IMG/VR virus record: IMGVR_UViG_3300041409_000623
Span: 1-64,000 of that record
DNA from: a virus
Strand: one strand, 5' to 3'
DNA: 64,000 nucleotides
Positions 1 to 64,000 of the stretch are shown here, in pieces (position 1 is the first letter of the stretch; each line of letters begins with the position of its first letter). The position numbers and the translations under genes were made by a program. The notes beneath the pieces were generated by a model. That model worked only from the letters and a program-made list of their open reading frames with translations, was not told where the DNA came from and did no database searches.

Positions 1-160
1 CGTCGGCCTACCTTCCGACGAGAGCGCTGGTGACAAATGTCGAAAGCGGACGAGGCGCAATCTACTCCCGAATCTTTGCCGGTTGCAGTTCCCGCCTCCG
101 TTGAGCGGATGATGTACCGTGGACGGTGAACTCACGGCGTTACCGCTGCCCGCGAAACGC
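1..160. other. Left edge, no confident gene
   Basis: Bases 1-20 form a small stem-loop (CGTCGG/CCGACG, 8-base loop). A plus-strand reading frame of 30 codons (37-129, ATG start, no clear ribosome site) is possible but unsupported, and a minus-strand frame also stays open to the window edge. The leftward operon ends at 161. I see no strong terminator. Confidence 0.35.
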
Positions 161-958
161 TTACATGCCTGGATTAGCGGTCTGCGCCTGCGCCTCCAGT
201 GCATCCGGGTCGAAGGCATCCGGGTCGTCGTTCGGGTTCGCACGGTCGATGTGGGAGGCGATGTCGAAGTCCTTCAACGCCTCATACATCTGCTCGCCGT
301 AAGCCAGGTCTTCAGGCGATGCCCATCCAGCGTTGTCGACTCGGAAGACCTGGTGTGGCTTGGGTTTCAACTCGATGTCGGTCCAGATCGCGTAGACGCC
401 AGCGAAGATCGGTCTGTTCCCACGCATGGCGATGAGCCCGTTGAGCGCCTTCGCGACCTTGATGCCGCTCGACTTGAAGCTGAGCGCGATTAACTCACGC
501 GATGGCAGGATGTTCGCGAGATAGTCGCGAAACAGTGTCGCTGACGGCTTCTCGCCATTCTCGCCCCACTCCAACCGTGGATCACCAATCGGCACGTTCG
601 GGTCGATGACACCACCACCTTCGAGGATCGGTCGGAACTCCATCGCACGCGGACGGTCCTTGCGGATGATCTGGACGAAGATCGGCGTTCGTCCGCCATA
701 GATGGTGCCGTTGAGGGAGTTGAAGAGGTCGCCAGCCTTCAGCCCTTCGATACGGTTCGGATCACCCTCGGTCACCTGCGGCGACAGCGCCTGCGCCAGC
801 GCGAGACGCGGCATGAGGATGTCGTCTTTGGTCATGTTCTCCAGACCGCGTCGGTCCTTTTGAATATAGTCGGGAGCTGGCGACAGGTCGCCGACCTTGA
901 ACGGCGAGACTGCCTCGGTCGCTTTCGGTGCCAATGTGTCTTTTTTCTCAGTTGCCAT
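161..958 (-). CDS. Conserved phage protein of unknown function
   Basis: A 265-residue soluble protein, last gene of the leftward block. The N-terminal 30 residues and the C-terminal 40 residues are low-complexity and acidic or polar. The middle is globular, with a segment around residues 40-90 (DDILMPRLALAQ then GDLFNSLNGTIYG) of the kind seen in phage replication-region proteins of unknown role. I assign no function. The ATG at 958 follows a GAAAG-type ribosome site. Position in the early region suggests DNA metabolism, for example single-strand binding, but no OB-fold signature is visible. Confidence 0.8.
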   Translation of the reverse strand: MATEKKDTLAPKATEAVSPFKVGDLSPAPDYIQKDRRGLENMTKDDILMPRLALAQALSPQVTEGDPNRIEGLKAGDLFNSLNGTIYGGRTPIFVQIIRKDRPRAMEFRPILEGGGVIDPNVPIGDPRLEWGENGEKPSATLFRDYLANILPSRELIALSFKSSGIKVAKALNGLIAMRGNRPIFAGVYAIWTDIELKPKPHQVFRVDNAGWASPEDLAYGEQMYEALKDFDIASHIDRANPNDDPDAFDPDALEAQAQTANPGM

Positions 959-995
959 GTGTGATACTCGCTTTCTGATGGATGATGTATGATTT

Positions 996-1253
996 TTAGT
1001 CGCTCAGCTTTTGTGGTATTTCCTCCTGTACTCGATACATGACGTTCTTCATCTCTTCAAGATGTACTTTGACGAATAAAACATTTTGAGAGTCGATGTC
1101 ATCGAGTAGCTTTGATACAAGAGCGTGCATCTCGTGTATCCAACCTATGCCACGACGTTTGCGGTAATTAGTACGACAGTAAATGTTCCAAGCGTCTCGA
1201 CATGAGTCACAACGACATCCACGCGAGTACATTGACCACTTACCGTGTTCCAC
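996..1253 (-). CDS. Small Cys-rich protein
   Basis: 85 residues with an N-terminal HGK...YSRGCRCDSCRDAW pattern, a compact Cys cluster (CRCDSC) followed by basic residues, as in small zinc-binding phage and actinobacterial proteins. The rest is helical and charged. The GTG start at 1253 lies directly after the TAG stop of the upstream gene and shares its AAGGAG ribosome site. An ATG seven codons later is an alternative start. Confidence 0.65.
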   Translation of the reverse strand: MEHGKWSMYSRGCRCDSCRDAWNIYCRTNYRKRRGIGWIHEMHALVSKLLDDIDSQNVLFVKVHLEEMKNVMYRVQEEIPQKLSD

Positions 1254-1862
1254 CTACTCCTTTCCCTTCGTGAACGTGACCTTCGGGCGCGCGTAGCACT
1301 GCCCACCAGGCGGGTTTGGCTCGCCTGCGAGCTTCATGTCCTTGAGCAGTTTGTTACCCTTCGCCCAGGGCAGAACCATGTCGCGCTCGAGACCCTGCTT
1401 CAGACACCACTGACGAAATTCCTCCTTGTCTTCCACGATGAGGTGCGGCTCGTAATGCGTGTTGATCCGGTCGCCATGCGCGACGGTCATGCTGGAGATG
1501 TCGCCTTCGATCTCGAACTGGTCGGTCATCATGAGCATGACCGTGGCTAGCCGCAGTTTGATTTCTGAGAGCTCCGCAGCTTTTTCTTCGGCCTCGCGAC
1601 GCAGGTCAGCATAGGCGCCTGCGAGAACCGTGGCGTGTCGTTTGAAGTCTGGGTCGGCCTCGATTTCCTTCCGAAGAGCCAGCACCTTGTCGATGTAGGT
1701 CGGCTTGATGCCGATCATACGCGGCAGCACGATGCCTTTATACTTGCCACGCGTAATGCGGAAGGGTGGTGCGTCTGTCAGCGCGATGGCAGCAGGTTCG
1801 TCGTCGCTCTCGTCGCGTTGCGAGAGTGGGTCTTCGAGTTCGGCGAGGGTTTCAGCGTCCAT
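1254..1862 (-). CDS. Hypothetical phage protein with central coiled coil
   Basis: 202 residues. An acidic, probably disordered N-terminus is followed by a globular region (FRITRGKYKGIVLPRM), a long helical segment rich in Glu/Ala/Lys and a C-terminal block ending in a PPGGQCYARPKVTF pattern. The ATG at 1862 is preferred over a GTG at 1880 because AAAGGA sits 9 bases before it and it overlaps the upstream stop by only 11 bases. The coiled coil recalls Gam or gp157-type phage proteins, but I cannot assign it. Confidence 0.75.
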   Translation of the reverse strand: MDAETLAELEDPLSQRDESDDEPAAIALTDAPPFRITRGKYKGIVLPRMIGIKPTYIDKVLALRKEIEADPDFKRHATVLAGAYADLRREAEEKAAELSEIKLRLATVMLMMTDQFEIEGDISSMTVAHGDRINTHYEPHLIVEDKEEFRQWCLKQGLERDMVLPWAKGNKLLKDMKLAGEPNPPGGQCYARPKVTFTKGKE

Positions 1863-2148
1863 TTTTCTCGATCCTTTCACGAATCATCTGTCGCACGGTT
1901 TCTGCCTGTTGCTTGGCCGCGAATCGAATGATCTTGTCTTCGTCGCTGAGACCGCTATCGTATGGGATACCCACTCCGACCGGCGGCTCTTCCACGCCAC
2001 CAACGATGCCGACCATATTGCCGCAGACATCCACTCGAATCGCACCAGTGAAGCAGGTCTCGCTGTCGTAGACAATGACCACTTCAGAATTTACCGGGAC
2101 CGTCTCGAGCAGGTTGGCGAGTTGAGCGATCAATGTTCCTAGCGTCAT
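1852..2148 (-). CDS. Hypothetical protein
   Basis: 98 residues starting MTLGTLIAQLANLLE. A short helix is followed by a beta-rich stretch (VNSEVVIVYDSETCFTG) and a charged helical tail (KQQAETVRQMIRERIEK). The ATG at 2148 follows an AAAGGG ribosome site. An upstream in-frame extension would run through the intergenic hairpin and is not favoured. Function unknown. Confidence 0.7.
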   Translation of the reverse strand: MTLGTLIAQLANLLETVPVNSEVVIVYDSETCFTGAIRVDVCGNMVGIVGGVEEPPVGVGIPYDSGLSDEDKIIRFAAKQQAETVRQMIRERIEKNGR

Positions 2149-2168
2149 GATGCTGGCCCTTTGGGAAG

Positions 2169-2198
2169 GCCGATCCCCAGGATGCCCCGAGGATCGGC
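2169..2198 (-). other. Intergenic hairpin
   Basis: Perfect 8-bp stem (GCCGATCC/GGATCGGC) with a 14-base loop in the 62-base gap between the helicase stop and the next start. No T-run follows, so it is more likely an mRNA processing or stability element than an intrinsic terminator. Confidence 0.45.
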
Positions 2199-2210
2199 TA
2201 GACTTGCCCG

Positions 2211-3755
2211 CTATTGAATTGTCTTGTTCTGATCGCTCACCCACACCAGCGTCTTCTTAGCGCGCGTAACCGCCACATAGGCGATGTTGTCTTCTTCGCC
2301 GCCGCTGCGCAGCGTGTCGCGCAGGATGAAGACGCGGTCGGCTTCTTTGCCCTTCGCCTTGTGCACGCTGCTGCAGACGATCAGTCCCTTGTCACCGAGT
2401 CCGTCGTCGGTGAAGAGTGCCGAGATGCGCGACTCGATTTCGTCGACGCTTGGCGCTCCGTCCGCGAGCGAGATGAGCATCTCGGCCTTGTCGTGAATGC
2501 CTTCGATTTTTTGCTCAATGGTCCGCTTGCGTCCGTTCGTTGCCTTCGCGAGCGCTGGCTGCAGGCGTGCCACTTCGCGCGCTTCCCATGATGCGACCTT
2601 CGCGAGGAAGTCAGGCACCGAGCGACCGCGCAGTTTGCGCACCAGGGAGACCAGACCGTCGCCGATGTCGCGTCCGGCGATCTTCGTGCGCTTGCCTGCG
2701 CGCAGGAGCTTCATGGCGATGGAGACCAGCGGCGCGTTGACGCGGCTCAGGATGAAGTCGCCAGGTCCGGCTGCGCCAGTGAGCGTCTCGCCGTTCGGCT
2801 GTCCGTCGAGATTGACACCCAGTTCCAAAATTTCGCCTTCGTCATTGTCCGGTCCTGCCTCGAAGTCCGGCACGTAGCCTTGCGCGACGCGGACGATACT
2901 TTTGCCGCAGCGGTAGGTGACGTTGAGCGGCAGTTCGTCGGCCTGCATCTGGCGTTTCAGACGATCGAGTGACCCGGAGTCGGCACCCGCGAAGGCGTAG
3001 ATCGCCTGCCGGTCGTCGCCGACGGTCACGAAGTTGTTTCGCGTGAGCCCTTGCACGATCTCGAGCTGGCAGACGTTCATGTCCTGCCCTTCGTCGACGA
3101 CGCCCACGTCGTAGGTCTTGCGCAGCCATCCGTTGCGGACCGGCAGGTAGAGCATGTCGGCGCCGTCGATGCCCGTGCGCACCGGCTTCTCGCTGGCCGC
3201 GAGCACCATCGCATCGAGCGCCTTCTGGCAGACATAGTCGAGGCCGAAACCGTCGCGCTCCCATTGCTCATCCGGCGTGCACTCGAACTCGATCGCGACG
3301 TTGACGAGGTCGTCGGCGACCTGCGCGTGCGGCGCAGTGAGGCGTCCTTTCGTGCAGAGTTTCGCGACCAGCTTCTTGATCGCGTCCGGTGCTCGGCTGC
3401 CGCAAGCGCGCTCGGCGAGGTCGGTTTCGCGGTCGTTGGTCTTGAAATCGACTTTCACATCGGGCCAGAAGCGCTTGACGGTCGCGAGGCCGAGAGAGTG
3501 GATCGTGCGCACGTCGACAGCAGGCGTGTCGGCGAGGCGCCTTGCAAGTTCGAGCTGGATGTCTTTGCCGAAGGCGCAGACCAAGACCGATACGCCCTTC
3601 GGGACATAGGCAAGCGCGGCGCAGATGGTCGAAGTCTTGCCCGTGCCTGCGCGAGCGCGGACAACGAGGTGCTTCGGCTTCCCGATCTCGATGTGCGCGA
3701 ACCAGTCGAAGATCGCGACCTGCTTGGTGGAAGGGACGTGGGTGAAGGCAGCCAT
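2211..3755 (-). CDS. UvrD/Rep-like superfamily 1 helicase
   Basis: 514 residues with the ordered SF1A motifs: Walker A at 33-42 (RARAGTGKTS), Walker B VVDEGQD at 219-225, motif III VGDDRQAIYAFAGA at 245-258, a motif V-like SSVHKAKGKEAD near 462-473 and motif VI VAVTRAKK at 494-501. It is shorter than cellular UvrD (about 720), with reduced accessory subdomains. It should be an ATP-driven DNA translocase or helicase acting in phage replication or repair. Its ATG overlaps the upstream stop as TAATG, so translation is probably coupled. Confidence 0.95.
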   Translation of the reverse strand: MAAFTHVPSTKQVAIFDWFAHIEIGKPKHLVVRARAGTGKTSTICAALAYVPKGVSVLVCAFGKDIQLELARRLADTPAVDVRTIHSLGLATVKRFWPDVKVDFKTNDRETDLAERACGSRAPDAIKKLVAKLCTKGRLTAPHAQVADDLVNVAIEFECTPDEQWERDGFGLDYVCQKALDAMVLAASEKPVRTGIDGADMLYLPVRNGWLRKTYDVGVVDEGQDMNVCQLEIVQGLTRNNFVTVGDDRQAIYAFAGADSGSLDRLKRQMQADELPLNVTYRCGKSIVRVAQGYVPDFEAGPDNDEGEILELGVNLDGQPNGETLTGAAGPGDFILSRVNAPLVSIAMKLLRAGKRTKIAGRDIGDGLVSLVRKLRGRSVPDFLAKVASWEAREVARLQPALAKATNGRKRTIEQKIEGIHDKAEMLISLADGAPSVDEIESRISALFTDDGLGDKGLIVCSSVHKAKGKEADRVFILRDTLRSGGEEDNIAYVAVTRAKKTLVWVSDQNKTIQ

Positions 3756-3931
3756 TAGCGCACCGCCTTCGGGAGGTTCAGCTGGCGGTGATGAACGTCA
3801 GCAACCGCATCGTCGAACCCGGCGTAGCGAGCGACGATCTGGGAGTGGGTAGCGCCGTTGAGGTAGCTGTTGGTCTGGCGGACTTCGTAGCCTTCGTCGG
3901 TTTTGATAATCTCAAAATGCTTGGTCATCAT
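3755..3931 (-). CDS. Small hypothetical protein
   Basis: About 58 residues starting MMTKHFEIIKTDEGYEV, a beta-rich N-terminus followed by a helical C-terminus. Two adjacent ATG codons (3931 and 3928) follow an AGAAAGG ribosome site, and either may be used. It is the first gene after a consensus promoter at 3976-4004 and is coupled to the helicase through a TAATG overlap. Confidence 0.7.
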   Translation of the reverse strand: MMTKHFEIIKTDEGYEVRQTNSYLNGATHSQIVARYAGFDDAVADVHHRQLNLPKAVR

Positions 3932-3975
3932 CGGACCTTTCTGCGTTGTGCGCCGAAGCGCGTTTGACTTCACCT

Positions 3976-4004
3976 ACGATATGCGAGCCGTCAGTTGATG
4001 TCAA
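3976..4004 (-). promoter_or_regulatory. Sigma70-like promoter for the helicase unit
   Basis: On the minus strand: TTGACA at 3999-4004, a 17-base spacer, then TATCGT at 3976-3981. The -35 box overlaps the end of the upstream gene at 4001. Transcription would start near 3969, giving a leader of about 40 bases with a ribosome site. Confidence 0.75.
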
Positions 4005-4189
4005 GCCTTGTATTCACCGGCCGATTTTCCGTCTTGCTTGATCATGATACCGTGCTTGACGCCGTATTTGGCGTCCATAAAATCGCGCAGTTCTTTGGCC
4101 TCTTCGATGGTGAAGCAGGTGCGGCTTCCAGCGTTCAAGTTCATCGTGCCGCGCTTCGTCATTCGATTGACCGTGTATGTCGTCGCCAT
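4001..4189 (-). CDS. Small protein read from a leaderless-type start
   Basis: 62 residues (MATTYTVNRMTKRGTM...), containing FTIEEAKELRDFMDAKYG, a short alpha/beta pattern. The ATG at 4189 has no ribosome site. It lies 7 bases after the -10 box of the 4197-4225 promoter, the same spacing as in other leaderless starts here. Function unknown. Confidence 0.65.
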   Translation of the reverse strand: MATTYTVNRMTKRGTMNLNAGSRTCFTIEEAKELRDFMDAKYGVKHGIMIKQDGKSAGEYKA

Positions 4190-4196
4190 GTCCCTA

Positions 4197-4225
4197 ACGA
4201 TAGCCTGCCTAAAATCCAGAAGCAA
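4197..4225 (-). promoter_or_regulatory. Leaderless-type promoter, copy 1
   Basis: -35 TTGCTT at 4220-4225, 17-base spacer containing ATTTTAG, -10 TATCGT at 4197-4202, then seven bases (TAGGGAC) and ATG at 4189. Four related sites occur at 22942, 24255, 25920 and 28178. Confidence 0.7.
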
Positions 4226-4228
4226 GCC

Positions 4229-4423
4229 CTAAACTTTGGCGCTTTTTGCTAGCAATTCCGCAAGTTTCGCCGTTCGTTTGCTGGCCCGTGGATGCCTGCG
4301 TCTGGCCTCGTCACACTCGAGTTTTCGGTTGCCTGCATCGAAGTGCAGGGCATTCCGCAGGCCGCAAAGGCAGCGACTTGTGACAAGCGTCCACGGAGTG
4401 GGTCGGTTATTTTGGTGCTTCAT
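4229..4423 (-). CDS. Small Cys/Arg-rich protein
   Basis: 64 residues, basic, with SRCLCGLRNALHF and a later Cys (KLECDEARRRH), suggesting a small metal-binding fold. The ATG at 4423 follows GAGGG and lies just below its own promoter (4432-4461). An overlapping plus-strand frame exists but lacks these signals. Confidence 0.55.
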   Translation of the reverse strand: MKHQNNRPTPWTLVTSRCLCGLRNALHFDAGNRKLECDEARRRHPRASKRTAKLAELLAKSAKV

Positions 4424-4431
4424 GACCCTCG

Positions 4432-4461
4432 AGCGTAGTGCAACGAATTGGGAAAAGTCAA
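4432..4461 (-). promoter_or_regulatory. Sigma70-like promoter
   Basis: TTGACT at 4456-4461, 18-base spacer, TACGCT at 4432-4437, eight bases before the ATG at 4423. The short leader could start at or within the GAGGG ribosome site. Confidence 0.55.
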
Positions 4462-4463
4462 CT

Positions 4464-4757
4464 TTATTTTGACCAATCGACGACGCCGACCGTCGCGAAG
4501 AACGGCCGGATCGGCACGCCGACGATGGTGATGTAGAGGTCTTCGCCCTTCGCGATGCGCCTGCGCTCGTCGTCGGTGAACGTCCAGCGCGTGATCGTTT
4601 CGTTTGGTCGCGTGACGCGTCCGTTCGTTGCGTCGTAACGCTGCGGCGTTACGATAGACGGCAGGTTGCGGTACTCGTCCTGATGCTCGGCGACGACGAC
4701 CGCCTTGCTGCCGGGCGGCACGAGTCGCGGGTCGATGCGCGGGTCGATGGGTTCCAT
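4464..4757 (-). CDS. Hypothetical protein
   Basis: 97 residues starting MEPIDPRIDPRLVPPGSK. Beta-rich, with a charged central helix (TFTDDERRRIAKGED) and a hydrophobic C-terminal strand pattern. The ATG at 4757 overlaps the preceding stop (TGATG). No recognised family. Confidence 0.7.
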   Translation of the reverse strand: MEPIDPRIDPRLVPPGSKAVVVAEHQDEYRNLPSIVTPQRYDATNGRVTRPNETITRWTFTDDERRRIAKGEDLYITIVGVPIRPFFATVGVVDWSK

Positions 4758-5146
4758 CAAGCGAGTCCTTTCCACTGCATCCAGCGCCGTCGCATGTGTT
4801 CTTTCGCGGCGACCGTCGTCAAACGATTGAGGCACGCCTGCAGGTGCGCGCCATGATCCCAGTTGTTTTCGATTTCTTCCCAGAGCGTGCCGAACGTGCG
4901 CGAGCTGTTCGACTCGAAGAACTCGCCTGCCGTCTCTTCGCACGGCAGGCAGAAGCAATACGACCGCACCTCGTCGTCCCATTTACCCGAGACGCGTCGG
5001 TACTTTTCGCGCGGCGCTATGACGCTGCCGCACTCGTTGCACGCGTGCGACTTGCGCGCCGCGACGATCTTCTCGACGAAGAACGATGGCGTGTCTCCGT
5101 CGTAGTCGCCGTCGATGGAGAAATCGCAGACGCCGTCGTCGCTCAT
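4757..5146 (-). CDS. Zinc-ribbon-like protein
   Basis: 129 residues starting MSDDGVCDFSIDGDYDGD. Two Cys pairs, HACNECG near residue 36 and CFCLPC near residue 65, form a probable treble-clef or zinc-ribbon site. The C-terminal half is helical. The ATG at 5146 is chosen because it overlaps the upstream stop, whereas an upstream extension would overlap it by more than 50 bases. Function unknown. Confidence 0.7.
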   Translation of the reverse strand: MSDDGVCDFSIDGDYDGDTPSFFVEKIVAARKSHACNECGSVIAPREKYRRVSGKWDDEVRSYCFCLPCEETAGEFFESNSSRTFGTLWEEIENNWDHGAHLQACLNRLTTVAAKEHMRRRWMQWKGLA

Positions 5147-5343
5147 TGATTCCAGCACTCCGGGTCCGCACATCGTGGTTCTGCATGGTTGCCGTCGCAC
5201 TTGACGTTTGCTCGGAGCGCGATGCCGTGCATGTCGATCACGTCGCGGTCGAACGCGTGTTGGTAACCTGCCGCGTCAAGTTTCGCGCGTATCTCGTCGA
5301 ACGTTTTCTTGCTGACGTCGAGAATGGCGTAGGTGTGCGTCAT
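5143..5343 (-). CDS. Small hypothetical protein
   Basis: 66 residues starting MTHTYAILDVSKKTFDEIR, a beta strand then a helix, followed by FDRDVIDMHGIALR and a C-terminal Cys/His cluster (KCDG...CADPEC). This layout recurs in small phage proteins of unknown role. Coupled to both neighbours by 4-base overlaps. Confidence 0.75.
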   Translation of the reverse strand: MTHTYAILDVSKKTFDEIRAKLDAAGYQHAFDRDVIDMHGIALRANVKCDGNHAEPRCADPECWNQ

Positions 5344-5606
5344 CGCAGCGCCTCATCGATCTTTTTGTTCCACTCGTCGGCACCACAGGTGCAGTCGTCC
5401 GGCGTCGTGTTCTCTTCGTCGCCTTCGCGCGTGCACTCGTAATGAACGTGCCTCGACTCCTCGAGCAACTTCAGGATCGGCGCGGCGAACGTCGCGATGA
5501 TGGCTGCGACGCGTTCCTCCCACTGCTTGTCACGCTTCTTTAGGATAGGTTCATCAGCGATGCGTTCTGCGGCTCTCGCCGCCCAGTCGTTGATACTCGG
5601 CATCAT
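5340..5606 (-). CDS. Small hypothetical protein
   Basis: About 88 residues. An N-terminal amphipathic helical region is followed by a Cys/His-containing loop (HVHYEC...DDCTCG) and a terminal helix. ATG ATG at 5606/5603 follows GGTGG. A GTG two codons earlier is less likely. The start overlaps the 49-codon gene upstream. Confidence 0.65.
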   Translation of the reverse strand: MMPSINDWAARAAERIADEPILKKRDKQWEERVAAIIATFAAPILKLLEESRHVHYECTREGDEENTTPDDCTCGADEWNKKIDEALR

Positions 5607-5752
5607 TTCCACCCGTCATTTCCGTGCGTGAAGCAGAACCCGTATTTGTTGCCGATGAATTTCGGATCGTCGAACAGCATGTAGTGTCCGCAGATGAAGC
5701 ATTGACCGAATAGCCAACGAATCGGGTGTCGAAGTATGCGGAGGATTCTCAT
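5603..5752 (-). CDS. 49-residue zinc-finger-like microprotein
   Basis: A short gene fills the gap between two others: ATG at 5752 after GGATTGAG, TGA at 5603-5605 overlapping the next ATG. The product begins MRILRILRHPIRWLFG and continues CFICGHYMLF...CFTHG, giving a CxxC plus C/H metal-site pattern behind a basic, amphipathic N-terminus that could touch the membrane. No known family. Confidence 0.65.
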   Translation of the reverse strand: MRILRILRHPIRWLFGQCFICGHYMLFDDPKFIGNKYGFCFTHGNDGWK

Positions 5753-5753
5753 C

Positions 5754-6059
5754 TCAATCCTTCGTCGTCTGCGCGCTGATGACGCGCACGCCTGGTTCGC
5801 CTTCTAGCTCTGGATAGTCGTTCGGGTCGTAGCCAATCGCGCGCAGCGTCGCGTCGTACAGATGCATGGTGAACGGTCCGAGCTTCTTGTCGTTCCGTAT
5901 CGTTTCGATCATCTTCAGGATGTCGGCCATGACGAGAGCGCCCTTCGGCTTGTCGACCCACGGCGCATGCCAGGGACACGGCGCCGCCTGCTCGCCGAGG
6001 AAGGCGTGACACTTCTCGCCGCAGCACGGCGTCTTGATTTCGGGAGTGCAGTAGCACAT
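5754..6059 (-). CDS. Cys-rich hypothetical protein
   Basis: 101 residues. The N-terminal 36 residues are dense in Cys and His (MCYCTPEIKTPCCGEKCH), typical of small zinc-binding phage proteins. The C-terminal part (MADILKMIETIRNDKK...) is alpha/beta and could be made separately from an internal ATG at 5930. The ATG at 6059 has an AAGGA ribosome site 8 bases upstream. Confidence 0.65.
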   Translation of the reverse strand: MCYCTPEIKTPCCGEKCHAFLGEQAAPCPWHAPWVDKPKGALVMADILKMIETIRNDKKLGPFTMHLYDATLRAIGYDPNDYPELEGEPGVRVISAQTTKD

Positions 6060-6063
6060 CGTT

Positions 6064-6273
6064 TCATCCTTCGTGCGGCGTCCGTCTGCGCTTCAGGTCG
6101 TCATCGAAGTCGCGTCGCGTCTTCCACGGCAGACCCTTGCGACCGCGCGTCCGGACTCCGCGCCAAACGTCGATGATCAAGTCCGCGACAAGGCGAGCGA
6201 CGATGAGCGTCGCGATGAACTCCGCGTAGCCGAGCCACGAGTCGACGCGTAGGACTGGCGGCGTGATGTTCAT
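6064..6273 (-). CDS. Small membrane-associated protein candidate
   Basis: 69 residues with one hydrophobic helix near residues 15-37 (LGYAEFIATLIVARLVADLI) followed by a strongly basic tail (RGRKGLPWKTRRDFDDDLKRRR). The layout suggests a single-pass membrane protein with a cytoplasmic tail. Starts 4 bases after the SNF2 stop. Confidence 0.55.
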   Translation of the reverse strand: MNITPPVLRVDSWLGYAEFIATLIVARLVADLIIDVWRGVRTRGRKGLPWKTRRDFDDDLKRRRTPHEG

Positions 6274-6276
6274 GCG

Positions 6277-8187
6277 TCATTCCTCCGTTATCGCCGCGAG
6301 CCACCGGCTCGTCGTCCACGTCGCGACGTCTTCGCGCGCTCTGCGTGCGGCGATGATCGCGTGGTCGATGGTCTTCTGGCCCTTCGGTCCGGTCGCGACG
6401 ACGTCGAAGTAGTTCACGGCGTGCACCTGCCCAGGGCGGTCGACGCGCGCGGCCGTCTGCTGCGCTTTCCAGAGCGAGTAGTCGAACGACATGTTGATGA
6501 CGGTATGCGCGGCCGTCAGGTTGATGCCGAGCGCGCCGGTGCCGTAGGTGCCGCCGAAGAAGACCGGACCGAGAGGCGCGGTGCGCGGATCGAGAAGTCT
6601 CAAGGCAGACTCTCGATCCGTGCGCTTCTGGCCGCCGTGGATTTCTCCGATCATGACCGGATAACGCAGCGTTGCGCACCGAATATCACGCATCATTCGC
6701 TCAAGCTCCGCGCGGAACCTGCACCACACGATCAACTTGAGGTTCGGGTCCGCGTCGAGCCACTCGCGGTGCAGGCCGAGCACGAAGTCGAGCTTTTCGC
6801 GGCCTATCGCTTGACTTGTGCTCAGAGGTCGCGGCGGTGGATTACTCCGTAGACTGTCAGAGCCAACCCGACGAGTCCCATCAGAATCAACCAAATCAAG
6901 ATCGGCAGCGCTTCCATCGTTCACTCCTAAGACTAGTTGATCGAGCACTGCGCTATTGTCCTGCTCCTCGACGCCCGCATCTTCGATGCCGCCGAGGAAC
7001 CCGCTCGTGATCTGCGACAGGCGCAGCGCTTTGATAGCGGCCGTGCTGCTGACGGCGACGTCGCCGGACTTGAGCCACGTCACCATTTCGTCGCGCATGT
7101 CTTTGTAGATCTTCCACGTCGCCTCGGTGAGCGGCACTTCGTACGTCACCGGTGGAAGCGCTTCGGGCAGGTCGAGACAATCGCGCTTCAACCGGCGCAG
7201 CACGTACGGCGCGAACTTCGCCGTGAGCTTGTCGAGGTCGCGCCAGCCGACGATGGTGCGTATCTCCCGTCCACGCGGCGAGTGCAGCGCGCGACCGCTC
7301 GCGCCGACGACTGCCTGCTCGACGGCATAGTGCGACTTGAAGTGCGTGATGTACTTCAGTCCGTGTACCGATGGGTGGAGCATGTTGCCCTGCGAGAACA
7401 GGTCCAGCGGACTGTGCGCGATGGGCGTGCCGTTCAGCAGCACGACGCGCCCGCACTTCGCGCGGAGCTGGAAGCACGCCTTTGTGCGCGCGCTGTCGTA
7501 GGTCTTGACGTAGGCGCTCTCGTCGAGCACGAGCAGCGTCTTCGACGTGCAGAACGGCAGCAGGTCATCGAGGCGCTTCTTCGAGGCGATGAACTCGTAG
7601 TTCGTGACGATCCATTCGAGCTTCTTGACTTGTTTCGTGATGTCCGGCGACGTGAAGAGCCAGTCGCGTATGCGCGCGTGGTATTCGGTCACGCTGCTCT
7701 GCACGAACAGGTGCTTCTGCAGCTCGCCCAGTTCCGGGTCGAACCACACGCCGCGCACGCTCGCGGGCGCGACGACGAGCACCTTGTCGATGACGCCTGC
7801 CTCGAACAAGAACTGCGCGGCGATGATGACTTGCGCGGACTTCATCGCGCCCATCTCGTCTGTCAAGAAGAAGTACGAGTGCTCGCAAAGTGCTCGCACT
7901 CCGACTTTGACGTGCTCCTTCACGCCAGACATCGTGCCGTCGGCGAGCGGAACCGGGCGGCAGCGGGAGAAGTCGAGATTCACAGCAGCCCTCCCACCTG
8001 CCACCTGCGCTCCGGGGGCGCGTCGAACGTCGTCGCATAGCGTTCCCAGATATACCATTCGTGGTGGGTGCGGGTCGTCCTTCAACGTCAGCCTGACGCC
8101 GCGCATGAGTCGCGGACTGTCTTTCAGCCAGCAGGTGAGTTCGAATCCACCGTCGGCGTGCAGGACGAACTGTCGGTACGTTACCAT
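6277..8187 (-). CDS. SNF2-like helicase/ATPase
   Basis: 636 residues from ATG 8187 (MVTYRQFVLH). Motif I TDEMGAMKS at 109-117 (a variant of the usual DEMGLGKT), motif II LDESAYVK at 221-228, motif III LNGTPIAHSP at 251-260. The C-terminal lobe has LIVWCRFRAELE, a GINLTAAHTVINM motif V and QTAARVDRPGQVHAVNYFDV. Such phage proteins are DNA translocases thought to act in replication or recombination. A poorly conserved inter-lobe linker is encoded around 6820-6960, and a small membrane-protein frame is embedded there. A longer start at 8259 is rejected because it would cross the zinc microprotein gene. Confidence 0.9.
   Translation of the reverse strand: MVTYRQFVLHADGGFELTCWLKDSPRLMRGVRLTLKDDPHPPRMVYLGTLCDDVRRAPGAQVAGGRAAVNLDFSRCRPVPLADGTMSGVKEHVKVGVRALCEHSYFFLTDEMGAMKSAQVIIAAQFLFEAGVIDKVLVVAPASVRGVWFDPELGELQKHLFVQSSVTEYHARIRDWLFTSPDITKQVKKLEWIVTNYEFIASKKRLDDLLPFCTSKTLLVLDESAYVKTYDSARTKACFQLRAKCGRVVLLNGTPIAHSPLDLFSQGNMLHPSVHGLKYITHFKSHYAVEQAVVGASGRALHSPRGREIRTIVGWRDLDKLTAKFAPYVLRRLKRDCLDLPEALPPVTYEVPLTEATWKIYKDMRDEMVTWLKSGDVAVSSTAAIKALRLSQITSGFLGGIEDAGVEEQDNSAVLDQLVLGVNDGSAADLDLVDSDGTRRVGSDSLRSNPPPRPLSTSQAIGREKLDFVLGLHREWLDADPNLKLIVWCRFRAELERMMRDIRCATLRYPVMIGEIHGGQKRTDRESALRLLDPRTAPLGPVFFGGTYGTGALGINLTAAHTVINMSFDYSLWKAQQTAARVDRPGQVHAVNYFDVVATGPKGQKTIDHAIIAARRAREDVATWTTSRWLAAITEE
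6822..6917 (-). CDS. Embedded 31-residue membrane microprotein (overlapping gene)
   Basis: Lies inside the SNF2 gene in another frame on the same strand. ATG at 6917 follows TTAGGAGTGAACG, the best ribosome site in the area. The product begins MEALPILIWLILMGLVGLAL and ends VYGVIHRRDL: one transmembrane helix and a short basic tail. By hand count about two thirds of its codons end in G or C, against about one third for the SNF2 frame over the same bases, so codon use favours this frame. Role unknown. Confidence 0.5.
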   Translation of the reverse strand: MEALPILIWLILMGLVGLALTVYGVIHRRDL

Positions 8188-8276
8188 CTCTTCACCCAGT
8201 CCGCGCACTCGCGGCATCGCCACCAGCACGCGTAGACGTAGTCGAGCAAGCCGCCGCACATGCAGCGGACGCTCAT
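8181..8276 (-). CDS. 31-residue Cys-rich microprotein
   Basis: ATG at 8276 after GGGAG (5-base spacing), overlapping the previous stop as ATGA. TAA at 8181-8183 overlaps the SNF2 start. The product MSVRCMCGGLLDYVYACWWR continues CRECADWVKRW, with CxC, C and CxxC: a minimal zinc-knuckle-like sequence. The coupled overlaps and ribosome site argue it is real despite its size. Confidence 0.6.
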   Translation of the reverse strand: MSVRCMCGGLLDYVYACWWRCRECADWVKRW

Positions 8277-8557
8277 TCTCGCTCCCATCGGCGCGAGTCG
8301 CGGTCGCGCATCCTGCCGCTAGGCAGAGTGTCGTCGATCGGCTTGTCGGCGCCGTCGGACTGTCGCGTGCCGGTGCAGTTTGGGAAGTTGCTGCAGCCCC
8401 AGAACTGATCGCCAGTCTTTCGGTTCGCGCGCTGCACCATCGCTGCGCCGCAGTCGGGGCATTCGTCGACAGACATCATCTTCTTTCCTCCACAGGCTTT
8501 GCAGACCCACCAACCATCGACGACGAAACACTCAGATTCGCAGCACCAAGAAATCAT
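8273..8557 (-). CDS. Topoisomerase-type zinc-ribbon protein
   Basis: 94 residues. Residues about 33-64 match the C4 zinc ribbon of bacterial type IA topoisomerase tails (CPDCGAAMV...FWGCSNFPNCTGTR). An N-terminal CC...CKAC may form a second site. No topoisomerase catalytic domain is attached. It probably binds single-stranded DNA or a partner in the adjacent SNF2/SMC gene group. Confidence 0.75.
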   Translation of the reverse strand: MISWCCESECFVVDGWWVCKACGGKKMMSVDECPDCGAAMVQRANRKTGDQFWGCSNFPNCTGTRQSDGADKPIDDTLPSGRMRDRDSRRWERE

Positions 8558-8839
8558 CTATCGAAACATCGGAAATACTTCTGGGTAATCGTGGTGCTCC
8601 TCGATGAGCACGGCCTCGATGAGCACGGCGTGTCCTTTGTGAAGACGATAGATGCCCGGCTTGATCTTCTCGGGCACCAGCGCGCTCACGCGTTTCCACG
8701 CGGACTGCCTGACGATCTTCGCACGCTCGTGATCGGCAGCAGCCTGTTCAGCGGCGATACGCGTGCTGTGTTCTCTTCGCACGGCTTCCGCGTAGGCTTC
8801 GATGAGATGTTCGTACTCGTTCGGTTGATCAAGCGACAT
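8558..8839 (-). CDS. Hypothetical helical protein
   Basis: 93 residues starting MSLDQPNEYEHLIEAYAEAV. A long charged helix (EQAAADHERAKIVRQSAWK) is followed by a short beta-rich end. ATG at 8839 has GAGG 6 bases upstream and overlaps the SMC-like gene end by 11 bases. Function unknown. Confidence 0.7.
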   Translation of the reverse strand: MSLDQPNEYEHLIEAYAEAVRREHSTRIAAEQAAADHERAKIVRQSAWKRVSALVPEKIKPGIYRLHKGHAVLIEAVLIEEHHDYPEVFPMFR

Positions 8840-10208
8840 GACCATCCTCGATGAACACCTGCACTTCGTTCTTATCCTTCGCCACCCACTCGACCCAGAT
8901 CTGCGCGCCAGCGTCTTCGGCTTGCTTCGCGACGAGCGCCAGCGAGTCTTCGTCGAGCACGTTGCCGTTGCGAATGAGCAGGACCTTCAGCGTCGGGTTC
9001 AACGCCAGGCCGATCGCGACGCTGACGCGGAGCTGCTCGTTCGTCGCCGCCTGCGCGAACGGGATGCCGCCGAAGGTGACGCCGACGTCCGAGAGTCCGA
9101 GTCCGTCGACCGGGAACTGCACGCCGTCGAGCGCCTGCTGCTTGCCTCGGTCGGCCTCGTCGACGAGCTTCTGGTATGCAGCGACGTCGGCCTCGATCTT
9201 CTTGACCTCGGTCTCGGCTTCGGCGTGCCGTTGGTTCGCGCGCACCTTCGCGTTCGTCGCTTCGGTTGCGGCCAACTCCGCGCTGATGGCCGTCACGTCG
9301 GGCACGACGGCACGAGCGGCTTCGGCGGTGATCTTCGCTGCGTCGAGTGCGCGCAGTGCAGCAGACGTCACGGCTTCAGCGTTTCTGCGCTTGTCGGATA
9401 GTTCTTGGATCTTCGTTTCGAGTGCGAGGATCTGATCGCGATACGAATCGGCTTGTCTCAACGCCGTACTGTGTTGATCCGATGCGCGCACTTCAGCGCG
9501 CTCGGCCTCCTCCGCCAGCTTTCGCAGCCGCTCGGCTTCGACCAGCTTCTCGGTCGTGATCGGCGTCTCTGCGTCGGGCACGCCTTCGTGTTTCGGCATA
9601 GCGGCGAGCTGCGCCTGCTTGATCGCCAGCGTTTTCTTTTGCATCGCGCGTCCGGCGGCAGCATCGGCGCGCGCCTTGTCGAACGCGCTGACGTCGAGGT
9701 TCACGAGCCTGCGCAGCGTCGTCGCCTGGTCCTTGTCGTCCTTGAACGCGAGAGGGTCGAATGCGAGCCTGCCGACGAGTCGGTCGAGCAGCGCCTGCGG
9801 CGACGGGTATTTCGCGCCCGCTTTGTTCGCGACGATGAGGGTGGACTTCGTTTCGCCGAACACTTTGTTTCGCCAGTTGCACGTATCAGCGTGCAACGAA
9901 GCATCTTCGCTCTTCGCGTTCGGTGTGCTGAAAGATGCACACGAACACGGAACGCGCTCGCGACTGAACTTCCTCGTGACCACGAGGTCCGTGTCGAAGT
10001 CGACGCGAATCTCGGCGTCGCTCTCGCCGGTGCGAATCGGTTCGGTAGGGCAGAGCGCCTGACCGCCTAGCGCCATCGCGATGCTGTTCATGGCGCTGGA
10101 TTTTCCAGCACCGTTCTTGCCGCCGATCGTGACGAGCGCACCTTCCGGCTTGATGTCGACGGCGACGAGTCTGAGTATGTTGCTGGCCTGCAGGCGCGTG
10201 ACTTTCAT
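8829..10208 (-). CDS. SMC/RecF-like AAA ATPase
   Basis: 459 residues. Walker A GGKNGAGKSS at 29-38, preceded by a RecF-type ASNILRL start. A Cys motif (CSCASF...CNW) lies near residues 88-110, a coiled coil occupies about 165-360, and a C-terminal ATPase lobe contains KVLLIRNGNVLDEDSLALV. The half-length arm and phage context match small SbcC/RecF-like ATPases used with phage recombination functions. It probably acts on DNA ends or replication intermediates with the exonuclease encoded two genes away. Confidence 0.85.
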   Translation of the reverse strand: MKVTRLQASNILRLVAVDIKPEGALVTIGGKNGAGKSSAMNSIAMALGGQALCPTEPIRTGESDAEIRVDFDTDLVVTRKFSRERVPCSCASFSTPNAKSEDASLHADTCNWRNKVFGETKSTLIVANKAGAKYPSPQALLDRLVGRLAFDPLAFKDDKDQATTLRRLVNLDVSAFDKARADAAAGRAMQKKTLAIKQAQLAAMPKHEGVPDAETPITTEKLVEAERLRKLAEEAERAEVRASDQHSTALRQADSYRDQILALETKIQELSDKRRNAEAVTSAALRALDAAKITAEAARAVVPDVTAISAELAATEATNAKVRANQRHAEAETEVKKIEADVAAYQKLVDEADRGKQQALDGVQFPVDGLGLSDVGVTFGGIPFAQAATNEQLRVSVAIGLALNPTLKVLLIRNGNVLDEDSLALVAKQAEDAGAQIWVEWVAKDKNEVQVFIEDGHVA

Positions 10209-10211
10209 TTT

Positions 10212-10451
10212 TTATTCCATTCTCTTTGCGATACGAATGCTGGTGATGTCGTCGGCTAATGTCGGAAAATTCCGTCGACACTGTTGTGCGTAGATCCGCA
10301 AGCATTCATCGGCGAACGGATCGTGGTCGAGGTCGAGCACGAAGTACCGACAGTTCTCGTGCTTTCCTCCCGGAGCCGAGCTGCCATCTGTCCGCGTTAC
10401 GTCGAACTTGTGGTATAGACCGCGATCTTTGTCTGCGTCGTTCTCATGCAT
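10212..10451 (-). CDS. Conserved small phage protein
   Basis: 79 residues, with the core HENCRYFVLDLDHDPFADEC then YAQQCRRNFPTLADDI. This pattern recurs in phage genomes with unknown function. ATG at 10451 overlaps the exonuclease stop (TGATG). Confidence 0.75.
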   Translation of the reverse strand: MHENDADKDRGLYHKFDVTRTDGSSAPGGKHENCRYFVLDLDHDPFADECLRIYAQQCRRNFPTLADDITSIRIAKRME

Positions 10452-11317
10452 CACTTCGCCTCCGGGAACCTGCCGAACTTCGCGTCGCGCGCGAGCGTCT
10501 TGACGTCGGGCGAGAAGTCCGATTTCAGGATGAAGTCCCAGTAGTTCTCGCCGCGTCGGTCGCGCAGGTTCACCGACGGGTCGTCCATCCGCTTGCCTGC
10601 GTGCTTGCCCCAGTTGGCGAAGCACGCGACACCGTCGACGAACTTGAACTTGCCGTCCGGGTCGATCCGCCCAGGCCACTGCGCCGCGTGCAGCAGGTCG
10701 AGGTCGCGCGGCAGTGTTTGGTACTTCCTGAGCTGCGCGGCGATGACTTCGGTCGTCATGCGCACGTCGGCGAGCGCCTGGTGCGCGTCTTCCGGCTCCT
10801 TGTCGACGTGCTTGCGATAGAGGCTCGACAGCGTGCGCGGCTCGCCGAGCTGCTCCAGTCGGTCGGCGTCGATGATGCGCGCGCCGAGGTAGGACCACGC
10901 GACGCCCGCGCGCGCGAACTCGGACGCGAACATCTTCAGGTCGTAGCGGACGTTCTTGCCCGCGAAGTCGCAGCCGGTGAACCCCTTCGCGAGGTTCGGC
11001 GCCAGTTGCGCGAACGTGGGCCATGGCTTGAACGCATGTCCACGCTCGGACGCATTACCGACGTGTGATGCGTTGTCGAAACCACATTCACGACACATCT
11101 TTATCGCATAGTCGCTGATGCCGTGCACCTTCGTCGTCTCCGGCGAGATGGGCACGCCGGGATTCACGAGCGAGCGCCACTCCTTCTGCAGCCCATCGGA
11201 GGTCCAGACCTGGAACCCGATCTCGATGATGCGCGCGTCCTTCGCGTCGAGGCCGGTCGTCTCGACGTCGGGCACGATGAGCGGACGCGTGAGCGCGAGG
11301 AGCTGGTGGAGCATCAT
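10451..11317 (-). CDS. DnaQ-like 3'-5' exonuclease
   Basis: 288 residues of the DEDDh superfamily. Exo I is PDVETTGL (Asp17, Glu19), Exo II lies near GKNVRYDLKMF, and Exo III is the HQALADVRMT segment with the characteristic His and Asp. About 100 further residues follow (DGVACFANWGKHAGKRMDD...NYWDFIL), as in exonuclease X/DnaQ-like bacterial proteins. It could supply proofreading or end trimming, which matters because the polymerase's own exonuclease domain looks degenerate. Start ATGATG at 11317/11314 overlaps the previous stop. Confidence 0.9.
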   Translation of the reverse strand: MMLHQLLALTRPLIVPDVETTGLDAKDARIIEIGFQVWTSDGLQKEWRSLVNPGVPISPETTKVHGISDYAIKMCRECGFDNASHVGNASERGHAFKPWPTFAQLAPNLAKGFTGCDFAGKNVRYDLKMFASEFARAGVAWSYLGARIIDADRLEQLGEPRTLSSLYRKHVDKEPEDAHQALADVRMTTEVIAAQLRKYQTLPRDLDLLHAAQWPGRIDPDGKFKFVDGVACFANWGKHAGKRMDDPSVNLRDRRGENYWDFILKSDFSPDVKTLARDAKFGRFPEAK

Positions 11318-11487
11318 GCCTTCGGCTCGTTTCTCTTCTGCCAAGCTTCGAGCAGGTCCATCACGCACTCGACGCGTCGAAGCACGGCGTCGCGGAAGGT
11401 GCCCTCGGGTATCATCTGCGCGACTTTCAAGAACTCGTCGCAGTAGTGCTTGATCCACTGCTGGTCTATCGGCGAATGGTCTTTCAC
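11314..11487 (-). CDS. 57-residue hypothetical protein
   Basis: GTG start at 11487 (GTGA overlap with the preceding gene). Mostly helical (IDQQWIKHYCDEFLKVAQMI...). A GAGGAGG site lies unusually close (about 2 bases) to the start. The overlaps at both ends are the main support. Confidence 0.6.
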   Translation of the reverse strand: MKDHSPIDQQWIKHYCDEFLKVAQMIPEGTFRDAVLRRVECVMDLLEAWQKRNEPKA

Positions 11488-11723
11488 GCCCTCCTCACGA
11501 TCCGCAGCCTGCGCACCGAGACGATGGTCGAGATGTCGCCGTCGGCCCACTCCTGCCTGCGGTGCGCGACGTAGGCGGTCGCGAGGTCGCGCTTGATGAC
11601 CTCCGCGTCGCGACGCTGGTCGCGCGCGCAGGTGTAGCGATAGCCGCGACGCAGCTCGGGCGGGTCGGGCATCGCGAGCAGGATGAGCATGGCGAGCCAT
11701 CGGCGCTCTTGCTTCGTGGTCAC
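11484..11723 (-). CDS. Small hypothetical protein
   Basis: 79 residues starting (V)TTKQERRWLAMLILLAM. The N-terminal region is moderately hydrophobic and the C-terminal half is Arg-rich. GTG at 11723 has GGAGG 7 bases upstream and a GTGA overlap. Confidence 0.6.
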   Translation of the reverse strand: MTTKQERRWLAMLILLAMPDPPELRRGYRYTCARDQRRDAEVIKRDLATAYVAHRRQEWADGDISTIVSVRRLRIVRRA

Positions 11724-11926
11724 TCGATCGCCTCCTTCGACACCCAAATCGTCGCCTCGACCCACGCGCCTCCGTCCTGCATGACGTGGACGTTCGCGCC
11801 GTTGGGGATCTTCAATCCACATCCACCTTCGGTCTGCGACAAATATTGGCGTTTCGCGACGGCGAGATACTTGTCGCGGAGTTCCTTCTGCTGCCGGCGC
11901 TCGCGCTCGACCTTAGATTCGCTCAT
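11720..11926 (-). CDS. Small hypothetical protein
   Basis: 68 residues: a charged N-terminal helix (SKVERERRQQKELRDKYL), then a beta-rich part with GGCGLKIPNGANVHV. The ATG at 11926 overlaps the previous gene by 14 bases. No family assigned. Confidence 0.65.
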   Translation of the reverse strand: MSESKVERERRQQKELRDKYLAVAKRQYLSQTEGGCGLKIPNGANVHVMQDGGAWVEATIWVSKEAIE

Positions 11927-12038
11927 GCTTCACCCTGACGACGCTGCCGTCGACGCTGCGCGCATGTTCTGCCGCACGCCACTTCGTCGAAAACCGTCGG
12001 TCCATCCAGACGATGACTTCGCCTCGCAGCACGATCAC
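11913..12038 (-). CDS. 41-residue hypothetical protein
   Basis: GTG start at 12038, a GTGA overlap with the zinc-ribbon gene. The product is basic (VIVLRGEVIVWMDRRFSTKW...). Overlap at both ends is the chief evidence. A longer GTG/ATG version to 12119 would run antiparallel to no known signal and is not preferred. Confidence 0.45.
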   Translation of the reverse strand: MIVLRGEVIVWMDRRFSTKWRAAEHARSVDGSVVRVKHERI

Positions 12039-12133
12039 GCGCCACCAGATCCTTTTACGCACATGCTGCATCCGGTTTCGTCGCGCCACCACCACTTCAC
12101 CGCACCGCACTTGGGGCAAGGTTTGTTAGCCAT
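12035..12133 (-). CDS. 32-residue zinc-ribbon microprotein
   Basis: ATG at 12133 with GGAGG about 10 bases upstream, overlapping the end of the preceding gene by 37 bases. The product has CPKCG at residues 6-10 and CSMC at 22-25 around a WWWRDETG turn: a minimal rubredoxin-like zinc ribbon. Confidence 0.6.
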   Translation of the reverse strand: MANKPCPKCGAVKWWWRDETGCSMCVKGSGGA

Positions 12134-12477
12134 GCGAGCGCTTCCTCCAGCGTGTCGACGACCGTGACTTGATTCAGATAGTGGAACATGTTCGAGCGTT
12201 GTCCGATGAGTACGACGCGCTTGCCGAGCGCAAGCGCGTAGCCGAACTCGACGTGGCGACCGCCGGTACCGATGTTCTCCCAGCCATCGGGATTCATCGC
12301 AAGCAGCACGTCGGCCGACGCAACGTCTTCCATGTCCTTGCGTGCATGCTCGTCAGTGAGTTCGTCGAGTGCTTTAAGCCAGCGACTCGTCACCTCGTGT
12401 CCGTGCTCTTCAAGCGCACGCATGACATAGATCGCTAAGTCGCGAATTGGATACGGCGCGGCGACGTAAACCTTCAT
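12097..12477 (-). CDS. Nucleoside 2-deoxyribosyltransferase-like protein
   Basis: 126 residues with an N-terminal KVYVAAPY strand-loop and the GGRHVEFGYALALGK motif. Glu77 is in the position of the family's nucleophile. Length fits the deoxyribosyltransferase/DUF4406-type Rossmann fold. Probable role is nucleotide salvage or base exchange, beside a MazG-like enzyme. TGATG overlap with that gene. Confidence 0.75.
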   Translation of the reverse strand: MKVYVAAPYPIRDLAIYVMRALEEHGHEVTSRWLKALDELTDEHARKDMEDVASADVLLAMNPDGWENIGTGGRHVEFGYALALGKRVVLIGQRSNMFHYLNQVTVVDTLEEALAWLTNLAPSAVR

Positions 12478-12848
12478 CAGTATTTCTTCCCCTCTGCCTT
12501 CAAGCGGTTTTCGACCTTGTGGTCTGCGCGCTGCGCGTTGTAAGCCATCTTTTCCTCATAGGCGCCGCCGAGGTCGAGTCCGAGACCGCCCGCGATGTCG
12601 AGGATGCGAATGACGCAGTCGGCAAGTTCGACCTCGAACATCTTGCGCTCTGGCAGTTTGTCGTCCATCAGGTTCTTGCGATGGCCTTCGAGCGCCTCGG
12701 CCAGCTCGCTGACGCAGAGCATGAGCAGTTCGCCGACGTTGCGCTGCAGGGGTTCGCCGGTGTTGATGTCGATCCACCACTTCTCGTTTGCGCGGTGCAC
12801 TCGAAACGCTTGAGCGTTGAATGGATGGTCTAAGTACTTCGCGTTCAC
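12477..12848 (-). CDS. MazG-like nucleotide pyrophosphohydrolase
   Basis: 123 residues, all-alpha. The metal-binding pattern is ExxE (Glu48, Glu51) followed by ExxD (Glu74, Asp77). Family members hydrolyse NTPs or dNTPs to the monophosphate and pyrophosphate, and phage versions adjust nucleotide pools. The start is GTG at 12848, a GTGA overlap. Confidence 0.8.
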   Translation of the reverse strand: MNAKYLDHPFNAQAFRVHRANEKWWIDINTGEPLQRNVGELLMLCVSELAEALEGHRKNLMDDKLPERKMFEVELADCVIRILDIAGGLGLDLGGAYEEKMAYNAQRADHKVENRLKAEGKKY

Positions 12849-13147
12849 GCTCGTACCTCCTTCAGCATGTCCTTGATCAGGTCGGCCGTCAGCGCGGACA
12901 TCGAGATGCCGCGTCGTGCCGCTTCCTCACGAAGGGCGGTCTTATCAGCCTCAGAGATGTTGATACCGAGAAACTCGTCACGGTCTGATTTGACATCGAC
13001 CAAACGATCGTCGCGTTTCAAGATACCCCCTTTGCGAAGGATCTGTCGCACACGTTGACGACTAATGCTAAATCGGTCAGCACAGTCTCGCACAGCCAAC
13101 CCTTCAAGATAGAGTCGACAAATGTCAACGTCTCGTTCAGCGTTCAT
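12845..13147 (-). CDS. HTH plus ribbon-helix-helix DNA-binding protein
   Basis: 100 residues from ATG 13147. Residues about 6-40 resemble a sigma-region-4/resolvase-type HTH (VRDCADRFSISRQRVRQILR). The C-terminal part (FLGINISEADKTALREEAAR) looks like a CopG/Arc ribbon-helix-helix. Two DNA-binding modules in one short protein suggest a transcriptional regulator. The ATGA overlap with the preceding 50-codon gene fixes the start. Confidence 0.7.
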   Translation of the reverse strand: MNAERDVDICRLYLEGLAVRDCADRFSISRQRVRQILRKGGILKRDDRLVDVKSDRDEFLGINISEADKTALREEAARRGISMSALTADLIKDMLKEVRA

Positions 13148-13296
13148 AGCTGCAGCCACTCCTTCACCGTCCGTTGCCCTGGATACGTCTTCATGTACCA
13201 GATTGCGTCAACTTTGTTGACGCAGCCAGTTGGAACCCAGCTCCCGTATTCGTTCGGGTTTGATCCAACGCGCGCCCACCAGTAAGTTATTCTCAC
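13144..13296 (-). CDS. 50-residue hypothetical protein
   Basis: GTG at 13296 with GAGG 7 bases upstream, two bases after the DnaN stop. The product is aromatic-rich (VRITYWWARVGSNPNEYGSW). Ends in an ATGA overlap with the regulator gene, which supports both. Confidence 0.6.
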   Translation of the reverse strand: MRITYWWARVGSNPNEYGSWVPTGCVNKVDAIWYMKTYPGQRTVKEWLQL

Positions 13297-13297
13297 C

Positions 13298-14368
13298 TTA
13301 TGACCTCATGAGCATTACTACGTTGATGAACTCGTTCCCGTCGGTTAGCAGCATCGCGCTAGACGGGTCTTTCAATGCAATCGTGACAGTCTGCTCGACT
13401 GCTGCGGTTAGAAAATCCAGCACGTAGCTACCGTTTGCACAGACTTTCAGATCGTCGCCAACATACCTCATGGCGACTGGCTCATCGGCCTCTCCGATAA
13501 CGGCGCTCGAGGAAGTCAGTGTGACAATGCCTTGCGCGAACGAAAAGTTGATGGCCTTGTTATCCTCCGACATCAGGAGCACGCGCTTCAATGCTGCCAT
13601 CAACGGAGCGCGCTCAACTGTTGCGATATTCGTATTCGCTCGCGGGATAATCCCCTCGTAGTTTGGGAACTTTCCGTCGAGCATCCGAGAGAACAAGACG
13701 CGGTGGCCGACCTGAAAAAAGAGATGCCGGTCGGTTTGTGAGAATTCGACATCCTCGTCAGTCAAGAACGCCGTCAAGATCTCGAGGGTCTTGCTTGGGA
13801 TAATGAGCGAACCCGTAGAACCCGAAGGTCGTGCTGATGTCGCCAGTGAAAGACGCTTGCCATCGGTTGCGACCATCGCCATCACTCCATCAACAAGTGA
13901 TAGGAGCGATCCGTCAAGCGTGTATTTATTCGCTCGGTCGGCAATCGCATAGACGGTACGATCGATGAGTGACCGTAGCGTAGTTGCAGATAGTGTAGTA
14001 ACTTGCCCATCGACCGTCGGCAATACCGGAAAGTCGTCGGCGGGTAAGGTCTGTATACGCGATTTAAAAGCACCGCAAGTGACATAGACGTGACTACGGT
14101 CTTGTATGATTTTGACGTCGGCATCGGGTAACTGCTCGAGAAGGTCCAACATCTTTTTGGCGGGCAACGTTACGGCACCAGACTGCGTGACTGAAGCAGG
14201 GCACTCAGTGTGCAGACCCACTTCGAGGTTTGTCGCAGTCAGATGCAGTTCATCCTCGGCCTGCAGCAAAATGTTCGAGAGAATGGCGATCGCGGGCTTC
14301 TCCGGAGCTATTTTGCTCAACAGTCGAAGCTCCTGCGCGAGTACTTGTGAGTTGACGGTTAAATTCAT
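13298..14368 (-). CDS. dnaN: DNA polymerase III beta subunit-like sliding clamp
   Basis: 356 residues from ATG 14368 (MNLTVNSQVLAQELRLLSKI). Three repeated clamp domains are recognisable: N-terminal KPAIAILSNILLQAEDELHL, central DRTVYAIADRANKYTLDGSLL, and a C-terminal segment ending in TDGNEFINVVMLMRS. Length is close to bacterial DnaN (about 366). It forms a ring on DNA and tethers polymerases through a C-terminal pocket. Presumably it serves the phage polymerase encoded at 16028. The ATGA overlap with the nuclease gene fixes the start. Confidence 0.93.
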   Translation of the reverse strand: MNLTVNSQVLAQELRLLSKIAPEKPAIAILSNILLQAEDELHLTATNLEVGLHTECPASVTQSGAVTLPAKKMLDLLEQLPDADVKIIQDRSHVYVTCGAFKSRIQTLPADDFPVLPTVDGQVTTLSATTLRSLIDRTVYAIADRANKYTLDGSLLSLVDGVMAMVATDGKRLSLATSARPSGSTGSLIIPSKTLEILTAFLTDEDVEFSQTDRHLFFQVGHRVLFSRMLDGKFPNYEGIIPRANTNIATVERAPLMAALKRVLLMSEDNKAINFSFAQGIVTLTSSSAVIGEADEPVAMRYVGDDLKVCANGSYVLDFLTAAVEQTVTIALKDPSSAMLLTDGNEFINVVMLMRS

Positions 14369-14757
14369 ACTGTGTGCGCTCTCCAAACTTGCTCGACAAG
14401 CCAGCGATGGTCAAATCCGAAGCAAGCCTCTTCGTGAACTAATGACTTGTCATAGACTCTCTTTGGATGAACAATGAGCGTTCGTTGTCCAGTCCCCTGC
14501 CGCGTCTCATACCAGATGACATATCGACAGTGGCCAGCCTGCGCCAGGCGCATGCACGTCAACTCTTGAAGGCCAGGTGAGTCAAAGTCAGGCGTCGCGT
14601 GCTTAAACTCCCACGTCGTCATGCGACCATAGCCAGCGATCAATCTATCTGGAGCACCAGGAGTCGCGAATAGTTGAATTAAAAAGGATGGCAGTGAGCG
14701 TCTCATCTCCTGCGTAAACTCACTTTTCAATTCGCCTTCTCGTTTGATGACTGACAT
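14365..14757 (-). CDS. PD-(D/E)XK (VRR-NUC-like) nuclease
   Basis: 130 residues. Glu8/Glu13 region, then GAPDRLIAGYG (catalytic Asp) and TTWEFKHA (E-x-K), followed by a helix with QELTCMRLAQAGHCRYVIWY. This is the arrangement of VRR-NUC/Holliday-junction-resolvase-like nucleases common in phage replication modules. It follows a promoter at 14769-14798. Confidence 0.75.
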   Translation of the reverse strand: MSVIKREGELKSEFTQEMRRSLPSFLIQLFATPGAPDRLIAGYGRMTTWEFKHATPDFDSPGLQELTCMRLAQAGHCRYVIWYETRQGTGQRTLIVHPKRVYDKSLVHEEACFGFDHRWLVEQVWRAHTV

Positions 14758-14768
14758 CAGCCTGCCCT

Positions 14769-14798
14769 ATCTTAGTTGATACTAAAATTCAAAGTCAA
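14769..14798 (-). promoter_or_regulatory. Sigma70-like promoter
   Basis: TTGACT at 14793-14798, an 18-base spacer that also contains ATTTTAG like the leaderless set, and TAAGAT at 14769-14774. ATG is 11 bases beyond the -10 box. It would drive the nuclease, clamp and downstream genes. Confidence 0.7.
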
Positions 14799-14799
14799 G

Positions 14800-15201
14800 C
14801 TATTCTTTGAAGGCAAACCGCTGCTGCCGACGGTCTTCTTTGGCCTTTTGCACGCGAATAGTTTCACCACCTTGCCCCACTTCGAGTTGCAGTGCGATGA
14901 TTTGAGCCTTCGCTTCGTTGCCATAGCTGCACCATTGATGGCCGTTCGAGCGTGGACCAGAGACGTGCAAGGAAAGCACTTTGTTGTTATTGCGATGGCC
15001 ACGAACTGGGTTCATCAACTTTCCACATTTGCAACACGGCGTCTCTAACTTCAAGAGCCGACATCGCAAACCCTCAGGTATCGACATGCGGAAGTTGAAG
15101 TGTCCGCGCGGCTTACTTGCATTCTTCTGAGGCGAGAGGTGCGCCTTCGCCTCCTGCCAGATCGGTAGCGACATGATAGGTGGATCGATTGGTTCGATCA
15201 T
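14800..15201 (-). CDS. HNH-like/zinc-binding hypothetical protein
   Basis: 133 residues. Central TPCCKCGKLMNPVR followed by SLHVSGPRSNGHQWCSYGNE gives a CxxC then His/Cys pattern reminiscent of a small HNH or zinc-finger fold, without a certain catalytic His. The remainder is basic. ATGA overlap with the methyltransferase. Confidence 0.6.
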   Translation of the reverse strand: MIEPIDPPIMSLPIWQEAKAHLSPQKNASKPRGHFNFRMSIPEGLRCRLLKLETPCCKCGKLMNPVRGHRNNNKVLSLHVSGPRSNGHQWCSYGNEAKAQIIALQLEVGQGGETIRVQKAKEDRRQQRFAFKE

Positions 15202-16031
15202 TCGAAGGCCTCAGGGAAAGCAGATAATAGACTTCGTTGAGCCGTTCGATTTTTTGACAACTTTTGATAGGTCAAGTCCGTTCCGACCCATCGCCTGCCG
15301 TTATTCTCGGCGACCAGACCGACGGTCCCGCTGCCTAAAAATGGATCAAATACTAAATCACCAATACGGGAACCAGCAAGGATGCACGGCTCGATGAGCG
15401 CCTCGGGCATAGTGGCGAAGTGAGCGCCTGAATATGGTTGTGAGTTGATAGTCCACACAGAACGTTTATTTCGTGTACCTTGGTTGCTCTTTTCTGCAAT
15501 CGCTGCAGTGTCGTAATAATACGTTGATGACTTCGTCAATAAAAAAAGATACTCATGCGACTTGGTTGGCCGATCAGTCACACTCTCTGGCATCGGGTTA
15601 GTCTTCGCCCAGATAATGTCCGACCGAAGATACCATCCTGTCGCTTGGAGAGCGAAGGCAACTCTCCAGGGAACGCCAACTAACTGTTTTGATGTGAGAC
15701 CTGTTGATTGCTCTCGCTCTGGATTAGTCGCATCACATCCACGACCGTAAGTTTTTCCGGCAAGTGTTGATCCGTTCAGGCCATTGCGGTTACCTTTCGA
15801 ACCATACGAGTCGCCGAGGTTGAGCCAGCAAGTTCCGTCATTTCTCAGTACACGCCAGACTTCAGCAAACACGGTCATGATGCTGGCGACATAGGCTTCA
15901 GGTGTCGGCTCAAGACCAATTTGATTACTGTTTCCATAATCACGTAAGCCCCAGTACGGTGGTGACGTCACGCAGCACTGCACGCAAGCATCGCGGAGTG
16001 GTAATAAACGAGCGTCGGCTCGGATGATCAT
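15198..16031 (-). CDS. DNA amino-methyltransferase (N4-cytosine/N6-adenine)
   Basis: 277 residues. Catalytic motif IV TSPPYWG at 22-28 precedes the SAM-binding motif FDPFLGSGTVGLVAENN near 230, the order of the beta class. It transfers a methyl group from SAM to an exocyclic amine. No restriction enzyme gene is adjacent, so it is probably an orphan or protective enzyme. Its codons are more AT-rich than those of its neighbours, suggesting later acquisition. Coupled by ATGA to the fusion polymerase. Confidence 0.9.
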   Translation of the reverse strand: MIIRADARLLPLRDACVQCCVTSPPYWGLRDYGNSNQIGLEPTPEAYVASIMTVFAEVWRVLRNDGTCWLNLGDSYGSKGNRNGLNGSTLAGKTYGRGCDATNPEREQSTGLTSKQLVGVPWRVAFALQATGWYLRSDIIWAKTNPMPESVTDRPTKSHEYLFLLTKSSTYYYDTAAIAEKSNQGTRNKRSVWTINSQPYSGAHFATMPEALIEPCILAGSRIGDLVFDPFLGSGTVGLVAENNGRRWVGTDLTYQKLSKNRTAQRSLLSAFPEAFE

Positions 16032-19000
16032 TTCGCCTCAGCCCACGTTCGGCCAGTCCCACACTCCCAGATGATCGGTACTTTTGTCGGATAACTTTGT
16101 CGATTGAGAATTGTTGAGACCTTTTCCAATGTGTCAGGCTGCGTTGCATCACCGAGCGCGGCATCATGGTTCGTGATCCGCATGACGAAACCGGTCTCTT
16201 TTCGCTCCTTATGAAGCTCCACTAGCTTCATTTTCATCAGGTCGGCACCGCCCCCTTGTAGGACTCGGTTAAGACCGATGTAGGTCTTGTAGTTCGTCGG
16301 AAAGCGCGAGCGGCGTCCGAGCAGCGTCTTCACGTAGCCGCGATGCTGGTACTGACGATGTAGCTCGTCGCCCTTACGACAATACTTATCGCACTCCGGC
16401 TTGGCGAGATGAGACGCACGATCGAGCAGTTGCCCTGCTTCCGGGTGCGCGTTCTTGTAGGCGGCCTCGATCTCATGAATCAAGTTGAGACGTTGATCGT
16501 TCCAGCGCTTTGCAACGCGTATCTCTTCGCCTTCCTTCTCGGTGATGAATCCCATCATCACGGCGAGCTTGATGCTGCGCGCGCCATACTGCGCGGCGAA
16601 GTTGTAGTTCTTCGTGTGTGCGTAGAGCATGTCGGGTTTGTATTGCTGCAGCATCGTTTGCATCTGTCGATGAAACGACATCTTCGGATCATCAACATAC
16701 GCCTGCAACAACTTGGCGTTGCCAGAATAGTGCACCAGCAATCTAAACTCGATCTGCGCGGCGTCGGCTTCGAGATAGTCGCCGCTACCAGGAATAAATA
16801 AGCGTCGCGGAAATAGTGAGCAGAGTCCGCCGCAACTCTTAATTCCTGCCTCACTCGTGTCGTCGCCAAACGCAACATGGTGATTATCGTGATTAGGGAC
16901 TTGCTGGACTAACCCGATACTGAAGCGTCCGCTAACCGTGCCGCCTTCGTCGCTGACCAGTTGATTGATGTCGTAGCGGAGAATGCCGTCGGTGATGTGC
17001 TCAGGATATGCCTTGAAGATCTTGCTGTTCAGCGACGCATACTGCGCCGCGCGCTGACCCTTGCGCACGAGCGGGTGGTTGATCTCGCTCAGTTCCGCTT
17101 CGGCAAATGAGTCGGGCACCTGCAACGCGAGGTGCTCGAGCAGGCGCTTCCAGCCGCTGGCCGTGTGCTCGAAGGCGAACCCTGCTTCTTGTGACACCTC
17201 GTACATGAGGCTCTCATATTTAACGAGATAGTCGCGTTGAAACTGTTCGAGCAGGTCCATGTCGATCGGCGACCCGTTCTTCTCCATCTCGACGACGCAA
17301 GGTATGACGGCGTCTTCTAACTCCTGAACATCGCGGAGTTCTTGTGCATCGATCTGTGGATACATCACATCACGAAGTTTTCCCACCAGTTGCGCTGTGA
17401 AAATTTCACGTGCGGCTACTTCGCTTGCGTGGTAGGTCGCGTGACGCGATTCATCCACACGTGGGACGATCCTGAGTGAAGGCAAGTAGTCTTCAGCAAG
17501 TACATCAATCTTAAAGCGCTTGCGATGATCGTCGAGCAGCGCGGCTGTGTGTTGAATGTCGCTGAACGTGCAGCCTTGCGCCTCTAGGTCGATGCCCCAC
17601 CCACGCGCGTGATGTACATCAAACTTCATCTTTGCGTTGATGATCTTTTTTCCACGAAGTTCACGTTCAGCCCATCGCTTAATCGTCGGCTCGTCGAGAT
17701 TGCCGCCAGCAAAAGCGAATGGCAAGAACCGCGTCATGCGGCCGTCAAGCGTACTCACCGTGACGCCCACCGGCTTCGCGCCACTGGCCCAGTTCAAACC
17801 GTCCGTCGCGAAGTTCAAGATGATCTCGTTGATGCCATCCAGCGACGGCGGTTCCTGCGCCTTCCACGTCGGGTCGGTGCGTGGCTGCTGCATGCCGAGG
17901 AACTGCGCCAGCGATCCGCCACCGTTAGGTGGTGGGTCGCCAGCATTTACTACGACGGCATCCACGCCCGAGGATGCCTTCGGCTCGGGGCTAGGCGGGC
18001 GTTTAACGGCCGAAGTTGTAGATGTGCCCGCTATCGCCTCGGCCGCGAGCTTTGGGTCGCCTTTGACGCAAATAATGACGTTCTGGTGCGTCTTTCCTAA
18101 CTTACGCGATGTTTCAAACTGCTTTGTCACTCGAATCGGCAGGCTACCGACCGCCGTTATCAGAATCGCTTCATTGTAGAGCGACGCGCCTGCTGCCATG
18201 AACGACGCGCAGGTCAGCGGAACGAACCCGCGATACAACCCGGTCTGCTTATCACGATATTCACCGATGACGAAGCAGGCGAATCGGTTCGGCTTCAACC
18301 GCTCCACTGAGCGCCGGATGATCGAGCGATAAAGACCCACGAACTTCTCCCACGTCATCGCCGAGAGATCGCTCGGGTCGTCGCTGTATTGCTCGAGGTC
18401 GCCATAGGGTGGGCAGGAGAAGATAAAGTCAGCCTCGGGTGCGTCCTTCAATTTCTCGTTGCTATCACCGACCACCCAGTTGATCGGAGCGTCCGGACAG
18501 ATCATCTGGCGTTGCGCTTCGTTCGCAGCAATCTGCTCCGGTCGCAGGTCGATACCATGGTATTGGAATCCGAGCAGACCGGCGACGATACCGCGCACCG
18601 AGCCACCTGCAAACGGGTCGACGATCATGCCGCCTGGTGGGCAGAACCATTTGTAGCAGAGTTCAGTGAGTACGGGGTCGAAGATCGAGGTGCCCGAGGA
18701 TGTCTCTTGAAGTTTGAGTGAGACCTCGTCACGACGCGGTGAGCCGGATGCGAAGGTCAGACCGGTCTTTTGCCAGCCGTCTTCCTCTTTGTATTTTTCT
18801 GACGCCGCTGGCGTCATGCGAAAGGCCATATTGTCGCGAACGTCGGTCGGTGAATCGCCTTTTCGATACGCATCATTCGTGACGCGATGCGTCAGACCGC
18901 CGCGCAGGTCTGCCGTCTCTCGAGCCGCCTGCATCTCCGCACGCTTCTCTGGGTCCGGCTCGAGCAGCGTGTCGGACATCTTCAGCAGGTTCTCACCGCG

Positions 19001-19312
19001 ACCGACTTCGCTCTGGATGCCGCAGGCGAGCCACGCACGCTTGCGTTCCTGCCACGGACCCTCACGGGCGTTGAGTACGGTGAAGGGTGGAAACTCGAAT
19101 TTTTCGCGTATCTTTCCGGTGGCGTCTTGCTTGATTTCTTCGCCGAATAGGTCGGTGCCAAGAAGGTGAAAGTCCTGCTTCCTGGCACCGAAGTACTTAC
19201 TGTTCGGCCCACCACCTCCACCAGGCTCTGCCGCCTTCAGCGCGGCCCATTCCTCCTCGGTCATCGACTCGCGGAGTGCAGAGCGGTCGGATTGATTGTC
19301 GAAGTCAGTCAT
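16028..19312 (-). CDS. DNA methyltransferase-DNA polymerase I fusion
   Basis: One uninterrupted 1094-codon frame. Residues about 75-425 are a phage-type DNA methyltransferase: FPPFTVLNAREGPWQERKRAW, SAM motif VDPFAGGSVRGI at 231-242, catalytic SCPPYGDLEQYSDDP at 299-313. Residues 430-480 form a Pro/Ser/Gly-rich linker. Residues about 490-645 resemble the DEDD exonuclease domain, but Exo I reads LNFATDGL, lacking the Asp/Glu pair. Residues about 660-1094 are a family-A polymerase: GGTVSGRFS, motif A YLEADAAQIEFRLL at 846-859, motif B KNYNFAAQYG at 901-910, GYVKTLLGRRSRFP at 992-1005, motif C NHDAAL at 1048. ATGA overlaps join both neighbours. It could methylate newly made DNA at the fork, or the two parts may simply be co-produced. 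Confidence 0.93.
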   Translation of the reverse strand: MTDFDNQSDRSALRESMTEEEWAALKAAEPGGGGGPNSKYFGARKQDFHLLGTDLFGEEIKQDATGKIREKFEFPPFTVLNAREGPWQERKRAWLACGIQSEVGRGENLLKMSDTLLEPDPEKRAEMQAARETADLRGGLTHRVTNDAYRKGDSPTDVRDNMAFRMTPAASEKYKEEDGWQKTGLTFASGSPRRDEVSLKLQETSSGTSIFDPVLTELCYKWFCPPGGMIVDPFAGGSVRGIVAGLLGFQYHGIDLRPEQIAANEAQRQMICPDAPINWVVGDSNEKLKDAPEADFIFSCPPYGDLEQYSDDPSDLSAMTWEKFVGLYRSIIRRSVERLKPNRFACFVIGEYRDKQTGLYRGFVPLTCASFMAAGASLYNEAILITAVGSLPIRVTKQFETSRKLGKTHQNVIICVKGDPKLAAEAIAGTSTTSAVKRPPSPEPKASSGVDAVVVNAGDPPPNGGGSLAQFLGMQQPRTDPTWKAQEPPSLDGINEIILNFATDGLNWASGAKPVGVTVSTLDGRMTRFLPFAFAGGNLDEPTIKRWAERELRGKKIINAKMKFDVHHARGWGIDLEAQGCTFSDIQHTAALLDDHRKRFKIDVLAEDYLPSLRIVPRVDESRHATYHASEVAAREIFTAQLVGKLRDVMYPQIDAQELRDVQELEDAVIPCVVEMEKNGSPIDMDLLEQFQRDYLVKYESLMYEVSQEAGFAFEHTASGWKRLLEHLALQVPDSFAEAELSEINHPLVRKGQRAAQYASLNSKIFKAYPEHITDGILRYDINQLVSDEGGTVSGRFSIGLVQQVPNHDNHHVAFGDDTSEAGIKSCGGLCSLFPRRLFIPGSGDYLEADAAQIEFRLLVHYSGNAKLLQAYVDDPKMSFHRQMQTMLQQYKPDMLYAHTKNYNFAAQYGARSIKLAVMMGFITEKEGEEIRVAKRWNDQRLNLIHEIEAAYKNAHPEAGQLLDRASHLAKPECDKYCRKGDELHRQYQHRGYVKTLLGRRSRFPTNYKTYIGLNRVLQGGGADLMKMKLVELHKERKETGFVMRITNHDAALGDATQPDTLEKVSTILNRQSYPTKVPIIWECGTGRTWAEAK

Positions 19313-19536
19313 TTAGACCGCGCTTCCAATGAGCGAACGTCGACTTCTTGCACGACACCATGCGGCGATTGTAACGCTTCAAGGGCAGATTCAAGATGTT
19401 GAACCGCCTCAGCGACGGCCTCATCGCGCGTTGGACCGGTTCCGATAATGTGAGCGTTGATGATGTTGTCGCCATCATCGACCCCACACCAGACTTCGTA
19501 CTGCTGATCGTCACGGTAGATAACAAGACCATTCAT
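19309..19536 (-). CDS. Small hypothetical protein
   Basis: 75 residues from ATG 19536 (MNGLVIYRDDQQYEVWCGVD), a beta-rich N-terminus and a helical C-terminus. It resembles small phage proteins of the dsRNA-binding-like or HicB-like alpha/beta type, but no assignment is safe. ATGA overlaps at both ends. Confidence 0.65.
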   Translation of the reverse strand: MNGLVIYRDDQQYEVWCGVDDGDNIINAHIIGTGPTRDEAVAEAVQHLESALEALQSPHGVVQEVDVRSLEARSK

Positions 19537-20216
19537 TTTGCTACATTCCAAAACAGCGCTCCAGGCGTCGCATGCCGCTTGATGAAACGCCACGCCTTCG
19601 CGTCATAATTCTTGCAACTCGGAAACGGCGGCAGCTCTCGAGCGTCGTGCTCGTATAACTCTGGCGCGGTATAGACTATCGCGTGGCCAGCGTCCGGCTC
19701 CGCACCGACGCGCACGCCGTAGAAGGTCGCGTCAGGCCACGCCAACTGCAAGGCTCGAGAGAGCACACCGCTGCCGACGATCGACCACACTTCCTTCGGC
19801 ACGACTGGTAAGGCTCGCGCCACGTCAGCCAGTGCCAGAATGAAGCGTGGGTCGTCGAGACCGAAGGGCAACAAGGTCGCACCAGTCTGCCCACAATAAT
19901 CTCGCGCTCGGTACTTGACAACGTTCAGATAACCGTGCGGCACCTCAATGATCTTCGCACCCACTTCTTCGGCTTCGATGGTAAGTGGATGATGCACCTT
20001 TCGCTTGGCGCAAAAGATCGTGGCACGCTTGCCGTAGTCACGCGCGGCATAGGCGAGCGCAACCTGCGCGTAGCCATACACCGGCGAAGGATAGACGTAC
20101 TCAGTGTTTTGGTTGAAGAGCGCATGTATCGCACGTCGCTTCGTGCCGCCTGATAACACATCGTCGCGAACGACGAGGATGCCTTCGTGCTCAATGATGA
20201 TAGGGTCAGCAATCAC
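19533..20216 (-). CDS. PLP-dependent fold-type-II-like enzyme, short form
   Basis: 227 residues. VVRDDVLSGGTKRRA (Lys26) matches the PLP-lysine region of ACC deaminase/D-cysteine desulfhydrase-like enzymes. YPSPVYGYAQVALAY and IVGSGVLSRALQ fit the conserved substrate and phosphate-binding loops. Cellular relatives are about 320-340 residues, so it is reduced. Substrate unknown. PLP enzymes occur in some phage DNA base-hypermodification pathways, but no kinase or pyrophosphorylase partner is recognised here. GTG start with GTGA overlap. Confidence 0.65.
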   Translation of the reverse strand: MIADPIIIEHEGILVVRDDVLSGGTKRRAIHALFNQNTEYVYPSPVYGYAQVALAYAARDYGKRATIFCAKRKVHHPLTIEAEEVGAKIIEVPHGYLNVVKYRARDYCGQTGATLLPFGLDDPRFILALADVARALPVVPKEVWSIVGSGVLSRALQLAWPDATFYGVRVGAEPDAGHAIVYTAPELYEHDARELPPFPSCKNYDAKAWRFIKRHATPGALFWNVAK

Positions 20217-21269
20217 CGATTCACCTTATAGACCTTGTGCTGCGGCACGCGCAGCGGCTTGTCGACGTCGCCCTTCATGTGCGGCGTCACCCACGTCAGC
20301 CTGCGGTCGCCGTGCTTCGGTCCGCACGCCTGGTTGCGCCAGTGCCCGTCGACCTGAAAGCGGCAAGCATACTCGCGATGATGCTCGCTCGATTCGACAT
20401 TGCGCGGCGCATGCTCGACGCGCCGCAGCGACACGACCTTAACAGCATCGAGTGGTCGCACCTTGCGTGCGAACTCCTTGCGGCGGTGGCGCTCGACGTG
20501 CCCGTCGGCCTGCGCGAGCACCTTCTGTCCGAGCCAGGCCATCGCAGAGAGCACGAAGCGTGCGATGCCTTCGGTTGCCGCCATGAAAACGTCGAGACCG
20601 ACCTGCGGTGCGTGTTCGAAGCGTCCGCCTGGTCCGTAGATCGCGATGTGAGTGCGACGCACGCGCGCAAGCATCGCGTCGAGCGTCTCGCCCTCGTGCC
20701 ACGTGAAGGTCTGCGACGGCGTCACCTGAAACTGCCGCATCGCATCGTCGATCCAGCATGAGATGCCCAGTTCACGCACGAAGGGCATGCCTTTGTCGAG
20801 CACGCGCTCGAACGCGCCGAACGGCGAGCCTTTCGGGATGGTCACCGTCTCGGCCTGCGCGTAAAACCACCCGAAGAGCAGCGCACGAATGCCGGTCTTC
20901 GCGGCGAGCGCGTTCATCTCTGGACTGGCTTCTTCGTGCACGCGACTGACCGTCTGAAAGGGCAGCGATTCGTCGAACCACCACCACGCAGCGTTCGTGT
21001 CGAGGTTCCACGCGTTGAGCAGCGTGTCGTTCGGCACCGACCTGCTCGACGCGAGCGTCGCCTGAATCGGTTCGACGCTCCACGAGAAGGGGCACGGCGT
21101 GCTTGAGCAGCACTTCATCGGCCTGCCAGCGGTCCTTGAACGTCTCCGTGAGGTCTGCTTTCAATTCGACGCGTTGAATCCATTCGAGGAGATTCGTCGC
21201 CGCGAGCTGACCTTCGAGCGCGGCCATCCACAGCTTGGACGTGTTCGGCGCAGGTGCAAGAGCGATCAC
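20213..21269 (-). pseudogene. Conserved hypothetical protein split by a +1 frameshift
   Basis: Two overlapping frames form one protein. The first starts at GTG 21269 (MIALAPAPNTSKLWMAALEG) and reads through ...LLKHAVP. The second carries on as FSWSVEPIQATLASSRS, then NAAWWWFDESLPFQ and a C-terminus with GHWRNQACGPKHGDRR and WVTPHMKGD, a pattern found in many uncharacterised actinobacterial and phage proteins. The change of frame falls at a CCCC run near 21088-21091. One fewer C restores a single frame of about 350 codons. GTGA overlaps at both ends are intact, so the gene is either read by a +1 frameshift, newly broken, or affected by a sequence error. Confidence 0.65.
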
Positions 21270-21529
21270 AGCAACTCCACGATGCCCGCGACGTCGTCGG
21301 CCGACAGGCTGCCGAAGCCGGTGCGCAGGGCGGAATAAAAGTCCAGGTGCAGGATGCCGTTCGCGCTCTCGTACGACACGGCCGACGCTCGATACGGACC
21401 TGCGGTTACGCGGACGTATCGATGGTTGAACGGCGTGCCTGCATCGCGCTTCCGCATGATCCAGCCGTCGACGAGGCGTTCGAAGTAGCGGTCGTAGTCG
21501 CTGTCGATTCTCAGTTCGGGCGTGCTCAT
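21266..21529 (-). CDS. Hypothetical protein
   Basis: 87 residues from ATG 21529 after CAAGGAG (MSTPELRIDSDYDRYFERL). Alpha/beta with a beta-rich middle (RYVRVTAGPYRASAV). ATGA and GTGA overlaps on either side. No family assigned. Confidence 0.65.
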   Translation of the reverse strand: MSTPELRIDSDYDRYFERLVDGWIMRKRDAGTPFNHRYVRVTAGPYRASAVSYESANGILHLDFYSALRTGFGSLSADDVAGIVELL

Positions 21530-21723
21530 GATAGCTCCTTGTCTCGATCGCCGTGAAACCAGCAGAGCGGGTCGCGGCCGATGCTCAGGCACGTGCACAC
21601 CGGATGCGCCTCACGCGGCAGGCCGCAGCCGTTCTTATGACAGCGGTCGAATCCAGCAGGGTTCAAGCAGAGCGGAACGCCGCGCGCCTGGCAGGGCACG
21701 TAGACGTGGTCGGCGACCTTCAT
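21526..21723 (-). CDS. Cys/His-rich small protein
   Basis: 65 residues with nine Cys/His ligands in order: VPCQAR, PLCLN, DRCHKNGC, HPVCTC, LCWFHG. The spacing suggests two zinc sites. ATGA overlaps at both ends. Confidence 0.65.
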   Translation of the reverse strand: MKVADHVYVPCQARGVPLCLNPAGFDRCHKNGCGLPREAHPVCTCLSIGRDPLCWFHGDRDKELS

Positions 21724-21902
21724 CGCTCCTCCCAGTCCAACGTGTCGTAGCCTGCGTCGGCCTGCGCTTCGAGACGCTCCTGGCGCGTCGGCCTGCGGCG
21801 GACCTCCGGATGCCAGCCGCAGTCTGGACAGCGGACCTTGCTGCGCACGCCGAGGTCGACGACGTCGAGCGGTTCGCCGCAGTCTGGGCAGAGGTGGTTC
21901 AT
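21720..21902 (-). CDS. Two-CxxC zinc-ribbon protein
   Basis: 60 residues from ATG 21902. CPDCG at 5-9 and CPDCG near 25-29 form a classical zinc ribbon, followed by a charged helical tail (RRRPTRQERLEAQADAGY). Probably binds nucleic acid or a protein partner. Confidence 0.7.
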   Translation of the reverse strand: MNHLCPDCGEPLDVVDLGVRSKVRCPDCGWHPEVRRRPTRQERLEAQADAGYDTLDWEER

Positions 21903-22126
21903 CGCATCCTCTCGTTCTGTCGCGCGTTGCTCGCGGCGACGACGTGCGTCGGGCAGGCAGGGTCGTTGCCGTCGCAGCAACGCACATCGGTCCACTCCTC
22001 GATGACGGTAGCTAGGCCGTTGCTTTCCAGGCCAATGACGAAGAGCGTGCGCGCGAGCGCCGTGTCGAAGCTGCGCTCCTTGACGGCGTTGGTCGAGTAG
22101 ACGCGGAAGCGGACGTGGTATGTCAT
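21899..22126 (-). CDS. Hypothetical protein
   Basis: 75 residues from ATG 22126 after GGGAGGAAAGC. MTYHVRFRVYSTNAVKERSF gives a strand-helix start. A C-terminal CCDGNDPACPTH may bind metal. Function unknown. Confidence 0.65.
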   Translation of the reverse strand: MTYHVRFRVYSTNAVKERSFDTALARTLFVIGLESNGLATVIEEWTDVRCCDGNDPACPTHVVAASNARQNERMR

Positions 22127-22287
22127 GCTTTCCTCCCGAACACCGCGCGCAGGACAGCGCGCCCGACCTTGCGCTCCAGGCCGCTGCGCGTCAACGGAAT
22201 GCCGACGCGGCGCGAGAGCCTGCCCTTGAGCGCCGAGAGGCCGACGGCGCGACGCCAGCTGAATGTGAGGCCAGGGAACAGCCTCAC
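22123..22287 (-). CDS. 54-residue basic protein
   Basis: GTG at 22287 (GTGA overlap) to TGA overlapping the next ATG. FPGLTFSWRRAVGLSALKGR then RRVGIPLTRSGLERKVGR resembles a widespread family of small basic phage proteins of unknown function. The high charge suggests nucleic-acid contact. Confidence 0.6.
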   Translation of the reverse strand: MRLFPGLTFSWRRAVGLSALKGRLSRRVGIPLTRSGLERKVGRAVLRAVFGRKA

Positions 22288-22535
22288 ATTGCACCTTCAA
22301 TCATCTGCCGATACATCTCAGCGCGCGCCATGAAGAAGACCGCCATGTCGTGCGACTCGGCAAACATCGCGGAATCGAGATCCCGGTCGCGGCAGTAGGC
22401 CCATTGCATAAGCGGCGACCAGGAGAGGAAAAGTGGTTGCGGCACCTCGCGCCAGTCCGACTCTGTCGGTTCAGGAGCGACGATCGGCATCGGCGGATCG
22501 AAGAGCGAAGGCGTGTCGTCGGTGCGGCGCTTCAT
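22284..22535 (-). CDS. Hypothetical protein
   Basis: 83 residues from ATG 22535 (MKRRTDDTPSLFDPPMPIV). The N-terminal half is Pro-rich and probably disordered. The SLFDP segment near residues 9-13 recalls a clamp-binding peptide (QLxLF-like), which would be notable beside a phage DnaN, but this is only a resemblance. The C-terminal half is helical. Confidence 0.6.
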   Translation of the reverse strand: MKRRTDDTPSLFDPPMPIVAPEPTESDWREVPQPLFLSWSPLMQWAYCRDRDLDSAMFAESHDMAVFFMARAEMYRQMIEGAM

Positions 22536-22732
22536 GCTGCCGCCTTCGTGCAATCCGCGCAAACGGGCCAGTTGCCAGCCTTGAACTTTTTCGTGGTCGC
22601 CGTGCGAAGATCAACGTCCTGATCCGTGACAGGCGCTCCGCAGAGCGTCAGTGCGAATCTCGTGTAGTCGTTCTTGTCGCGGTAGAAACTGTTGCCGCCT
22701 TTGTGCGGCATTGCCTTACGAATGTGCGTCAT
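22532..22732 (-). CDS. Small Cys-containing protein
   Basis: 66 residues starting MTHIRKAMPHKGGNSFYRD, with LTLCGAPV and a C-terminal PVCADC motif: a plausible three-Cys/one-His zinc site. Coupled by ATGA to the next gene. The 35-base gap upstream contains GATGGGCAGGAG-type ribosome sequence. Confidence 0.65.
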   Translation of the reverse strand: MTHIRKAMPHKGGNSFYRDKNDYTRFALTLCGAPVTDQDVDLRTATTKKFKAGNWPVCADCTKAAA

Positions 22733-22767
22733 CTGCGTTGCTCCTGCCCATCATCGGGGCATCTGCC

Positions 22768-22935
22768 TTACTCGCCGCGAAGATTCGCGGCGACCTTGGA
22801 AAGAAGTCGTCGGTCGTTGCCGCCGGTGACCGCCTCAAAGGCTTGCTCGACGGTCTCGCCTTTGGTGTCCATGCGACTCAAAACCTGCACGGCGATGTCT
22901 TCGATGCGCTCCGTCGCCGTCGTTCGTTTCGCCAT
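22768..22935 (-). CDS. 55-residue protein from a leaderless-type start
   Basis: ATG at 22935 lies 6 bases after the TAAGCT box of the 22942-22970 promoter. Sequence MAKRTTATERIEDIAVQVLS continues with a helical charged region. Its last codons contain a 9-bp inverted repeat (CGCCGCGAA/TTCGCGGCG). Function unknown. Confidence 0.65.
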   Translation of the reverse strand: MAKRTTATERIEDIAVQVLSRMDTKGETVEQAFEAVTGGNDRRLLSKVAANLRGE

Positions 22936-22941
22936 GACCAG

Positions 22942-22970
22942 AGCTTAGGTTATCTAAAATGCAGAAGCAA
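22942..22970 (-). promoter_or_regulatory. Leaderless-type promoter, copy 2
   Basis: -35 TTGCTT at 22965-22970, 17-base spacer with ATTTTAG, -10 TAAGCT at 22942-22947, then CTGGTC and ATG at 22935. It is the best -10 match of the set. Confidence 0.75.
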
Positions 22971-23001
22971 GCCCCAGTTTCATTAGGCTTTTATGGCCCA
23001 G

Positions 23002-23046
23002 GACGGCCAACGGCCGACCCGGTTTTGGGTCGGCCGCTGGACCGTC
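23002..23046 (-). terminator. Long GC-rich hairpin, putative terminator
   Basis: Core stem GGCCGACCC/GGGTCGGCC with a 6-base loop, extended outward by imperfect pairing to GACGG/CCGTC. It lies between the stop at 23068 and the promoter at 22942-22970, where a leftward transcript should end. No T-run follows on the minus strand, so efficiency is uncertain. Confidence 0.6.
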
Positions 23047-23067
23047 TGTCGTGCCTTGAGCGTGGCG

Positions 23068-23646
23068 TTAGAGACTCGGCTGGATGGCCGTCCCCTCCGG
23101 CGCAGGCGCCGACGCCTTGGCCGCGTCCGCCGCGAGCTTTTCGCGCAGCTTCGCGGTGCGCTCTTCGGCCTTCGCGACCTTCTCCGCCAGCGTGAGCTTC
23201 GGAGCCGCCTTGCGAGCCGCCTTGCGCTCTTCGGCCGTCATCGGCGGCTTGGGACCCTTCGGTCCGGCGAAGGAGCCGTCGGCGAACTCGAGGGTCGGAG
23301 GCGCGGTCTTGTTCGGGAAGGCGCCGACCGGGAAACGCATCGAGACCGCTGCGCCGGTATAGATGGCATTGCGACCGCGCTTGTCGAGGGACTTGAAGTT
23401 GAGAGTCATGTTCTGATCCTTGATGAATGGCGGCTTGATTGCCGCGTTTGGCGGTGCCGATGGCGCGTCATGCGCCGTGGGCTCCGCTTTCTCGTTCGAC
23501 GTTATCGGATCAGGCTGCGGTTGGGAAGCGGAATCTTCGCGGCCGAGGATGAAATCGGAAATCGTTCCGAGGTCGCTTTTCGGCTCGGCCTTCGGCTGAT
23601 TCTTCTTGCTTTTCGGCGCGGCGTTGGCTCCGGATTTCTTGCTCAT
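23068..23646 (-). CDS. Ala/Lys/Pro-rich hypothetical protein
   Basis: 192 residues from ATG 23646 with GAAGGAG 8 bases upstream. Residues 1-78 are low-complexity. From residue 80 (MTLNFKSLDKRGRNAIYTG) a globular stretch is followed by a charged helix (TAEERKAARKAAPKLTLAEK). An internal ATG at 23409 also has AAGGA 7 bases upstream, so a 112-residue short form may be made. Function unknown. Confidence 0.7.
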   Translation of the reverse strand: MSKKSGANAAPKSKKNQPKAEPKSDLGTISDFILGREDSASQPQPDPITSNEKAEPTAHDAPSAPPNAAIKPPFIKDQNMTLNFKSLDKRGRNAIYTGAAVSMRFPVGAFPNKTAPPTLEFADGSFAGPKGPKPPMTAEERKAARKAAPKLTLAEKVAKAEERTAKLREKLAADAAKASAPAPEGTAIQPSL

Positions 23647-23681
23647 GGTCTCTGCTCCTTCGGGCATCATCGGCCTGGGAA

Positions 23682-23903
23682 TCAGGCTCGAATCTTCAGA
23701 CTCGGCTTCACCTTCATCGCTCGTCCGTGAGCGATCCTTGCACAACTGATCGCATAGCGCAAGCGGAAATCGTCATGCGATTCGTGTTCGGGATGCGCCT
23801 GCGCGTCCCGAATCGCGGCCACCAATTGCTTGCCCCAGTGCTCGAGCCACGCCTTGTGGTCGCGCGCGTCGGTCGGCAAGCCTGGCGTGATGCCGCGAAT
23901 CAC
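23682..23903 (-). CDS. Small hypothetical protein
   Basis: 73 residues, helical (HKAWLEHWGKQLVAAIRDA...DDFRLRYAISCARIAHGR). Starts at ATG 23903 immediately after the preceding stop. No family recognised. Confidence 0.65.
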   Translation of the reverse strand: MIRGITPGLPTDARDHKAWLEHWGKQLVAAIRDAQAHPEHESHDDFRLRYAISCARIAHGRAMKVKPSLKIRA

Positions 23904-24047
23904 TTACTCTTCCTCGTGCCTGCCGCGCAGCGCGGCGCGACGGAGTGCGCTCAGAATGACCTGCTGCAGAGTGAACCACTCGTGCGCGGTCATCTCCGGT
24001 TTGATGCGCGCCAGTTCTTCGGCGGCGATGGTTTCGATGGAAATCAT
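23904..24047 (-). CDS. 47-residue hypothetical protein
   Basis: ATG at 24047 after GGGAGGAGATC. MISIETIAAEELARIKPEMT continues as a helical protein. ATGA overlap with the gene before. Function unknown. Confidence 0.6.
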   Translation of the reverse strand: MISIETIAAEELARIKPEMTAHEWFTLQQVILSALRRAALRGRHEEE

Positions 24048-24247
24048 GATCTCCTCCCAGAATCCTCGAGCGCGACCTGCCAGGCTGCGAGGTAGCGCTT
24101 CTGCTGCGCGCCGTAGAGATGCTGAAATTGTTCCGGCTGCGCGCGGACCCAAGCGACCAGGGCGCGGTATTCTTTCGCGATGGCCGAAGGCGTCATCTTT
24201 AGAAGTTCTGCGTCGGTCCGCGTCGCCGTCGCGTTCGTCATGTCCAT
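24044..24247 (-). CDS. Small protein from a leaderless-type start
   Basis: 67 residues (MDMTNATATRTDAELLKMTP). Helical, with several Trp/Tyr/Gln residues. ATG 24247 is 7 bases after the -10 box of promoter copy 3 and has no ribosome site. A second ATG at 24241 is possible. Function unknown. Confidence 0.65.
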   Translation of the reverse strand: MDMTNATATRTDAELLKMTPSAIAKEYRALVAWVRAQPEQFQHLYGAQQKRYLAAWQVALEDSGRRS

Positions 24248-24254
24248 GTCCGTC

Positions 24255-24283
24255 AGCTTGCGCCTTCTAAAATCGGAAAGCAA
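24255..24283 (-). promoter_or_regulatory. Leaderless-type promoter, copy 3
   Basis: TTGCTT at 24278-24283, 17-base spacer with ATTTTAG, CAAGCT at 24255-24260, then GACGGAC and ATG. Upstream bases ATTTCCTAAGAAAA are shared with copy 5. Confidence 0.7.
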
Positions 24284-24314
24284 GCGGCTCTTTTCTTAGG
24301 AAATACGTTGCTTT

Positions 24315-25214
24315 CTAGGACTGAAGTAGGTCAACGACCTCCTGCCAGCGGTCGGATGTGGCACGCAGTAAGGTCCGGTGAACATCCTCCTCGGCGACCT
24401 TTTCGACCCACCGATCTTCGTCGCGCAGGGACTCAACGGTCGTTTGAATCAATCCGACAATGACTTCTGGTTCCAACGCATCGAGCTCCCAACTGTCATC
24501 ACCAAACTCAGCGATGTATGCCTTCGCGCGACTGTCGGAAATCTTCGCTGGGTTCGGTGGTGGTTGGTACTCTTCGATCTGGTCCCAGTTGAGCGCGAGA
24601 CGCTGAAACTCGATACCACCCATGAACAGTTCGATGCGCTCGAGAATGTCGCGAGACATGTCTTTGCCAGACGGATCATGATCACCGAAGTGCAGGACCA
24701 TCGGCGTCTGACCAGCCTTGAAGTAACTTTTCATTCGCATTGCACCCACCCACATCTCTGACTGTGAGGTGTAACCGCGACATGAGAAGTAGGGAATGTC
24801 GAGATCGGTGCAGACTCTTTCGACGACCCCAGCGAGTGCGTCTTTCTCGATCCACACTTCAATACGATACGGCTGCGTGGACCACTTGTCGATACGAAAC
24901 TGAGTAGCGACAGCATTCACAATCTGCGTTGGATTTGACCAATGTGGAACCTCACGGACATTCCGCGTGCGGTCGATGATGTCGTTCCAGTCGATGAGGC
25001 CCACCATACGCCCGTCGTTGATGATGCCGCCGAGTTTCGCGTACTCCTGCTGGTTGTTCGCAATCAAGTCTCGTGCTACGAACTGATAGTAGAGTTGGCG
25101 CAGCGTCAGCACGAAACCCTTCTGTCGATACTCGGTGATGATAGCGTTGGCCGTGGCGATGACTTTCAGCTTGTTAGCGCTGAGACGCTTGTCGATGTAG
25201 GCGATGCGTGGCAT
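24315..25214 (-). CDS. Spo11/Top6A-like TOPRIM protein
   Basis: 299 residues. LTLRQLYYQFVARD (Tyr42/Tyr43) sits where the Spo11/Top6A winged-helix catalytic Tyr lies in an R-x-I-Y-Y context. A TOPRIM domain follows, with Glu123 in EVWIEKDALAGV and Asp178/Asp180 in HFGDHDPSGKDM. The C-terminal half has ALNWDQIEEYQPPPNPAKI and SWELDALEPEVI. This is the plan of topoisomerase VI A-subunit relatives, without any B subunit nearby. It could cut or bind DNA ends during replication or recombination. Activity is unproven. Confidence 0.7.
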   Translation of the reverse strand: MPRIAYIDKRLSANKLKVIATANAIITEYRQKGFVLTLRQLYYQFVARDLIANNQQEYAKLGGIINDGRMVGLIDWNDIIDRTRNVREVPHWSNPTQIVNAVATQFRIDKWSTQPYRIEVWIEKDALAGVVERVCTDLDIPYFSCRGYTSQSEMWVGAMRMKSYFKAGQTPMVLHFGDHDPSGKDMSRDILERIELFMGGIEFQRLALNWDQIEEYQPPPNPAKISDSRAKAYIAEFGDDSWELDALEPEVIVGLIQTTVESLRDEDRWVEKVAEEDVHRTLLRATSDRWQEVVDLLQS

Positions 25215-25216
25215 GG

Positions 25217-25801
25217 TTAATCCTTTTTCAACACATTGATCTTCCGAAACCGGTCAAGGCAGGCCGCGACCGCGCTGGCGTTCGCCTTCGAGGCCTTCAC
25301 GCCTTCGGCGACGGTCTTCGTCGTCTGCCCAGGGTGGGCAGCAACGAAGTCGAAAACCCAGCGCTTCAAGGAGCCTTCGCGCAGATGCTCCGGTTGGGCC
25401 GAGCCGAGGCGCCAGCCGATGCCGCCCGAGGGCATGGGCTTGGCGTAGGCTTGGGCTGCCTGGGGCTTGTTCTTCGCGGGTTCGGCCTTCGGCGCATGGG
25501 CGGTTTCGGCCTGCGCCAGACGCCGTGTCTCGGCTTCCAACTCGCGCTTCGCTGCGGCCAGCTCCGCTTCCGCCTGCGCCAACTCGAGGCGCGTGCGCTC
25601 GGCGTCGATGTTGTCGACCAGTGCGACCTCGGCGTTCGCCGAGATGTTCACTCCGCGCTGCTCGCTCTCAAATTCGCGACCGTCGGCCAGCGTGACGTGG
25701 CGCTTGACCAGCGGAATGATGCGAGCGCGGCATTCATTGACATAGTCAACGCGCCAGAGTGAATTGTCGTATCGAATGACTTGTCCGGATTGCAGGCTCA
25801 T
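25217..25801 (-). CDS. Hypothetical protein with coiled coil and winged-helix-like tail
   Basis: 194 residues from ATG 25801 (TAGGAGCAAAC upstream). A beta-rich N-terminal module (SGQVIRYDNSLWRVDYVNEC) is followed by an Ala/Glu-rich coiled coil at about 68-110, a Pro/Lys linker, and a C-terminal winged-helix-like region (VFDFVAAHPGQTTKTVAEGV). The frame is also open upstream to the leaderless-type ATG at 25912, which would add 37 residues. DNA binding is plausible. Confidence 0.7.
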   Translation of the reverse strand: MSLQSGQVIRYDNSLWRVDYVNECRARIIPLVKRHVTLADGREFESEQRGVNISANAEVALVDNIDAERTRLELAQAEAELAAAKRELEAETRRLAQAETAHAPKAEPAKNKPQAAQAYAKPMPSGGIGWRLGSAQPEHLREGSLKRWVFDFVAAHPGQTTKTVAEGVKASKANASAVAACLDRFRKINVLKKD

Positions 25802-25912
25802 GTTTGCTCCTATGCCTTGCAGGCGGCGACGAAACCGCCGCGTCGTGCGATCAGTTCCTTCGCTGCGCTGAGGTCCAGTTTCCGCGCTGCCGTCGTCTTT
25901 GATGTGCGCCAT
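25802..25912 (-). other. Leader between promoter copy 4 and the next gene
   Basis: The ATG at 25912 is in the same frame as the gene starting at 25801, but the +1 frame from about 25885 reads ARKLDLSAAKELIARRGG and ends at a TAG that overlaps the ribosome site TAGGAG. A small gene with a one-base frame error, or an N-terminal extension of the next protein, are the two readings. Confidence 0.4.
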
Positions 25913-25919
25913 GTCCGTC

Positions 25920-25948
25920 AGCTTGGCTCACCTAAAAACGGAAAGCAA
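25920..25948 (-). promoter_or_regulatory. Leaderless-type promoter, copy 4
   Basis: TTGCTT at 25943-25948, 17-base spacer with TTTTTAG, CAAGCT at 25920-25925, then GACGGAC and ATG at 25912. It directly abuts the terminator hairpin at 25949-25977. Confidence 0.7.
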
Positions 25949-25982
25949 GCAACGCTTTTCCTTAAGAAAAGCGTTGCTTTTT
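25949..25982. terminator. Intrinsic terminator hairpin
   Basis: Perfect 12-bp stem (GCAACGCTTTTC/GAAAAGCGTTGC), 5-base loop, with T5 on the plus strand and a T-rich GC-broken tail on the minus strand. It lies just after the DUF932 stop (25993) and before promoter copy 4, so it probably separates two leftward units and may work in both directions. Confidence 0.75.
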
Positions 25983-25992
25983 GAGACTTCGT

Positions 25993-26781
25993 TCAGACGA
26001 TGACGGCCGTGGTATCGATGATCGTGGGTGACTCTGCGCCTGACGGAGGCGCAGAGTGCAGGCCGAATTGATGGCCGAGCGCCACGGTCGCCGACCAGGC
26101 GCGCAGCGGATTCAACGCCTTGACCGACCGGGTGAAGGCGTTAAAGAGACCGTAGGCAGTGCGCGGCAGACAGTCGGTCATGTCGCCTGCGGGATAGAAG
26201 TAGAATTGCGAGACGTAGTCGAAGAGGCGAATCGGCAGGAGTTGCTGCGCGAAGACATCGAAGACGATCTCCTTCGCCTCCATGTCCGTGATCGCCTTCG
26301 CCTGCAGACGCGCGATGTGCCGATCGAGCGTCGTGGCGTGCTGCAGGAACTTGGCGAACCCGGCTTCCATCGCCGCACTCAGGTCCAGGCCAGATGTGTT
26401 CTTGCGCTGCAAGGCAATCATGTCGCCTGACAGAGTCAGATTGTCGCAGACCATGACGCGGTTTCCAGCGACGCCTTTGATGGCCATCGTGCGGTTCGTG
26501 GAGTTGCGGAAACCAAGAGCGAGCCCCTCCGGCAAGGAAAGGACTCGCTCTCGGGAGACGAGGTCCATGACGCCGAACATCTTCGCGTTCTTCGCATCGA
26601 GCGCGAACTGCTCGCGTTCAATACGATAACCGCGACGGTCAGCCTCGGCGCGCAGCGCCTCGACCAGGACCGAGTGCGCGACCGGCTTGTGCGAGGTGCC
26701 GAGCGACTCGGGCGTGGGCAGACGGTGCAAGGCGTCGAAGGTGACGAGGCGTGACTTGCCGTGAAGAAGTGATGAACTCAT
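25993..26781 (-). CDS. DUF932 family protein
   Basis: 262 residues. TSHKPVAHSVLVEALRAEAD near 30, ALGFRNSTNRTMAIKGVAGN near 90 and MVCDNLTLSGDM near 110 are the conserved blocks of DUF932, a family frequent in phages and plasmids. Molecular role unknown, often linked to early takeover or plasmid functions. Length is typical of the short forms. Followed by a terminator. Confidence 0.85.
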   Translation of the reverse strand: MSSSLLHGKSRLVTFDALHRLPTPESLGTSHKPVAHSVLVEALRAEADRRGYRIEREQFALDAKNAKMFGVMDLVSRERVLSLPEGLALGFRNSTNRTMAIKGVAGNRVMVCDNLTLSGDMIALQRKNTSGLDLSAAMEAGFAKFLQHATTLDRHIARLQAKAITDMEAKEIVFDVFAQQLLPIRLFDYVSQFYFYPAGDMTDCLPRTAYGLFNAFTRSVKALNPLRAWSATVALGHQFGLHSAPPSGAESPTIIDTTAVIV

Positions 26782-26792
26782 GACTGCTCCTT

Positions 26793-27197
26793 TTAGGCGA
26801 CGAGGTCAATCTGCTGCTTGGCGTGCTCGAGTGAGTTCGCCCAGCAGATGAAGTGATTGTCGCGCTCGACCCAGAACTTGTTGTCGGGCTTGTCGAGAGA
26901 GAAGACCGACCATCGAATGAGATAGCCGCGATACGCTGAGTGCGTGATCGGGTCGTTGCGCAGGACGCTGGTGCGCTGCCGGAAGCCGTCGATGCGCTCG
27001 TCGAGCGTAGGCGTGTTGTCGGGCGTGACCACCCGACGGAGTTTCTGCGCTGACCGAATTCTGATCTCGCGACCGGTGCGCGTGTTGCGGCCGACCCAAC
27101 CGCCATATTCGCTGACGGACTCGATCTTGACCGGTGCGAGACGGCCGCTGACTTTGACGACGTAGGTGAGACCGACTTCGACGGCTGCTTTCTTCAT
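26793..27197 (-). CDS. Hypothetical protein
   Basis: 134 residues. The N-terminus is beta-rich (VGLTYVVKVSGRLAPVKIES) like a small barrel. The C-terminal half has RGYLIRWSVFSLDKPDNKFW and ends in a helix (SLEHAKQQIDLV). Eleven bases from the DUF932 gene. Unknown. Confidence 0.75.
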   Translation of the reverse strand: MKKAAVEVGLTYVVKVSGRLAPVKIESVSEYGGWVGRNTRTGREIRIRSAQKLRRVVTPDNTPTLDERIDGFRQRTSVLRNDPITHSAYRGYLIRWSVFSLDKPDNKFWVERDNHFICWANSLEHAKQQIDLVA

Positions 27198-27227
27198 GAC
27201 TGCTCCTCGAATGATGCCGATTGAATC

Positions 27228-27461
27228 CTACGCGTTGACCGCGATGTAGCCAGCGGCTTCCTTCTCGGTGATGCGCGCATCGACGAAGTCGCGCAGCGAG
27301 TCGCGATCCTCGAAGTACCGCGCGCTCATCTTCCCTGCCGTGCCGACCTTGCCCGCGACCGTGGTCACCTTGCGATGGCCGATGTCGTTGTTGAGAATGA
27401 AGAAGTGCGTGCCGTTGGTGAAGGCGAACCGGACGCTCGGGAGGTGCTTGCCTTTGGTCAT
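27228..27461 (-). CDS. WGR-like domain protein
   Basis: 77 residues. THFFILNNDIGHRKVTTVAG, then GKVGTAGKMSARYFED and a terminal TEKEAAGYI follow the WGR-domain pattern (strand, loop with G-K-x-G-x-x-G, helix, GY end), although the signature Trp-Gly-Arg is replaced. Such domains bind nucleic acids. The ribosome site is the TAGGAG made by the preceding stop. Confidence 0.6.
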   Translation of the reverse strand: MTKGKHLPSVRFAFTNGTHFFILNNDIGHRKVTTVAGKVGTAGKMSARYFEDRDSLRDFVDARITEKEAAGYIAVNA

Positions 27462-27470
27462 GATGTGCTC

Positions 27471-27602
27471 CTATCGGGCTACGTTGGTGTAGATGACTTT
27501 CGGTCCGCCTTCGTGCTCATCGTGAAGGTGAACGTGGTGGTGATGGTCCAAGGAGAGGTGAAAGAGAGTCGCGAGAGTCAATGCCTTGAGAACCTTTTTC
27601 AT
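27471..27602 (-). CDS. 43-residue exported His-rich protein candidate
   Basis: ATG at 27602 after AAGGGATTCAG. MKKVLKALTLATLFHLSL looks like a short signal or anchor sequence, followed by DHHHHVHLHDEHEGG, seven His within 12 residues. It could bind zinc, copper or nickel at the membrane or periplasm. It has its own promoter (27650-27678). Confidence 0.55.
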   Translation of the reverse strand: MKKVLKALTLATLFHLSLDHHHHVHLHDEHEGGPKVIYTNVAR

Positions 27603-27649
27603 CTGAATCCCTTGCGCCATCAATGGGCGGCTTCTGCGTTGAGGTCCCT

Positions 27650-27678
27650 ACTGTAATCGGCGGAAAGGAAAATGTCAA
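27650..27678 (-). promoter_or_regulatory. Consensus sigma70-like promoter
   Basis: TTGACA at 27673-27678, 17-base spacer, TACAGT at 27650-27655. Leader of about 40 bases to ATG 27602. It is the closest match to the sigma70 consensus in the window. Confidence 0.8.
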
Positions 27679-27945
27679 CTAAAAAAGAATGTCGTCGGAA
27701 AAATCTTCGTCTGGGCCTGAGATACGCTGGCCAGGATAATCCTCTGAGACATCGTCGATGCCTGCCTCAGTCGTCGGCTCGGTCGGCTCGAAGTCTTCCT
27801 CGGCTTCCATCTCGCAACGCCCGCAGTCGCCACCGTAGCGGAGCGTGCCGTGGCGTGGGCAAGGGTCGCCGTAGGCTTCGCGCATGTAGTCGTCGTGCGT
27901 GGCCTCGTCGCGGAGGTGCTCTTCGTATCCGAAATCATCAAACAT
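27679..27945 (-). CDS. Acidic Cys-containing protein
   Basis: 88 residues, strongly acidic. CPRHG and CGRCE near residues 29-45 form a small zinc-type site. Acidic stretches flank it on both sides. ATG at 27945 follows CAAGGAG. The acidity is reminiscent of phage DNA-mimic inhibitors, but there is no specific match. Confidence 0.7.
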   Translation of the reverse strand: MFDDFGYEEHLRDEATHDDYMREAYGDPCPRHGTLRYGGDCGRCEMEAEEDFEPTEPTTEAGIDDVSEDYPGQRISGPDEDFSDDILF

Positions 27946-27969
27946 TGTCCTGCTCCTTGATGCGAAAGG

Positions 27970-28170
27970 TTAACCGACCACCACAATGCCGAGGTGCGCG
28001 AAGCGAACATTCTCGATGCCGATGACCACCGGAACGAATCGGCCGTTCGGCGCAACCGCCACCATCCAGCGCACCGGCTGTTCGCCGATGGTCTTGAGGA
28101 TGAATTTTTCGGCGTTGGCTTGCGTGGCGTAAGACCGATGCTCGTTTTCGTTTGCCTTCGTCATCGCCAT
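27970..28170 (-). CDS. First leftward gene, small hypothetical protein
   Basis: 66 residues (MAMTKANENEHRSYATQANA), an alpha/beta fold with a hydrophobic C-terminal strand pair (RFVPVVIGIENVRFAHLGIV). Predicted to be translated from a leaderless mRNA: ATG is 7 bases after the -10 box of promoter copy 5. As first early gene it may be expressed immediately after entry. Confidence 0.7.
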   Translation of the reverse strand: MAMTKANENEHRSYATQANAEKFILKTIGEQPVRWMVAVAPNGRFVPVVIGIENVRFAHLGIVVVG

Positions 28171-28177
28171 GTCCGTC

Positions 28178-28206
28178 AGCTTCCGCTATCTAAAAAGAGA
28201 AAGCAA
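28178..28206 (-). promoter_or_regulatory. Leaderless-type promoter, copy 5 (main leftward start)
   Basis: TTGCTT at 28201-28206, 17-base spacer with TTTTTAG, GAAGCT at 28178-28183, then GACGGAC and ATG at 28170. Bases ATTTCCTAAGAAAA just upstream are shared with copy 3. Confidence 0.7.
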
Positions 28207-28232
28207 GCGGCTGTTTTCTTAGGAAATAACGC

Positions 28233-28262
28233 TGGACTTGGCCTTTAGCCTTGTGCTAGGCT
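28233..28262 (+). promoter_or_regulatory. Possible rightward promoter
   Basis: TGGACT at 28233-28238, 18-base spacer, TAGGCT at 28257-28262. This is a weak match, but it faces the leftward promoter and precedes the structured leader and the first rightward gene. Confidence 0.4.
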
Positions 28263-28267
28263 CGCTG

Positions 28268-28347
28268 GGCCTTTCGGGTTGGGCAGGCCAGCCCCGATCC
28301 GAAGTCGCGCGGCGCACTCCGCGTGGAGCCCGAAGGGCCGACTTTTT
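28268..28347 (+). promoter_or_regulatory. Structured leader, candidate attenuator
   Basis: Closing stem 28268-28278 with 28329-28339 (11 bp, one G-U). Inside are a hairpin GGGC/GCCC at 28281-28294 and a hairpin CGCGG/CCGCG at 28308-28323, giving a three-way junction. T5 at 28343-28347 follows the closing stem, so stem 1 can act as an intrinsic terminator just before the ribosome site of the next gene. Confidence 0.55.
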
Positions 28348-28360
28348 ATGGAGTGCGACA

Positions 28361-28786
28361 TTGCAGACTTATTTTATTTCAAACGGTGTCCATGTAAAAA
28401 TCGGTAAAAGTACGTACCCTAAAGAACGATTTAAGTCACTTCAGACGGCCTCCTTCCTCCCACTACAGATACTCGCCATCGTTGACGGCGACATCGAACA
28501 AAACCTTCATCGACGGTTCGAGAAGTACCGAGTTAAAGGCGAATGGTTTGAACTCTCAAACGAACTAAGAGAGTTTATCGCGTCGCTCACTCCTTACCCA
28601 GAAAAGCTTGTGACTACTCGCAAAAAGAAGTATAGAAAAATTCTAGAGTACCCACCAGGTAAAAAGCACGGTTGGCACATCGTAACTGACGAGACAAAAG
28701 CTAAGTGGCAAGTTCATTGGAAACAAAAAAGAGAAGCAAAATGGCAGGCGCTTAGAAGCAAAAATACTTCTGGTGCCGCGCAATGA
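28361..28786 (+). CDS. GIY-YIG/T5orf172-like protein
   Basis: 141 residues from TTG 28361, chosen because GGAG lies 7 bases upstream and the family homology starts at once (QTYFISNGVHVKIGKSTYP). RFKSLQTASFLPLQILAI, then LHRRFEKYRVKGEWFEL and a basic C-terminus, match the T5orf172/MUG113 branch of GIY-YIG proteins. Probably a DNA-acting nuclease-fold protein. Base composition is clearly richer in A/T than in its neighbours, suggesting recent transfer. It ends in an ATGA overlap with the primase-helicase. Confidence 0.75.
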   Translation: MQTYFISNGVHVKIGKSTYPKERFKSLQTASFLPLQILAIVDGDIEQNLHRRFEKYRVKGEWFELSNELREFIASLTPYPEKLVTTRKKKYRKILEYPPGKKHGWHIVTDETKAKWQVHWKQKREAKWQALRSKNTSGAAQ

Positions 28787-30876
28787 CCGCGCAAGACATC
28801 GTCCGCTCCTACTTCGACAAGAACTTCCACGTCGTCTTCTGGCCTGATGTCGGCGACCAAAAAGGACCGACAGAACGCGGTTGGAAGACCAAACCGTTCA
28901 CGGCCGACGACTTCGACGAGACCGTCCGCGTCGGAGTGATGACGGGCCAGGAGATCGCTCCTGGTCACTTCCTGCACGATGTCGACATCGACTGGGCCGC
29001 AGGCTACAAGATCGCACTGAACTTCCTACCGCGCACTGAGTTCGTCTACGGTCGTGCCAGCAAGTTCGTCAGCCATTGTTTCTACACCCTGCCGGACGCA
29101 CTGCCACGCATCGAGTACAAAGACCCGGTCGACAAGACCATGCTCTTGGAAATCCGAGGCACCAAAGAGAACGGGGAACTCGGTTGGCAATCGATGGTGC
29201 CGCCTTCCGTCTGGTCGAACAAAGAAGGTCAACGCGAACCGCTCGAGTTCCGCAGTCAAGGATCACCCTCGCACTTCGAGAACACCGGTCACTTCAAGCA
29301 GCGCGTCTGTCTCGCTGCTATCGGTATGCTACTCGCCAAACGCCTCGGCACGAACGGCTTCGGCCACGACGCACGACTAGCCTGGGCCGGATTCCTCCTG
29401 CGCGCTTCGATCCCGGTCGACGACCTCGTCCTGATAGGTGAGGCCATCTCGGTCTATTGCAACAATCGAGAAATCGTCGATGTCCGCCGCACCATTGAAT
29501 CGACAGCGCTTGCGCTCACCAACGAAGCGAAGAAGGTCAAAGGCGGTCCGGCGCTCGCACGCATCATCGGCGGCGAGGCAGGCAAGAGGGTTATTGCTGA
29601 AATCAACCGCTGGCTGGGTCGTGATAGCGACTTCATTCGGAACGCCGACGGTCTCATTCTTAAGGACAACCAGGAGAACGTTCGACGCGCGATCCGGCTA
29701 CTCGGCGTCGAGTTGTCCTATCAGGAGTTCGCTGAGAAAATGCTGATACGCGAGGGTGACGCGCCTGTGCGACTCGTGGATGATCGCGTAGTCAACAACA
29801 TCTGGCTGCGCATCGACCGCGAGCATCGCTTCCGGCCGTCGTTCGCGTTCTACGAGCGGGTGCTCACGGACTCGGCTTTCGACAATACCTTCCACCCGGT
29901 CCGCGATTATCTGTCGTCGCTGGTCTGGGACAAGGAGCCTCGCATCAATCAATGGTTGGCGACCTATGGCGGTGCCGAAGATTCTTCGGAGAACTCCGAG
30001 GGTCGGACCTATCTGGAGGCGATTTCAGCGATTGTGCTGATTGCGGCGGTGCGTCGCATCATGCACCCTGGGTGTAAATATGACGAGATGCTCGTGCTCG
30101 AGTCCGAGCAGGGGTTCAATAAGTCAGGAGCGCTGCGAGCGTTGTGCCCGCACGACGAGTGGTTCTCGGACGATCTGCCCTTGAACTGCGACGCGAAGGA
30201 AATCATTGAGCGGACGGTCGGGAAATGGATTGTGGAGGCGTCGGATCTAGTCGGTGGTCGCAAGGCGGACCGCGATCATCTGAAGTCGATGTTGTCGCGA
30301 CAGATAGATGGCCCAGCACGAATGGCCTATGCCCATGTGCCGGTGGAACGACCGCGACAGTTCATTATCGTTGGCACGACGAACTCGGCTGAGTATTTGG
30401 CTGACGCGACTGGGGCACGACGCTTCTGGCCGGTCAAGGTCGGCCGGTTTGATCTCGAGGGGATTACGCGAGATCGAGACCAATTGTGGGCCGAAGCGTG
30501 TGTGCGCGAGGCTGTCGGTGAGTCGATACGGCTGCCGGAGGAGTTGTGGTCGTCGGCAGGTGAGCATCAGGAGAAGCGACGGGAGATCGACGCTTGGGAA
30601 GAGGTGATACAGGAGCATCTCGAAGGGTTGGAAGTGAGCGCTGGACGTCGGCTCCAGGTTGCGACGGATACGTTGTGGACGGTCATTGGAACGGTTGATG
30701 TTTCTCGACGGGACCGAATGGGAGCACGACGGATTTCGGAAATTATGCAGAGGCTGGGTTTTACGAGGACCAGTATTTATGTGGAAAAGAAGGTGGTGAA
30801 TGGGTATGTGAAGATACTTTCGGAGAGCGAGCGGGTTAGGCAGCCGCCGAAACGCGATGACAACGCGCCTTTTTAG
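28783..30876 (+). CDS. Prim-pol/VapE-type primase-helicase
   Basis: 697 residues. The N-terminal third resembles the bifunctional primase-polymerase domain with HDVDIDW at 65-71 as the metal-binding acidic motif. The C-terminal half is VapE-like: Walker A ESEQGFNKSGAL near 441, WIVEASDLVGG, then GTTNSAEYLADATGARRFWP near 531. It should prime and unwind DNA at the phage origin. A candidate origin follows directly downstream. Confidence 0.88.
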   Translation: MTAQDIVRSYFDKNFHVVFWPDVGDQKGPTERGWKTKPFTADDFDETVRVGVMTGQEIAPGHFLHDVDIDWAAGYKIALNFLPRTEFVYGRASKFVSHCFYTLPDALPRIEYKDPVDKTMLLEIRGTKENGELGWQSMVPPSVWSNKEGQREPLEFRSQGSPSHFENTGHFKQRVCLAAIGMLLAKRLGTNGFGHDARLAWAGFLLRASIPVDDLVLIGEAISVYCNNREIVDVRRTIESTALALTNEAKKVKGGPALARIIGGEAGKRVIAEINRWLGRDSDFIRNADGLILKDNQENVRRAIRLLGVELSYQEFAEKMLIREGDAPVRLVDDRVVNNIWLRIDREHRFRPSFAFYERVLTDSAFDNTFHPVRDYLSSLVWDKEPRINQWLATYGGAEDSSENSEGRTYLEAISAIVLIAAVRRIMHPGCKYDEMLVLESEQGFNKSGALRALCPHDEWFSDDLPLNCDAKEIIERTVGKWIVEASDLVGGRKADRDHLKSMLSRQIDGPARMAYAHVPVERPRQFIIVGTTNSAEYLADATGARRFWPVKVGRFDLEGITRDRDQLWAEACVREAVGESIRLPEELWSSAGEHQEKRREIDAWEEVIQEHLEGLEVSAGRRLQVATDTLWTVIGTVDVSRRDRMGARRISEIMQRLGFTRTSIYVEKKVVNGYVKILSESERVRQPPKRDDNAPF

Positions 30877-31272
30877 GGTGGGAATGCTATAAAAACATGA
30901 ACCAAAGCTTCGCTTATTGTTATCGTCCCTTATCGCAGTTTGCTGGAGTTATATTACGGCAAAGCCCTCTACCCACCGTATGGTGTTTGTTAGTTACAAT
31001 AAGTACAGTAAGACGGAAAGCGCCATACGGGTCAATAGGTTACGGCTTTGCGTCGCTTGCCGTCTTATCGCATTTATCGAATTTATCGTTCTTATCGTTC
31101 TTTTCAAGATTCTAACCACTGCCTCTTATCGTCTTATCGTCTTATCGTTCTTATCGTCAAAATAAAATCGCGGCCGGATTTTTCGTCTTATCGTTCTTAG
31201 CGCCAAACAAAAAGAAAATAGTTTCGGCTTCCTAGTTGATTTCTCGAACTATCGGGCCTATTCTGCGTAGCA
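30877..31272. repeat. TTATCG iteron array, candidate replication origin
   Basis: Gene-free 396 bases. TTATCG occurs 11 times, at 30920, 30930, 31065, 31074, 31083, 31092, 31126, 31134, 31142, 31151 and 31188, mostly as YTTATCGT(T)C in 8-9-base steps. Bases 31157-31220 are A/T-rich (AAAATAAAATC and AAACAAAAAGAAAATAG). Short hydrophobic reading frames across the array are composition artefacts. The position next to a primase-helicase fits an origin. Confidence 0.6.
31236..31264 (+). promoter_or_regulatory. Promoter of the packaging/structural operon
   Basis: TTGATT at 31236-31241, 17-base spacer, TATTCT at 31259-31264, then eight bases and GTG at 31273. Spacing again predicts a leaderless message. 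Confidence 0.65.
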
Positions 31273-31632
31273 GTGCAGTCCCTTGCCGACTATCTGGGCG
31301 TCGTCGATTCTAAGGAGCCTGACCGCTCTCCTGGTCCGGCTCCGTCGAAAAGAGTGACGGCTAAGTCTTTTGCGCTCGAGATTCTGACCTCGCAAGAATA
31401 TCGACAGTCGATTCACAACCGTATTATTCTTGGCGACCTTCCGCCGCAGCTCGAATGCCTGCTCTATCATTACGCATACGGCAAGCCTGTCGAGCGCGTC
31501 GAAGTCACCGACGTGCCTTTCGACCACGACGACCTCACGATCGAGCAGCTCGAAGAACGCGCCTTGCGCACCTTGGAGTTCGTGCGCAGGCACCGTCGTG
31601 AACCCGACGAAGAGACGGGCGCCATCCACTGA
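31273..31632 (+). CDS. Probable small terminase subunit
   Basis: 119 residues, GTG start with no ribosome site, 8 bases after a -10 box. Central RIILGDLPPQLECLLYHYAYGKP followed by an acidic tail is typical of short helical proteins encoded just before large terminases. It would recognise phage DNA for packaging. The assignment rests mainly on position and the YGKP motif. Its TGA overlaps the apparent CTG start of the large subunit. Confidence 0.55.
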   Translation: MQSLADYLGVVDSKEPDRSPGPAPSKRVTAKSFALEILTSQEYRQSIHNRIILGDLPPQLECLLYHYAYGKPVERVEVTDVPFDHDDLTIEQLEERALRTLEFVRRHRREPDEETGAIH

Positions 31633-33284
31633 CGTCTGCACTGCTCGACTTCCCTGCGACCCTCGAAGAGGCTGCGCTCGAACTGTCGGCGATCGAGCGC
31701 GCCATTCAACGCAAACGCTGGGCGCGCGACCCTGAACTGTGGGCGTCAGAGCGTCTCGGCGACGTGCTCTGGTCCGGACAGAAGCGCATCCTTCGCGCGG
31801 TGCGCGATCATCGCAAGACGGTCGGCGTGACGTGCCACGAGATCGGCAAGAGCTACGACGCAGGCATCCTCGCCGCGTGGTGGATCGACACGCACAAGAT
31901 CGGCGAGGCGTTCGTCATCACGACCGCGCCGACCAACCCACAAGTCAAAGTCATACTCTGGAAAGAGATCGGTCGCGCGCACTCGCGCGGTAACTTGCGC
32001 GGACGCATCAACACGACCGGCTGCGAGTGGAAGATGCGAGTCGTCGATCCCGTCAGCGGCATCTCGAAAGAGGAGATCGTCGCGATGGGCCGCAAGCCGA
32101 ACGACTATTCGCCGACCGCGTTCCAGGGCATCCACGCGCCGTTCGTGCTCATCATCGTAGACGAAGGCAACGGCGTGCGCGGTCCGCTCTGGGACGCGCT
32201 CGATTCGCTGATGGCGAACGATGGGTCGAAGCTGCTCATCATCGGCAACGGCGACGACCCGAGCGGCGAGATGTTCGAGGCGTGCAAGCCTGGCAGCGGG
32301 TTCGCGGTCGTCACCCTTTCGGCGTTCGAGTCGCCGAACTTCACCGGCGAAGACCTGCCTGCCGACATCAAGCGTCAACTGATCGGACCGCGCTACGTCG
32401 AAGAGCGACGCGCGAAGTGGGCGCGCACGTGGCACTGGGTGAACGCCGACGGCGTGCGCGTCGAGCCGGAACTTCTTGGGCAGCTCGCACCGCACGACGG
32501 CGTGCGCGTCGTGCCGCCTGCGGACGGGAAGCTCGAAGACACGCACCCGTTCTGGCAGAGCAAGGTGCTCGGGCAGTTCCCGGTGCAGAGCGCGGCAGGC
32601 TCGCTCATTCCGCTGTCGTGGATACGTGCTGCGCAGGAACGCACGCTGGAGCCTATCGGCCTTGATGAACTCGGCCTCGACGTCGGCGCCTCGGAAGACG
32701 GCGACCCGTCGTGCCTCGGGCGCAGGCGCGGACCAGTGTTTCGCGTGCTCTGGGAGCAACGCGAGCCGGACACGATGAAGACGACCGGACGCCTGCTGCA
32801 GGCGCTGCGCGAGACGGGTGCCGAGCGCGCGAAGGTCGACTACATCGGCGTGGGGCGTGGAGTGGTAGACCGATGCCGCGAGCAGAAGGAGCCGGTCTTC
32901 CCGATCAGCGTCGGCGAGAGCTGCACGCGCACGGCGTGCAAGAAGTGCCACTACGAGTGGGAAGACTTGACGCGCGTCGCGAAGGAGTGCCCGAAGTGTC
33001 GCGGCACGTTCGTCATGAAGGTGTTCGCGAACCTCTTGTCGCAGCTCTGGTGGGACGTGCGCGTGAATCAATTCGAGAAGGAAGCGATCGACCTCGATGC
33101 GGCCGACGAAGACCTCGCCGAGGAACTTGTCTCACTATCGTGGGCGCCGAACTCAAAGGGACAGATCAAGGTGGAGTACGGCGACGGTCCATCGCCGAAT
33201 CGCGCCGACAGTTTGTTGATGTCGTTCGCGCCAGTCATCGAGGTGCCTGCCGCCAAGTACGTTCCGAGCTTCGTGACATGGTGA
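31629..33284 (+). CDS. Terminase large subunit
   Basis: About 551 residues. The conserved N-terminal region (KRWARDPELWASERLGDVLW) is encoded upstream of the first GTG (31764), and no ATG, GTG or TTG occurs in that part, so CTG 31629, overlapping the previous stop as CTGA, is the likely start. Walker A-like CHEIGKSY, Walker B FVLIIVDEGNG, and a nuclease-domain motif GLDVGASEDGDPS follow. A CxxC...CxxC zinc ribbon (ACKKCHYEW, ECPKCRGT) is inserted in the nuclease half. It drives ATP-dependent DNA packaging and cuts concatemers. Confidence 0.9.
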   Translation: MTSALLDFPATLEEAALELSAIERAIQRKRWARDPELWASERLGDVLWSGQKRILRAVRDHRKTVGVTCHEIGKSYDAGILAAWWIDTHKIGEAFVITTAPTNPQVKVILWKEIGRAHSRGNLRGRINTTGCEWKMRVVDPVSGISKEEIVAMGRKPNDYSPTAFQGIHAPFVLIIVDEGNGVRGPLWDALDSLMANDGSKLLIIGNGDDPSGEMFEACKPGSGFAVVTLSAFESPNFTGEDLPADIKRQLIGPRYVEERRAKWARTWHWVNADGVRVEPELLGQLAPHDGVRVVPPADGKLEDTHPFWQSKVLGQFPVQSAAGSLIPLSWIRAAQERTLEPIGLDELGLDVGASEDGDPSCLGRRRGPVFRVLWEQREPDTMKTTGRLLQALRETGAERAKVDYIGVGRGVVDRCREQKEPVFPISVGESCTRTACKKCHYEWEDLTRVAKECPKCRGTFVMKVFANLLSQLWWDVRVNQFEKEAIDLDAADEDLAEELVSLSWAPNSKGQIKVEYGDGPSPNRADSLLMSFAPVIEVPAAKYVPSFVTW

Positions 33285-33781
33285 ACGTAACTCCGCTCTC
33301 GATCTTCATGGTTGCGTTCGCGACCTACTCGGCGTTGTCGTTGTTCGCCGTGAACGTCGACCCGATGACGTTTGCCGCAGCAGCGGTGATGATCATCAGC
33401 GGCATCGGTGCGGTAATCGTCTCGGTGATCAACGCGTTCTTCGCGGCGCGCGATCGCTCGGATGCGAAGGTCGAGCGCCAACTGATCCTCCAGAGGAGCG
33501 AGACGGCTGCGACGAACTCGGAAGACGTGGCGAAGCGAGCCGTCGAACTGCACTCGAAGGTCGAGTCAATCAAGCAGACGACCGAGAAGGCTGCGAAGGA
33601 CGTCGACGGGAACTTGACGGCTGTGCGCGAGGAGCTGCACAAGGCGCTGGAGTTGAATCAAGCGCTTAATCAGACTGTCGCAACGTTGACCGAGATCGTT
33701 AAGACGCAGCGATCGCAGAGCAGGTCGACCGACGCGAAACGTTCGGACGATGTAGTTGAACCGAAATCTGAAACGAAATGA
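33278..33781 (+). CDS. Two-TM protein with coiled-coil tail
   Basis: 167 residues. Hydrophobic helices at about 6-26 (PLSIFMVAFATYSALSLFAV) and 32-56 (AAAVMIISGIGAVIVSVINA), then a long charged coiled coil and a polar end. It could be a holin-like or membrane-anchoring protein, but its place between terminase and portal is unusual for lysis genes. ATG 33278 or GTG 33281. ATGA overlap with the portal gene. Confidence 0.65.
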   Translation: MVNVTPLSIFMVAFATYSALSLFAVNVDPMTFAAAAVMIISGIGAVIVSVINAFFAARDRSDAKVERQLILQRSETAATNSEDVAKRAVELHSKVESIKQTTEKAAKDVDGNLTAVREELHKALELNQALNQTVATLTEIVKTQRSQSRSTDAKRSDDVVEPKSETK

Positions 33782-35472
33782 TCGAAGGTCTGCCCGAAGA
33801 ACTTCGTGCGCTCGGCGCTGCGCTGCCTCCTGCGCTGCGCCTCGCGACCGAATCGGTCGTGCTGCAGCGCTACCAGCTCGCGCGGCAGATGGGCATGACC
33901 TACAACGGGGAACGCGACAACTATCGCATCCTCGGGTACGACTCGGTCATCTCGTCGCAGCAGTATCGCGAACTCTTTCGACGCGGCGGCATCGCGAAGC
34001 GCGTTGTGACTGCACTGCCAACGGCGGTCTGGCGCGGCGACGGCGAGATGTTCGAGGACGAGAATCCCGAGGTGCGCACGCCGTGGGAAGGTGAGTTCTT
34101 CGAGCTGAACGACCGCCTCGGACTGTGGTCGAAGTTCAAGCGCGCACACATCCTCGCGTCGCTCGGCAGCTTCTCGGTCCTGCTGCTCGGCGCAGCGGGC
34201 GAGTTCTCGACGCCTCTGCCGCGCGGCACGTCGACGAAAGACATATGGTACGTGCAGCCGTTCGCGGGAGGCGCTATCAACGACGAGCGCGGCGTGAACG
34301 GTACGTCGTCGCAGCAGGTGACGTCGATGTTCGGCGCCGATGCGACGGTCGCCTCGTGGGTCGAAGACAACAAAGATCCGCGCTTCGGGCAGCCGTACAC
34401 CTATAACCTGCGCCGCACGAACGTCGTCGCGCCGGAACTGTCGCGCCCGGTGCACTGGTCGCGCGTCGTGCACGTGCCGTCTGAAGGGTTCCTCGACGAT
34501 GCGATCTTCGGTCCTCCGACGCTGGAAGCGGTGTGGAACTACTTCTGCGACCTGATGAAGATCGTCGGAGGCGGCGGCGAGGCGTCGTGGTTGAACATGC
34601 ACCCTGGCATGCACCTCGACATCGACAAGGATATGTCGTTCCCAGGGACGACGCCTGCGGAGATCGACGCCAGCGCGAAGGCGCAGATCGACGCGATGAA
34701 GGTGCAAGCAGACCTCTATCGGCATCAGCTCTCGCGATGGCTGCAGACGCGCGGCGTGAAGGTCACGCAGCTCACGTCGAGCCCGACGGACTTCGGCAAC
34801 AACGCGGACACCATCCTTAAGCTCATCGCGGGCACGTCGAACATTCCGCTGCGCATCTTGACCGGCAGCGAGCTTGGCGAATTGGCGTCGACGCAGGACC
34901 GCGACAACTGGAACGACACGGTGCGCGACTGTCGCACCGGCTACGCGCATCCGACGCTGCTGCGACCGTTCTTCGGCAGGCTGATCGACAACGGCTACAT
35001 GACGAAGCCGAAGCAGTGGATGCCGAAGTGGCCGGACGTCGGGACGTTGACGCAGACCGAAAAGGCCGAAGGCGCGTCGAAGTGGATGCAGATCAACAAA
35101 GACGCAGGCGTCACGGTCTTCACCGAGAACGAGACGCGCGAATACTGGTACGGCATGGGTCCTTTGAAGCCCGAAGACCAGCGCGCGTGGGACCGCGTGC
35201 GCAACGCCGACCAACTCTCGATCAACGAGAAGCGTCTTGCGGTCGGCGCTCCGGCGTACGACGGCGACCCGGCGGTCGATCCGCAGGCCGACGTGCCGTT
35301 CGGCCTGCTGCCGCGCGAGACGCTGCGCATGACCGACGCGGCCGTTCCGCCGAACGCGCCTGGACCTCCGGGCGTGCCGCCGAAGCTCACGGCTGCCGAG
35401 CAGAAGATGATCGACAAACTGGAGACGTCGCTGAAGGACGGCGGCGTCGTCAACATCGTGGTGAGGAAATGA
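33778..35472 (+). CDS. Portal protein (DUF1073-type)
   Basis: 564 residues. MTYNGERDNYRILGYDSVIS, then RGGIAKRVVTALPTAVWRGD and a central HWSRVVHVPSEGFLDDAIFG are typical of the DUF1073 portal family. The C-terminal part contains FGNNADTILKLIAGTSNIPL and GSELGELASTQDRDNW. It forms the dodecameric ring for DNA passage at the head vertex. Followed without a gap by head genes. Confidence 0.88.
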   Translation: MIEGLPEELRALGAALPPALRLATESVVLQRYQLARQMGMTYNGERDNYRILGYDSVISSQQYRELFRRGGIAKRVVTALPTAVWRGDGEMFEDENPEVRTPWEGEFFELNDRLGLWSKFKRAHILASLGSFSVLLLGAAGEFSTPLPRGTSTKDIWYVQPFAGGAINDERGVNGTSSQQVTSMFGADATVASWVEDNKDPRFGQPYTYNLRRTNVVAPELSRPVHWSRVVHVPSEGFLDDAIFGPPTLEAVWNYFCDLMKIVGGGGEASWLNMHPGMHLDIDKDMSFPGTTPAEIDASAKAQIDAMKVQADLYRHQLSRWLQTRGVKVTQLTSSPTDFGNNADTILKLIAGTSNIPLRILTGSELGELASTQDRDNWNDTVRDCRTGYAHPTLLRPFFGRLIDNGYMTKPKQWMPKWPDVGTLTQTEKAEGASKWMQINKDAGVTVFTENETREYWYGMGPLKPEDQRAWDRVRNADQLSINEKRLAVGAPAYDGDPAVDPQADVPFGLLPRETLRMTDAAVPPNAPGPPGVPPKLTAAEQKMIDKLETSLKDGGVVNIVVRK

Positions 35473-35801
35473 GACGCGCACCCGAGACCGTCGCCGCCGT
35501 CCGCTCCAACAACTTGTTCAACGAAGGCACGCCCGACGGCGCATACACCGCGTTCGTCGGCATGTCGCGCTTCCACTGCATATGCCCGTGCGGCTGCAAG
35601 CAGCACATGAACCTGCCGGTCTATCTCGAAGGGCAGGAGAAGCCAGCACAGTCGGCGTGGATCTGGAACGGCGACGTCGAGAAGCCGACGTTGAATCCGA
35701 GCATCCGCGACTTGGCTCATTGCCGGTTCCACGGGTTCTTGCGCGACGGCGTTTGGACGTTCGAAGCCGACAGTGGCGTCGTGAACGAAGCCTCCGACTG
35801 A
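35469..35801 (+). CDS. DUF6527-like protein
   Basis: 110 residues with CICPCGCKQHMNLPV, then KPTLNPSIRDLAHCRFHGFL: a Cys/His metal-site pattern seen in the DUF6527 family. Found beside portal genes in other phages, role unknown. ATG overlaps the portal stop. Confidence 0.65.
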   Translation: MRRAPETVAAVRSNNLFNEGTPDGAYTAFVGMSRFHCICPCGCKQHMNLPVYLEGQEKPAQSAWIWNGDVEKPTLNPSIRDLAHCRFHGFLRDGVWTFEADSGVVNEASD

Positions 35802-36742
35802 TGGACCTCGAACTATCTGCACGCGCGGCGGCGACCCTCGCGATTCGTCTCGCGAAGCCGAAGCTGTCGCCGCAGGCGCAGGCGGCCGAGCGGCACGAGC
35901 CGCGCGTCAAGTCGCTGCTGGTGCGCGCGGCGAAGCAAGCGCGCGAGGCGGTGCCGATGGGCGCGTTGGAGCAGGTGCTTGGTCTCGGGCATCCGGGCAC
36001 CGGCGCTCCGCTCTACGTCCTGCAGCCGGTGCTGCAGGAGCTGCGCGACGCGTTGATGGGCAAGGAGTTGACGCACACGGCGCAGCACGTCACGTACATC
36101 AAGACGCTGGAGGCGCAGAAGAAGGCGCTGCCAGACGTGCTGCTCGACACGATGCGCGCAGGCGCGAACGCGAAGCCGATACCGAAGTTCGCGATGTCGT
36201 TCGATGCGACGAATCCAGCGGCCGTCGAGTGGGCGCATGACCACGCGGCGGGACTCATCAAAGGCATCAGCGATGACGTGCAGGACGCCGTGCGACTGAC
36301 GGTCGTGCAGGCGTTCGAGGAAGGCATCGCACCGCGCGACGTGGCGCGCTTGATACGTGCCGACGTCGGCCTCACCGAGCGCGACGCAGGCGCCGTCATG
36401 AAGCAGCAGCTGAAGTGGCTCGCCGACGGCGTCGCGCCAGAGAAGGCGACGGCGCGCGCCGAGCGCTACGCGAATCAGCTGCTGAACTCGCGCGCGCAGA
36501 CCATCGCGCGTACCGAGACGATGCGTGCGTCGAACGAAGGCCAGCGACAGCTTTGGGAGCAGGCGCGCGAGGCAGGATTGATCGATGCGACGACGATGCA
36601 GAAGGTCTGGATCGCGACCGACGGCGCGTGCGACGAGTGCCAGACGGTCGACGGAGAGTCGGTCGGCATGGATGAAGACTTCAGCGTCGGAAGCGATCCG
36701 CCGCTGCATCCGAACTGTCGCTGCACGATAGGGCTGGCGTGA
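35801..36742 (+). CDS. MuF-like head morphogenesis protein
   Basis: 313 residues. Helical N-terminal region, then QTIARTETMRASNEGQRQLW and the C-terminal IATDGACDECQTVDGESVG and HPNCRCTIGLA, the signature of phage Mu gpF/SPP1 gp7-type minor head proteins. These are packaged in small numbers and associate with the portal. Starts at TGATG. Confidence 0.88.
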   Translation: MDLELSARAAATLAIRLAKPKLSPQAQAAERHEPRVKSLLVRAAKQAREAVPMGALEQVLGLGHPGTGAPLYVLQPVLQELRDALMGKELTHTAQHVTYIKTLEAQKKALPDVLLDTMRAGANAKPIPKFAMSFDATNPAAVEWAHDHAAGLIKGISDDVQDAVRLTVVQAFEEGIAPRDVARLIRADVGLTERDAGAVMKQQLKWLADGVAPEKATARAERYANQLLNSRAQTIARTETMRASNEGQRQLWEQAREAGLIDATTMQKVWIATDGACDECQTVDGESVGMDEDFSVGSDPPLHPNCRCTIGLA

Positions 36743-37098
36743 TGCCGAAGCGCTTCTCGAAGCCGATCGTCATCGAACCGGCGCAGTCCATCGACCGGCT
36801 CGACATCACCGCGTATCACGTCGACGCCGTGAACAGGACGATCGTCTGCGACGTGACTGCGACGAACGAATCGACCGGCGCGGCCGTCGTGTTTCCTCGG
36901 CCACCTCTCGTCCTGCAGGAGCACGACGTGACGATCGCGATGAGCGAGGCGGCGACGTCGATCGCGACGGCAGCCGTGCGTGCGGCACTCGGCGACCGCA
37001 CGGCGGATCAATTGAATGCGGCGATGCGTGCGCAGCCGGATGCTGCAGCGCTGCTCTATTACAACGCGACGCGCGACGCGTTGTACGCGAGGTTTTGA
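36742..37098 (+). CDS. Hypothetical protein
   Basis: 118 residues. N-terminal beta-rich part (FSKPIVIEPAQSIDRLDITA), then a helical Ala-rich C-terminus. ATG 36742 overlaps the MuF stop (TGATG). Possibly a head-associated protein by position only. Confidence 0.65.
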   Translation: MPKRFSKPIVIEPAQSIDRLDITAYHVDAVNRTIVCDVTATNESTGAAVVFPRPPLVLQEHDVTIAMSEAATSIATAAVRAALGDRTADQLNAAMRAQPDAAALLYYNATRDALYARF

Positions 37099-37460
37099 TG
37101 GACCTCGTTCCTACGCCGCTCAAGTGTGTGATGCACGAGTCATTCGACTGGGAGCTTGAGCGGCCGAAGCCTGGCGACATGTTTTGGATGTCGTTCTCGT
37201 CCGGCTTCTGCAACAACCACGAACCGCCGTGTCGAATGCATCTGGTCGTCGTGTGTCCGGACGGTCACTGGTGGAACATCGACAGCCGCGCGAGCAACTG
37301 CACGATGAAAGAAGACAAGACGCATCGTTGCTGGGTTCGACACGGCGACCCGCCGAACATCACCGTCGACAAGGACGGCGCGACGTGCAACGCAGGCGCA
37401 GGCTCGATTCAGACTCCAGGCTGGCACGGGTTCCTTCGCAACGGAGAGCTTGTCGCATGA
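37098..37460 (+). CDS. Cys-rich head-region protein
   Basis: 120 residues. PGDMFWMSFSSGFCNNHEPPC, CPDGHWWNIDSRASNCTM and GSIQTPGWHGFLRNGELV. The end resembles the DUF6527-like gene at 35469, so the two may be distant relatives. A metal-stabilised fold is likely. Function unknown. Confidence 0.7.
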   Translation: MDLVPTPLKCVMHESFDWELERPKPGDMFWMSFSSGFCNNHEPPCRMHLVVVCPDGHWWNIDSRASNCTMKEDKTHRCWVRHGDPPNITVDKDGATCNAGAGSIQTPGWHGFLRNGELVA

Positions 37461-39229
37461 AGAAGATCCGACACCTGCATCTCGTCGGTGCGACCGGCAC
37501 CATTCGCACGGCCATCTACGACAAGCGCGAGCACATCGTCGTGCCCGTCGTCGCGATGGTCGAAGGCGTCGTCTGGGCGGTGAACAGCGACGTGCCGGAG
37601 TTCGTGCCTGCGGAGGAGTTGGCCGAGACGCCGTATCAGTGGAACGGTCGCGGATGCTTCGCGGGACATCCGGACGACGACGGGACGCAGGTCACGGCGA
37701 ACACGCCGCGCACGTTGGAAAAGAGTTTCGGCCTCGTGTTCGACGCGGCACCGTCGAAACAGATCCTCACGACTCGGCGCCTGGAACTCTTCGCGTGGCT
37801 CGACCCGATGAAGGCGGACGCCGTCGGAACGGAAGCGGCCGACGTCATTCGGCGTCTGCGCGCAGGCGAGACCGTCGAAGTTAGCGTCGGCTGCTACGTG
37901 GACGTGGAGCAAAAGGACGGCACGTTCGAGGGCAAGGAGTATCACAGCATCTGGCGCAGCATCGTGAGCGACCACCTCGCGTTCCTCGCCGTCGACGAGA
38001 CGGGCGCGTGCAGCGTCGCGGCAGGCTGCGGTGCAGGGCGCAAGGCTATCAGACATTTGGTCGCGCGAGCGGGAGACATCGTCAGTTTGCAGGTGCTTGG
38101 TCGCGACGGCAAACCGCTCGGACCGAAAGTGCCCGTGGAGGTGCCTGTGGCAGAACCGAAAAAGCTGAAGGACCGAGTCAAAGCGTTCCTCAAGACGCTG
38201 CAGGACGACCCGGCGGAAGTCGCCGAAGAGACTGCCGAGTTGGTCGGCTACAACACGATGTCGTCGCTGCTGAATCAAGCGGTCGTGGCGCTCGGCGACG
38301 CCAACAAGACCGTTGCCGCGCTGCTGCTCGACGAGAACGCCGAGTCGACCGGCGACGAGGAAGCCGAAGAGAGCGTCGAAGATGCACGACTCGATGCGCT
38401 CCGCACTCAGTGCATGACCGTCTATTCGCTGCTCGGCGGCATCATGGAGATGTGCTGGACGATGCAGCAGGACGAAGAAGACGACGTGCAGTCGGTCTAC
38501 GTTGTCAACGCGGCAAAGCGCGTGGCAGCAGACGCGAAGACGAAGGTCGAACCGGCGGCGCTGTTGACGAGAATCAACAAGCAGTTCAAGGCGATGGGCG
38601 TAACGACCTGCTCCTGTGGTGGGCAGGCTCGCGGGAACTCCACCCACTCACAAGGAGATGACAACATGGTCGACAAGGCACGCATCAAGGCGCTGATGGA
38701 AAATGTCCACAATCCGTTGAAAGACCAGAAGGCGCTCGAAGCCGCTGGCGAAGACGCGATCAAGGCGCTGGAGGCGCACTGCAAGACGCTGCAGGACGCG
38801 GCCGACAAGCTCGCGGCTGACGCGGCTGCCGCGAAGAAGATTGCCGACGACGAGGCAGCGGCCAAGCTCGCGGCGGCTGCTGCGAAGCCCGCGACGACGA
38901 TGACCGAAGAGGAAGCGCTGAAGATGTTCCCGCGCATCGCGTCCGTCGTGAACCTGCACCAGGCGCGCGAGGCGGCCGAGAAGGACGTGCTCGTCGCGTC
39001 GCTCAAGACGTGCGGCGTGAAGACCGAGGCGGAACTCAAGGCGATGCCGCTCGACGAGCTGAAGACGATGGCCGCGTTCGCGAAGGTCGCGCAGCCTGCG
39101 GTGGACTTCAGCGGCATGGGCGTGGCGCGTCCGCCGGTCGCCGGGGACACCGAGGACCTGACGCCTCCGAGCACCTATGCGGCGGGTCTCAAGGCGATGC
39201 GCGAGAAGAAGGAAACCGTCGTCGCCTGA
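37457..39229 (+). CDS. Prohead protease-scaffold fusion (DUF2213-like)
   Basis: 590 residues. Residues 1-200 resemble the DUF2213 putative prohead protease: GRGCFAGHPDDDGTQVTANT with a Gly-His-Pro block, then SVGCYVDVEQKDGTFEGKEY and SDHLAFLAVDETGACS with the His and Cys/Asp region. A long helical middle follows, and the C-terminal 190 residues are Ala/Lys/Glu-rich scaffold. A second start at 38666 gives the scaffold alone, as with lambda C/Nu3. ATGA overlap at the start. Confidence 0.8.
   Translation: MKKIRHLHLVGATGTIRTAIYDKREHIVVPVVAMVEGVVWAVNSDVPEFVPAEELAETPYQWNGRGCFAGHPDDDGTQVTANTPRTLEKSFGLVFDAAPSKQILTTRRLELFAWLDPMKADAVGTEAADVIRRLRAGETVEVSVGCYVDVEQKDGTFEGKEYHSIWRSIVSDHLAFLAVDETGACSVAAGCGAGRKAIRHLVARAGDIVSLQVLGRDGKPLGPKVPVEVPVAEPKKLKDRVKAFLKTLQDDPAEVAEETAELVGYNTMSSLLNQAVVALGDANKTVAALLLDENAESTGDEEAEESVEDARLDALRTQCMTVYSLLGGIMEMCWTMQQDEEDDVQSVYVVNAAKRVAADAKTKVEPAALLTRINKQFKAMGVTTCSCGGQARGNSTHSQGDDNMVDKARIKALMENVHNPLKDQKALEAAGEDAIKALEAHCKTLQDAADKLAADAAAAKKIADDEAAAKLAAAAAKPATTMTEEEALKMFPRIASVVNLHQAREAAEKDVLVASLKTCGVKTEAELKAMPLDELKTMAAFAKVAQPAVDFSGMGVARPPVAGDTEDLTPPSTYAAGLKAMREKKETVVA
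38666..39229 (+). CDS. Scaffold protein from an internal in-frame start
   Basis: 187 residues from ATG 38666, which has a strong AAGGAG 8 bases upstream (MVDKARIKALMENVHNPLKD). Almost wholly helical (AAAAKKIADDEAAAKLAAAA), ending in a Pro-rich tail and a basic helix that may touch the capsid protein. It shares the frame of the protease, so both a fusion and a free scaffold can be made. Confidence 0.7.
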   Translation: MVDKARIKALMENVHNPLKDQKALEAAGEDAIKALEAHCKTLQDAADKLAADAAAAKKIADDEAAAKLAAAAAKPATTMTEEEALKMFPRIASVVNLHQAREAAEKDVLVASLKTCGVKTEAELKAMPLDELKTMAAFAKVAQPAVDFSGMGVARPPVAGDTEDLTPPSTYAAGLKAMREKKETVVA

Positions 39230-39300
39230 TCGGCGTCTTTCAAGTCCATAGTTGGCGCGTTTCGTGGGGAAGCGCGGGCAGAACAAAGGAGAGGTGAACC

Positions 39301-39741
39301 ATGTCCGTAGCACTGAACGCGCCGAACACGATCTTCCTCGGCGGCGAGCGTACGCAGATCAACGACCGAACGGCGAGTGAGGCGATCAAGCCTGGTCATC
39401 TCGTCGAGCTGTTCAACGCGGCAGGCGTCATGCGCTTTCGCAAGCACGCCACCGCTGGCGGCAACACCGGCAGGCTCGTCGCCACCGAAATGGCGATGAT
39501 GAACAAAGGCGTCGATGACGCCTACGCGCTGTCGGACCTCGTCGAGGTCAGCGCCGGTCGCGGCGGCACGACGTTCTGGATGCGCATCGCGAGCGGCCAG
39601 AACATCGTCGCCGGACAGAAGTTGGAGAGCGCTGGCGACGGCACGCTGCGCGCCATCGCATCGGGCACTGCACTGTTCTCCGCGCTGGAGAACAAGGCGA
39701 ACGTCACCGTCGAGACCATGCTCCGCGTCGAGGTCGTGTAG
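39301..39741 (+). CDS. Probable head decoration protein
   Basis: 146 residues, beta-rich with Gly/Thr loops (FLGGERTQINDRTASEAIKP...). KPGHLVELFNAAGVMRF fits small decoration proteins of the DUF2190 type. Preceded by AAAGGAGAGGTG and placed directly before the major capsid gene. Confidence 0.65.
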   Translation: MSVALNAPNTIFLGGERTQINDRTASEAIKPGHLVELFNAAGVMRFRKHATAGGNTGRLVATEMAMMNKGVDDAYALSDLVEVSAGRGGTTFWMRIASGQNIVAGQKLESAGDGTLRAIASGTALFSALENKANVTVETMLRVEVV

Positions 39742-39772
39742 TCGGAAGTCGAACGTCAACACGTAATTTTGA

Positions 39773-39786
39773 GACGCTTCGGCGTC
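39773..39786 (+). other. UUCG-loop hairpin before the capsid gene
   Basis: GACGC-TTCG-GCGTC: an extra-stable tetraloop hairpin ending two bases before GGAGGAG, the ribosome site of the major capsid gene. It may protect the abundant capsid message or mark a processing end. Confidence 0.5.
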
Positions 39787-39799
39787 CGGAGGAGCAACA

Positions 39800-40915
39800 A
39801 TGGAAACGCGGTTCATGGTCGGCAAGTCCGACACCATCGAGAGCAAGAGCCCGCTCGGCGACTTGGTCGTTCGCGCGCTGGAGGAGAGCGGACGGTGGGA
39901 CGCTCGCGCGCTGCGCTCGCCTGGCTTCCGCAAAATGAAGCAAATCGAAGACATGGAGCGCTCGCAGTTCCGCGCGAACGCGCCGTTCCCCGAGCGCTCG
40001 CAGCTCCTGCTCGACCGCGCGGTGGTCGAGGTCGGACTGCAGCGGCTCACGTTCGTCGCCGACGTTCTCGCGGCAGGGTTGACGTTCAACCTGACTGATC
40101 CGCTCAGCGTCACGCAGTTGGCGTGGAACGCGATCAACAAGGTCGCGAACGCGCAGCGCTCGATGACGCCTTCGGCGCGCACCGAGAACTTCATGCCGAC
40201 GCTGCTCGAAAGCAGGCTGCCGATCTACCTGACGCTCAGCGGCTTCGAGCTGGACATCAGGACGCTGCGCGAGTCGCAGCGCATCGGCATTCCGCTCGAC
40301 ACCGCAGGCATCAAGTCGTCGACGCGCGCCGTCAACGAGAACATCGAAGACGCAGCGCTCAACGGAGCGCAGACGGTCGATGGGCAGGAGCTGAAGATCG
40401 CCGGATACAACGCGCCGGGTTTGCTCAACGCACCGAACGCCGAGACGCAGGTCTTGACGGCGGCTGCGTGGTCGACGGCACCGGTCGGCTCGACGGTCTT
40501 CGCGCAGATCCAGGCGATGATCGCGAAGCTGGTCGCGAACAAGAAGTTCGGACCGTACCGGCTTTACACGAGCACGTCGGTGAGCGCGGCGCTCGACACC
40601 GACTACAACGCGGTGAACAACGCGCAAGGTCTCACGATCCGCAACCGGCTGCTCATGCTGCAGGGTCTCGAAGGCATCCGCTCGGCGGACTTGATGCCGG
40701 ACGGCGACGCAGCGACGCACGTCGGCGCGAAGGTCGCGCTCGTGCAGATGACGAACGACGTCATCGACATGGTCGTTGGGCAGGAGCCGACGGTCATTCC
40801 GTGGACCAGCGCGGATGGCTTCACGTTCCACAACCTCGTGATGGCCATCATGATTCCGCGCGTTCGTTCGGACTACAACGGCGACAGCGGCATCTGCATC
40901 GGCACGCTGCAGTAA
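39800..40915 (+). CDS. Major capsid protein, encapsulin-like HK97 fold
   Basis: 371 residues. RSQLLLDRAVVEVGLQRLTF, then RIGIPLDTAGIKSSTRAVNE and NIEDAALNGAQTVDGQELKI follow the encapsulin/Linocin-M18-like layout (E-loop, A-domain, P-domain). The C-terminus has EPTVIPWTSADGFTFHNLVM. It should form the icosahedral shell. No long N-terminal delta domain is seen, consistent with the separate scaffold gene. Strong GGAGGAG ribosome site. Confidence 0.8.
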   Translation: METRFMVGKSDTIESKSPLGDLVVRALEESGRWDARALRSPGFRKMKQIEDMERSQFRANAPFPERSQLLLDRAVVEVGLQRLTFVADVLAAGLTFNLTDPLSVTQLAWNAINKVANAQRSMTPSARTENFMPTLLESRLPIYLTLSGFELDIRTLRESQRIGIPLDTAGIKSSTRAVNENIEDAALNGAQTVDGQELKIAGYNAPGLLNAPNAETQVLTAAAWSTAPVGSTVFAQIQAMIAKLVANKKFGPYRLYTSTSVSAALDTDYNAVNNAQGLTIRNRLLMLQGLEGIRSADLMPDGDAATHVGAKVALVQMTNDVIDMVVGQEPTVIPWTSADGFTFHNLVMAIMIPRVRSDYNGDSGICIGTLQ

Positions 40916-40931
40916 GGCGACGCTGCAGTAA
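40904..40931 (+). repeat. 12-base direct duplication at the capsid gene end
   Basis: ACGCTGCAGTAA occurs at 40904-40915 (the last codons and stop of the capsid gene) and again at 40920-40931, four bases later. It looks like a recent slippage duplication with no coding effect. Confidence 0.7.
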
Positions 40932-40973
40932 AGATACCGGCGCAATGGGGCGCTGGTTGAACAGGAGGAAGCG

Positions 40974-41159
40974 ATGGGCGAAAAAGATCCACGCACGCGA
41001 AGCGACGACGCGAAGAGCATTCCGAACCCGCCCGACAACAGCAATCCGCGTCCTGCGCCCGGCGGCGTCGGCACGGACACGGCGAGAGATCCGGCGAACG
41101 ACAGCGCGGCGCAGCCTGGGAAGCAGCCGAATCCGCTTCCGAATCAGCCGGGACGCTGA
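40974..41159 (+). CDS. Pro/Asn-rich disordered small protein
   Basis: 61 residues, almost entirely disordered (SIPNPPDNSNPRPAPGGVG...). ATG follows CAGGAGG. Position after the capsid gene suggests a virion accessory protein. TGATG overlap with the next gene. Confidence 0.6.
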   Translation: MGEKDPRTRSDDAKSIPNPPDNSNPRPAPGGVGTDTARDPANDSAAQPGKQPNPLPNQPGR

Positions 41160-41362
41160 TGAACGACAAGGACGCGATGAAGCTCGATCCACTTCGTCGC
41201 GTCTTCGTATACAACGATCGACGGTTTCACACGCACGACGGCGTCTATTACCAGCGCGGTGATAGCGGCGACACGATCCGTCGGCAGCTTCCGAAGGTGC
41301 GCGGCAAGTCCGCGCGTCGTGCGGACAAGAGGTTGCGACATGCCGCTCGCCGGGAGCAGTGA
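41159..41362 (+). CDS. Small basic protein
   Basis: 67 residues. FVYNDRRFHTHDGVYYQRGD, then a strongly basic C-terminus (KVRGKSARRADKRLRHAARR) that may bind DNA. Overlaps the next gene by 23 bases. Confidence 0.6.
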   Translation: MNDKDAMKLDPLRRVFVYNDRRFHTHDGVYYQRGDSGDTIRRQLPKVRGKSARRADKRLRHAARREQ

Positions 41363-41570
41363 AGGTCAGCGCCTCGTTCGACAAAACGAGGCGTTGATGA
41401 TCCTGCAGAGGTTGCCGATCGGCGACGCGATAGGCGCGGCGTGCTCGTTTCTTTTGCACTGCGCCTACAACCATCGCGTCGAGTTTCGTCGCGTCATGAA
41501 CGAGAAGGTCATCCGCGAAGGCTTCAGCGGCGTCTCGCTGCTTGAAGTGTTCAAGCGCGTGAGTCAGTAA
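41340..41570 (+). CDS. Hypothetical helical protein
   Basis: 76 residues from ATG 41340 (MPLAGSSEGQRLVRQNEALM). Central GDAIGAACSFLLHCAYNHRV, then a basic helix. An upstream in-frame extension would overlap the previous gene more deeply. Unknown. Confidence 0.6.
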   Translation: MPLAGSSEGQRLVRQNEALMILQRLPIGDAIGAACSFLLHCAYNHRVEFRRVMNEKVIREGFSGVSLLEVFKRVSQ

Positions 41571-41581
41571 AGGAGCTTTCA

Positions 41582-42010
41582 ATGGCGAAGAGCACGGCTT
41601 ACGCGAACTCGCTGCTGCTGCTGATTTTCAACGCGACGCTGTTCGCGAACGTCGCGGTCAACGCGACTTCGTCTCCCATCACGAACATCTACGTCGCCCT
41701 GCACACGGCGGACCCAGGCACGGCAGGCGACCAGACGACGAGCGAGGCGGCCTACACGAGCTATGCGCGCGTGGCCGTCGTGCGGACGTCGAGCGGCTGG
41801 ACGGTCACGAACAACACCGTCGTCCCGGTCGCGGCGATCACGTTTCCTGCAGGCACCGGCGGCTCGGGCACCGCGACGCATTGCTCGTACGGCACGCTGA
41901 CGTCTGGCGCTGGCGTGCGCCTCGTCTCGGGAACGGTGACGCCGAACATCACGATGGGCAACGGCGTGACGCCGAGTCTGTCGACGGCCACGACGCTGAC
42001 GGAGACCTAA
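41582..42010 (+). CDS. Structural protein, beta-rich
   Basis: 142 residues. YVALHTADPGTAGDQTTSEA then TSYARVAVVRTSSGWTV is a pattern common in phage structural proteins encoded after the capsid gene (decoration or fibre-attached). The C-terminal region is Gly/Thr-rich beta. GGAGC ribosome site. Confidence 0.7.
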   Translation: MAKSTAYANSLLLLIFNATLFANVAVNATSSPITNIYVALHTADPGTAGDQTTSEAAYTSYARVAVVRTSSGWTVTNNTVVPVAAITFPAGTGGSGTATHCSYGTLTSGAGVRLVSGTVTPNITMGNGVTPSLSTATTLTET

Positions 42011-42013
42011 GAT

Positions 42014-42370
42014 ATGGAATCGACGATCGTCGTCGCGCACGGCGCGATGTCTCAGTCGCAGTACGGCGTCACTGCCGAGCGCAGGCTGCAGAAGGCGATG
42101 GAAGACGCCGTGCTGCAGTGCAACGCCGAGGGCATCGCGAACGCGCACGAGAACTCGGATGTCATTCGGCGACGCATGCATCAGGCGCACGATCGTGAGC
42201 TGATCGTCATCACGAAAGAAACCTACGACGCGCAGGTCACGCACCTGAATGAGGTGCACAAGCTGCGGCGCGAAGAACTCGACCGACTGCACGAAGAGAG
42301 CTTGGCGCAGGCTGCTCTCGGACTGCGAGAAGAACTCGCGGCCATCGAAGCGAGGATCCGCGATGCCTGA
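42014..42370 (+). CDS. Helical structural-region protein
   Basis: 118 residues, almost all helix with coiled-coil character (RRLQKAMEDAVLQC...KLRREELDRLHEESLAQAAL). It could be a trimeric fibre stalk or an assembly factor for the next gene. ATG start 4 bases after the previous stop. Overlaps the next ATG by 8 bases. Confidence 0.65.
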   Translation: MESTIVVAHGAMSQSQYGVTAERRLQKAMEDAVLQCNAEGIANAHENSDVIRRRMHQAHDRELIVITKETYDAQVTHLNEVHKLRREELDRLHEESLAQAALGLREELAAIEARIRDA

Positions 42371-42683
42371 CGCATACAAGACGCTCTATCGCGGGCAACT
42401 CGCGGCATCCGTTGCTACTATCTACACGGTGCCTGGGGCGACCGCCGCGATCATCAAGCATATCTCGGTGGTCAACAACGACAGCACCGATCGGACCTTC
42501 GCGCTCTATCGCAACGGAACTACTGCCGCGTTCATCTTCACGGCGCTAGCAGTGACCGTGCCTGCAGGCGGCAGCTGGGAGTGGGATGGCACGATGTCGC
42601 TCGAAGCAGCTGGAACAATCGCGGGCGTGGCGAGCGTTGCCAGTCAATTGACCTGCATCATCGATGGAGACGAGGTCACGTAG
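42363..42683 (+). CDS. Head-fibre-like small protein
   Basis: 106 residues from ATG 42363 (MPDAYKTLYRGQLAASVATI). The following TVPGATAAIIKHISVVNNDS and a terminal beta block are like small phage fibre or knob domains. Likely a surface-exposed virion part. Confidence 0.65.
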   Translation: MPDAYKTLYRGQLAASVATIYTVPGATAAIIKHISVVNNDSTDRTFALYRNGTTAAFIFTALAVTVPAGGSWEWDGTMSLEAAGTIAGVASVASQLTCIIDGDEVT

Positions 42684-44294
42684 TTGCCGACGAAGATCGG
42701 GACGTTGGCGTTCGGCACCTATGCCGCTGGTCCTGGCCTCGCGGGTCAGAATCATCTCATCTACGCGGTGAACGCGAAGACGTGGTGGTTTTTCGTCATC
42801 ACGAGCGCGGCCGATACGCCTGGAACGCCTGGGACGCACGCCATCAAGTCCTACTACAGTTCCAGCCAAAACCTGTTCACCGCCACGTGGACTGCGGGAA
42901 TCGACAGTCCGAACTTCGACGGCACTGGGAACAACGGCCTCGCGCGATTCGACAGCGGGCGCGCGCTGGGCGTGTTGTATTGGAACAACGGCGGTGGAAC
43001 GAAGAAGGACATCGTGTTGATGACCGCCGGGATGCAGAGCACCGACAAGCTGACTGGCGGCACGTCTTATCAAGGGTTCATTCGCGCGTCGCTGACGGCG
43101 AACACGATCACGTGGGGCAACTGGGGCGGGTACTCGACGCCTCCGTGGAACAACTTGGCAGGTCACACCTTTCAAGCCGGTAGTGCCATCGGCCGAACCG
43201 CAGACGGTTACATTCAAACGGCGAGCATGTATCTGCATTCGGAGGTGGATGCCGCCGTCGTCACGTCGGTCGATCCGGACATCGGCGACACGTGGAACGA
43301 AGGCGCGTTGAACGCCACGGGCAATCACGTCAACGGGAGCGCGGTGATCACGGGCATGTCGAATCAGACGCGCCTGGAAGTTGGGATGGCGTTGTCGTCG
43401 GAAGGCACGGACTGGAACATCTGTCGATACCCTCGCGTGATCAGCATCGATTCGCCGACGCAGGTCACGATGTCCCATACGGCGCAAGTCACCGTCAACG
43501 GTGTCAACCTCCGATGGTGGCAGGGCACGGGTGGATCGAACCGCGTGCAGCTCGATACGCCGATGATCGATACGTCGATGCCGAACGAGTGTCAGTGCTA
43601 CGGGTTCGCGCCACTCGATAACAACGGCATGTTGGCGGTTTACGATTCTGGAGCGGGCGTGCCGCCGAATTTTACCGAACTGCTCTCGATCAAGGCGAAT
43701 CAGACGCAAGCGCAAGGATTCTGGCCGGCGACGTCGGCTCCGGGGACGGCCGTCTTCGGCTCATCCGTCACCAATGACATTCAGGATTGGTGTCTCGTCT
43801 GGGTGGACACGCAGAACATCTTTTGCGCGCGGCGCACGTCCAACACGGCCATCGCCGTTCGTCAATATAACACTGGGGCGAATACGTGGGCCGCTACGCC
43901 GTCACAACCTCCAGCGTTCGGAGGCGTGATCAAGGCTGGCGGCGGCGTCGTCGGCGTGACGAACAACGTCGATTTCTGGCTGTTCGTGATCGACGGTACG
44001 AACAACGTCATCAGCTCTGTCAAATACAACGCAGCATTCGATACGTGGGGCGCATGGACGACGGTGAGTGCCGTCGATAGCACGGCGAAGTATCTCTCGT
44101 GCTCGTTGGTCCTCGGACCGGCGACCGGCGTCTTGTCGCAAGCGGGTCTCATCTACCAAGTGACCAATGGCGGCAGCTTCGACGCGTATGTCGCGCCGTT
44201 TCTCGCAGGCGACCCACCGGACTGGGAGAACATCAACACGCGGCCTAGCTTTCAGTATCAGCGCGGAGCCTCGTTTTCGTCAGGAGTGCGCTAG
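42684..44294 (+). CDS. Large beta-rich virion protein, propeller-like repeats
   Basis: 536 residues, TTG start directly after the previous stop. Repeated blades of the form LIYAVNAKTWWFFVITSAA, GVLYWNNGGGTKKDIVLMTA and VDFWLFVIDGTNNVISSVKY suggest a beta-propeller or BNR-like fold. Many Trp and Asn. Probably a tail or head fibre that binds the host surface. Confidence 0.65.
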   Translation: MPTKIGTLAFGTYAAGPGLAGQNHLIYAVNAKTWWFFVITSAADTPGTPGTHAIKSYYSSSQNLFTATWTAGIDSPNFDGTGNNGLARFDSGRALGVLYWNNGGGTKKDIVLMTAGMQSTDKLTGGTSYQGFIRASLTANTITWGNWGGYSTPPWNNLAGHTFQAGSAIGRTADGYIQTASMYLHSEVDAAVVTSVDPDIGDTWNEGALNATGNHVNGSAVITGMSNQTRLEVGMALSSEGTDWNICRYPRVISIDSPTQVTMSHTAQVTVNGVNLRWWQGTGGSNRVQLDTPMIDTSMPNECQCYGFAPLDNNGMLAVYDSGAGVPPNFTELLSIKANQTQAQGFWPATSAPGTAVFGSSVTNDIQDWCLVWVDTQNIFCARRTSNTAIAVRQYNTGANTWAATPSQPPAFGGVIKAGGGVVGVTNNVDFWLFVIDGTNNVISSVKYNAAFDTWGAWTTVSAVDSTAKYLSCSLVLGPATGVLSQAGLIYQVTNGGSFDAYVAPFLAGDPPDWENINTRPSFQYQRGASFSSGVR

Positions 44295-44297
44295 GTC

Positions 44298-45005
44298 ATG
44301 CAGAATACCTACGACGCGAATGGCCTGCCTCTGGGATCGGCTCCTCCTGGATTCAAGTTGCTATCGATCAGTTACATCCAGCAGGGCACTACCACGTATA
44401 CGGTGCCTGCGTGGTGTCGTGCGATTCGAGTCACGTGCGTCGGCGCAGGAGGAGCTGGCGGCGGCGTAGCCACGGCCGCGACGAACTCTGGTGCCGCAGG
44501 CGGCGGAGGCGGCGGTGCGGTCAGTCAGACGTGGAAGGTCACGCCGAAGCTGACGGCCTTCACCGTGGCGGTTGGTGCTGGAGGAACTGCAGCGGCAGCG
44601 GGCGCGAACAATGGGAACGCTGGCGGCGATACGACGTTCGATTCTCCCGCGATCTGCACCGCGAAGGGTGGTTCCGGTGGACTTGCTGACACCATCGCGA
44701 CCATTCACGTCGGTGGGTTGGGCGGCGCAGGTGGCGTGAGTGCATCTGGCGTCGGGGATCTGAAGCTCGCTGGCTCGGACGGTGAAGAAGGACTCGCACT
44801 CGCAGCGGCGCAAGCGGTCAGCGGCGCTGGAGGGAACGGTTATCACGGCAGCGGTTCGACGGGTGGAAAGAAGGCGCAGGGTGCAGGCGCGGCTGGCGGC
44901 GTCTACGGCGGCGGCGGTTCGGGAGGATGCGCGCTCAGCGGCGGTGCGTCTGTCGCCGGTGGAGCCGGAGCGAACGGCGTCATCATCGTAGAAGAGTTCG
45001 CCTGA
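44298..45005 (+). CDS. Glycine-rich fibre/adhesin protein
   Basis: 235 residues. After about 40 ordinary residues come Gly-rich stretches (CVGAGGAGGGVATAATN, GAAGGGGGGAVS, GGVYGGGGSGGC), as in phage adhesins with polyglycine-II sandwich domains. Ends in a short beta strand (NGVIIVEEFA). Likely receptor-binding tip. Confidence 0.7.
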   Translation: MQNTYDANGLPLGSAPPGFKLLSISYIQQGTTTYTVPAWCRAIRVTCVGAGGAGGGVATAATNSGAAGGGGGGAVSQTWKVTPKLTAFTVAVGAGGTAAAAGANNGNAGGDTTFDSPAICTAKGGSGGLADTIATIHVGGLGGAGGVSASGVGDLKLAGSDGEEGLALAAAQAVSGAGGNGYHGSGSTGGKKAQGAGAAGGVYGGGGSGGCALSGGASVAGGAGANGVIIVEEFA

Positions 45006-46864
45006 TGTCTTACAATCTCTTCGAGAAATACCAGAACGCGAAATATCGACGAGAGAGCGCAGCCGCTGCGTCTTCGGCAGGATCGTCGACGGGTGCATCG
45101 TCGCTCGCTGCAGTTGGTTCGGCGCTCATCATCGCCGTCGGCTCGCTCAGCGGCACGAGCGCGCTGGCGGCCGTCGGGAAGTCGACGGCGACTGCGGTCG
45201 GGAACCTGTCCGGCGCCTCTGCGCTCGTCGCGACGGCTGCGGCCACCGGCAGCCTGTCCGGTGCATCGTCGCTCAGCGCGACGGGCGCGGCGACCGCTAG
45301 CAGTGCAGGCAGTCTATCGGGCGCCTCGGCGCTCGCTGGCGTAGGCGCTTCCTCAGCGGTTGGAGCGGGCAGCCTCTCGGGCGCCTCGTCTCTTGCTGGC
45401 GTCGGCAGGTCTACCGCGTCATCGGATGGTAGTCTCTCGGGCGCGTCGTCGCTCGCGGCGACCGGTGCGGCTGCCTCGGTCGGCGTCGGCTCGCTGAGCG
45501 GCGCATCTTCGCTTGCAGGCGTCAACGCTGCCACGCCGTCCGGTGCGCTTGCCGGGTCTTCGTCGCTCTCAGGTGTCGGCGCGAGCACAGTGCTTGCCGT
45601 CGGCAGCCTGTCGGGCGCGTCGTCGCTCGCGGCGACCGGCGCAGCCGCGTCTGCAGGCGTCGGCGCGCTCAGTGGCGCGAGCGCGCTGGCTGGCGTAGGC
45701 AAGTCGACCGTCAGCGCGGTCGGCAGCCTGTCGGGCGCATCGTCTCTCATAGGCGTGAATGGCGCCGTGAACAACGGGTCGCTCAGCGGCGCGAGCGCGC
45801 TGGCTGGCGTCGGCGCCTCGAAGTTCACGGCCATCGGCGCGCTTGCGGGTGCGAGCGCGCTTGCGGCGACCGGACGCAGCACTATCATCGGCGACGGAAG
45901 CGTCGTCGGCGCTACGAGCCTTGCGGCAATCGGTCTCGCGACCGCCAGCGCGGTCGGCAGTCTCTCAGGCGCGACGGCGCTCGACGCGTCTTCGCGCGGA
46001 CCGAGGATCTCGATCATCGTCGGCGCAGGGAGCTTCACGCCGATCATTCAGGCGGTCGGCAGCGCACCGTCTGCGGTCGCGAACGATCTCATGTACGCGC
46101 AGGTCGTGCTGGCAAGCGCTCCGTGGGGGTACTGGCAGATCGACGAAACGGGTCCGGTCGTCGGAAGCAAGCAGGCATTGGACAGCAGCGGCAATGATCA
46201 CCACGGTCTATATGCTGGCGACATTATTCTTGAGAAACCTGGTCTCGTGCACGACGGGGCGACTGCTGGCGCGTTCGCCACGATTTCCGGCAGCGCCAAG
46301 CTTTCGAACTTCGGAAATCCTCCGCTCGTCAACGAACTATCGATCGAAGCGTGGGTTCAGCCTATCGACTTGCCGTTCGTTGACGTCAAGACGCTGTTCT
46401 GGTCCACGGGCGCGCAGCTCCTGCTGATGCCGACGAGTCCAGTTCCGGACGGACGCGCGTTCGTCGCCTGGATGACGAACGAATGGACGGTGGAGGCAGG
46501 CGAAGACGTCAACGTGCTGACCGAGATCGACGGCGGCATCATCGAGCCTGGGCGCATCTATCATGTCGTCGGCGTGCGCTCGGCGATCGGTCGTTCGATC
46601 TACGTTAACGGCGTGCTCGTGAGCGACGAGGCGCGAGCGACGACATGGGACCCCATCAACTTGTGTCAGTGGGGTTCGACGCGTGGCGTTGGACTCGACG
46701 TCGTCGGAGTGCTTGATAACTTGGCGATCTACGCGCGAGCGTTGAGTGCGGCAGAGGTCTTGGCGCACTATCAAGCAGCCGCTGCGGTGTCGTTGGCTGG
46801 CGGCGGCAGTTCGACGACGACCATCATCGGCACTGGTTCGACGAAGAGCATCGAGGTCGTTTAG
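45005..46864 (+). CDS. Serine/alanine/glycine repeat fibre with LamG-like domain
   Basis: 619 residues from ATG 45005. Residues about 25-330 are about 16 tandem units of roughly 20 residues with consensus GSLSGASSLAAVGASTASAV (two units shortened to 16-18). After a linker, residues about 365-600 are LamG/concanavalin-like: WGYWQIDETGPVVGS, LDSSGNDHHGLY, ELSIEAWVQPID, HVVGVRSAIGRSIYVNGVLV. Repeat DNA is about 60 bases per unit and similar between copies, so unit number may vary. The high Ser/Thr content next to glycosyltransferase genes suggests a glycosylation target. Confidence 0.8.
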   Translation: MSYNLFEKYQNAKYRRESAAAASSAGSSTGASSLAAVGSALIIAVGSLSGTSALAAVGKSTATAVGNLSGASALVATAAATGSLSGASSLSATGAATASSAGSLSGASALAGVGASSAVGAGSLSGASSLAGVGRSTASSDGSLSGASSLAATGAAASVGVGSLSGASSLAGVNAATPSGALAGSSSLSGVGASTVLAVGSLSGASSLAATGAAASAGVGALSGASALAGVGKSTVSAVGSLSGASSLIGVNGAVNNGSLSGASALAGVGASKFTAIGALAGASALAATGRSTIIGDGSVVGATSLAAIGLATASAVGSLSGATALDASSRGPRISIIVGAGSFTPIIQAVGSAPSAVANDLMYAQVVLASAPWGYWQIDETGPVVGSKQALDSSGNDHHGLYAGDIILEKPGLVHDGATAGAFATISGSAKLSNFGNPPLVNELSIEAWVQPIDLPFVDVKTLFWSTGAQLLLMPTSPVPDGRAFVAWMTNEWTVEAGEDVNVLTEIDGGIIEPGRIYHVVGVRSAIGRSIYVNGVLVSDEARATTWDPINLCQWGSTRGVGLDVVGVLDNLAIYARALSAAEVLAHYQAAAAVSLAGGGSSTTTIIGTGSTKSIEVV

Positions 46865-47253
46865 TGGCGAGAGAGTTCAACATCACAGCGACCGACAAGT
46901 TCTTCCTGGGTGAAGACAAGGTCATCGACCTGACGATCTTCGGGCAGGACGACGCGACACCGTTCGACGTGACCGGACTTCCGCTCGAATGGAACATGAG
47001 GAAGACGGACCAAGCGGCCGACCCTGCACTGCTGGTCAAGGGCGTCGGGACCGGACTTTCGATCGTCGGCGTCTACAACGCAGTGCCAGCGGTGAACACG
47101 CAGCGCGTGCGCCTGACGTTCGCGGCTGCGGATACGGCGACCGGATTGAAGGCGAATGTCGCCTATCGGCACTCGCTCAAGCGCCTCGACGTCGGGAACA
47201 AGGGCATCTTTTCGTACGGCTCGTTGACGTTCTTGCAGGCGACGGAGCACTAG
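46864..47253 (+). CDS. Ig/beta-sandwich-like structural protein
   Basis: 129 residues, GTG start. FFLGEDKVIDLTIFGQDDAT, then WNMRKTDQAADPALLVKG: a beta-sandwich reminiscent of phage baseplate or fibre-base N-terminal domains. Position after the fibre genes fits. Not certain. Confidence 0.6.
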   Translation: MAREFNITATDKFFLGEDKVIDLTIFGQDDATPFDVTGLPLEWNMRKTDQAADPALLVKGVGTGLSIVGVYNAVPAVNTQRVRLTFAAADTATGLKANVAYRHSLKRLDVGNKGIFSYGSLTFLQATEH

Positions 47254-47256
47254 CAC

Positions 47257-47853
47257 ATGGCCGTGATTCTCGACGCCACGCCCGGCGCTGCGACGGCGAA
47301 CTCCTACTGCACGGTCGCGCGCGGGCAGCAGTACTTCGACATGCGCCTTCCGGTCGCCGGGTGGGACAATGCAGACAGTCAAGCCGTGCTCCTGATGATG
47401 GCCACGCGCGTGATCGACGCGTCGTTGTCGTCTCGTCGCACGTTCATGCCGCCGATAGGCAACGGTCGCGGCGGTTACTACGTCAATAGGCCGACGTGGA
47501 CCGGCCTGCGTGCTGCGGGGAACCTCAGTAAGCTGGCGTGGACGCGCAGCGGCATGTACGACCGCAACGGTATCCTCATACCCGAGAACGTCTTCCCGGA
47601 TGAACTCGCGGACGCGACGGCCGAATTGGCTGGCGCGCTCGGCACGAAGGACACGACGCTCGACAACAGCATCGTTGTGAAAGGCATCACGGACATCAAG
47701 GCGGGTCCGATCAGCCTTTCGTTCGCGTCCGGCGCTGCGTGGTATTCGAAGCCGCTGCCAGAGTCGGTGCTCGACCTGCTCGTTCCATCGTGGATGACGC
47801 TGCAGAGCATCGATTCGATGTACGACGCGACGTTCGCAGTGGTGAGCGAATGA
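47257..47853 (+). CDS. Head-tail connector protein
   Basis: 198 residues. ATANSYCTVARGQQYFDMRL and AVLLMMATRVIDASLSSR resemble the head-tail adaptor family often labelled DnaT-like. The adaptor role fits the position before neck genes. ATGA overlap with the next gene. Confidence 0.7.
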   Translation: MAVILDATPGAATANSYCTVARGQQYFDMRLPVAGWDNADSQAVLLMMATRVIDASLSSRRTFMPPIGNGRGGYYVNRPTWTGLRAAGNLSKLAWTRSGMYDRNGILIPENVFPDELADATAELAGALGTKDTTLDNSIVVKGITDIKAGPISLSFASGAAWYSKPLPESVLDLLVPSWMTLQSIDSMYDATFAVVSE

Positions 47854-48245
47854 GCCTGGCCGACGACATCCGCGAGGCGATCGGCATCGCGCGCACCGAG
47901 ACGCTGGACTTGCACGTGACCGTGACGCACCACGCGTGGATCGGGCAGTCGTTCGACGGCTCGCCGCAGTACCTCGACGTGCAGCGCTTGGCGATCGTCG
48001 AGCGCAAGCAGAAGATCGTGCGGAACTTGCAGACCGGGCAGCAGGACGTGTCGAACACCTACATCGGACTCCTCGAGGAAATCGCGCCGACGACGCCGAA
48101 CCCTGGCTACTTGCGCACGAATCCGGTCGACGTCGACGACACGTTCACGCTCTCGGACGGAACGCTTGTGACCGTGCTTGCGGTCGATGGGTTCTTCGAC
48201 GGCGGCACTGGCGTGCCGTTCTATTCACAGGTGTGGGGTGGATGA
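47850..48245 (+). CDS. Head closure/neck-like protein
   Basis: 131 residues. LHVTVTHHAWIGQSFDGSPQ then KQKIVRNLQTGQQDVSNTYI and a beta-rich end (DTFTLSDGTLVTVLAVDGFF), consistent with small SH3-like head-closure proteins. By position it should follow the adaptor in the neck. Confidence 0.6.
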   Translation: MSLADDIREAIGIARTETLDLHVTVTHHAWIGQSFDGSPQYLDVQRLAIVERKQKIVRNLQTGQQDVSNTYIGLLEEIAPTTPNPGYLRTNPVDVDDTFTLSDGTLVTVLAVDGFFDGGTGVPFYSQVWGG

Positions 48246-49000
48246 TCACGATCTGTTTGACGTATTTCAAGAGCCTGACGCTGGCGAACCTCGCCGCAGC
48301 GCTTTATTCCGTGCGACGACAGGACCTCTCGCGCGTGAGCGAGGTCATCATCGTAGACAACGACACGCCAGACTCGTTGGAGATGATTCGCGCGGTCGTG
48401 CATCCCGAAACGTTCCCGGTGCCAGTGCGCTTGCTCTCATTCAAGCATGGCGATCCGTCGAAGGCGCACGCGTGGTCGACGAACGTCGCCGTTCTGGCGG
48501 TGCAGACGCAGTGGGTGCTGTTCACGCGTGCTGACTACCTGTTGGACTTTTCGCTCGTCAAGCGGTTCGTCGACACGGTCGAATCGACGTCCGACTGGAA
48601 CGTTTTCGTGACGAGCAGCATGCGGCACCTTCACGTCGACATCGCGACCGTTGAATCGTTCGTGTGGCGGCAAGATTCGAGGGTGCTTGGTCGGCTCGAA
48701 GGCGTGCAGGCTGACTACACGAACATCGATTCAGGCGTGTGGATGGCCCAGCGAGATGCGTTCGTGCGCATCGGAGGGTTGAACGAGAAGCTATCGGCGT
48801 GGGGTCACGCGCAGACCGAGTTTCAACATCGGTTGTGGAAGGCAGGCACCGAGTTCGTGCGTCTCGACGAGGTGCTGTTCTTTCATCCGCTGCACGCAGC
48901 GCCGCGCGACATGAACTTAGCGAACCAGCAACTGCGGGACCTCGGCATCGACATCCACGAACTGTGGAAGCGACACGAGAAGATGTCGCCATACCGATGA
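48242..49000 (+). CDS. Glycosyltransferase family 2-like
   Basis: 252 residues. MITICLTYFKSLTLANLAAA with an early EVIIVDNDTPD gives the nucleotide-sugar fold start. A central GTPDAD-like region is VLFTRADYLLDF, and NEKLSAWGHAQTEFQHRLWK is like the catalytic acidic loop of GT2 enzymes. The first gene of the glycan cassette, ATGA-coupled to the neck gene. Confidence 0.75.
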   Translation: MITICLTYFKSLTLANLAAALYSVRRQDLSRVSEVIIVDNDTPDSLEMIRAVVHPETFPVPVRLLSFKHGDPSKAHAWSTNVAVLAVQTQWVLFTRADYLLDFSLVKRFVDTVESTSDWNVFVTSSMRHLHVDIATVESFVWRQDSRVLGRLEGVQADYTNIDSGVWMAQRDAFVRIGGLNEKLSAWGHAQTEFQHRLWKAGTEFVRLDEVLFFHPLHAAPRDMNLANQQLRDLGIDIHELWKRHEKMSPYR

Positions 49001-49692
49001 GACCTTACAATCGCTCGCTGCACCCGGACGACTACGACTTCTTGAAGCCGTACACGATACCGCTGCGCATCTTCCAGAGCGACATGGTCAAGAACTGCGT
49101 GCCGCACCGCGACTGGCACCCACACCGCTTCTGGGAGTATGCGTCGATCCTGCAGCAGCTCGATGAACTCGGCGTGCCTCGCGATGCCGAGATGATCGAC
49201 GTCGGCTCGGGCGCGTCGTTCTTCGACCCGTACCTGGCGATGCTCTATCCGCGCCTCTGCTGCACGGACTCGATGAAGTATGGCGACATCACGCCGATGG
49301 TCGAAGCCCAGCGCATGGCCTACGACGTGGTCATGCCACTCTTCGATCTACCACTCGAGGATATGTCTTCGTGGCCTTATCCGGTATTCGACGTAACGAT
49401 GTGCATCTCGACGATCGAGCACGTCGATGATCACGACGCGGCGATGCGCGAGCTAGTGCGCATCACGAAGCCCGGCGGTTACGTCATGATCACCTCGGAT
49501 TACTTCCGCGACATCGAACAGTGGGAGGCGTCGCCGTCGCGACATCTGCAGGTCACGCCATATATGCAGGCGTTCGTCGAGACGCTGCCAGTGCGGTTCG
49601 GACTGGAGTTTGTCGGGCCGACTGATTTCGCGTACGCGGGCGACTTCGTGCACACGTATTCGTTCGTGAACCTCTGCATGCGGAAGCCATGA
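48997..49692 (+). CDS. SAM-dependent methyltransferase, class I
   Basis: 231 residues. Motif I AEMIDVGSGASFFDPYLAM, motif II-like CISTIEHVDDHDAAMRELVR, and KPGGYVMITSDYFRD are the class I fold blocks. Lacks DNA-MTase motifs, so a sugar, peptide or lipid substrate is more likely. It is within the glycan cassette. Confidence 0.8.
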   Translation: MRPYNRSLHPDDYDFLKPYTIPLRIFQSDMVKNCVPHRDWHPHRFWEYASILQQLDELGVPRDAEMIDVGSGASFFDPYLAMLYPRLCCTDSMKYGDITPMVEAQRMAYDVVMPLFDLPLEDMSSWPYPVFDVTMCISTIEHVDDHDAAMRELVRITKPGGYVMITSDYFRDIEQWEASPSRHLQVTPYMQAFVETLPVRFGLEFVGPTDFAYAGDFVHTYSFVNLCMRKP

Positions 49693-49823
49693 AAAGTGTA
49701 AGACGGTTTCGCATATTGCGCTGTCGCTCGTGCGGTCATAAGAGACGAAGATTTACGGTATTAGATAAGAAGCGGATCGTTTGCAGTCAAGGGCACATCT
49801 ACTTCGGTTCTTTAGATTCGTAA
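49689..49823 (+). CDS. 44-residue zinc-ribbon microprotein
   Basis: ATG overlaps the previous stop as ATGA. MKSVRRFRILRCRSCGHKRR then DKKRIVCSQGHIYFG gives CxxC and CxxxH ligands. Base composition is richer in A/T than in its neighbours. Unknown role. Confidence 0.6.
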   Translation: MKSVRRFRILRCRSCGHKRRRFTVLDKKRIVCSQGHIYFGSLDS

Positions 49824-49878
49824 ACCATGACCAGCATCCACTCGGCAACGCGCCGTGACAACGGAAAAGGTTGATACC

Positions 49879-51477
49879 ATGAGCAAGATACTTACGATGG
49901 CGTCGTCCGGCTATCAGATGAGCGACGCGTCGCTCTGCGGCACGATGCCGTCGTCCGGACTGCCGATCAAGCGCATACCGCGCAAGAAGATTCATTGCAT
50001 CCTGCCGTCATCGCCGTGGCTGGCCGACTCGAAGACGAACGTGCCGCTCGGCGTGCTCTATATCGCTGGACTGCTGAGGGAGCATGGGCATGAAATCGTC
50101 GTCACGTCGATGCTCGACAAAAGATACGAAGGCAACATCCATCTTCCGGACGCCGTTATGGATTCCGATGTCCACATGTTCGGATTCTGTACTCCTCAGT
50201 TTGGAGAGGCTCTTGAGCTGGCCGCATACATCCGAGATCGTGCACCTGAAGCGCTGCTCGTGGCTGGTGGTCCTCACCCTTCGTACGAACCGCGCGAAGT
50301 CAAAGAAGCGGGCAGGCAGGAGAACTACCACTACAAAGGCGCGTTGAACGCGCGTCGCGACTATCGCGCAGCCGACGGCCGCGCGCTCTTCGACACGGTT
50401 ATCGTCATGGAAGGCGAGGTCGCGACGCTGCAGATGTTGACCGACTGGGACGCAGGCAAACTGCAGCCGTATTACTACGGCGACAAGTCCGACGCGATGG
50501 ACCTCGACGCGATTCCGTTCCCGGCGTGGGACCTGCTGCCGCACGACCACATCTACAACGACGGCGTGGCCGTGATGAAGCACAAGTACTTCCCGAATGC
50601 GGCGCACCCGGAGGCGTCGAGCGCCGTGATGTCGCTCATCGGAACGCGCGGGTGCCCATACAAGTGCACCTACTGCTCGACGCCGTGGATCGGGCAGAAG
50701 CCGCGCTATCGCTCGCCGCACAACATCATCGCCGAGATGTCGCAGGTGATGGACAAAGGCGTGCGGATGTTCAAGTTCCAGGACGACACCTACACGCTGC
50801 ACAAGACGAAGCTTCGCGAGCTGGCGACGGCCGTCCGCTCGGCGCTCGGTCCTGACTCGTTCGCGGCGCGCATCCACACGCGCGTCAACACGATGGACGA
50901 CCACGTCGCCGAGTCACTCAAGCTGATGAACACGAAGGTCACGTGCTTCGGCATCGAGAGCGGCGCGCAGAGCGTGCTCGACGCGAACCAGAAGGGCACG
51001 ACCGTCGCGCAGAACACGGCGGCGCTGAAGAAGGCGCGCGAGCACGGGTTCTTCACCATCGCGTTCATGGTCATCGGCATGGCTGGCGAGACGATGGAGA
51101 CGATGAAGCAGACGCAAGACTGGCTGCTGTCGGTCAAGCCGTATCTCGATTCGTGCAACTTAGCCGTCGGCATTCCCTATCCGGGCAGCCGATGGTGGAC
51201 GCACCCGCAGGAGAGCGGCATCGACATCGTCGATTACAACTATGACAACCAGTGGATCGTCGGCTTCTCCGCGCGCGACGAGATCCTCGTGCGTCCGCAC
51301 GGCGCGACTGTCGAGGAGATGTTCAAGATCAAGCGCGAGATGTTCGATTTCCTCGTCTATCACGGATGGGCCAAGGCCGAGTGGGACGAAGACGTGCGCA
51401 TCAAGCAACAGCAGCAAGAGGCGGTCGAGCACGGCGTGCTGACGGCCGCGAGCGGATTGACGTATGCCGGTCATTGA
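49879..51477 (+). CDS. B12-binding-type radical SAM enzyme
   Basis: 532 residues from ATG 49879 (AAAAGG upstream). An N-terminal cobalamin-binding-like Rossmann part is PLGVLYIAGLLREHGHEIVV, followed by VAGGPHPSY. The radical SAM motif CPYKCTYC has Cys259, Cys263 and Cys266. GIESGAQSVLDANQKGTT and FTIAFMVIGMAGETMETM follow. Such enzymes methylate unactivated carbons or rearrange sugars or lipids. A GTG eight codons upstream is an alternative start. Confidence 0.87.
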   Translation: MSKILTMASSGYQMSDASLCGTMPSSGLPIKRIPRKKIHCILPSSPWLADSKTNVPLGVLYIAGLLREHGHEIVVTSMLDKRYEGNIHLPDAVMDSDVHMFGFCTPQFGEALELAAYIRDRAPEALLVAGGPHPSYEPREVKEAGRQENYHYKGALNARRDYRAADGRALFDTVIVMEGEVATLQMLTDWDAGKLQPYYYGDKSDAMDLDAIPFPAWDLLPHDHIYNDGVAVMKHKYFPNAAHPEASSAVMSLIGTRGCPYKCTYCSTPWIGQKPRYRSPHNIIAEMSQVMDKGVRMFKFQDDTYTLHKTKLRELATAVRSALGPDSFAARIHTRVNTMDDHVAESLKLMNTKVTCFGIESGAQSVLDANQKGTTVAQNTAALKKAREHGFFTIAFMVIGMAGETMETMKQTQDWLLSVKPYLDSCNLAVGIPYPGSRWWTHPQESGIDIVDYNYDNQWIVGFSARDEILVRPHGATVEEMFKIKREMFDFLVYHGWAKAEWDEDVRIKQQQQEAVEHGVLTAASGLTYAGH

Positions 51478-51643
51478 TCCGCGCTATCAACTGTCGGAAC
51501 TCCTGCGCAGCTGCTCGATCTGCTACGAGGAGTATTGCGGGAACGTCGGGACTATCACGGACGATGAAGGCAACCTGACGGAGGAGCAGATTCCGATCGT
51601 GCTCGAATACATGAACCGCTTTCATCTGAACCATGTTCACTAA
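51464..51643 (+). CDS. 59-residue hypothetical protein
   Basis: ATG at 51464 overlaps the radical SAM end. MPVIDPRYQLSELLRSCSIC then YEEYCGNVGTITDDEGNLTE: possible Cys-based metal site and a helical end (PIVLEYMNRFHLNHVH). Supported by tight packing. Overlaps the next start by 11 bases. Confidence 0.55.
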   Translation: MPVIDPRYQLSELLRSCSICYEEYCGNVGTITDDEGNLTEEQIPIVLEYMNRFHLNHVH

Positions 51644-52310
51644 GGTCTCGGTGCTCGTGCCTACGCGCGGGCGCGTGGCGCGCTTGCGGACGCTGCTGGA
51701 CTCGTACGATGCGACGACGTTCGGCGAGCTGTCCGAGCTTGTCTTTCGCATCGACGAAGACGACGAGGCGACGCGCGAGTTTTTTCAGTTCAGCAGACAT
51801 AGAGTCATCGTCGGTCCGCGCGGCAAAGGTTACGGAGACATGCCGACGTTCTTCAACGAGCTGGCGCGCTCCTCGATGGGCGACGTGTTGCTTTGCGGCA
51901 ACGATGACATGGTGTTCAAGACGGTGGGATGGGCGTCGTTGATCCTGCAAGCGGCGAATCAGTATCCCGACGGCTTGTTCAACCTCGGCGTCAGCACGTT
52001 CAACGAGGATCATTACCCGTTCTCGACCGTGTCGAAGCACGTCGTCGACAAACTCGGGTTCCTCTGGGACCCACGCATCTTCTGGGGCGACATCTACCTG
52101 CGCGACGTGATGGGTTGCCTCGGACGACTCGAAAAACTTCCCGGCGTCGTCATCGATCACGACTGGGCTGGAAACGACCCGGATCGCACGTTCGAGGAGT
52201 CCGACAAAGACATCGTGTGTCGCGTGCCGGACTATTGGACGGTGGTGCACGCGCAGGCCGTCGCCGAGGCTGTCGAGAAACTGAAGGAGCTGCATCATGT
52301 CGGGCGTTAG
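51633..52310 (+). CDS. GT-A type glycosyltransferase-like protein
   Basis: 225 residues. SVLVPTRGRVARLRTLLDSY start, FRIDEDDEAT, then VLLCGNDDMVFKTVGWASLI with an aspartate pair in the DxD position. FWGDIYLRDVMGCLGRLEKL follows. GT2-like fold, shorter than GT2 enzymes of about 300 residues. Confidence 0.7.
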   Translation: MFTKVSVLVPTRGRVARLRTLLDSYDATTFGELSELVFRIDEDDEATREFFQFSRHRVIVGPRGKGYGDMPTFFNELARSSMGDVLLCGNDDMVFKTVGWASLILQAANQYPDGLFNLGVSTFNEDHYPFSTVSKHVVDKLGFLWDPRIFWGDIYLRDVMGCLGRLEKLPGVVIDHDWAGNDPDRTFEESDKDIVCRVPDYWTVVHAQAVAEAVEKLKELHHVGR

Positions 52311-52962
52311 CGTCTGCGTTCCGGTGCTCAAACGGTACGATCTTCTTCGCGACATGCTGGAGTCGCTGCGAGCGAGTACGGTGCAACCGGAGCGCGTGCT
52401 CATCATCGACAACGGACGAGATCTTAAACGAGTGACCAAGGCGATTCAGGCAGCGCCTGTAGAAGTGCTCGTCGAAATGCCATATGAGCCGATGGGACTC
52501 GCGGAGTCGTGGAACTGGTTCATCGAGCAGACGAGCGACGCGCGCTTGATCACGAACGACGACATCACGTTCGCTCCGAACTCGCTCGAAGCGTTCTTGA
52601 ACACCGAGGGAGACCTCATCGAGCACGTCGGCATCAACATGTGCTCCTGCTTCCTGCTGCGCGACAGTTGCGTCGCGAAGGTCGGCGTCTTCGACGAGAC
52701 CATATCGCCCGGCTACGCGTATTTCGAGGATTGCGACTACGCCGAACGCATCGCGCTCGTCGGTGCCGTTCGAATGGCGATTGATTGCGGCGTGAAGCAC
52801 GTCGGCAGCGCGACGCCGAGCATGTATTCACCCTCCGAGCACGCCGAGCACAATCGCAAGTTCCTCATCGCGCAGGAGAACTTCATCACCAAGTGGGGAC
52901 GCATGCCTGGCGGACTGCAGGCGACGCTCGGGCACCCTATCGAGATGGTGAGGCAGCGGTGA
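52297..52962 (+). CDS. Glycosyltransferase family 2-like
   Basis: 221 residues. VSVCVPVLKRYDLLRDMLES, RVLIIDNGRDL, then LITNDDITFAPNSLEAFLNT with the acidic pair, and FDETISPGYAYFEDCDYAER as the acceptor-side acidic loop. A convincing GT2 outline. Overlaps the previous gene by 14 bases. Confidence 0.8.
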   Translation: MSGVSVCVPVLKRYDLLRDMLESLRASTVQPERVLIIDNGRDLKRVTKAIQAAPVEVLVEMPYEPMGLAESWNWFIEQTSDARLITNDDITFAPNSLEAFLNTEGDLIEHVGINMCSCFLLRDSCVAKVGVFDETISPGYAYFEDCDYAERIALVGAVRMAIDCGVKHVGSATPSMYSPSEHAEHNRKFLIAQENFITKWGRMPGGLQATLGHPIEMVRQR

Positions 52963-53513
52963 ACGTGAGCTACATCGTTCCGACGATCGGTCGACCGACG
53001 CTTCCGCGCACGATCGCGTCCATCGAGACGCGTCCCGGCGACGAGATCTTGCTCGTCGGCGACCCATCGTTGCTCTTCCACGTTCGTCCGCTCCTCGACC
53101 AGCGGCCAGAGATGCATTTTTTGAGCTGCGCACCCGGCAACGACTGGGGCAGCACCGAGCGCAACTACGTGACGCCTTTCGCGAAGGGCGACTATCTGTC
53201 GTTCATGGACGACGACGACGCCTACGTGCCGGGCACGCGTGAGCTGTTCGAGTCGGTCATGAACGGATGCCCGTCGATCTTCCGCATGTCGTATCACTAC
53301 ATCGGCGGCTTGACGCTCTGGCGGGAGCCCGAGATTCGGTGCGGGAACGTCGGCACGCCGATGGTCTTCGTGCCGAACGTGCCCGAGCGCATCGGCTTGT
53401 GGGGTCCGAACGTCGGCGGCGACTGCGATTACATGTTTAGGATGAAGTGGGAGCCGCACGAGATTGCGTGGCGACCCGAAGTCATCGCCTTGATTCGCCC
53501 GGAGGTTGCGTGA
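52959..53513 (+). CDS. Glycosyltransferase family 2-like, short
   Basis: 184 residues, GTG start with GTGA overlap. VSYIVPTIGRPTLPRTIASI, then KGDYLSFMDDDDAYVPGTRE, the expected DDD sugar-nucleotide motif, and WGPNVGGDCDYMFRMKWEPH. Compact GT2 catalytic core. Confidence 0.78.
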   Translation: MNVSYIVPTIGRPTLPRTIASIETRPGDEILLVGDPSLLFHVRPLLDQRPEMHFLSCAPGNDWGSTERNYVTPFAKGDYLSFMDDDDAYVPGTRELFESVMNGCPSIFRMSYHYIGGLTLWREPEIRCGNVGTPMVFVPNVPERIGLWGPNVGGDCDYMFRMKWEPHEIAWRPEVIALIRPEVA

Positions 53514-54772
53514 AGAAGCGCGTGCTGTTCGTCGGCGACGCGGTCGTGAGCACTGGGTTCGCGAAGGCGACGCACGCCTATTGCGCGGGTCTGCTGGCGG
53601 CAGGATGCGACGTGCACGTTCTCGGCATGCACCACACCGGCGACCCGAACGAATACGACAAGCTCTATCCGATCTATACGTGCTGGCCAGGCGGCGACCC
53701 GTTCGGCATCGGGCGCGTCGCGAACATCGTTAAGCAAGTGCAGCCGGACCTCATCGTCATTCAGCAGGATCCGTGGAACTTCCCGCAATACCTCGAACGG
53801 TTGGCCGATTATCCGGACATCCCAGTCGTCGGCGTCGTCGCGGTGGACGGCAAGAACTGCCAAGGCGACAAGCTCGGGCCATCCGACGTGCATCCTGGTC
53901 TGTCGCACGCGATCTTCTGGACGCAGTTCGGCGCTGAAGAAGCGCGCGTTGGCGGCTGGAAGGGTTCGTCGTCGGTCGTTCCGCTCGGCGTCGATCTCGA
54001 CGTCTATCATCCGATGGACCGCGTCGCGGTTCGCAGCAATGCGATAGGTCCGGTGCTGCGCGCCTACGGGTTCGACGACGACGCGTTCATCGTCGGCTGC
54101 ATCGGGCGCAATCAGCCGCGCAAGCGATTGGACTTGACGATTCAGTATTTCGCGGAGTGGGTGCAGTACAAGAACGTCAAGAACGCGGTGCTCTGGATGC
54201 AGTGCGCGCCGACCGGTGACCAGGCGTTCGACATCAAGATGCTCGCGAAGTACTTCGGCGTGCAAGGCCGCGTGCTCCTGCCGGACGTGAACCCCCGCTA
54301 TGGCGTCGACGAAGGCACGATGGCCAAGGTCTACAACTTCATCGACGTCTATCTCTCGACGACGGTCGGTGAAGGGTGGGGCCTTCCCGCGATGGAGGCG
54401 ATGGCCTGCGGCACGCCGTGCGTCGTGCCGAAGTGGTCGGCCTACGCCGAATGGGCCGTCGATGCAGCGTGGCTCGCCGAGTGCATCTCTATCGCCGTCG
54501 CGCCGCAGATCAACACGGTCGGCGGCGTAGTCGGACCTGAGGTCAAGGAGGCGCTGAATCGCTTGTATCTTGAGAAGCATTCGTGGAAAGCGCTGTCCGA
54601 CGCAGGCGTCAAGCTCGCGTCAAAGCCGGAGCATCGGTGGGAGCACGTCGGCACCGAGTTCGCGAAGATCGTCGCTGCGGTTCTCGGCGTCGACATGCTC
54701 GACGTGACGACGCACGCGGACGCCCTTCCACGATTCATTATGAGCGATCGAGAGGCGACGCGTGCCGTTTAA
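53510..54772 (+). CDS. Glycosyltransferase family 4-like
   Basis: 420 residues, GTG start with GTGA overlap. N-terminal RVLFVGDAVVSTGFAKATHA, a linker VVPLGVDLDVYHP, then FIVGCIGRNQPRKRLDLTIQ and VYLSTTVGEGWGLPAMEAMA with the E-x7-E type motif and CGTPCVVP. Typical GT-B retaining enzyme. The last of the cassette. Its end overlaps the next gene. Confidence 0.87.
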   Translation: MKKRVLFVGDAVVSTGFAKATHAYCAGLLAAGCDVHVLGMHHTGDPNEYDKLYPIYTCWPGGDPFGIGRVANIVKQVQPDLIVIQQDPWNFPQYLERLADYPDIPVVGVVAVDGKNCQGDKLGPSDVHPGLSHAIFWTQFGAEEARVGGWKGSSSVVPLGVDLDVYHPMDRVAVRSNAIGPVLRAYGFDDDAFIVGCIGRNQPRKRLDLTIQYFAEWVQYKNVKNAVLWMQCAPTGDQAFDIKMLAKYFGVQGRVLLPDVNPRYGVDEGTMAKVYNFIDVYLSTTVGEGWGLPAMEAMACGTPCVVPKWSAYAEWAVDAAWLAECISIAVAPQINTVGGVVGPEVKEALNRLYLEKHSWKALSDAGVKLASKPEHRWEHVGTEFAKIVAAVLGVDMLDVTTHADALPRFIMSDREATRAV

Positions 54773-55139
54773 GATGACAGGCGTTGCGGAGATGACCGGG
54801 AAACTGCGCGCCATCGCCGCGAAGTTTCCCGACGACGTCTCGAAGGCGCTCTATCAAGAGGCGCAGATCGAGATGACTGAGTCGAAGCGCCGCGTGCCGG
54901 TCGACACGGGCACGCTTCGCGCGAGCGGCTTCGTCATGGAGCCGCAGCGCAGCGGCAGGAACATCTCGGTGACGATGGCCTACGGCGGCGCTGCGGAGCA
55001 GTACGCGGTGATCGTGCACGAGGATCTCGAAGCGCACCACCCGAACGGGCAGGCGAAGTATCTCGAATCGGTGATCAAAGAGAGCGCGCCGCACATGAGG
55101 GATCGCATCGCGGCACGCATCAAGTTGAAGGACAAATGA
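54762..55139 (+). CDS. HK97 gp10-like neck/tail protein
   Basis: 125 residues, GTG start. KFPDDVSKALYQEAQIEMTE, then RRVPVDTGTLRASGFVMEPQ, and EQYAVIVHEDLEAHHPNGQA match the HK97-gp10-like family of tail-completion proteins. Marks the return to tail genes after the glycan cassette. Confidence 0.82.
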   Translation: MPFKMTGVAEMTGKLRAIAAKFPDDVSKALYQEAQIEMTESKRRVPVDTGTLRASGFVMEPQRSGRNISVTMAYGGAAEQYAVIVHEDLEAHHPNGQAKYLESVIKESAPHMRDRIAARIKLKDK

Positions 55140-55534
55140 GCTTCGCCGTCGAAGTCATGAACAAGCTCATCGCCGACGGACTCGTGACGTCGACGAACTT
55201 CTTCGTCGGTCCGTCTGTCGTCATTCCTGCAGGTCCGGGTCCGTTCACGCTGTTGACGACGACCGGCGGCAGCGGCGACGAGCTGACGCATAACGACCTC
55301 GATGGATACGCGAGGCCGAGCGCGCAGATCATCGTCACGGCCAGCACGCGAGCGGTCGCCGAGGCGAAGGCCGAAGCGATTCGCGATTCGCTGAAGCGCG
55401 TGCGCAACACGACGCTCGGCACCTGTTGGTACCTGAAGATCATCGCCGACCAGCAGGTGTTCGACTTCCCGCTCGATGGGTCGAGCCGTCCGAGATCTGG
55501 GTTCAACATCTCGGCGTTTAAGAGGCCGTCATGA
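55136..55534 (+). CDS. Tail terminator-like protein
   Basis: 132 residues. FAVEVMNKLIADGLVTSTNF, then a Gly-rich loop and VTASTRAVAEAKAEAIRDSL. Position between the gp10-like and tail-tube genes and the alpha/beta outline fit a tail terminator. ATGA overlap. Confidence 0.65.
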   Translation: MSFAVEVMNKLIADGLVTSTNFFVGPSVVIPAGPGPFTLLTTTGGSGDELTHNDLDGYARPSAQIIVTASTRAVAEAKAEAIRDSLKRVRNTTLGTCWYLKIIADQQVFDFPLDGSSRPRSGFNISAFKRPS

Positions 55535-55596
55535 GATTCGAGTATGTCGGCGAAGGGTTGCCGACGCCGATTAACTCGCAGCAAAAAGGAGAGTGA
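55531..55596 (+). CDS. Possible 21-residue peptide
   Basis: ATG overlaps the previous stop as ATGA and the stop TGA directly precedes the next ATG. The peptide is MRFEYVGEGLPTPINSQQKGE in reading order (split here: MRFEYVGEGL, PTPINSQQKGE). Its last codons supply the AAAAGGAGAG ribosome site of the tail-tube gene. Could be a coupling leader only. Confidence 0.4.
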   Translation: MRFEYVGEGLPTPINSQQKGE

Positions 55597-55599
55597 GCC

Positions 55600-56043
55600 A
55601 TGTCAGTGAACGCGCTTTCTTCGCATCACACTGTTGTTGCGGTGCAGCTCATACCTGGAGGCGTGTGGACTGACATCGCTGAGCAGGGCGACATCACCAT
55701 TCCAGGACGTTCGCGCACGGAGAGCGACTCCTCGACGCAGCTGGAGAATATCGACAGCTACGTCGTGTCCGGCCTGATGCGGCGCAGTCCGCTCAAGGTC
55801 GCGCTGAACTTCATCCCATCGAACGCGACGCAGGACCACCTGACCGGCCTGCAGAAGCTGTTCAACGCGAACACGATGACCGGGTGGAAGTCGACCTACC
55901 CGGACGGCACCTACATCATTTCGAGCGGGCAGATCCAGGCCATCGGAGACATCTCAGCGCCCGTCGACGGCAAGTTGTCGGTGGACTACACGATCCGCTT
56001 CAGCGGCGTGTATAACTACAACGGCACGACCCTCGGCGCGTAG
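55600..56043 (+). CDS. Major tail tube protein
   Basis: 147 residues. NALSSHHTVVAVQLIPGGVW, QGDITIPGRSRTESDSSTQL, and SPLKVALNFIPSNATQDHLT, then a beta-rich end. Consistent with siphovirus tail tube proteins in both fold outline and place just before the chaperone and tape-measure genes. Strong ribosome site. Confidence 0.75.
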   Translation: MSVNALSSHHTVVAVQLIPGGVWTDIAEQGDITIPGRSRTESDSSTQLENIDSYVVSGLMRRSPLKVALNFIPSNATQDHLTGLQKLFNANTMTGWKSTYPDGTYIISSGQIQAIGDISAPVDGKLSVDYTIRFSGVYNYNGTTLGA

Positions 56044-56048
56044 AACTG

Positions 56049-56130
56049 CCCCACGCAGCGTTGCACCTGACTTTGCCGGTTTCCCAGGTGCAACGTACGA
56101 TGAAACCGGCGAAATTCAGCTTGCGTGGGG
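56049..56130 (+). ncRNA. Structured RNA element with nested pseudoknot
   Basis: Three perfectly complementary helices. Outer P1 is 56049-56057 with 56122-56130 (9 bp). P2 is 56060-56069 with 56085-56094 (10 bp). P3 is 56075-56083 with 56102-56110 (9 bp) and pairs the P2 loop with downstream sequence, forming an H-type pseudoknot inside P1. The 3' strand of P1 ends in GGGG next to AGAG, so it overlaps the ribosome site of the tail chaperone gene (ATG 56141). No T-run, so it is not a simple terminator. Confidence 0.7.
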
Positions 56131-56140
56131 AGAGTGAGTC

Positions 56141-56545
56141 ATGGACGAACAGAGCAACGGCACAAAGAAATTCCTGTCGATCGATGAAGTCAACACGGCC
56201 AAAGACGAGGAGTACTTCGAGATCGAAGTGTGGGGCGGCATCTTCCTCGCTGGCAGTCTGACGGCCGACGACTTCATCGAGTGGCAGGAAGCGAACGAAG
56301 GACCAGCCAAGCGCACCGCCGGGTTGCGATTGATCGTCGACAGCATGTGCGGATCGTTGTCCGGTTGCCCTGCATGCAGCGGAACCGACGGAGCGTTGCA
56401 CAAGGGTCTGCACCCGCGCACCGGCAACGACAAGCACCTCGAGATCTACAAGAAGAAATCGGTGGCGCAGACCGAGAAGGTCGTCGGCGCGATCGTCAAG
56501 CTGAACGGCCTGAAGACGAAAGGCTCCGAGACAAAAAACGATTAG
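56141..56545 (+). CDS. Tail assembly chaperone, short (G-like) form
   Basis: 134 residues. KFLSIDEVNTAKDEEYFEIE, then ADDFIEWQEANEGPAKRTAG and a CPAC motif, ending KGSETKND at TAG. Its last codons carry the slippery A-AAA-AAC (56533-56539). Position between tail tube and tape measure is the G/T chaperone locus of siphophages. It guides tube and tape measure assembly and is not in the virion in known systems. Confidence 0.8.
   Translation: MDEQSNGTKKFLSIDEVNTAKDEEYFEIEVWGGIFLAGSLTADDFIEWQEANEGPAKRTAGLRLIVDSMCGSLSGCPACSGTDGALHKGLHPRTGNDKHLEIYKKKSVAQTEKVVGAIVKLNGLKTKGSETKND
56533..56539 (+). other. Programmed -1 frameshift site
   Basis: A-AAA-AAC in the zero frame (ACA AAA AAC GAT TAG) two codons before the stop. 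A -1 slip continues as CGA TTA GCG into the long downstream frame. Confidence 0.85.
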
Positions 56546-56871
56546 CGCGCAACTCGCATCTACGGTTCGCGTATCGACTTGCGCGCGAAGTCGGACACAC
56601 GGTGAACGTGCGCCAGATGCTGCGAGGCATGACGGCGCGCGACCTGCTTTGGTGGGAGGCGTACTATGCGCTCGAACCTTCGCTCGACCAGCGCATCGAC
56701 CTGCTCGTCGCGTCGGTGCGAGAGATGATTCACAACGTGGCGGTGCCGCAGAAGCATCGCAAGAGCGTCGAGCATTTCCTGCTGAAGTTCGAGTCGAAGC
56801 AGGCGAGCGTGCCGGTGACGTCGTGGCAGCACCAGAAGGCGATGATGCTTCTCGGGCTGAATCAAGGTTGA
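56539..56871 (+). CDS. Tail assembly chaperone, frameshift extension (GT-like)
   Basis: Open -1 frame reached only by slippage, with no convincing start of its own. RLARNSHLRFAYRLAREVGH, then GMTARDLLWWEAYYALEPSL and a helical end. Ends 4 bases before the tape measure ATG. The fused product is about 243 residues, in the lambda G-T pattern. Confidence 0.8.
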   Translation, partial: RLARNSHLRFAYRLAREVGHTVNVRQMLRGMTARDLLWWEAYYALEPSLDQRIDLLVASVREMIHNVAVPQKHRKSVEHFLLKFESKQASVPVTSWQHQKAMMLLGLNQG

Positions 56872-56875
56872 CAAG

Positions 56876-59800
56876 ATGGACATAGGCGGTCTCACCGGAC
56901 AAATCTCCATCGACGATCAACTGTCGTCTGGCCTGAACATCGCGACGCAGCAGGTCCAGAAGTTTGCCGACAGTTTCGAGGGGGCGCTCGGCGGCGTGGC
57001 GATCGGCATCGGCGCTGGCGTCGCTGCCATCGGCGCGATGGTCGGCGCGATTTCCGCGCTCGGCAACCGTGGAGCAGACGTCAACGACGTGGCGGACTCT
57101 CTCGAACACTTCGCTGGAAGCGCCGAGAACGCTGATGCGATACTTCACAGTTTGCAAAAAGGCACGCTCGGCACCGTCGATGACTTCATGTTGATGAAGA
57201 ACGCGACACACTTGCTTTCGGCAGGCGTCAACCTCAACGCGAAAGACTTCGAGACGCTCGGGTCGGCGGCGTTCGTGCTGCAGAATCGCGGACTCGGCGG
57301 CACGAAGGAGATGATGGACCTCGTCTCCGACGCGATGGTGACGGGCCGGACGCGAGCGCTCTCGATGGCGCTCGGCGTCATCGACGTCAAGGACGCCGAG
57401 GGAGACTACGCGCACTCGCTCGGCATCTCGAAGGACGAATTGTCCGAGACTGGCAAGGTTGAAGCGAAGCGAATGGCGATCATGGGCATGCTGAACGCAG
57501 CGGTGAAAGACGCAGGCGCTCAGCATCGCGACTTCGGCGAGCAGTTGGAATACGTCGTCGCGCAGGGCAAGAACTTCCTCGACAGCCTGTCGCAGCAGGT
57601 CGCGAAGTCGCCGGTGCTGGCGGCGGCCCTGGAAGGCATCGGCGAGGCGTTCCAGGTTGCGTTCGGCGGCACGAGCAAGAGTAACATCGACGCGATCGTC
57701 GTCGGGATCAACAAAGCGGCGATCATCATCGTCGATTTCGGCATCGGCACGGTCGAAGCAGCGCGCGTCGTCAACGTGGCGTTCAGCCTGGTGAAGTCCG
57801 TCGTGCTTGGCGTCGAGACTGGCCTGATCGTCATGGCGGCTGCCGCGACCTCTGCGTATGCAGCCATCGCGAAGGGCGCCACGTACCTTCCAGGCGCGTC
57901 GGACGGCACGCGACGCATGGCCATCGAAGCGAAGAACGCGGCCGACAACATGTGGGCGCTGTCGAAGGGTATGGACGCGCAGGTGCAGGAGGCTGCGAGG
58001 GGCATCGTCGGCAACTCGGCCTTCGACAAGACGCTCGACGCGGTCGGCGGTACGCTGCTCAACGTGCGCGACAAGATGATCGTTGCCTCGAAGGCGACGA
58101 CCGAAAGTTCCAAGACCGTCGACGAGCACGGCAAGGCGCACGTTCGCGTGCAAGGCAACATGGTTGACACGTCGAAAGCGGCCGACGAAGCGGCGAAGAA
58201 AAGCGCTGCCGCGTGGAAGGAGTACAGCTCCGTCGCCGGAAGCATCTACGACCAGCTATCGTCTGACACGGTCGAGGGCATCAAGTGGGACTTGAAGCGC
58301 GGCATCTCGCAGTCGACGCTCGCGACGGTCTACCGAGCGACCGCCGAGCAGGTCGCGGCTATCGACACCTTGCTGAAGGAGGAAATCGCGACGTCGAAGC
58401 TGGCGGCAGAGTCAGCGAACAAGCTCGCCGAGGCCGAGGCGAAGCACGGTCAGGAGCTTCGCAAGTTGGCGAACGATCGCGGCGTTGCGCTGATGAAGAT
58501 CGAAGCGACGAACTATGCGGACCGCCTTGCGTCTCAACGCGGATACGACGACGAGATCGCACGACGCACGCTGTCGTCTTACGATTTCCAGAAGCGCGCG
58601 GTGATGCAGCACCTCGCTGATCAGAAGCTCGCGCTTGAAACCAAGGGCGGCGATTGGAAGGCGTCGTTCGACCTCGACACGCGGGCAGCCAATTCGGCCA
58701 TCGACGCGATCGAGTGGGACAAAATTCAGCGGGACATCGACGAGACGGACCAGTACACGCAGGAGTGGGCGAAGCGCTCCGAGCAGGCGCTTGCGGACCT
58801 CGCGAACGCGTTCGCGCAACTCGGTCAGATCGCAGGCGGATCGCTCGGCGACATGATGAAGGGTGCCGGGAACATCGTCGTCGGTCTGAGCGCCGCGCAG
58901 AAGGCGAACGAGAAGTGGGGCGGGTCGGCTGGCATCGCCAGCGCGTTGTTCTCCTCGCAAGCTTCTGCTACCGACAAAGCGGCTGCAGGCGTCGCGAGCG
59001 CGGCAGCCATCGTCAACGGCGCGCAGAACGTGTGGTCCGCGACCGAGTCGCATGCGAGTGCGGCAGGCAACGCGCTCAGCGGTGCGATGGCAGGCGCGCA
59101 GGCTGGCGCGATGTTCGGTCCCTGGGGCATGGCCATCGGCGCAGCGGCAGGTCTCATCGTCGGCATCGTGCGCGGTAAGCCGCAGTGGGCGAAGGCGTCG
59201 GAGGAGGTTGGACGCGACTTCGGCGTGAAGATTTCCGGCGAGCTGGCGAAGGAGATCGCGAAGAACGCGAAAGAACTATTCCACGGCGACCGCATGGCTG
59301 CCGAGTACGACGCGCTGGCGAAGATCGTCCAGCAGGCAGGCGGCCTGACCGACAAGAACCTCTCGCAGCTCGAAGGCAGGCTGCGCGACGTGTTCGTCCT
59401 CAACGGTCGTGGACAGCTCGACATCGCGCAGACCGCGAAGATCCTCGACGAGAACTGGCAGACGTTCACGAAGGCAGCGACCAGCAACGTCGGCGTGCTC
59501 GATGCGAAGATGGTCGAGATGATCGCATTGAACGACCAGTTCGGCACGCAGTCGAAGGCCATCGCCGAATACCTCGGGCAGCAGGGCGCCGCAGGTGCGA
59601 CGGCGTTCGCCGACGCGCTCGGCGTGACGTCATCGGCCTACAAGACGCTCGATACTGACCAGACGCAGCTCAAGACTCTAACAGAGCAGCTCACGACGGC
59701 GACCGGCGACCAACAGAAGTCGCTGCAGGCGCAGATCGCGACCGTCACGGCAGACATCGCGACGCAGCGCGGCATCATCGATGCGACCGGCGTCGCGAGT

Positions 59801-60802
59801 CAGGGCGCTGCCACGGCGATGGCAGCTGGTATCGTCGGTAGCTTCGACGGCATGATCGCGGGAGGCGCGTCGTTCAACGATGCGATCAAGGCGATCGCTC
59901 CGGCCGTCACGAACCTCGATTCGATCTTGCAGCAGACCGGCTTCGAAGGTGGCGCTGCGTTCGACCTCATCAAAGGTCAGATCGCGCTCGCGAAGGACGC
60001 GATCGCCGGACCTGCTCTCACATCCGTGAACTCCCTGTCGCTCGGCATGGTGGCGCTGAGCAACATGGGCAAGTTGAACCAGGAGACGTTCACCGGACTC
60101 GGCGGACAGATTTCGCAGACCTTCAACAGTCTCGTCAAGCAAGGCAAGGACGGCGGCGACGTGATGGTCGCGATGCAGCCGTCCCTGCAGCGTCTGTGGG
60201 AGGAGCAGAAGCAGTTCCACTACACGCTCGACGACTCGACGCAGGCGTTGCTCGACGAAGCCGAGGCGTCGGGACTCGTCGGCGAGAAGCACAAGTCCAC
60301 TACGCAGCAGATGCTCGACGCGACGCTGCGCATCACGACGGCCGTCGAGGGACTGGCCGTCGTCTTCGGCGTCAAGCTGCCTGCGTCGGCCGAATCGGCG
60401 GCGGCGGGCGTCAACACGGCGTTGGATAAAATCAAGACGCCGAAGGTCGACGCGCCGTGGAAGGACTGGGGCGATGCGCCGAAGATCGAAGGCGCGGCGA
60501 CCGGCGGCGTGGTCGGTATGGCGACCGGCGGCGTGGTCTACGCGTCTGCTGGCACGCTCGTGCAGGGACCGTGGCAGCCGATGGGAACCGACACGGTGCC
60601 CGCGATGCTGACGCCGGGCGAAGGCGTCGTGACGGTCTTCGGCATGAGCCGCCTTGGTCCCGAGGGACTGAACGCGATCAACAGCGGGCAGTCGCAGACG
60701 AACGATGACGTGCGTCAGGAGATCCGGGCGCTCCGCGACGACTTTACCATGCGGCTGCCGAACCTCTTGACGGCCGCGATGAAGAACGCGAGGGCGGCGT
60801 GA
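56876..60802 (+). CDS. Tape measure protein
   Basis: 1308 residues. An N-terminal hydrophobic stretch is ALGGVAIGIGAGVAAIGAMV near 36-55, and another hydrophobic segment lies near 300-325. Long helical and coiled-coil regions follow (residues 470-650, 950-990). The C-terminus has the Gly-rich GAATGGVVGMATGGVVYASA and WQPMGTDTVPAMLTPGEGVV blocks found at many tape measure ends. Length sets tail length: by the usual 0.15 nm per residue about 190-200 nm (inference). GTGA overlap with the next gene. Confidence 0.92.
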   Translation: MDIGGLTGQISIDDQLSSGLNIATQQVQKFADSFEGALGGVAIGIGAGVAAIGAMVGAISALGNRGADVNDVADSLEHFAGSAENADAILHSLQKGTLGTVDDFMLMKNATHLLSAGVNLNAKDFETLGSAAFVLQNRGLGGTKEMMDLVSDAMVTGRTRALSMALGVIDVKDAEGDYAHSLGISKDELSETGKVEAKRMAIMGMLNAAVKDAGAQHRDFGEQLEYVVAQGKNFLDSLSQQVAKSPVLAAALEGIGEAFQVAFGGTSKSNIDAIVVGINKAAIIIVDFGIGTVEAARVVNVAFSLVKSVVLGVETGLIVMAAAATSAYAAIAKGATYLPGASDGTRRMAIEAKNAADNMWALSKGMDAQVQEAARGIVGNSAFDKTLDAVGGTLLNVRDKMIVASKATTESSKTVDEHGKAHVRVQGNMVDTSKAADEAAKKSAAAWKEYSSVAGSIYDQLSSDTVEGIKWDLKRGISQSTLATVYRATAEQVAAIDTLLKEEIATSKLAAESANKLAEAEAKHGQELRKLANDRGVALMKIEATNYADRLASQRGYDDEIARRTLSSYDFQKRAVMQHLADQKLALETKGGDWKASFDLDTRAANSAIDAIEWDKIQRDIDETDQYTQEWAKRSEQALADLANAFAQLGQIAGGSLGDMMKGAGNIVVGLSAAQKANEKWGGSAGIASALFSSQASATDKAAAGVASAAAIVNGAQNVWSATESHASAAGNALSGAMAGAQAGAMFGPWGMAIGAAAGLIVGIVRGKPQWAKASEEVGRDFGVKISGELAKEIAKNAKELFHGDRMAAEYDALAKIVQQAGGLTDKNLSQLEGRLRDVFVLNGRGQLDIAQTAKILDENWQTFTKAATSNVGVLDAKMVEMIALNDQFGTQSKAIAEYLGQQGAAGATAFADALGVTSSAYKTLDTDQTQLKTLTEQLTTATGDQQKSLQAQIATVTADIATQRGIIDATGVASQGAATAMAAGIVGSFDGMIAGGASFNDAIKAIAPAVTNLDSILQQTGFEGGAAFDLIKGQIALAKDAIAGPALTSVNSLSLGMVALSNMGKLNQETFTGLGGQISQTFNSLVKQGKDGGDVMVAMQPSLQRLWEEQKQFHYTLDDSTQALLDEAEASGLVGEKHKSTTQQMLDATLRITTAVEGLAVVFGVKLPASAESAAAGVNTALDKIKTPKVDAPWKDWGDAPKIEGAATGGVVGMATGGVVYASAGTLVQGPWQPMGTDTVPAMLTPGEGVVTVFGMSRLGPEGLNAINSGQSQTNDDVRQEIRALRDDFTMRLPNLLTAAMKNARAA

Positions 60803-62322
60803 CCGTCTACCGCGTCTGGCTCGAACTGAGCGCCGGAGCGTTCACCGACGTCACGGCCGACGTCGTCACGAGCGGCAGCCGCGCGATCAGCGGCAAGCGC
60901 GGCAGCGGGCAGAGCAGTCCGACCGACTTGACGGCCGAGATCGGCACGCTGGAGTTCTGGCTGCGCAACGACGCGCGGCCCGGCAAGCCGCAGGGATACT
61001 ACTCGCCGTACCACGCGGCCTGTCGCGCAGGGTTCAAGCGCGGCATCGGCGTCAAGCTGATCGCCGTCAAGGCGGATGCGACGACGTGGCCGATGTGGCG
61101 CGGAACGATTCGCAAGATTTCTCCGACGTCTGGCAAGAACGGCGAGCAGCAGACCTACTGCTACGCGACGGACGTGATGGAAAACCTCACCGACACGAAC
61201 GTGAAGTCGATGATGCAGCAGATCGGTAAGACGGAAGTCGAACTGACCCAGGCGATCATCGCGGCCGTCCCCGCGAGCGCGCGCCCGGTCGCGACGTCCT
61301 ATGACACTGCGCTCGACGTCTACGACTATGCGTTCTACGACATGGGCGGCGACACGCCGAGCGCGCGCTTCCTGCTCGACAGCGTGATGCAGAACGCTCG
61401 TGGGAGACTCTACGTTGCTGGTGATGGGACGCTGACCTACGTCAACCGCCACACGCTGTCCGGGCGTGCCAGCGTCGCTACGTTCAACGACGCGTTCCAG
61501 GGCATCGTCGTCGACGACGGGCTGGAGAACACCTTCAACCGCATTCAGATCACGCAGCACCCAAAGCGCCCGACGGCGGCAGGTCTCGCAGCGGCGCCGA
61601 ACACGGTGCTTTTCGCCGACACGTCGGCCGTCGCGATCCAGCCGGGCCAGTCGGTCGTCCTGTGGGCAGACTATCGCGACCCGAACAACACCGAGAAGCT
61701 GCTCGGCGCCGCCTCGGTCGTGACGCCTCTCGTCGCGACGACCGATTACGTGGCGAACGCTGCCTCGGACGGGTCCGGCGCAGACATGACGGCGAACGTC
61801 AGCGCAGCAGGCACCGTCGGGTTCAGTTCGTCGGTCATGTTCACGTTCACGAACAGTGCGTCGAGCGTCGCGTATCTGACTCTGCGTCAGATACGCGGCA
61901 AGGCGATCTACGACGACGCGCCCATCACGGTGCAGTCGTATACGGCGAAGGACTACGGCGATCGGCTGCTGTCGCTCGACCTGAAGTATCTGACGAACGC
62001 GGCGACCGCGCAGGACCTCGCCGACTTCATCAACGCGTCGTTCAACGACCCGTCGAACCAGGCGCGCGAGATCTTCATCGTGCCGTCGTACTCGGACTTC
62101 CTATTGACGCAGTCGTTGACGCGCGACGTCGGCGACATCGTGACGGCATCCGAGACGCAGACCGGACTGACGGACGCGACGTTGATGATCGTGGGACTGC
62201 GCTTCGAGATCACGTCCGACATCGTGCGCCATTGGTGGTCGGTCATACCATCGCTCGTGCAGGCGGCGTGGATCTTCGATCAATCGAAGTTCGACGTCGA
62301 CCTGATCTTCGGATACGCGTGA
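60799..62322 (+). CDS. Distal tail / baseplate hub-like protein
   Basis: 507 residues, GTG start. Early RVWLELSAGAFTDVTADVVT, then GTLEFWLRNDARPGKPQGYY and WRGTIRKISPTSGKNGEQQT. A later beta-rich part resembles minor tail proteins of actinophages and ReqiPepy6 gp37-type. Position after the tape measure supports a tail-tip role. Confidence 0.75.
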   Translation: MTVYRVWLELSAGAFTDVTADVVTSGSRAISGKRGSGQSSPTDLTAEIGTLEFWLRNDARPGKPQGYYSPYHAACRAGFKRGIGVKLIAVKADATTWPMWRGTIRKISPTSGKNGEQQTYCYATDVMENLTDTNVKSMMQQIGKTEVELTQAIIAAVPASARPVATSYDTALDVYDYAFYDMGGDTPSARFLLDSVMQNARGRLYVAGDGTLTYVNRHTLSGRASVATFNDAFQGIVVDDGLENTFNRIQITQHPKRPTAAGLAAAPNTVLFADTSAVAIQPGQSVVLWADYRDPNNTEKLLGAASVVTPLVATTDYVANAASDGSGADMTANVSAAGTVGFSSSVMFTFTNSASSVAYLTLRQIRGKAIYDDAPITVQSYTAKDYGDRLLSLDLKYLTNAATAQDLADFINASFNDPSNQAREIFIVPSYSDFLLTQSLTRDVGDIVTASETQTGLTDATLMIVGLRFEITSDIVRHWWSVIPSLVQAAWIFDQSKFDVDLIFGYA

Positions 62323-62329
62323 GGTAACG

Positions 62330-63751
62330 ATGGCTTGGACGACTCCGTATACGCCGACGCCTGGCTTGCTGATGACGGCCGCAGTTTGGGACGTCCAGAT
62401 CCGCGACAACTTTAACTTGCTGAAGACGTCGATCGACAACACCGGCACGCTCTGGTCCGGCAAGGTCAACGCGTCGGCCGGAGGCATGTCGGTCGACGGC
62501 GCGACGCCGTCGACGCACGGCATCGCCTTTCCTGCGGCCACGCCTGGCGTTACGACGTCGAACCTTTATTCTCCGGACGGCGTGGCGCTCTGGTTCAACG
62601 GAACGCAGCTCGCGACGGGTTCAAGCGTCAGCGGCACGACGGGCAAGATCGCGAAGTTCACCGGATCGACGTCGCTCGGGAACTCGATCATCACCGAGTC
62701 TGGATCGGTCGTCACGGTCAGCGGTGCACTAGTCGCAGGTACTATCCATCTAGACGACGCGCTGCCAGCGACCACGAACGCAGCGCTCTACATCACCGGC
62801 TCCTCGGGCGCGACCATCGGCACGGTCTACATCGGAGGCGGTTCTGGTTTCTCGCTGCTCTTCGCCAAGCGCAGTTTGACGGTCGACACGACGCTGTTCA
62901 CGATGGCCGACAGCGGGAACTTCACTTCGATCGGTTCCATCACGGCCACTGGCGGATTCGTCGGGAGCGTGAACACGTTCGGTCGCTCGGTCTTCTACAG
63001 CGACGGCGGCAACGCGGCACCCGTCGTCGCGATGGGACTTGGCGGCGCACTTTCGCTCTTCACCGTCGCCACGTTCAACGCGACGTCCGGCGCAGCCTAC
63101 GTCGGGTGGAACATGCGGTCGGCGTCCGACGCGCTCGACACCTCGAAATATATCGTCAGTGACTTCGCGACGAAGATCGAAGGACACGTCGGATCGTTCA
63201 CGTTCTACACGGCGCCGTCGGGCACCGCTGGCAACGTGATCACGTGGACGGCGGTCGTCAAGATTCACAACTCGCATGGCGTCTCGGTTGGCGACACGAC
63301 GGATCCAGGCGCGACGAATTTCCGCGTTGCAGGCACGAGCGCGCTCGTCGGGAACGTGACGGCGAGCGGCACGTTGACGGTCAACACGGCCGGTGGAAAC
63401 GTGTCGTGGGGCACCTACTCGCCATCTCTCACCGGAGTGACGAACATTGGCAGCACGAACACCGTGTCTGGGCTGTATCTCAGGGTCGGAAATACCGTAA
63501 CGGTTAGCGGCACGGTGGAGCTGACGACGACGGCTGCCGGATCGACTCTCAGTGAAATCGATCTCAGCTTGCCGATCGCGAGCAATTTTTCGGCGGCATC
63601 GGATGCGGCTGGCACGTTCGCGAACTCCGCAGACGATGAAAGCGGAGAGGTCTCCGCTGACGCCACAAATGACCGCTTGCGCCTGCGCTGGAAATCGAAA
63701 CAAACGACCATCAGGACGTTCTTCTTCAACTGCACATATAAGGTCCAATAA
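62330..63751 (+). CDS. Tail fibre/spike protein
   Basis: 473 residues. The start AWTTPYTPTPGLLMTAAVWD then IRDNFNLLKTSIDN is the usual tail-attachment motif of phage fibres. Repeated Thr/Ser/Gly beta strands follow. C-terminal domain VSWGTYSPSLTGVTNIGSTN through FFFNCTYKV is a receptor-binding head-like fold. Last structural gene in the window. Confidence 0.8.
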   Translation: MAWTTPYTPTPGLLMTAAVWDVQIRDNFNLLKTSIDNTGTLWSGKVNASAGGMSVDGATPSTHGIAFPAATPGVTTSNLYSPDGVALWFNGTQLATGSSVSGTTGKIAKFTGSTSLGNSIITESGSVVTVSGALVAGTIHLDDALPATTNAALYITGSSGATIGTVYIGGGSGFSLLFAKRSLTVDTTLFTMADSGNFTSIGSITATGGFVGSVNTFGRSVFYSDGGNAAPVVAMGLGGALSLFTVATFNATSGAAYVGWNMRSASDALDTSKYIVSDFATKIEGHVGSFTFYTAPSGTAGNVITWTAVVKIHNSHGVSVGDTTDPGATNFRVAGTSALVGNVTASGTLTVNTAGGNVSWGTYSPSLTGVTNIGSTNTVSGLYLRVGNTVTVSGTVELTTTAAGSTLSEIDLSLPIASNFSAASDAAGTFANSADDESGEVSADATNDRLRLRWKSKQTTIRTFFFNCTYKVQ

Positions 63752-63756
63752 ACAGC

Positions 63757-63786
63757 TTTACTTTTCAGGCCGTCGCGAGTTATGAT
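63757..63786 (+). promoter_or_regulatory. Promoter before the last gene
   Basis: TTTACT at 63757-63762, 18-base spacer, TATGAT at 63781-63786. Predicted leader of about 40 bases to ATG 63837. Independent control of the following gene is likely. Confidence 0.6.
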
Positions 63787-63836
63787 CGCCATGCGTCCGA
63801 GGAATATCCCGAAGGCCGCTTTTTGAGGTTTGTCAA

Positions 63837-64000
63837 ATGAAACGCATGTCGTTCGCTCTCGTCGCCCTGGCCCTGTCCGCGTCGCTGTCCGCTCAGACGA
63901 CGTCTCCCGTCACTCAGTGGGGTTTGCCCGGCGACGTCCCGGTCGCAGGCGACTTCGACGGAGACGGTGCGGCAGACATCGCCGTGTTCCGTCCTTCGAC
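63837..64000 (+). CDS. Secreted FG-GAP/VCBS repeat protein, 5' part
   Basis: Truncated by the window. MKRMSFALVALALSASLSAQ is a signal peptide with a probable Ala-Gln cleavage end. Next are LPGDVPVAGDFDGDG and ADIAVFRPST, the calcium-binding FG-GAP/VCBS repeat unit of bacterial surface proteins. Its own promoter and signal sequence suggest host-surface or secreted function rather than a virion part. Confidence 0.75.
   Translation, partial: MKRMSFALVALALSASLSAQTTSPVTQWGLPGDVPVAGDFDGDGAADIAVFRPS

Follow-up and report, generated by a model that had tools for sequence, protein, structure and literature searches.

In the analyzed window, a 64,000-nucleotide stretch taken from a virus record of 67.5 kb, the gap (56044-56140) between the genes for the major tail tube protein and the tail assembly chaperone contains a cis-acting intercistronic RNA element belonging to a previously unlisted family. 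Sequence comparisons indicate that it folds as an H-type pseudoknot, very likely with a major-groove triple helix in which loop L1 (CUYU) lies on the GARA strand of helix P3. As to function, we regard it as evenly balanced whether an outer helix, P1, occludes the Shine-Dalgarno (SD) sequence and so limits chaperone expression, with ribosomes terminating on the tail tube gene relieving the block.

Both flanking genes are encoded on the plus strand. The product of the upstream gene (55600..56043; 147 aa, stop codon TAG) matches the PHROG 158 major tail protein (E 2e-7) and, just under the family cut-off, Pfam Phage_TTP_12 (E 8e-5). The downstream 134 aa ORF (56141..56545, ATG at 56141) occupies a gpG-like position and has no PHROG or Pfam match of its own. 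A canonical slippery sequence, A_AAA_AAC, is found in the chaperone zero frame at 56533-56539, and the -1 frame after the gene (56539-56868) matches tail proteins of PHROG 337/39, making a gpG/gpGT-type frameshift at the chaperone gene end likely. Elsewhere in the window, the stretch immediately before the neck and tail genes (49855-54772) encodes a radical-SAM/B12-like protein and carries several glycosyltransferase-like genes, and a single 1094-aa ORF on the minus strand (16028-19312) shows ParB-like nuclease, DNA methyltransferase and DNA polymerase matches in turn, an unusual fusion.

Three perfect helices were identified at 56049-56130 from the sequence and an inverted-repeat scan, all on the plus strand. 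P1 (9 bp) pairs CCCCACGCA (56049..56057) with TGCGTGGGG (56122..56130), P2 (11 bp) pairs CGTTGCACCTG (56059..56069) with CAGGTGCAACG (56085..56095) and P3 (9 bp) pairs GCCGGTTTC, also given as GCCGGUUUC (56075..56083), with GAAACCGGC (56102..56110), whose purine tract GAAA spans 56102-56105. An earlier note on this DNA had described helices of 9, 10 and 9 bp; all three exist, with P2 being one pair longer than claimed. The strands follow each other in the order P1, P2, P3, P2', P3', P1', meaning that P2 and P3 cross as in an H-type pseudoknot and are both enclosed by P1, the nested arrangement the note had proposed. L1 (CUUU, 56071..56074) precedes the P3 5' arm, and loop L3 (UACGAU, 56096..56101), which crosses P2, begins with UA in many relatives. 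A conserved 5' box, CUGCCCCACGCAG, spans 56046..56058. The proposed overlap of P1 with the chaperone ribosome site is likewise present, its 3' arm holding the SD and the best anti-SD duplex (GGGGAG, 56127..56132) overlapping this arm. A longer, bulged P3 (TTTGCCGGTTTC/GAAACCGGCGAA) was rejected since relatives lack it and the same U's fit a third strand.

Apart from P2 and P3, no H-type pair in the window reaches 17 bp over a span of up to 70 nt. When the full 64 kb was Markov-shuffled 60 times (3.84 Mb in total), one H-type pair, of 20 bp, arose, in a count that did not yet require an enclosing P1. The minimum free energy of the element corresponds to a z-score of -2.7, a measure that gives the pseudoknot no credit. 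Chance formation, already judged very unlikely in the earlier note, is removed as an explanation because the element recurs with covariation in relatives.

Relatives were identified by searching IMG/VR with tail tube and chaperone alignments, followed by DNA patterns and a covariance model. This resulted in 27 distinct elements of the same architecture, each the single copy in its genome and all located just after a tail tube gene on uncultured phage contigs. All family sequences stem from assembled metagenomes, and the covariance-model E-values are rough. The nearest contig (L001) is identical across the element, and L018 shares the architecture with hardly any sequence match (14 bits). Searching 22 whole records returned a match in 15 and a convincing second copy in none; additional rows were reverse-strand images or weak scores, and minus-strand matches reflect the near self-complementarity of the element. 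Covariance-model matches in L237, L250, L261, L219 and L196 were taken as chance hairpins since both tail genes are missing there, and pattern matches in L161 and L162 were also rejected as members.

Terminase comparison gave distant links only, many of them to actinobacterial phages. By the patterns used, the family is absent from about 85,000 prokaryote genomes; of the 60 matches from a genome-contig pattern scan, few retained a P3-like complement even of 5-7 nt, and the P1/P2 arrangement was missing from all of these few. Among 50,697 phage records, neither the tail tube nor the chaperone has a close relative and the element DNA is unmatched; a lone weak tail match was obtained for L063. 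The window and 20 loci showed no match above the curated gathering cut-offs of Rfam 15, and no description of the element was found in the open-access literature. Identity with RAGATH-10 was rejected (18.4 bits against a gathering score of 41.2, E 0.27, inner pairs broken), as was a weak match to mir-35. With its defined length of 82 nt, the family is a potential addition to Rfam.

The earlier note had set a lack of compensatory changes in relatives as its refuting test; such changes were found, with P2 and P3 both covarying. In alignment A3, 91.8% of the P1 and P3 paired cells are complementary compared with 32-47% when the alignment is slid by 1-3 columns. Changes affecting both partners are seen at seven pairs, of which six belong to P3 (6/9 P3 pairs), and none of 500 shuffles gave P3 covariation as good, which lies far above the slid controls. 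For P2, partners came from a best-pairing search with permutation serving as the control: when the 5' side of each element was paired with the 3' side of every other element, the mean score was 16.1, versus 25.6 for cognate sides, and 0 of 20,000 permutations reached the observed value. P2 and P3 are thus crossing helices that are both maintained by compensatory changes, as expected of an H-type pseudoknot. P1 is near-constant in most members, and where it departs it does so in step: GCUCCACGC/GCGUGGAGC in L051, CUCCCACAG/CUGUGGGAG in L078, UCCACACC/GGUGUGGA in L018 and CCCAUGCAG/CUGCAUGGG in L222. The last of these was found without using the 5' box and serves as an out-of-sample check of P1 since it was fetched by a P3-only pattern. 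Overall, the structure is well supported, and its function is a matter of inference.

The L1 of an H-type pseudoknot lies in the major groove of stem 2, oriented in parallel with the 3' strand of that stem, a geometry that L1 and P3 of the element fit. The four bases before P3 are CUUU, CUCU, CCUU or UCUU, and the matching P3 purine strand reads GAAA, GAGA, GGAA or AGAA. In the window, L1 is accordingly proposed as a Hoogsteen third strand in the P3 major groove, covarying with 56102-56105. Across 26 elements, 84 of 104 positions form parallel U.A or C.G triples, compared with 62.5 +/- 4.0 by permutation. None of 100,000 permutations scored as high and an antiparallel control showed no enrichment. 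A full 4/4 match is seen in 17 elements, against 5.3 expected. Mapped onto the tail tube tree, L1 and the P3 purine strand jointly switch their third position at least five times and the third-position label clusters no more than by chance, so that shared tail tube ancestry fails to explain the match; the element may have its own history, separate from that of the tail tube. Four elements (L018, L047, L056 and L039) do not fit the register, the last of them fitting after a shift (CUUUCU/GAAAGA). It should be noted that the pattern was noticed and tested in the same sequences, a fresh set being the proper confirmation; the later-fetched L222 fits (CUCU/GAGA), its fetching pattern having fixed GARA on the purine side.

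The position of the element is strongly constrained. The distance from the tail tube stop to the 5' box is 1-7 nt in 23 of the 25 elements checked, placing the stop within the ribosome footprint of the helix. In the two exceptions (L042 and L074) other sequence intervenes between stop codon and element, making direct coupling impossible there. A second structured stretch is seen between tail tube stop and pseudoknot in three contigs (L042:3618-3705, L074:3709-3831 and L176:2944-3070). Of 21 elements lying directly before a start codon, 19 have their best anti-SD site inside the 3' arm of P1, although part of this arm would stay conserved as an SD regardless; the exceptions, L045 and L071, carry a strong SD (AAGGAG) just beyond P1. 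P1 is gone and the knot retained in L046, L058/L064 and L073, in which a small gene is located between element and chaperone. Judging from these patterns, the element seems to have two parts that can be separated, the knot going with the end of the tail tube gene and P1 with the chaperone SD. L074/L176 retain P1 despite the chaperone start lying tens of nt further on. The knot score is also significant after the tail tube in L005, L054 and L055. The pseudoknots following the tail tube stop in these contigs (L054:753-830, L055:2445-2520 and L005:389-440) are H-type, different-looking and without P1; a small gene (MLTIKH.../MMTVKH...), present in only some of these phages, follows them.

From the position of the element and the SD overlap we infer a mechanism in which P1 would hide the chaperone SD, leading to poor initiation by free ribosomes. 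A ribosome terminating at the tail tube stop would sit over the 5' box together with the initial C's of P1, thereby freeing the SD, and chaperone translation would be low and tied to tail tube translation. The rigid knot behind the stop codon could act as a barrier holding P1 in place and may also shield the 3' end of the abundant tail tube mRNA. The net outcome would be many tubes and few chaperones. Control of the tube to chaperone ratio was among the roles suggested in the earlier note and is the best supported of them, as a candidate role. More tentatively, and with less than even confidence, we propose a new class of phage RNA, in which a triple-helix pseudoknot behind the tail tube stop would be at once a mechanical 3'-end barrier for the tail tube mRNA and the centre of an SD switch that ribosomes operate and that meters the chaperone; it would amount to a dedicated RNA device for virion stoichiometry, in the form of a cassette exchangeable between phages.

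Exchange at this site can be seen in L167 and L168, which are 95% identical as far as 6 nt beyond where the tail tube coding match stops and 87% identical after the gap, with the gap sequences themselves (L167:2951-3121 and L168:2951-3029) being unrelated. Judged by this comparison, the gap is a natural swap of an intergenic cassette. At least six changes are needed to explain element presence on the tail tube tree. Some relatives without the family element carry a strong hairpin instead (L050, z -6.0; L061, z -6.2; L023, z -4.0), those of L050 and L061 being simple hairpins at the tail tube-chaperone site. The gap is short and unstructured in L002, L004, L024 and L037, indicating that the element is not essential for the tail tube-chaperone gene order.

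The weightiest rival to SD occlusion, doubtful in our judgment, is that the element is solely an mRNA-end stabilizer of the selective RNA processing and stabilization kind: the knot would block 3'-to-5' exonucleases so that the tail tube segment outlives the rest of the late transcript, and the overlap between P1 and SD would result from tight space. A triple helix is expected to resist unfolding, the element abuts the tail tube stop, the knot persists where P1 is lost and plain strong hairpins are found at the same place in L050, L061 and L191, all of which would suit such a role. Published reports also describe 3' stem-loops that govern the stoichiometry of Clostridium operons (PMC4423207, PMC8219983) and operons reshaped by programmed decay (PMC5927463). 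However, stabilization alone leaves unexplained why P1 tracks the SD strand via compensatory changes and why the 5' box is strictly conserved.

It is unlikely that the knot serves as a sensor, with a phage protein (tube subunit or chaperone) or small molecule binding it and shifting the balance between P1 and an alternative hairpin, P0, as in translational autoregulation or an H-type riboswitch. A knot with a triple and an SD helix does resemble translational riboswitches and autoregulated pseudoknots, and CUGC/GCAG of the 5' box could form P0 (-3.0 kcal/mol), which would exclude P1. P0 is suggestive only: its CUG/CAG pairs are found in 23/23 aligned elements, but with a single compensatory change. 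Moreover, a ligand pocket needs an invariant loop position, none of which is seen among the elements, and simple hairpins stand in for the element in relatives.

It is quite improbable that the element is a self-cleaving ribozyme, a phage RNA acting in trans or a linker for recombination between modules. The compact, knotted fold, the patchy distribution and the L167/L168 exchange would be compatible with these, but the same two genes always adjoin the element, its loops are unconserved and no Rfam ribozyme match was obtained, RAGATH-10 being the best weak one. With no invariant unpaired bases either, the earlier suggestion of RNA cleavage is without support. A recoding signal causing frameshift or readthrough at the tail tube stop to give an extended tube protein is hardly credible and was rejected: a pseudoknot placed shortly after a shift site or stop codon is a classic stimulator of recoding, but here the extensions in all three frames run from 1 to more than 160 residues without shared sequence or conserved reading frame, the spacing between stop and element takes every phase and no slippery heptamer was seen at the tail tube gene end.

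Apart from chaperone frameshifting, little is known of how tailed phages control virion stoichiometry through structured RNA. The natural P1-less variants and natural replacements make the role of each part testable in simple reporters.

Several known systems share features with the element. RAGATH-10 (RF03147) aligns end to end, with a similar length of about 82 nt and an outer helix ending in GGAGA, but its inner helices mismatch and the score falls below gathering. With telomerase RNA and the SAM-II riboswitch the element shares a pyrimidine L1 that is parallel to the stem 2 purine strand, here with putative U.A-U and C+.G-C triples; it differs from both in its genes, its outer SD helix and the lack of a known ligand, and no homology is implied. 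The pseudoknots of T4 gene 32 and the ribosomal alpha-operon (S4) bind the encoded protein, and the element would resemble them as an mRNA pseudoknot acting on translation initiation. In repY/repZ of IncI/IncB plasmids, a pseudoknot activates translation and is itself regulated by an antisense RNA. The likeness here is one of architecture rather than sequence kinship, namely a pseudoknot and an SD-covering helix between two genes, with opening by upstream-terminating ribosomes as the presumed common step. Finally, selective RNA processing and stabilization operons, which are reported to use plain stem-loops (PMC4423207, PMC8219983), are similar in placing a stable structure right after an abundantly needed gene, with a role in stoichiometry; they differ from the element, which is a covarying pseudoknot that includes the next SD.
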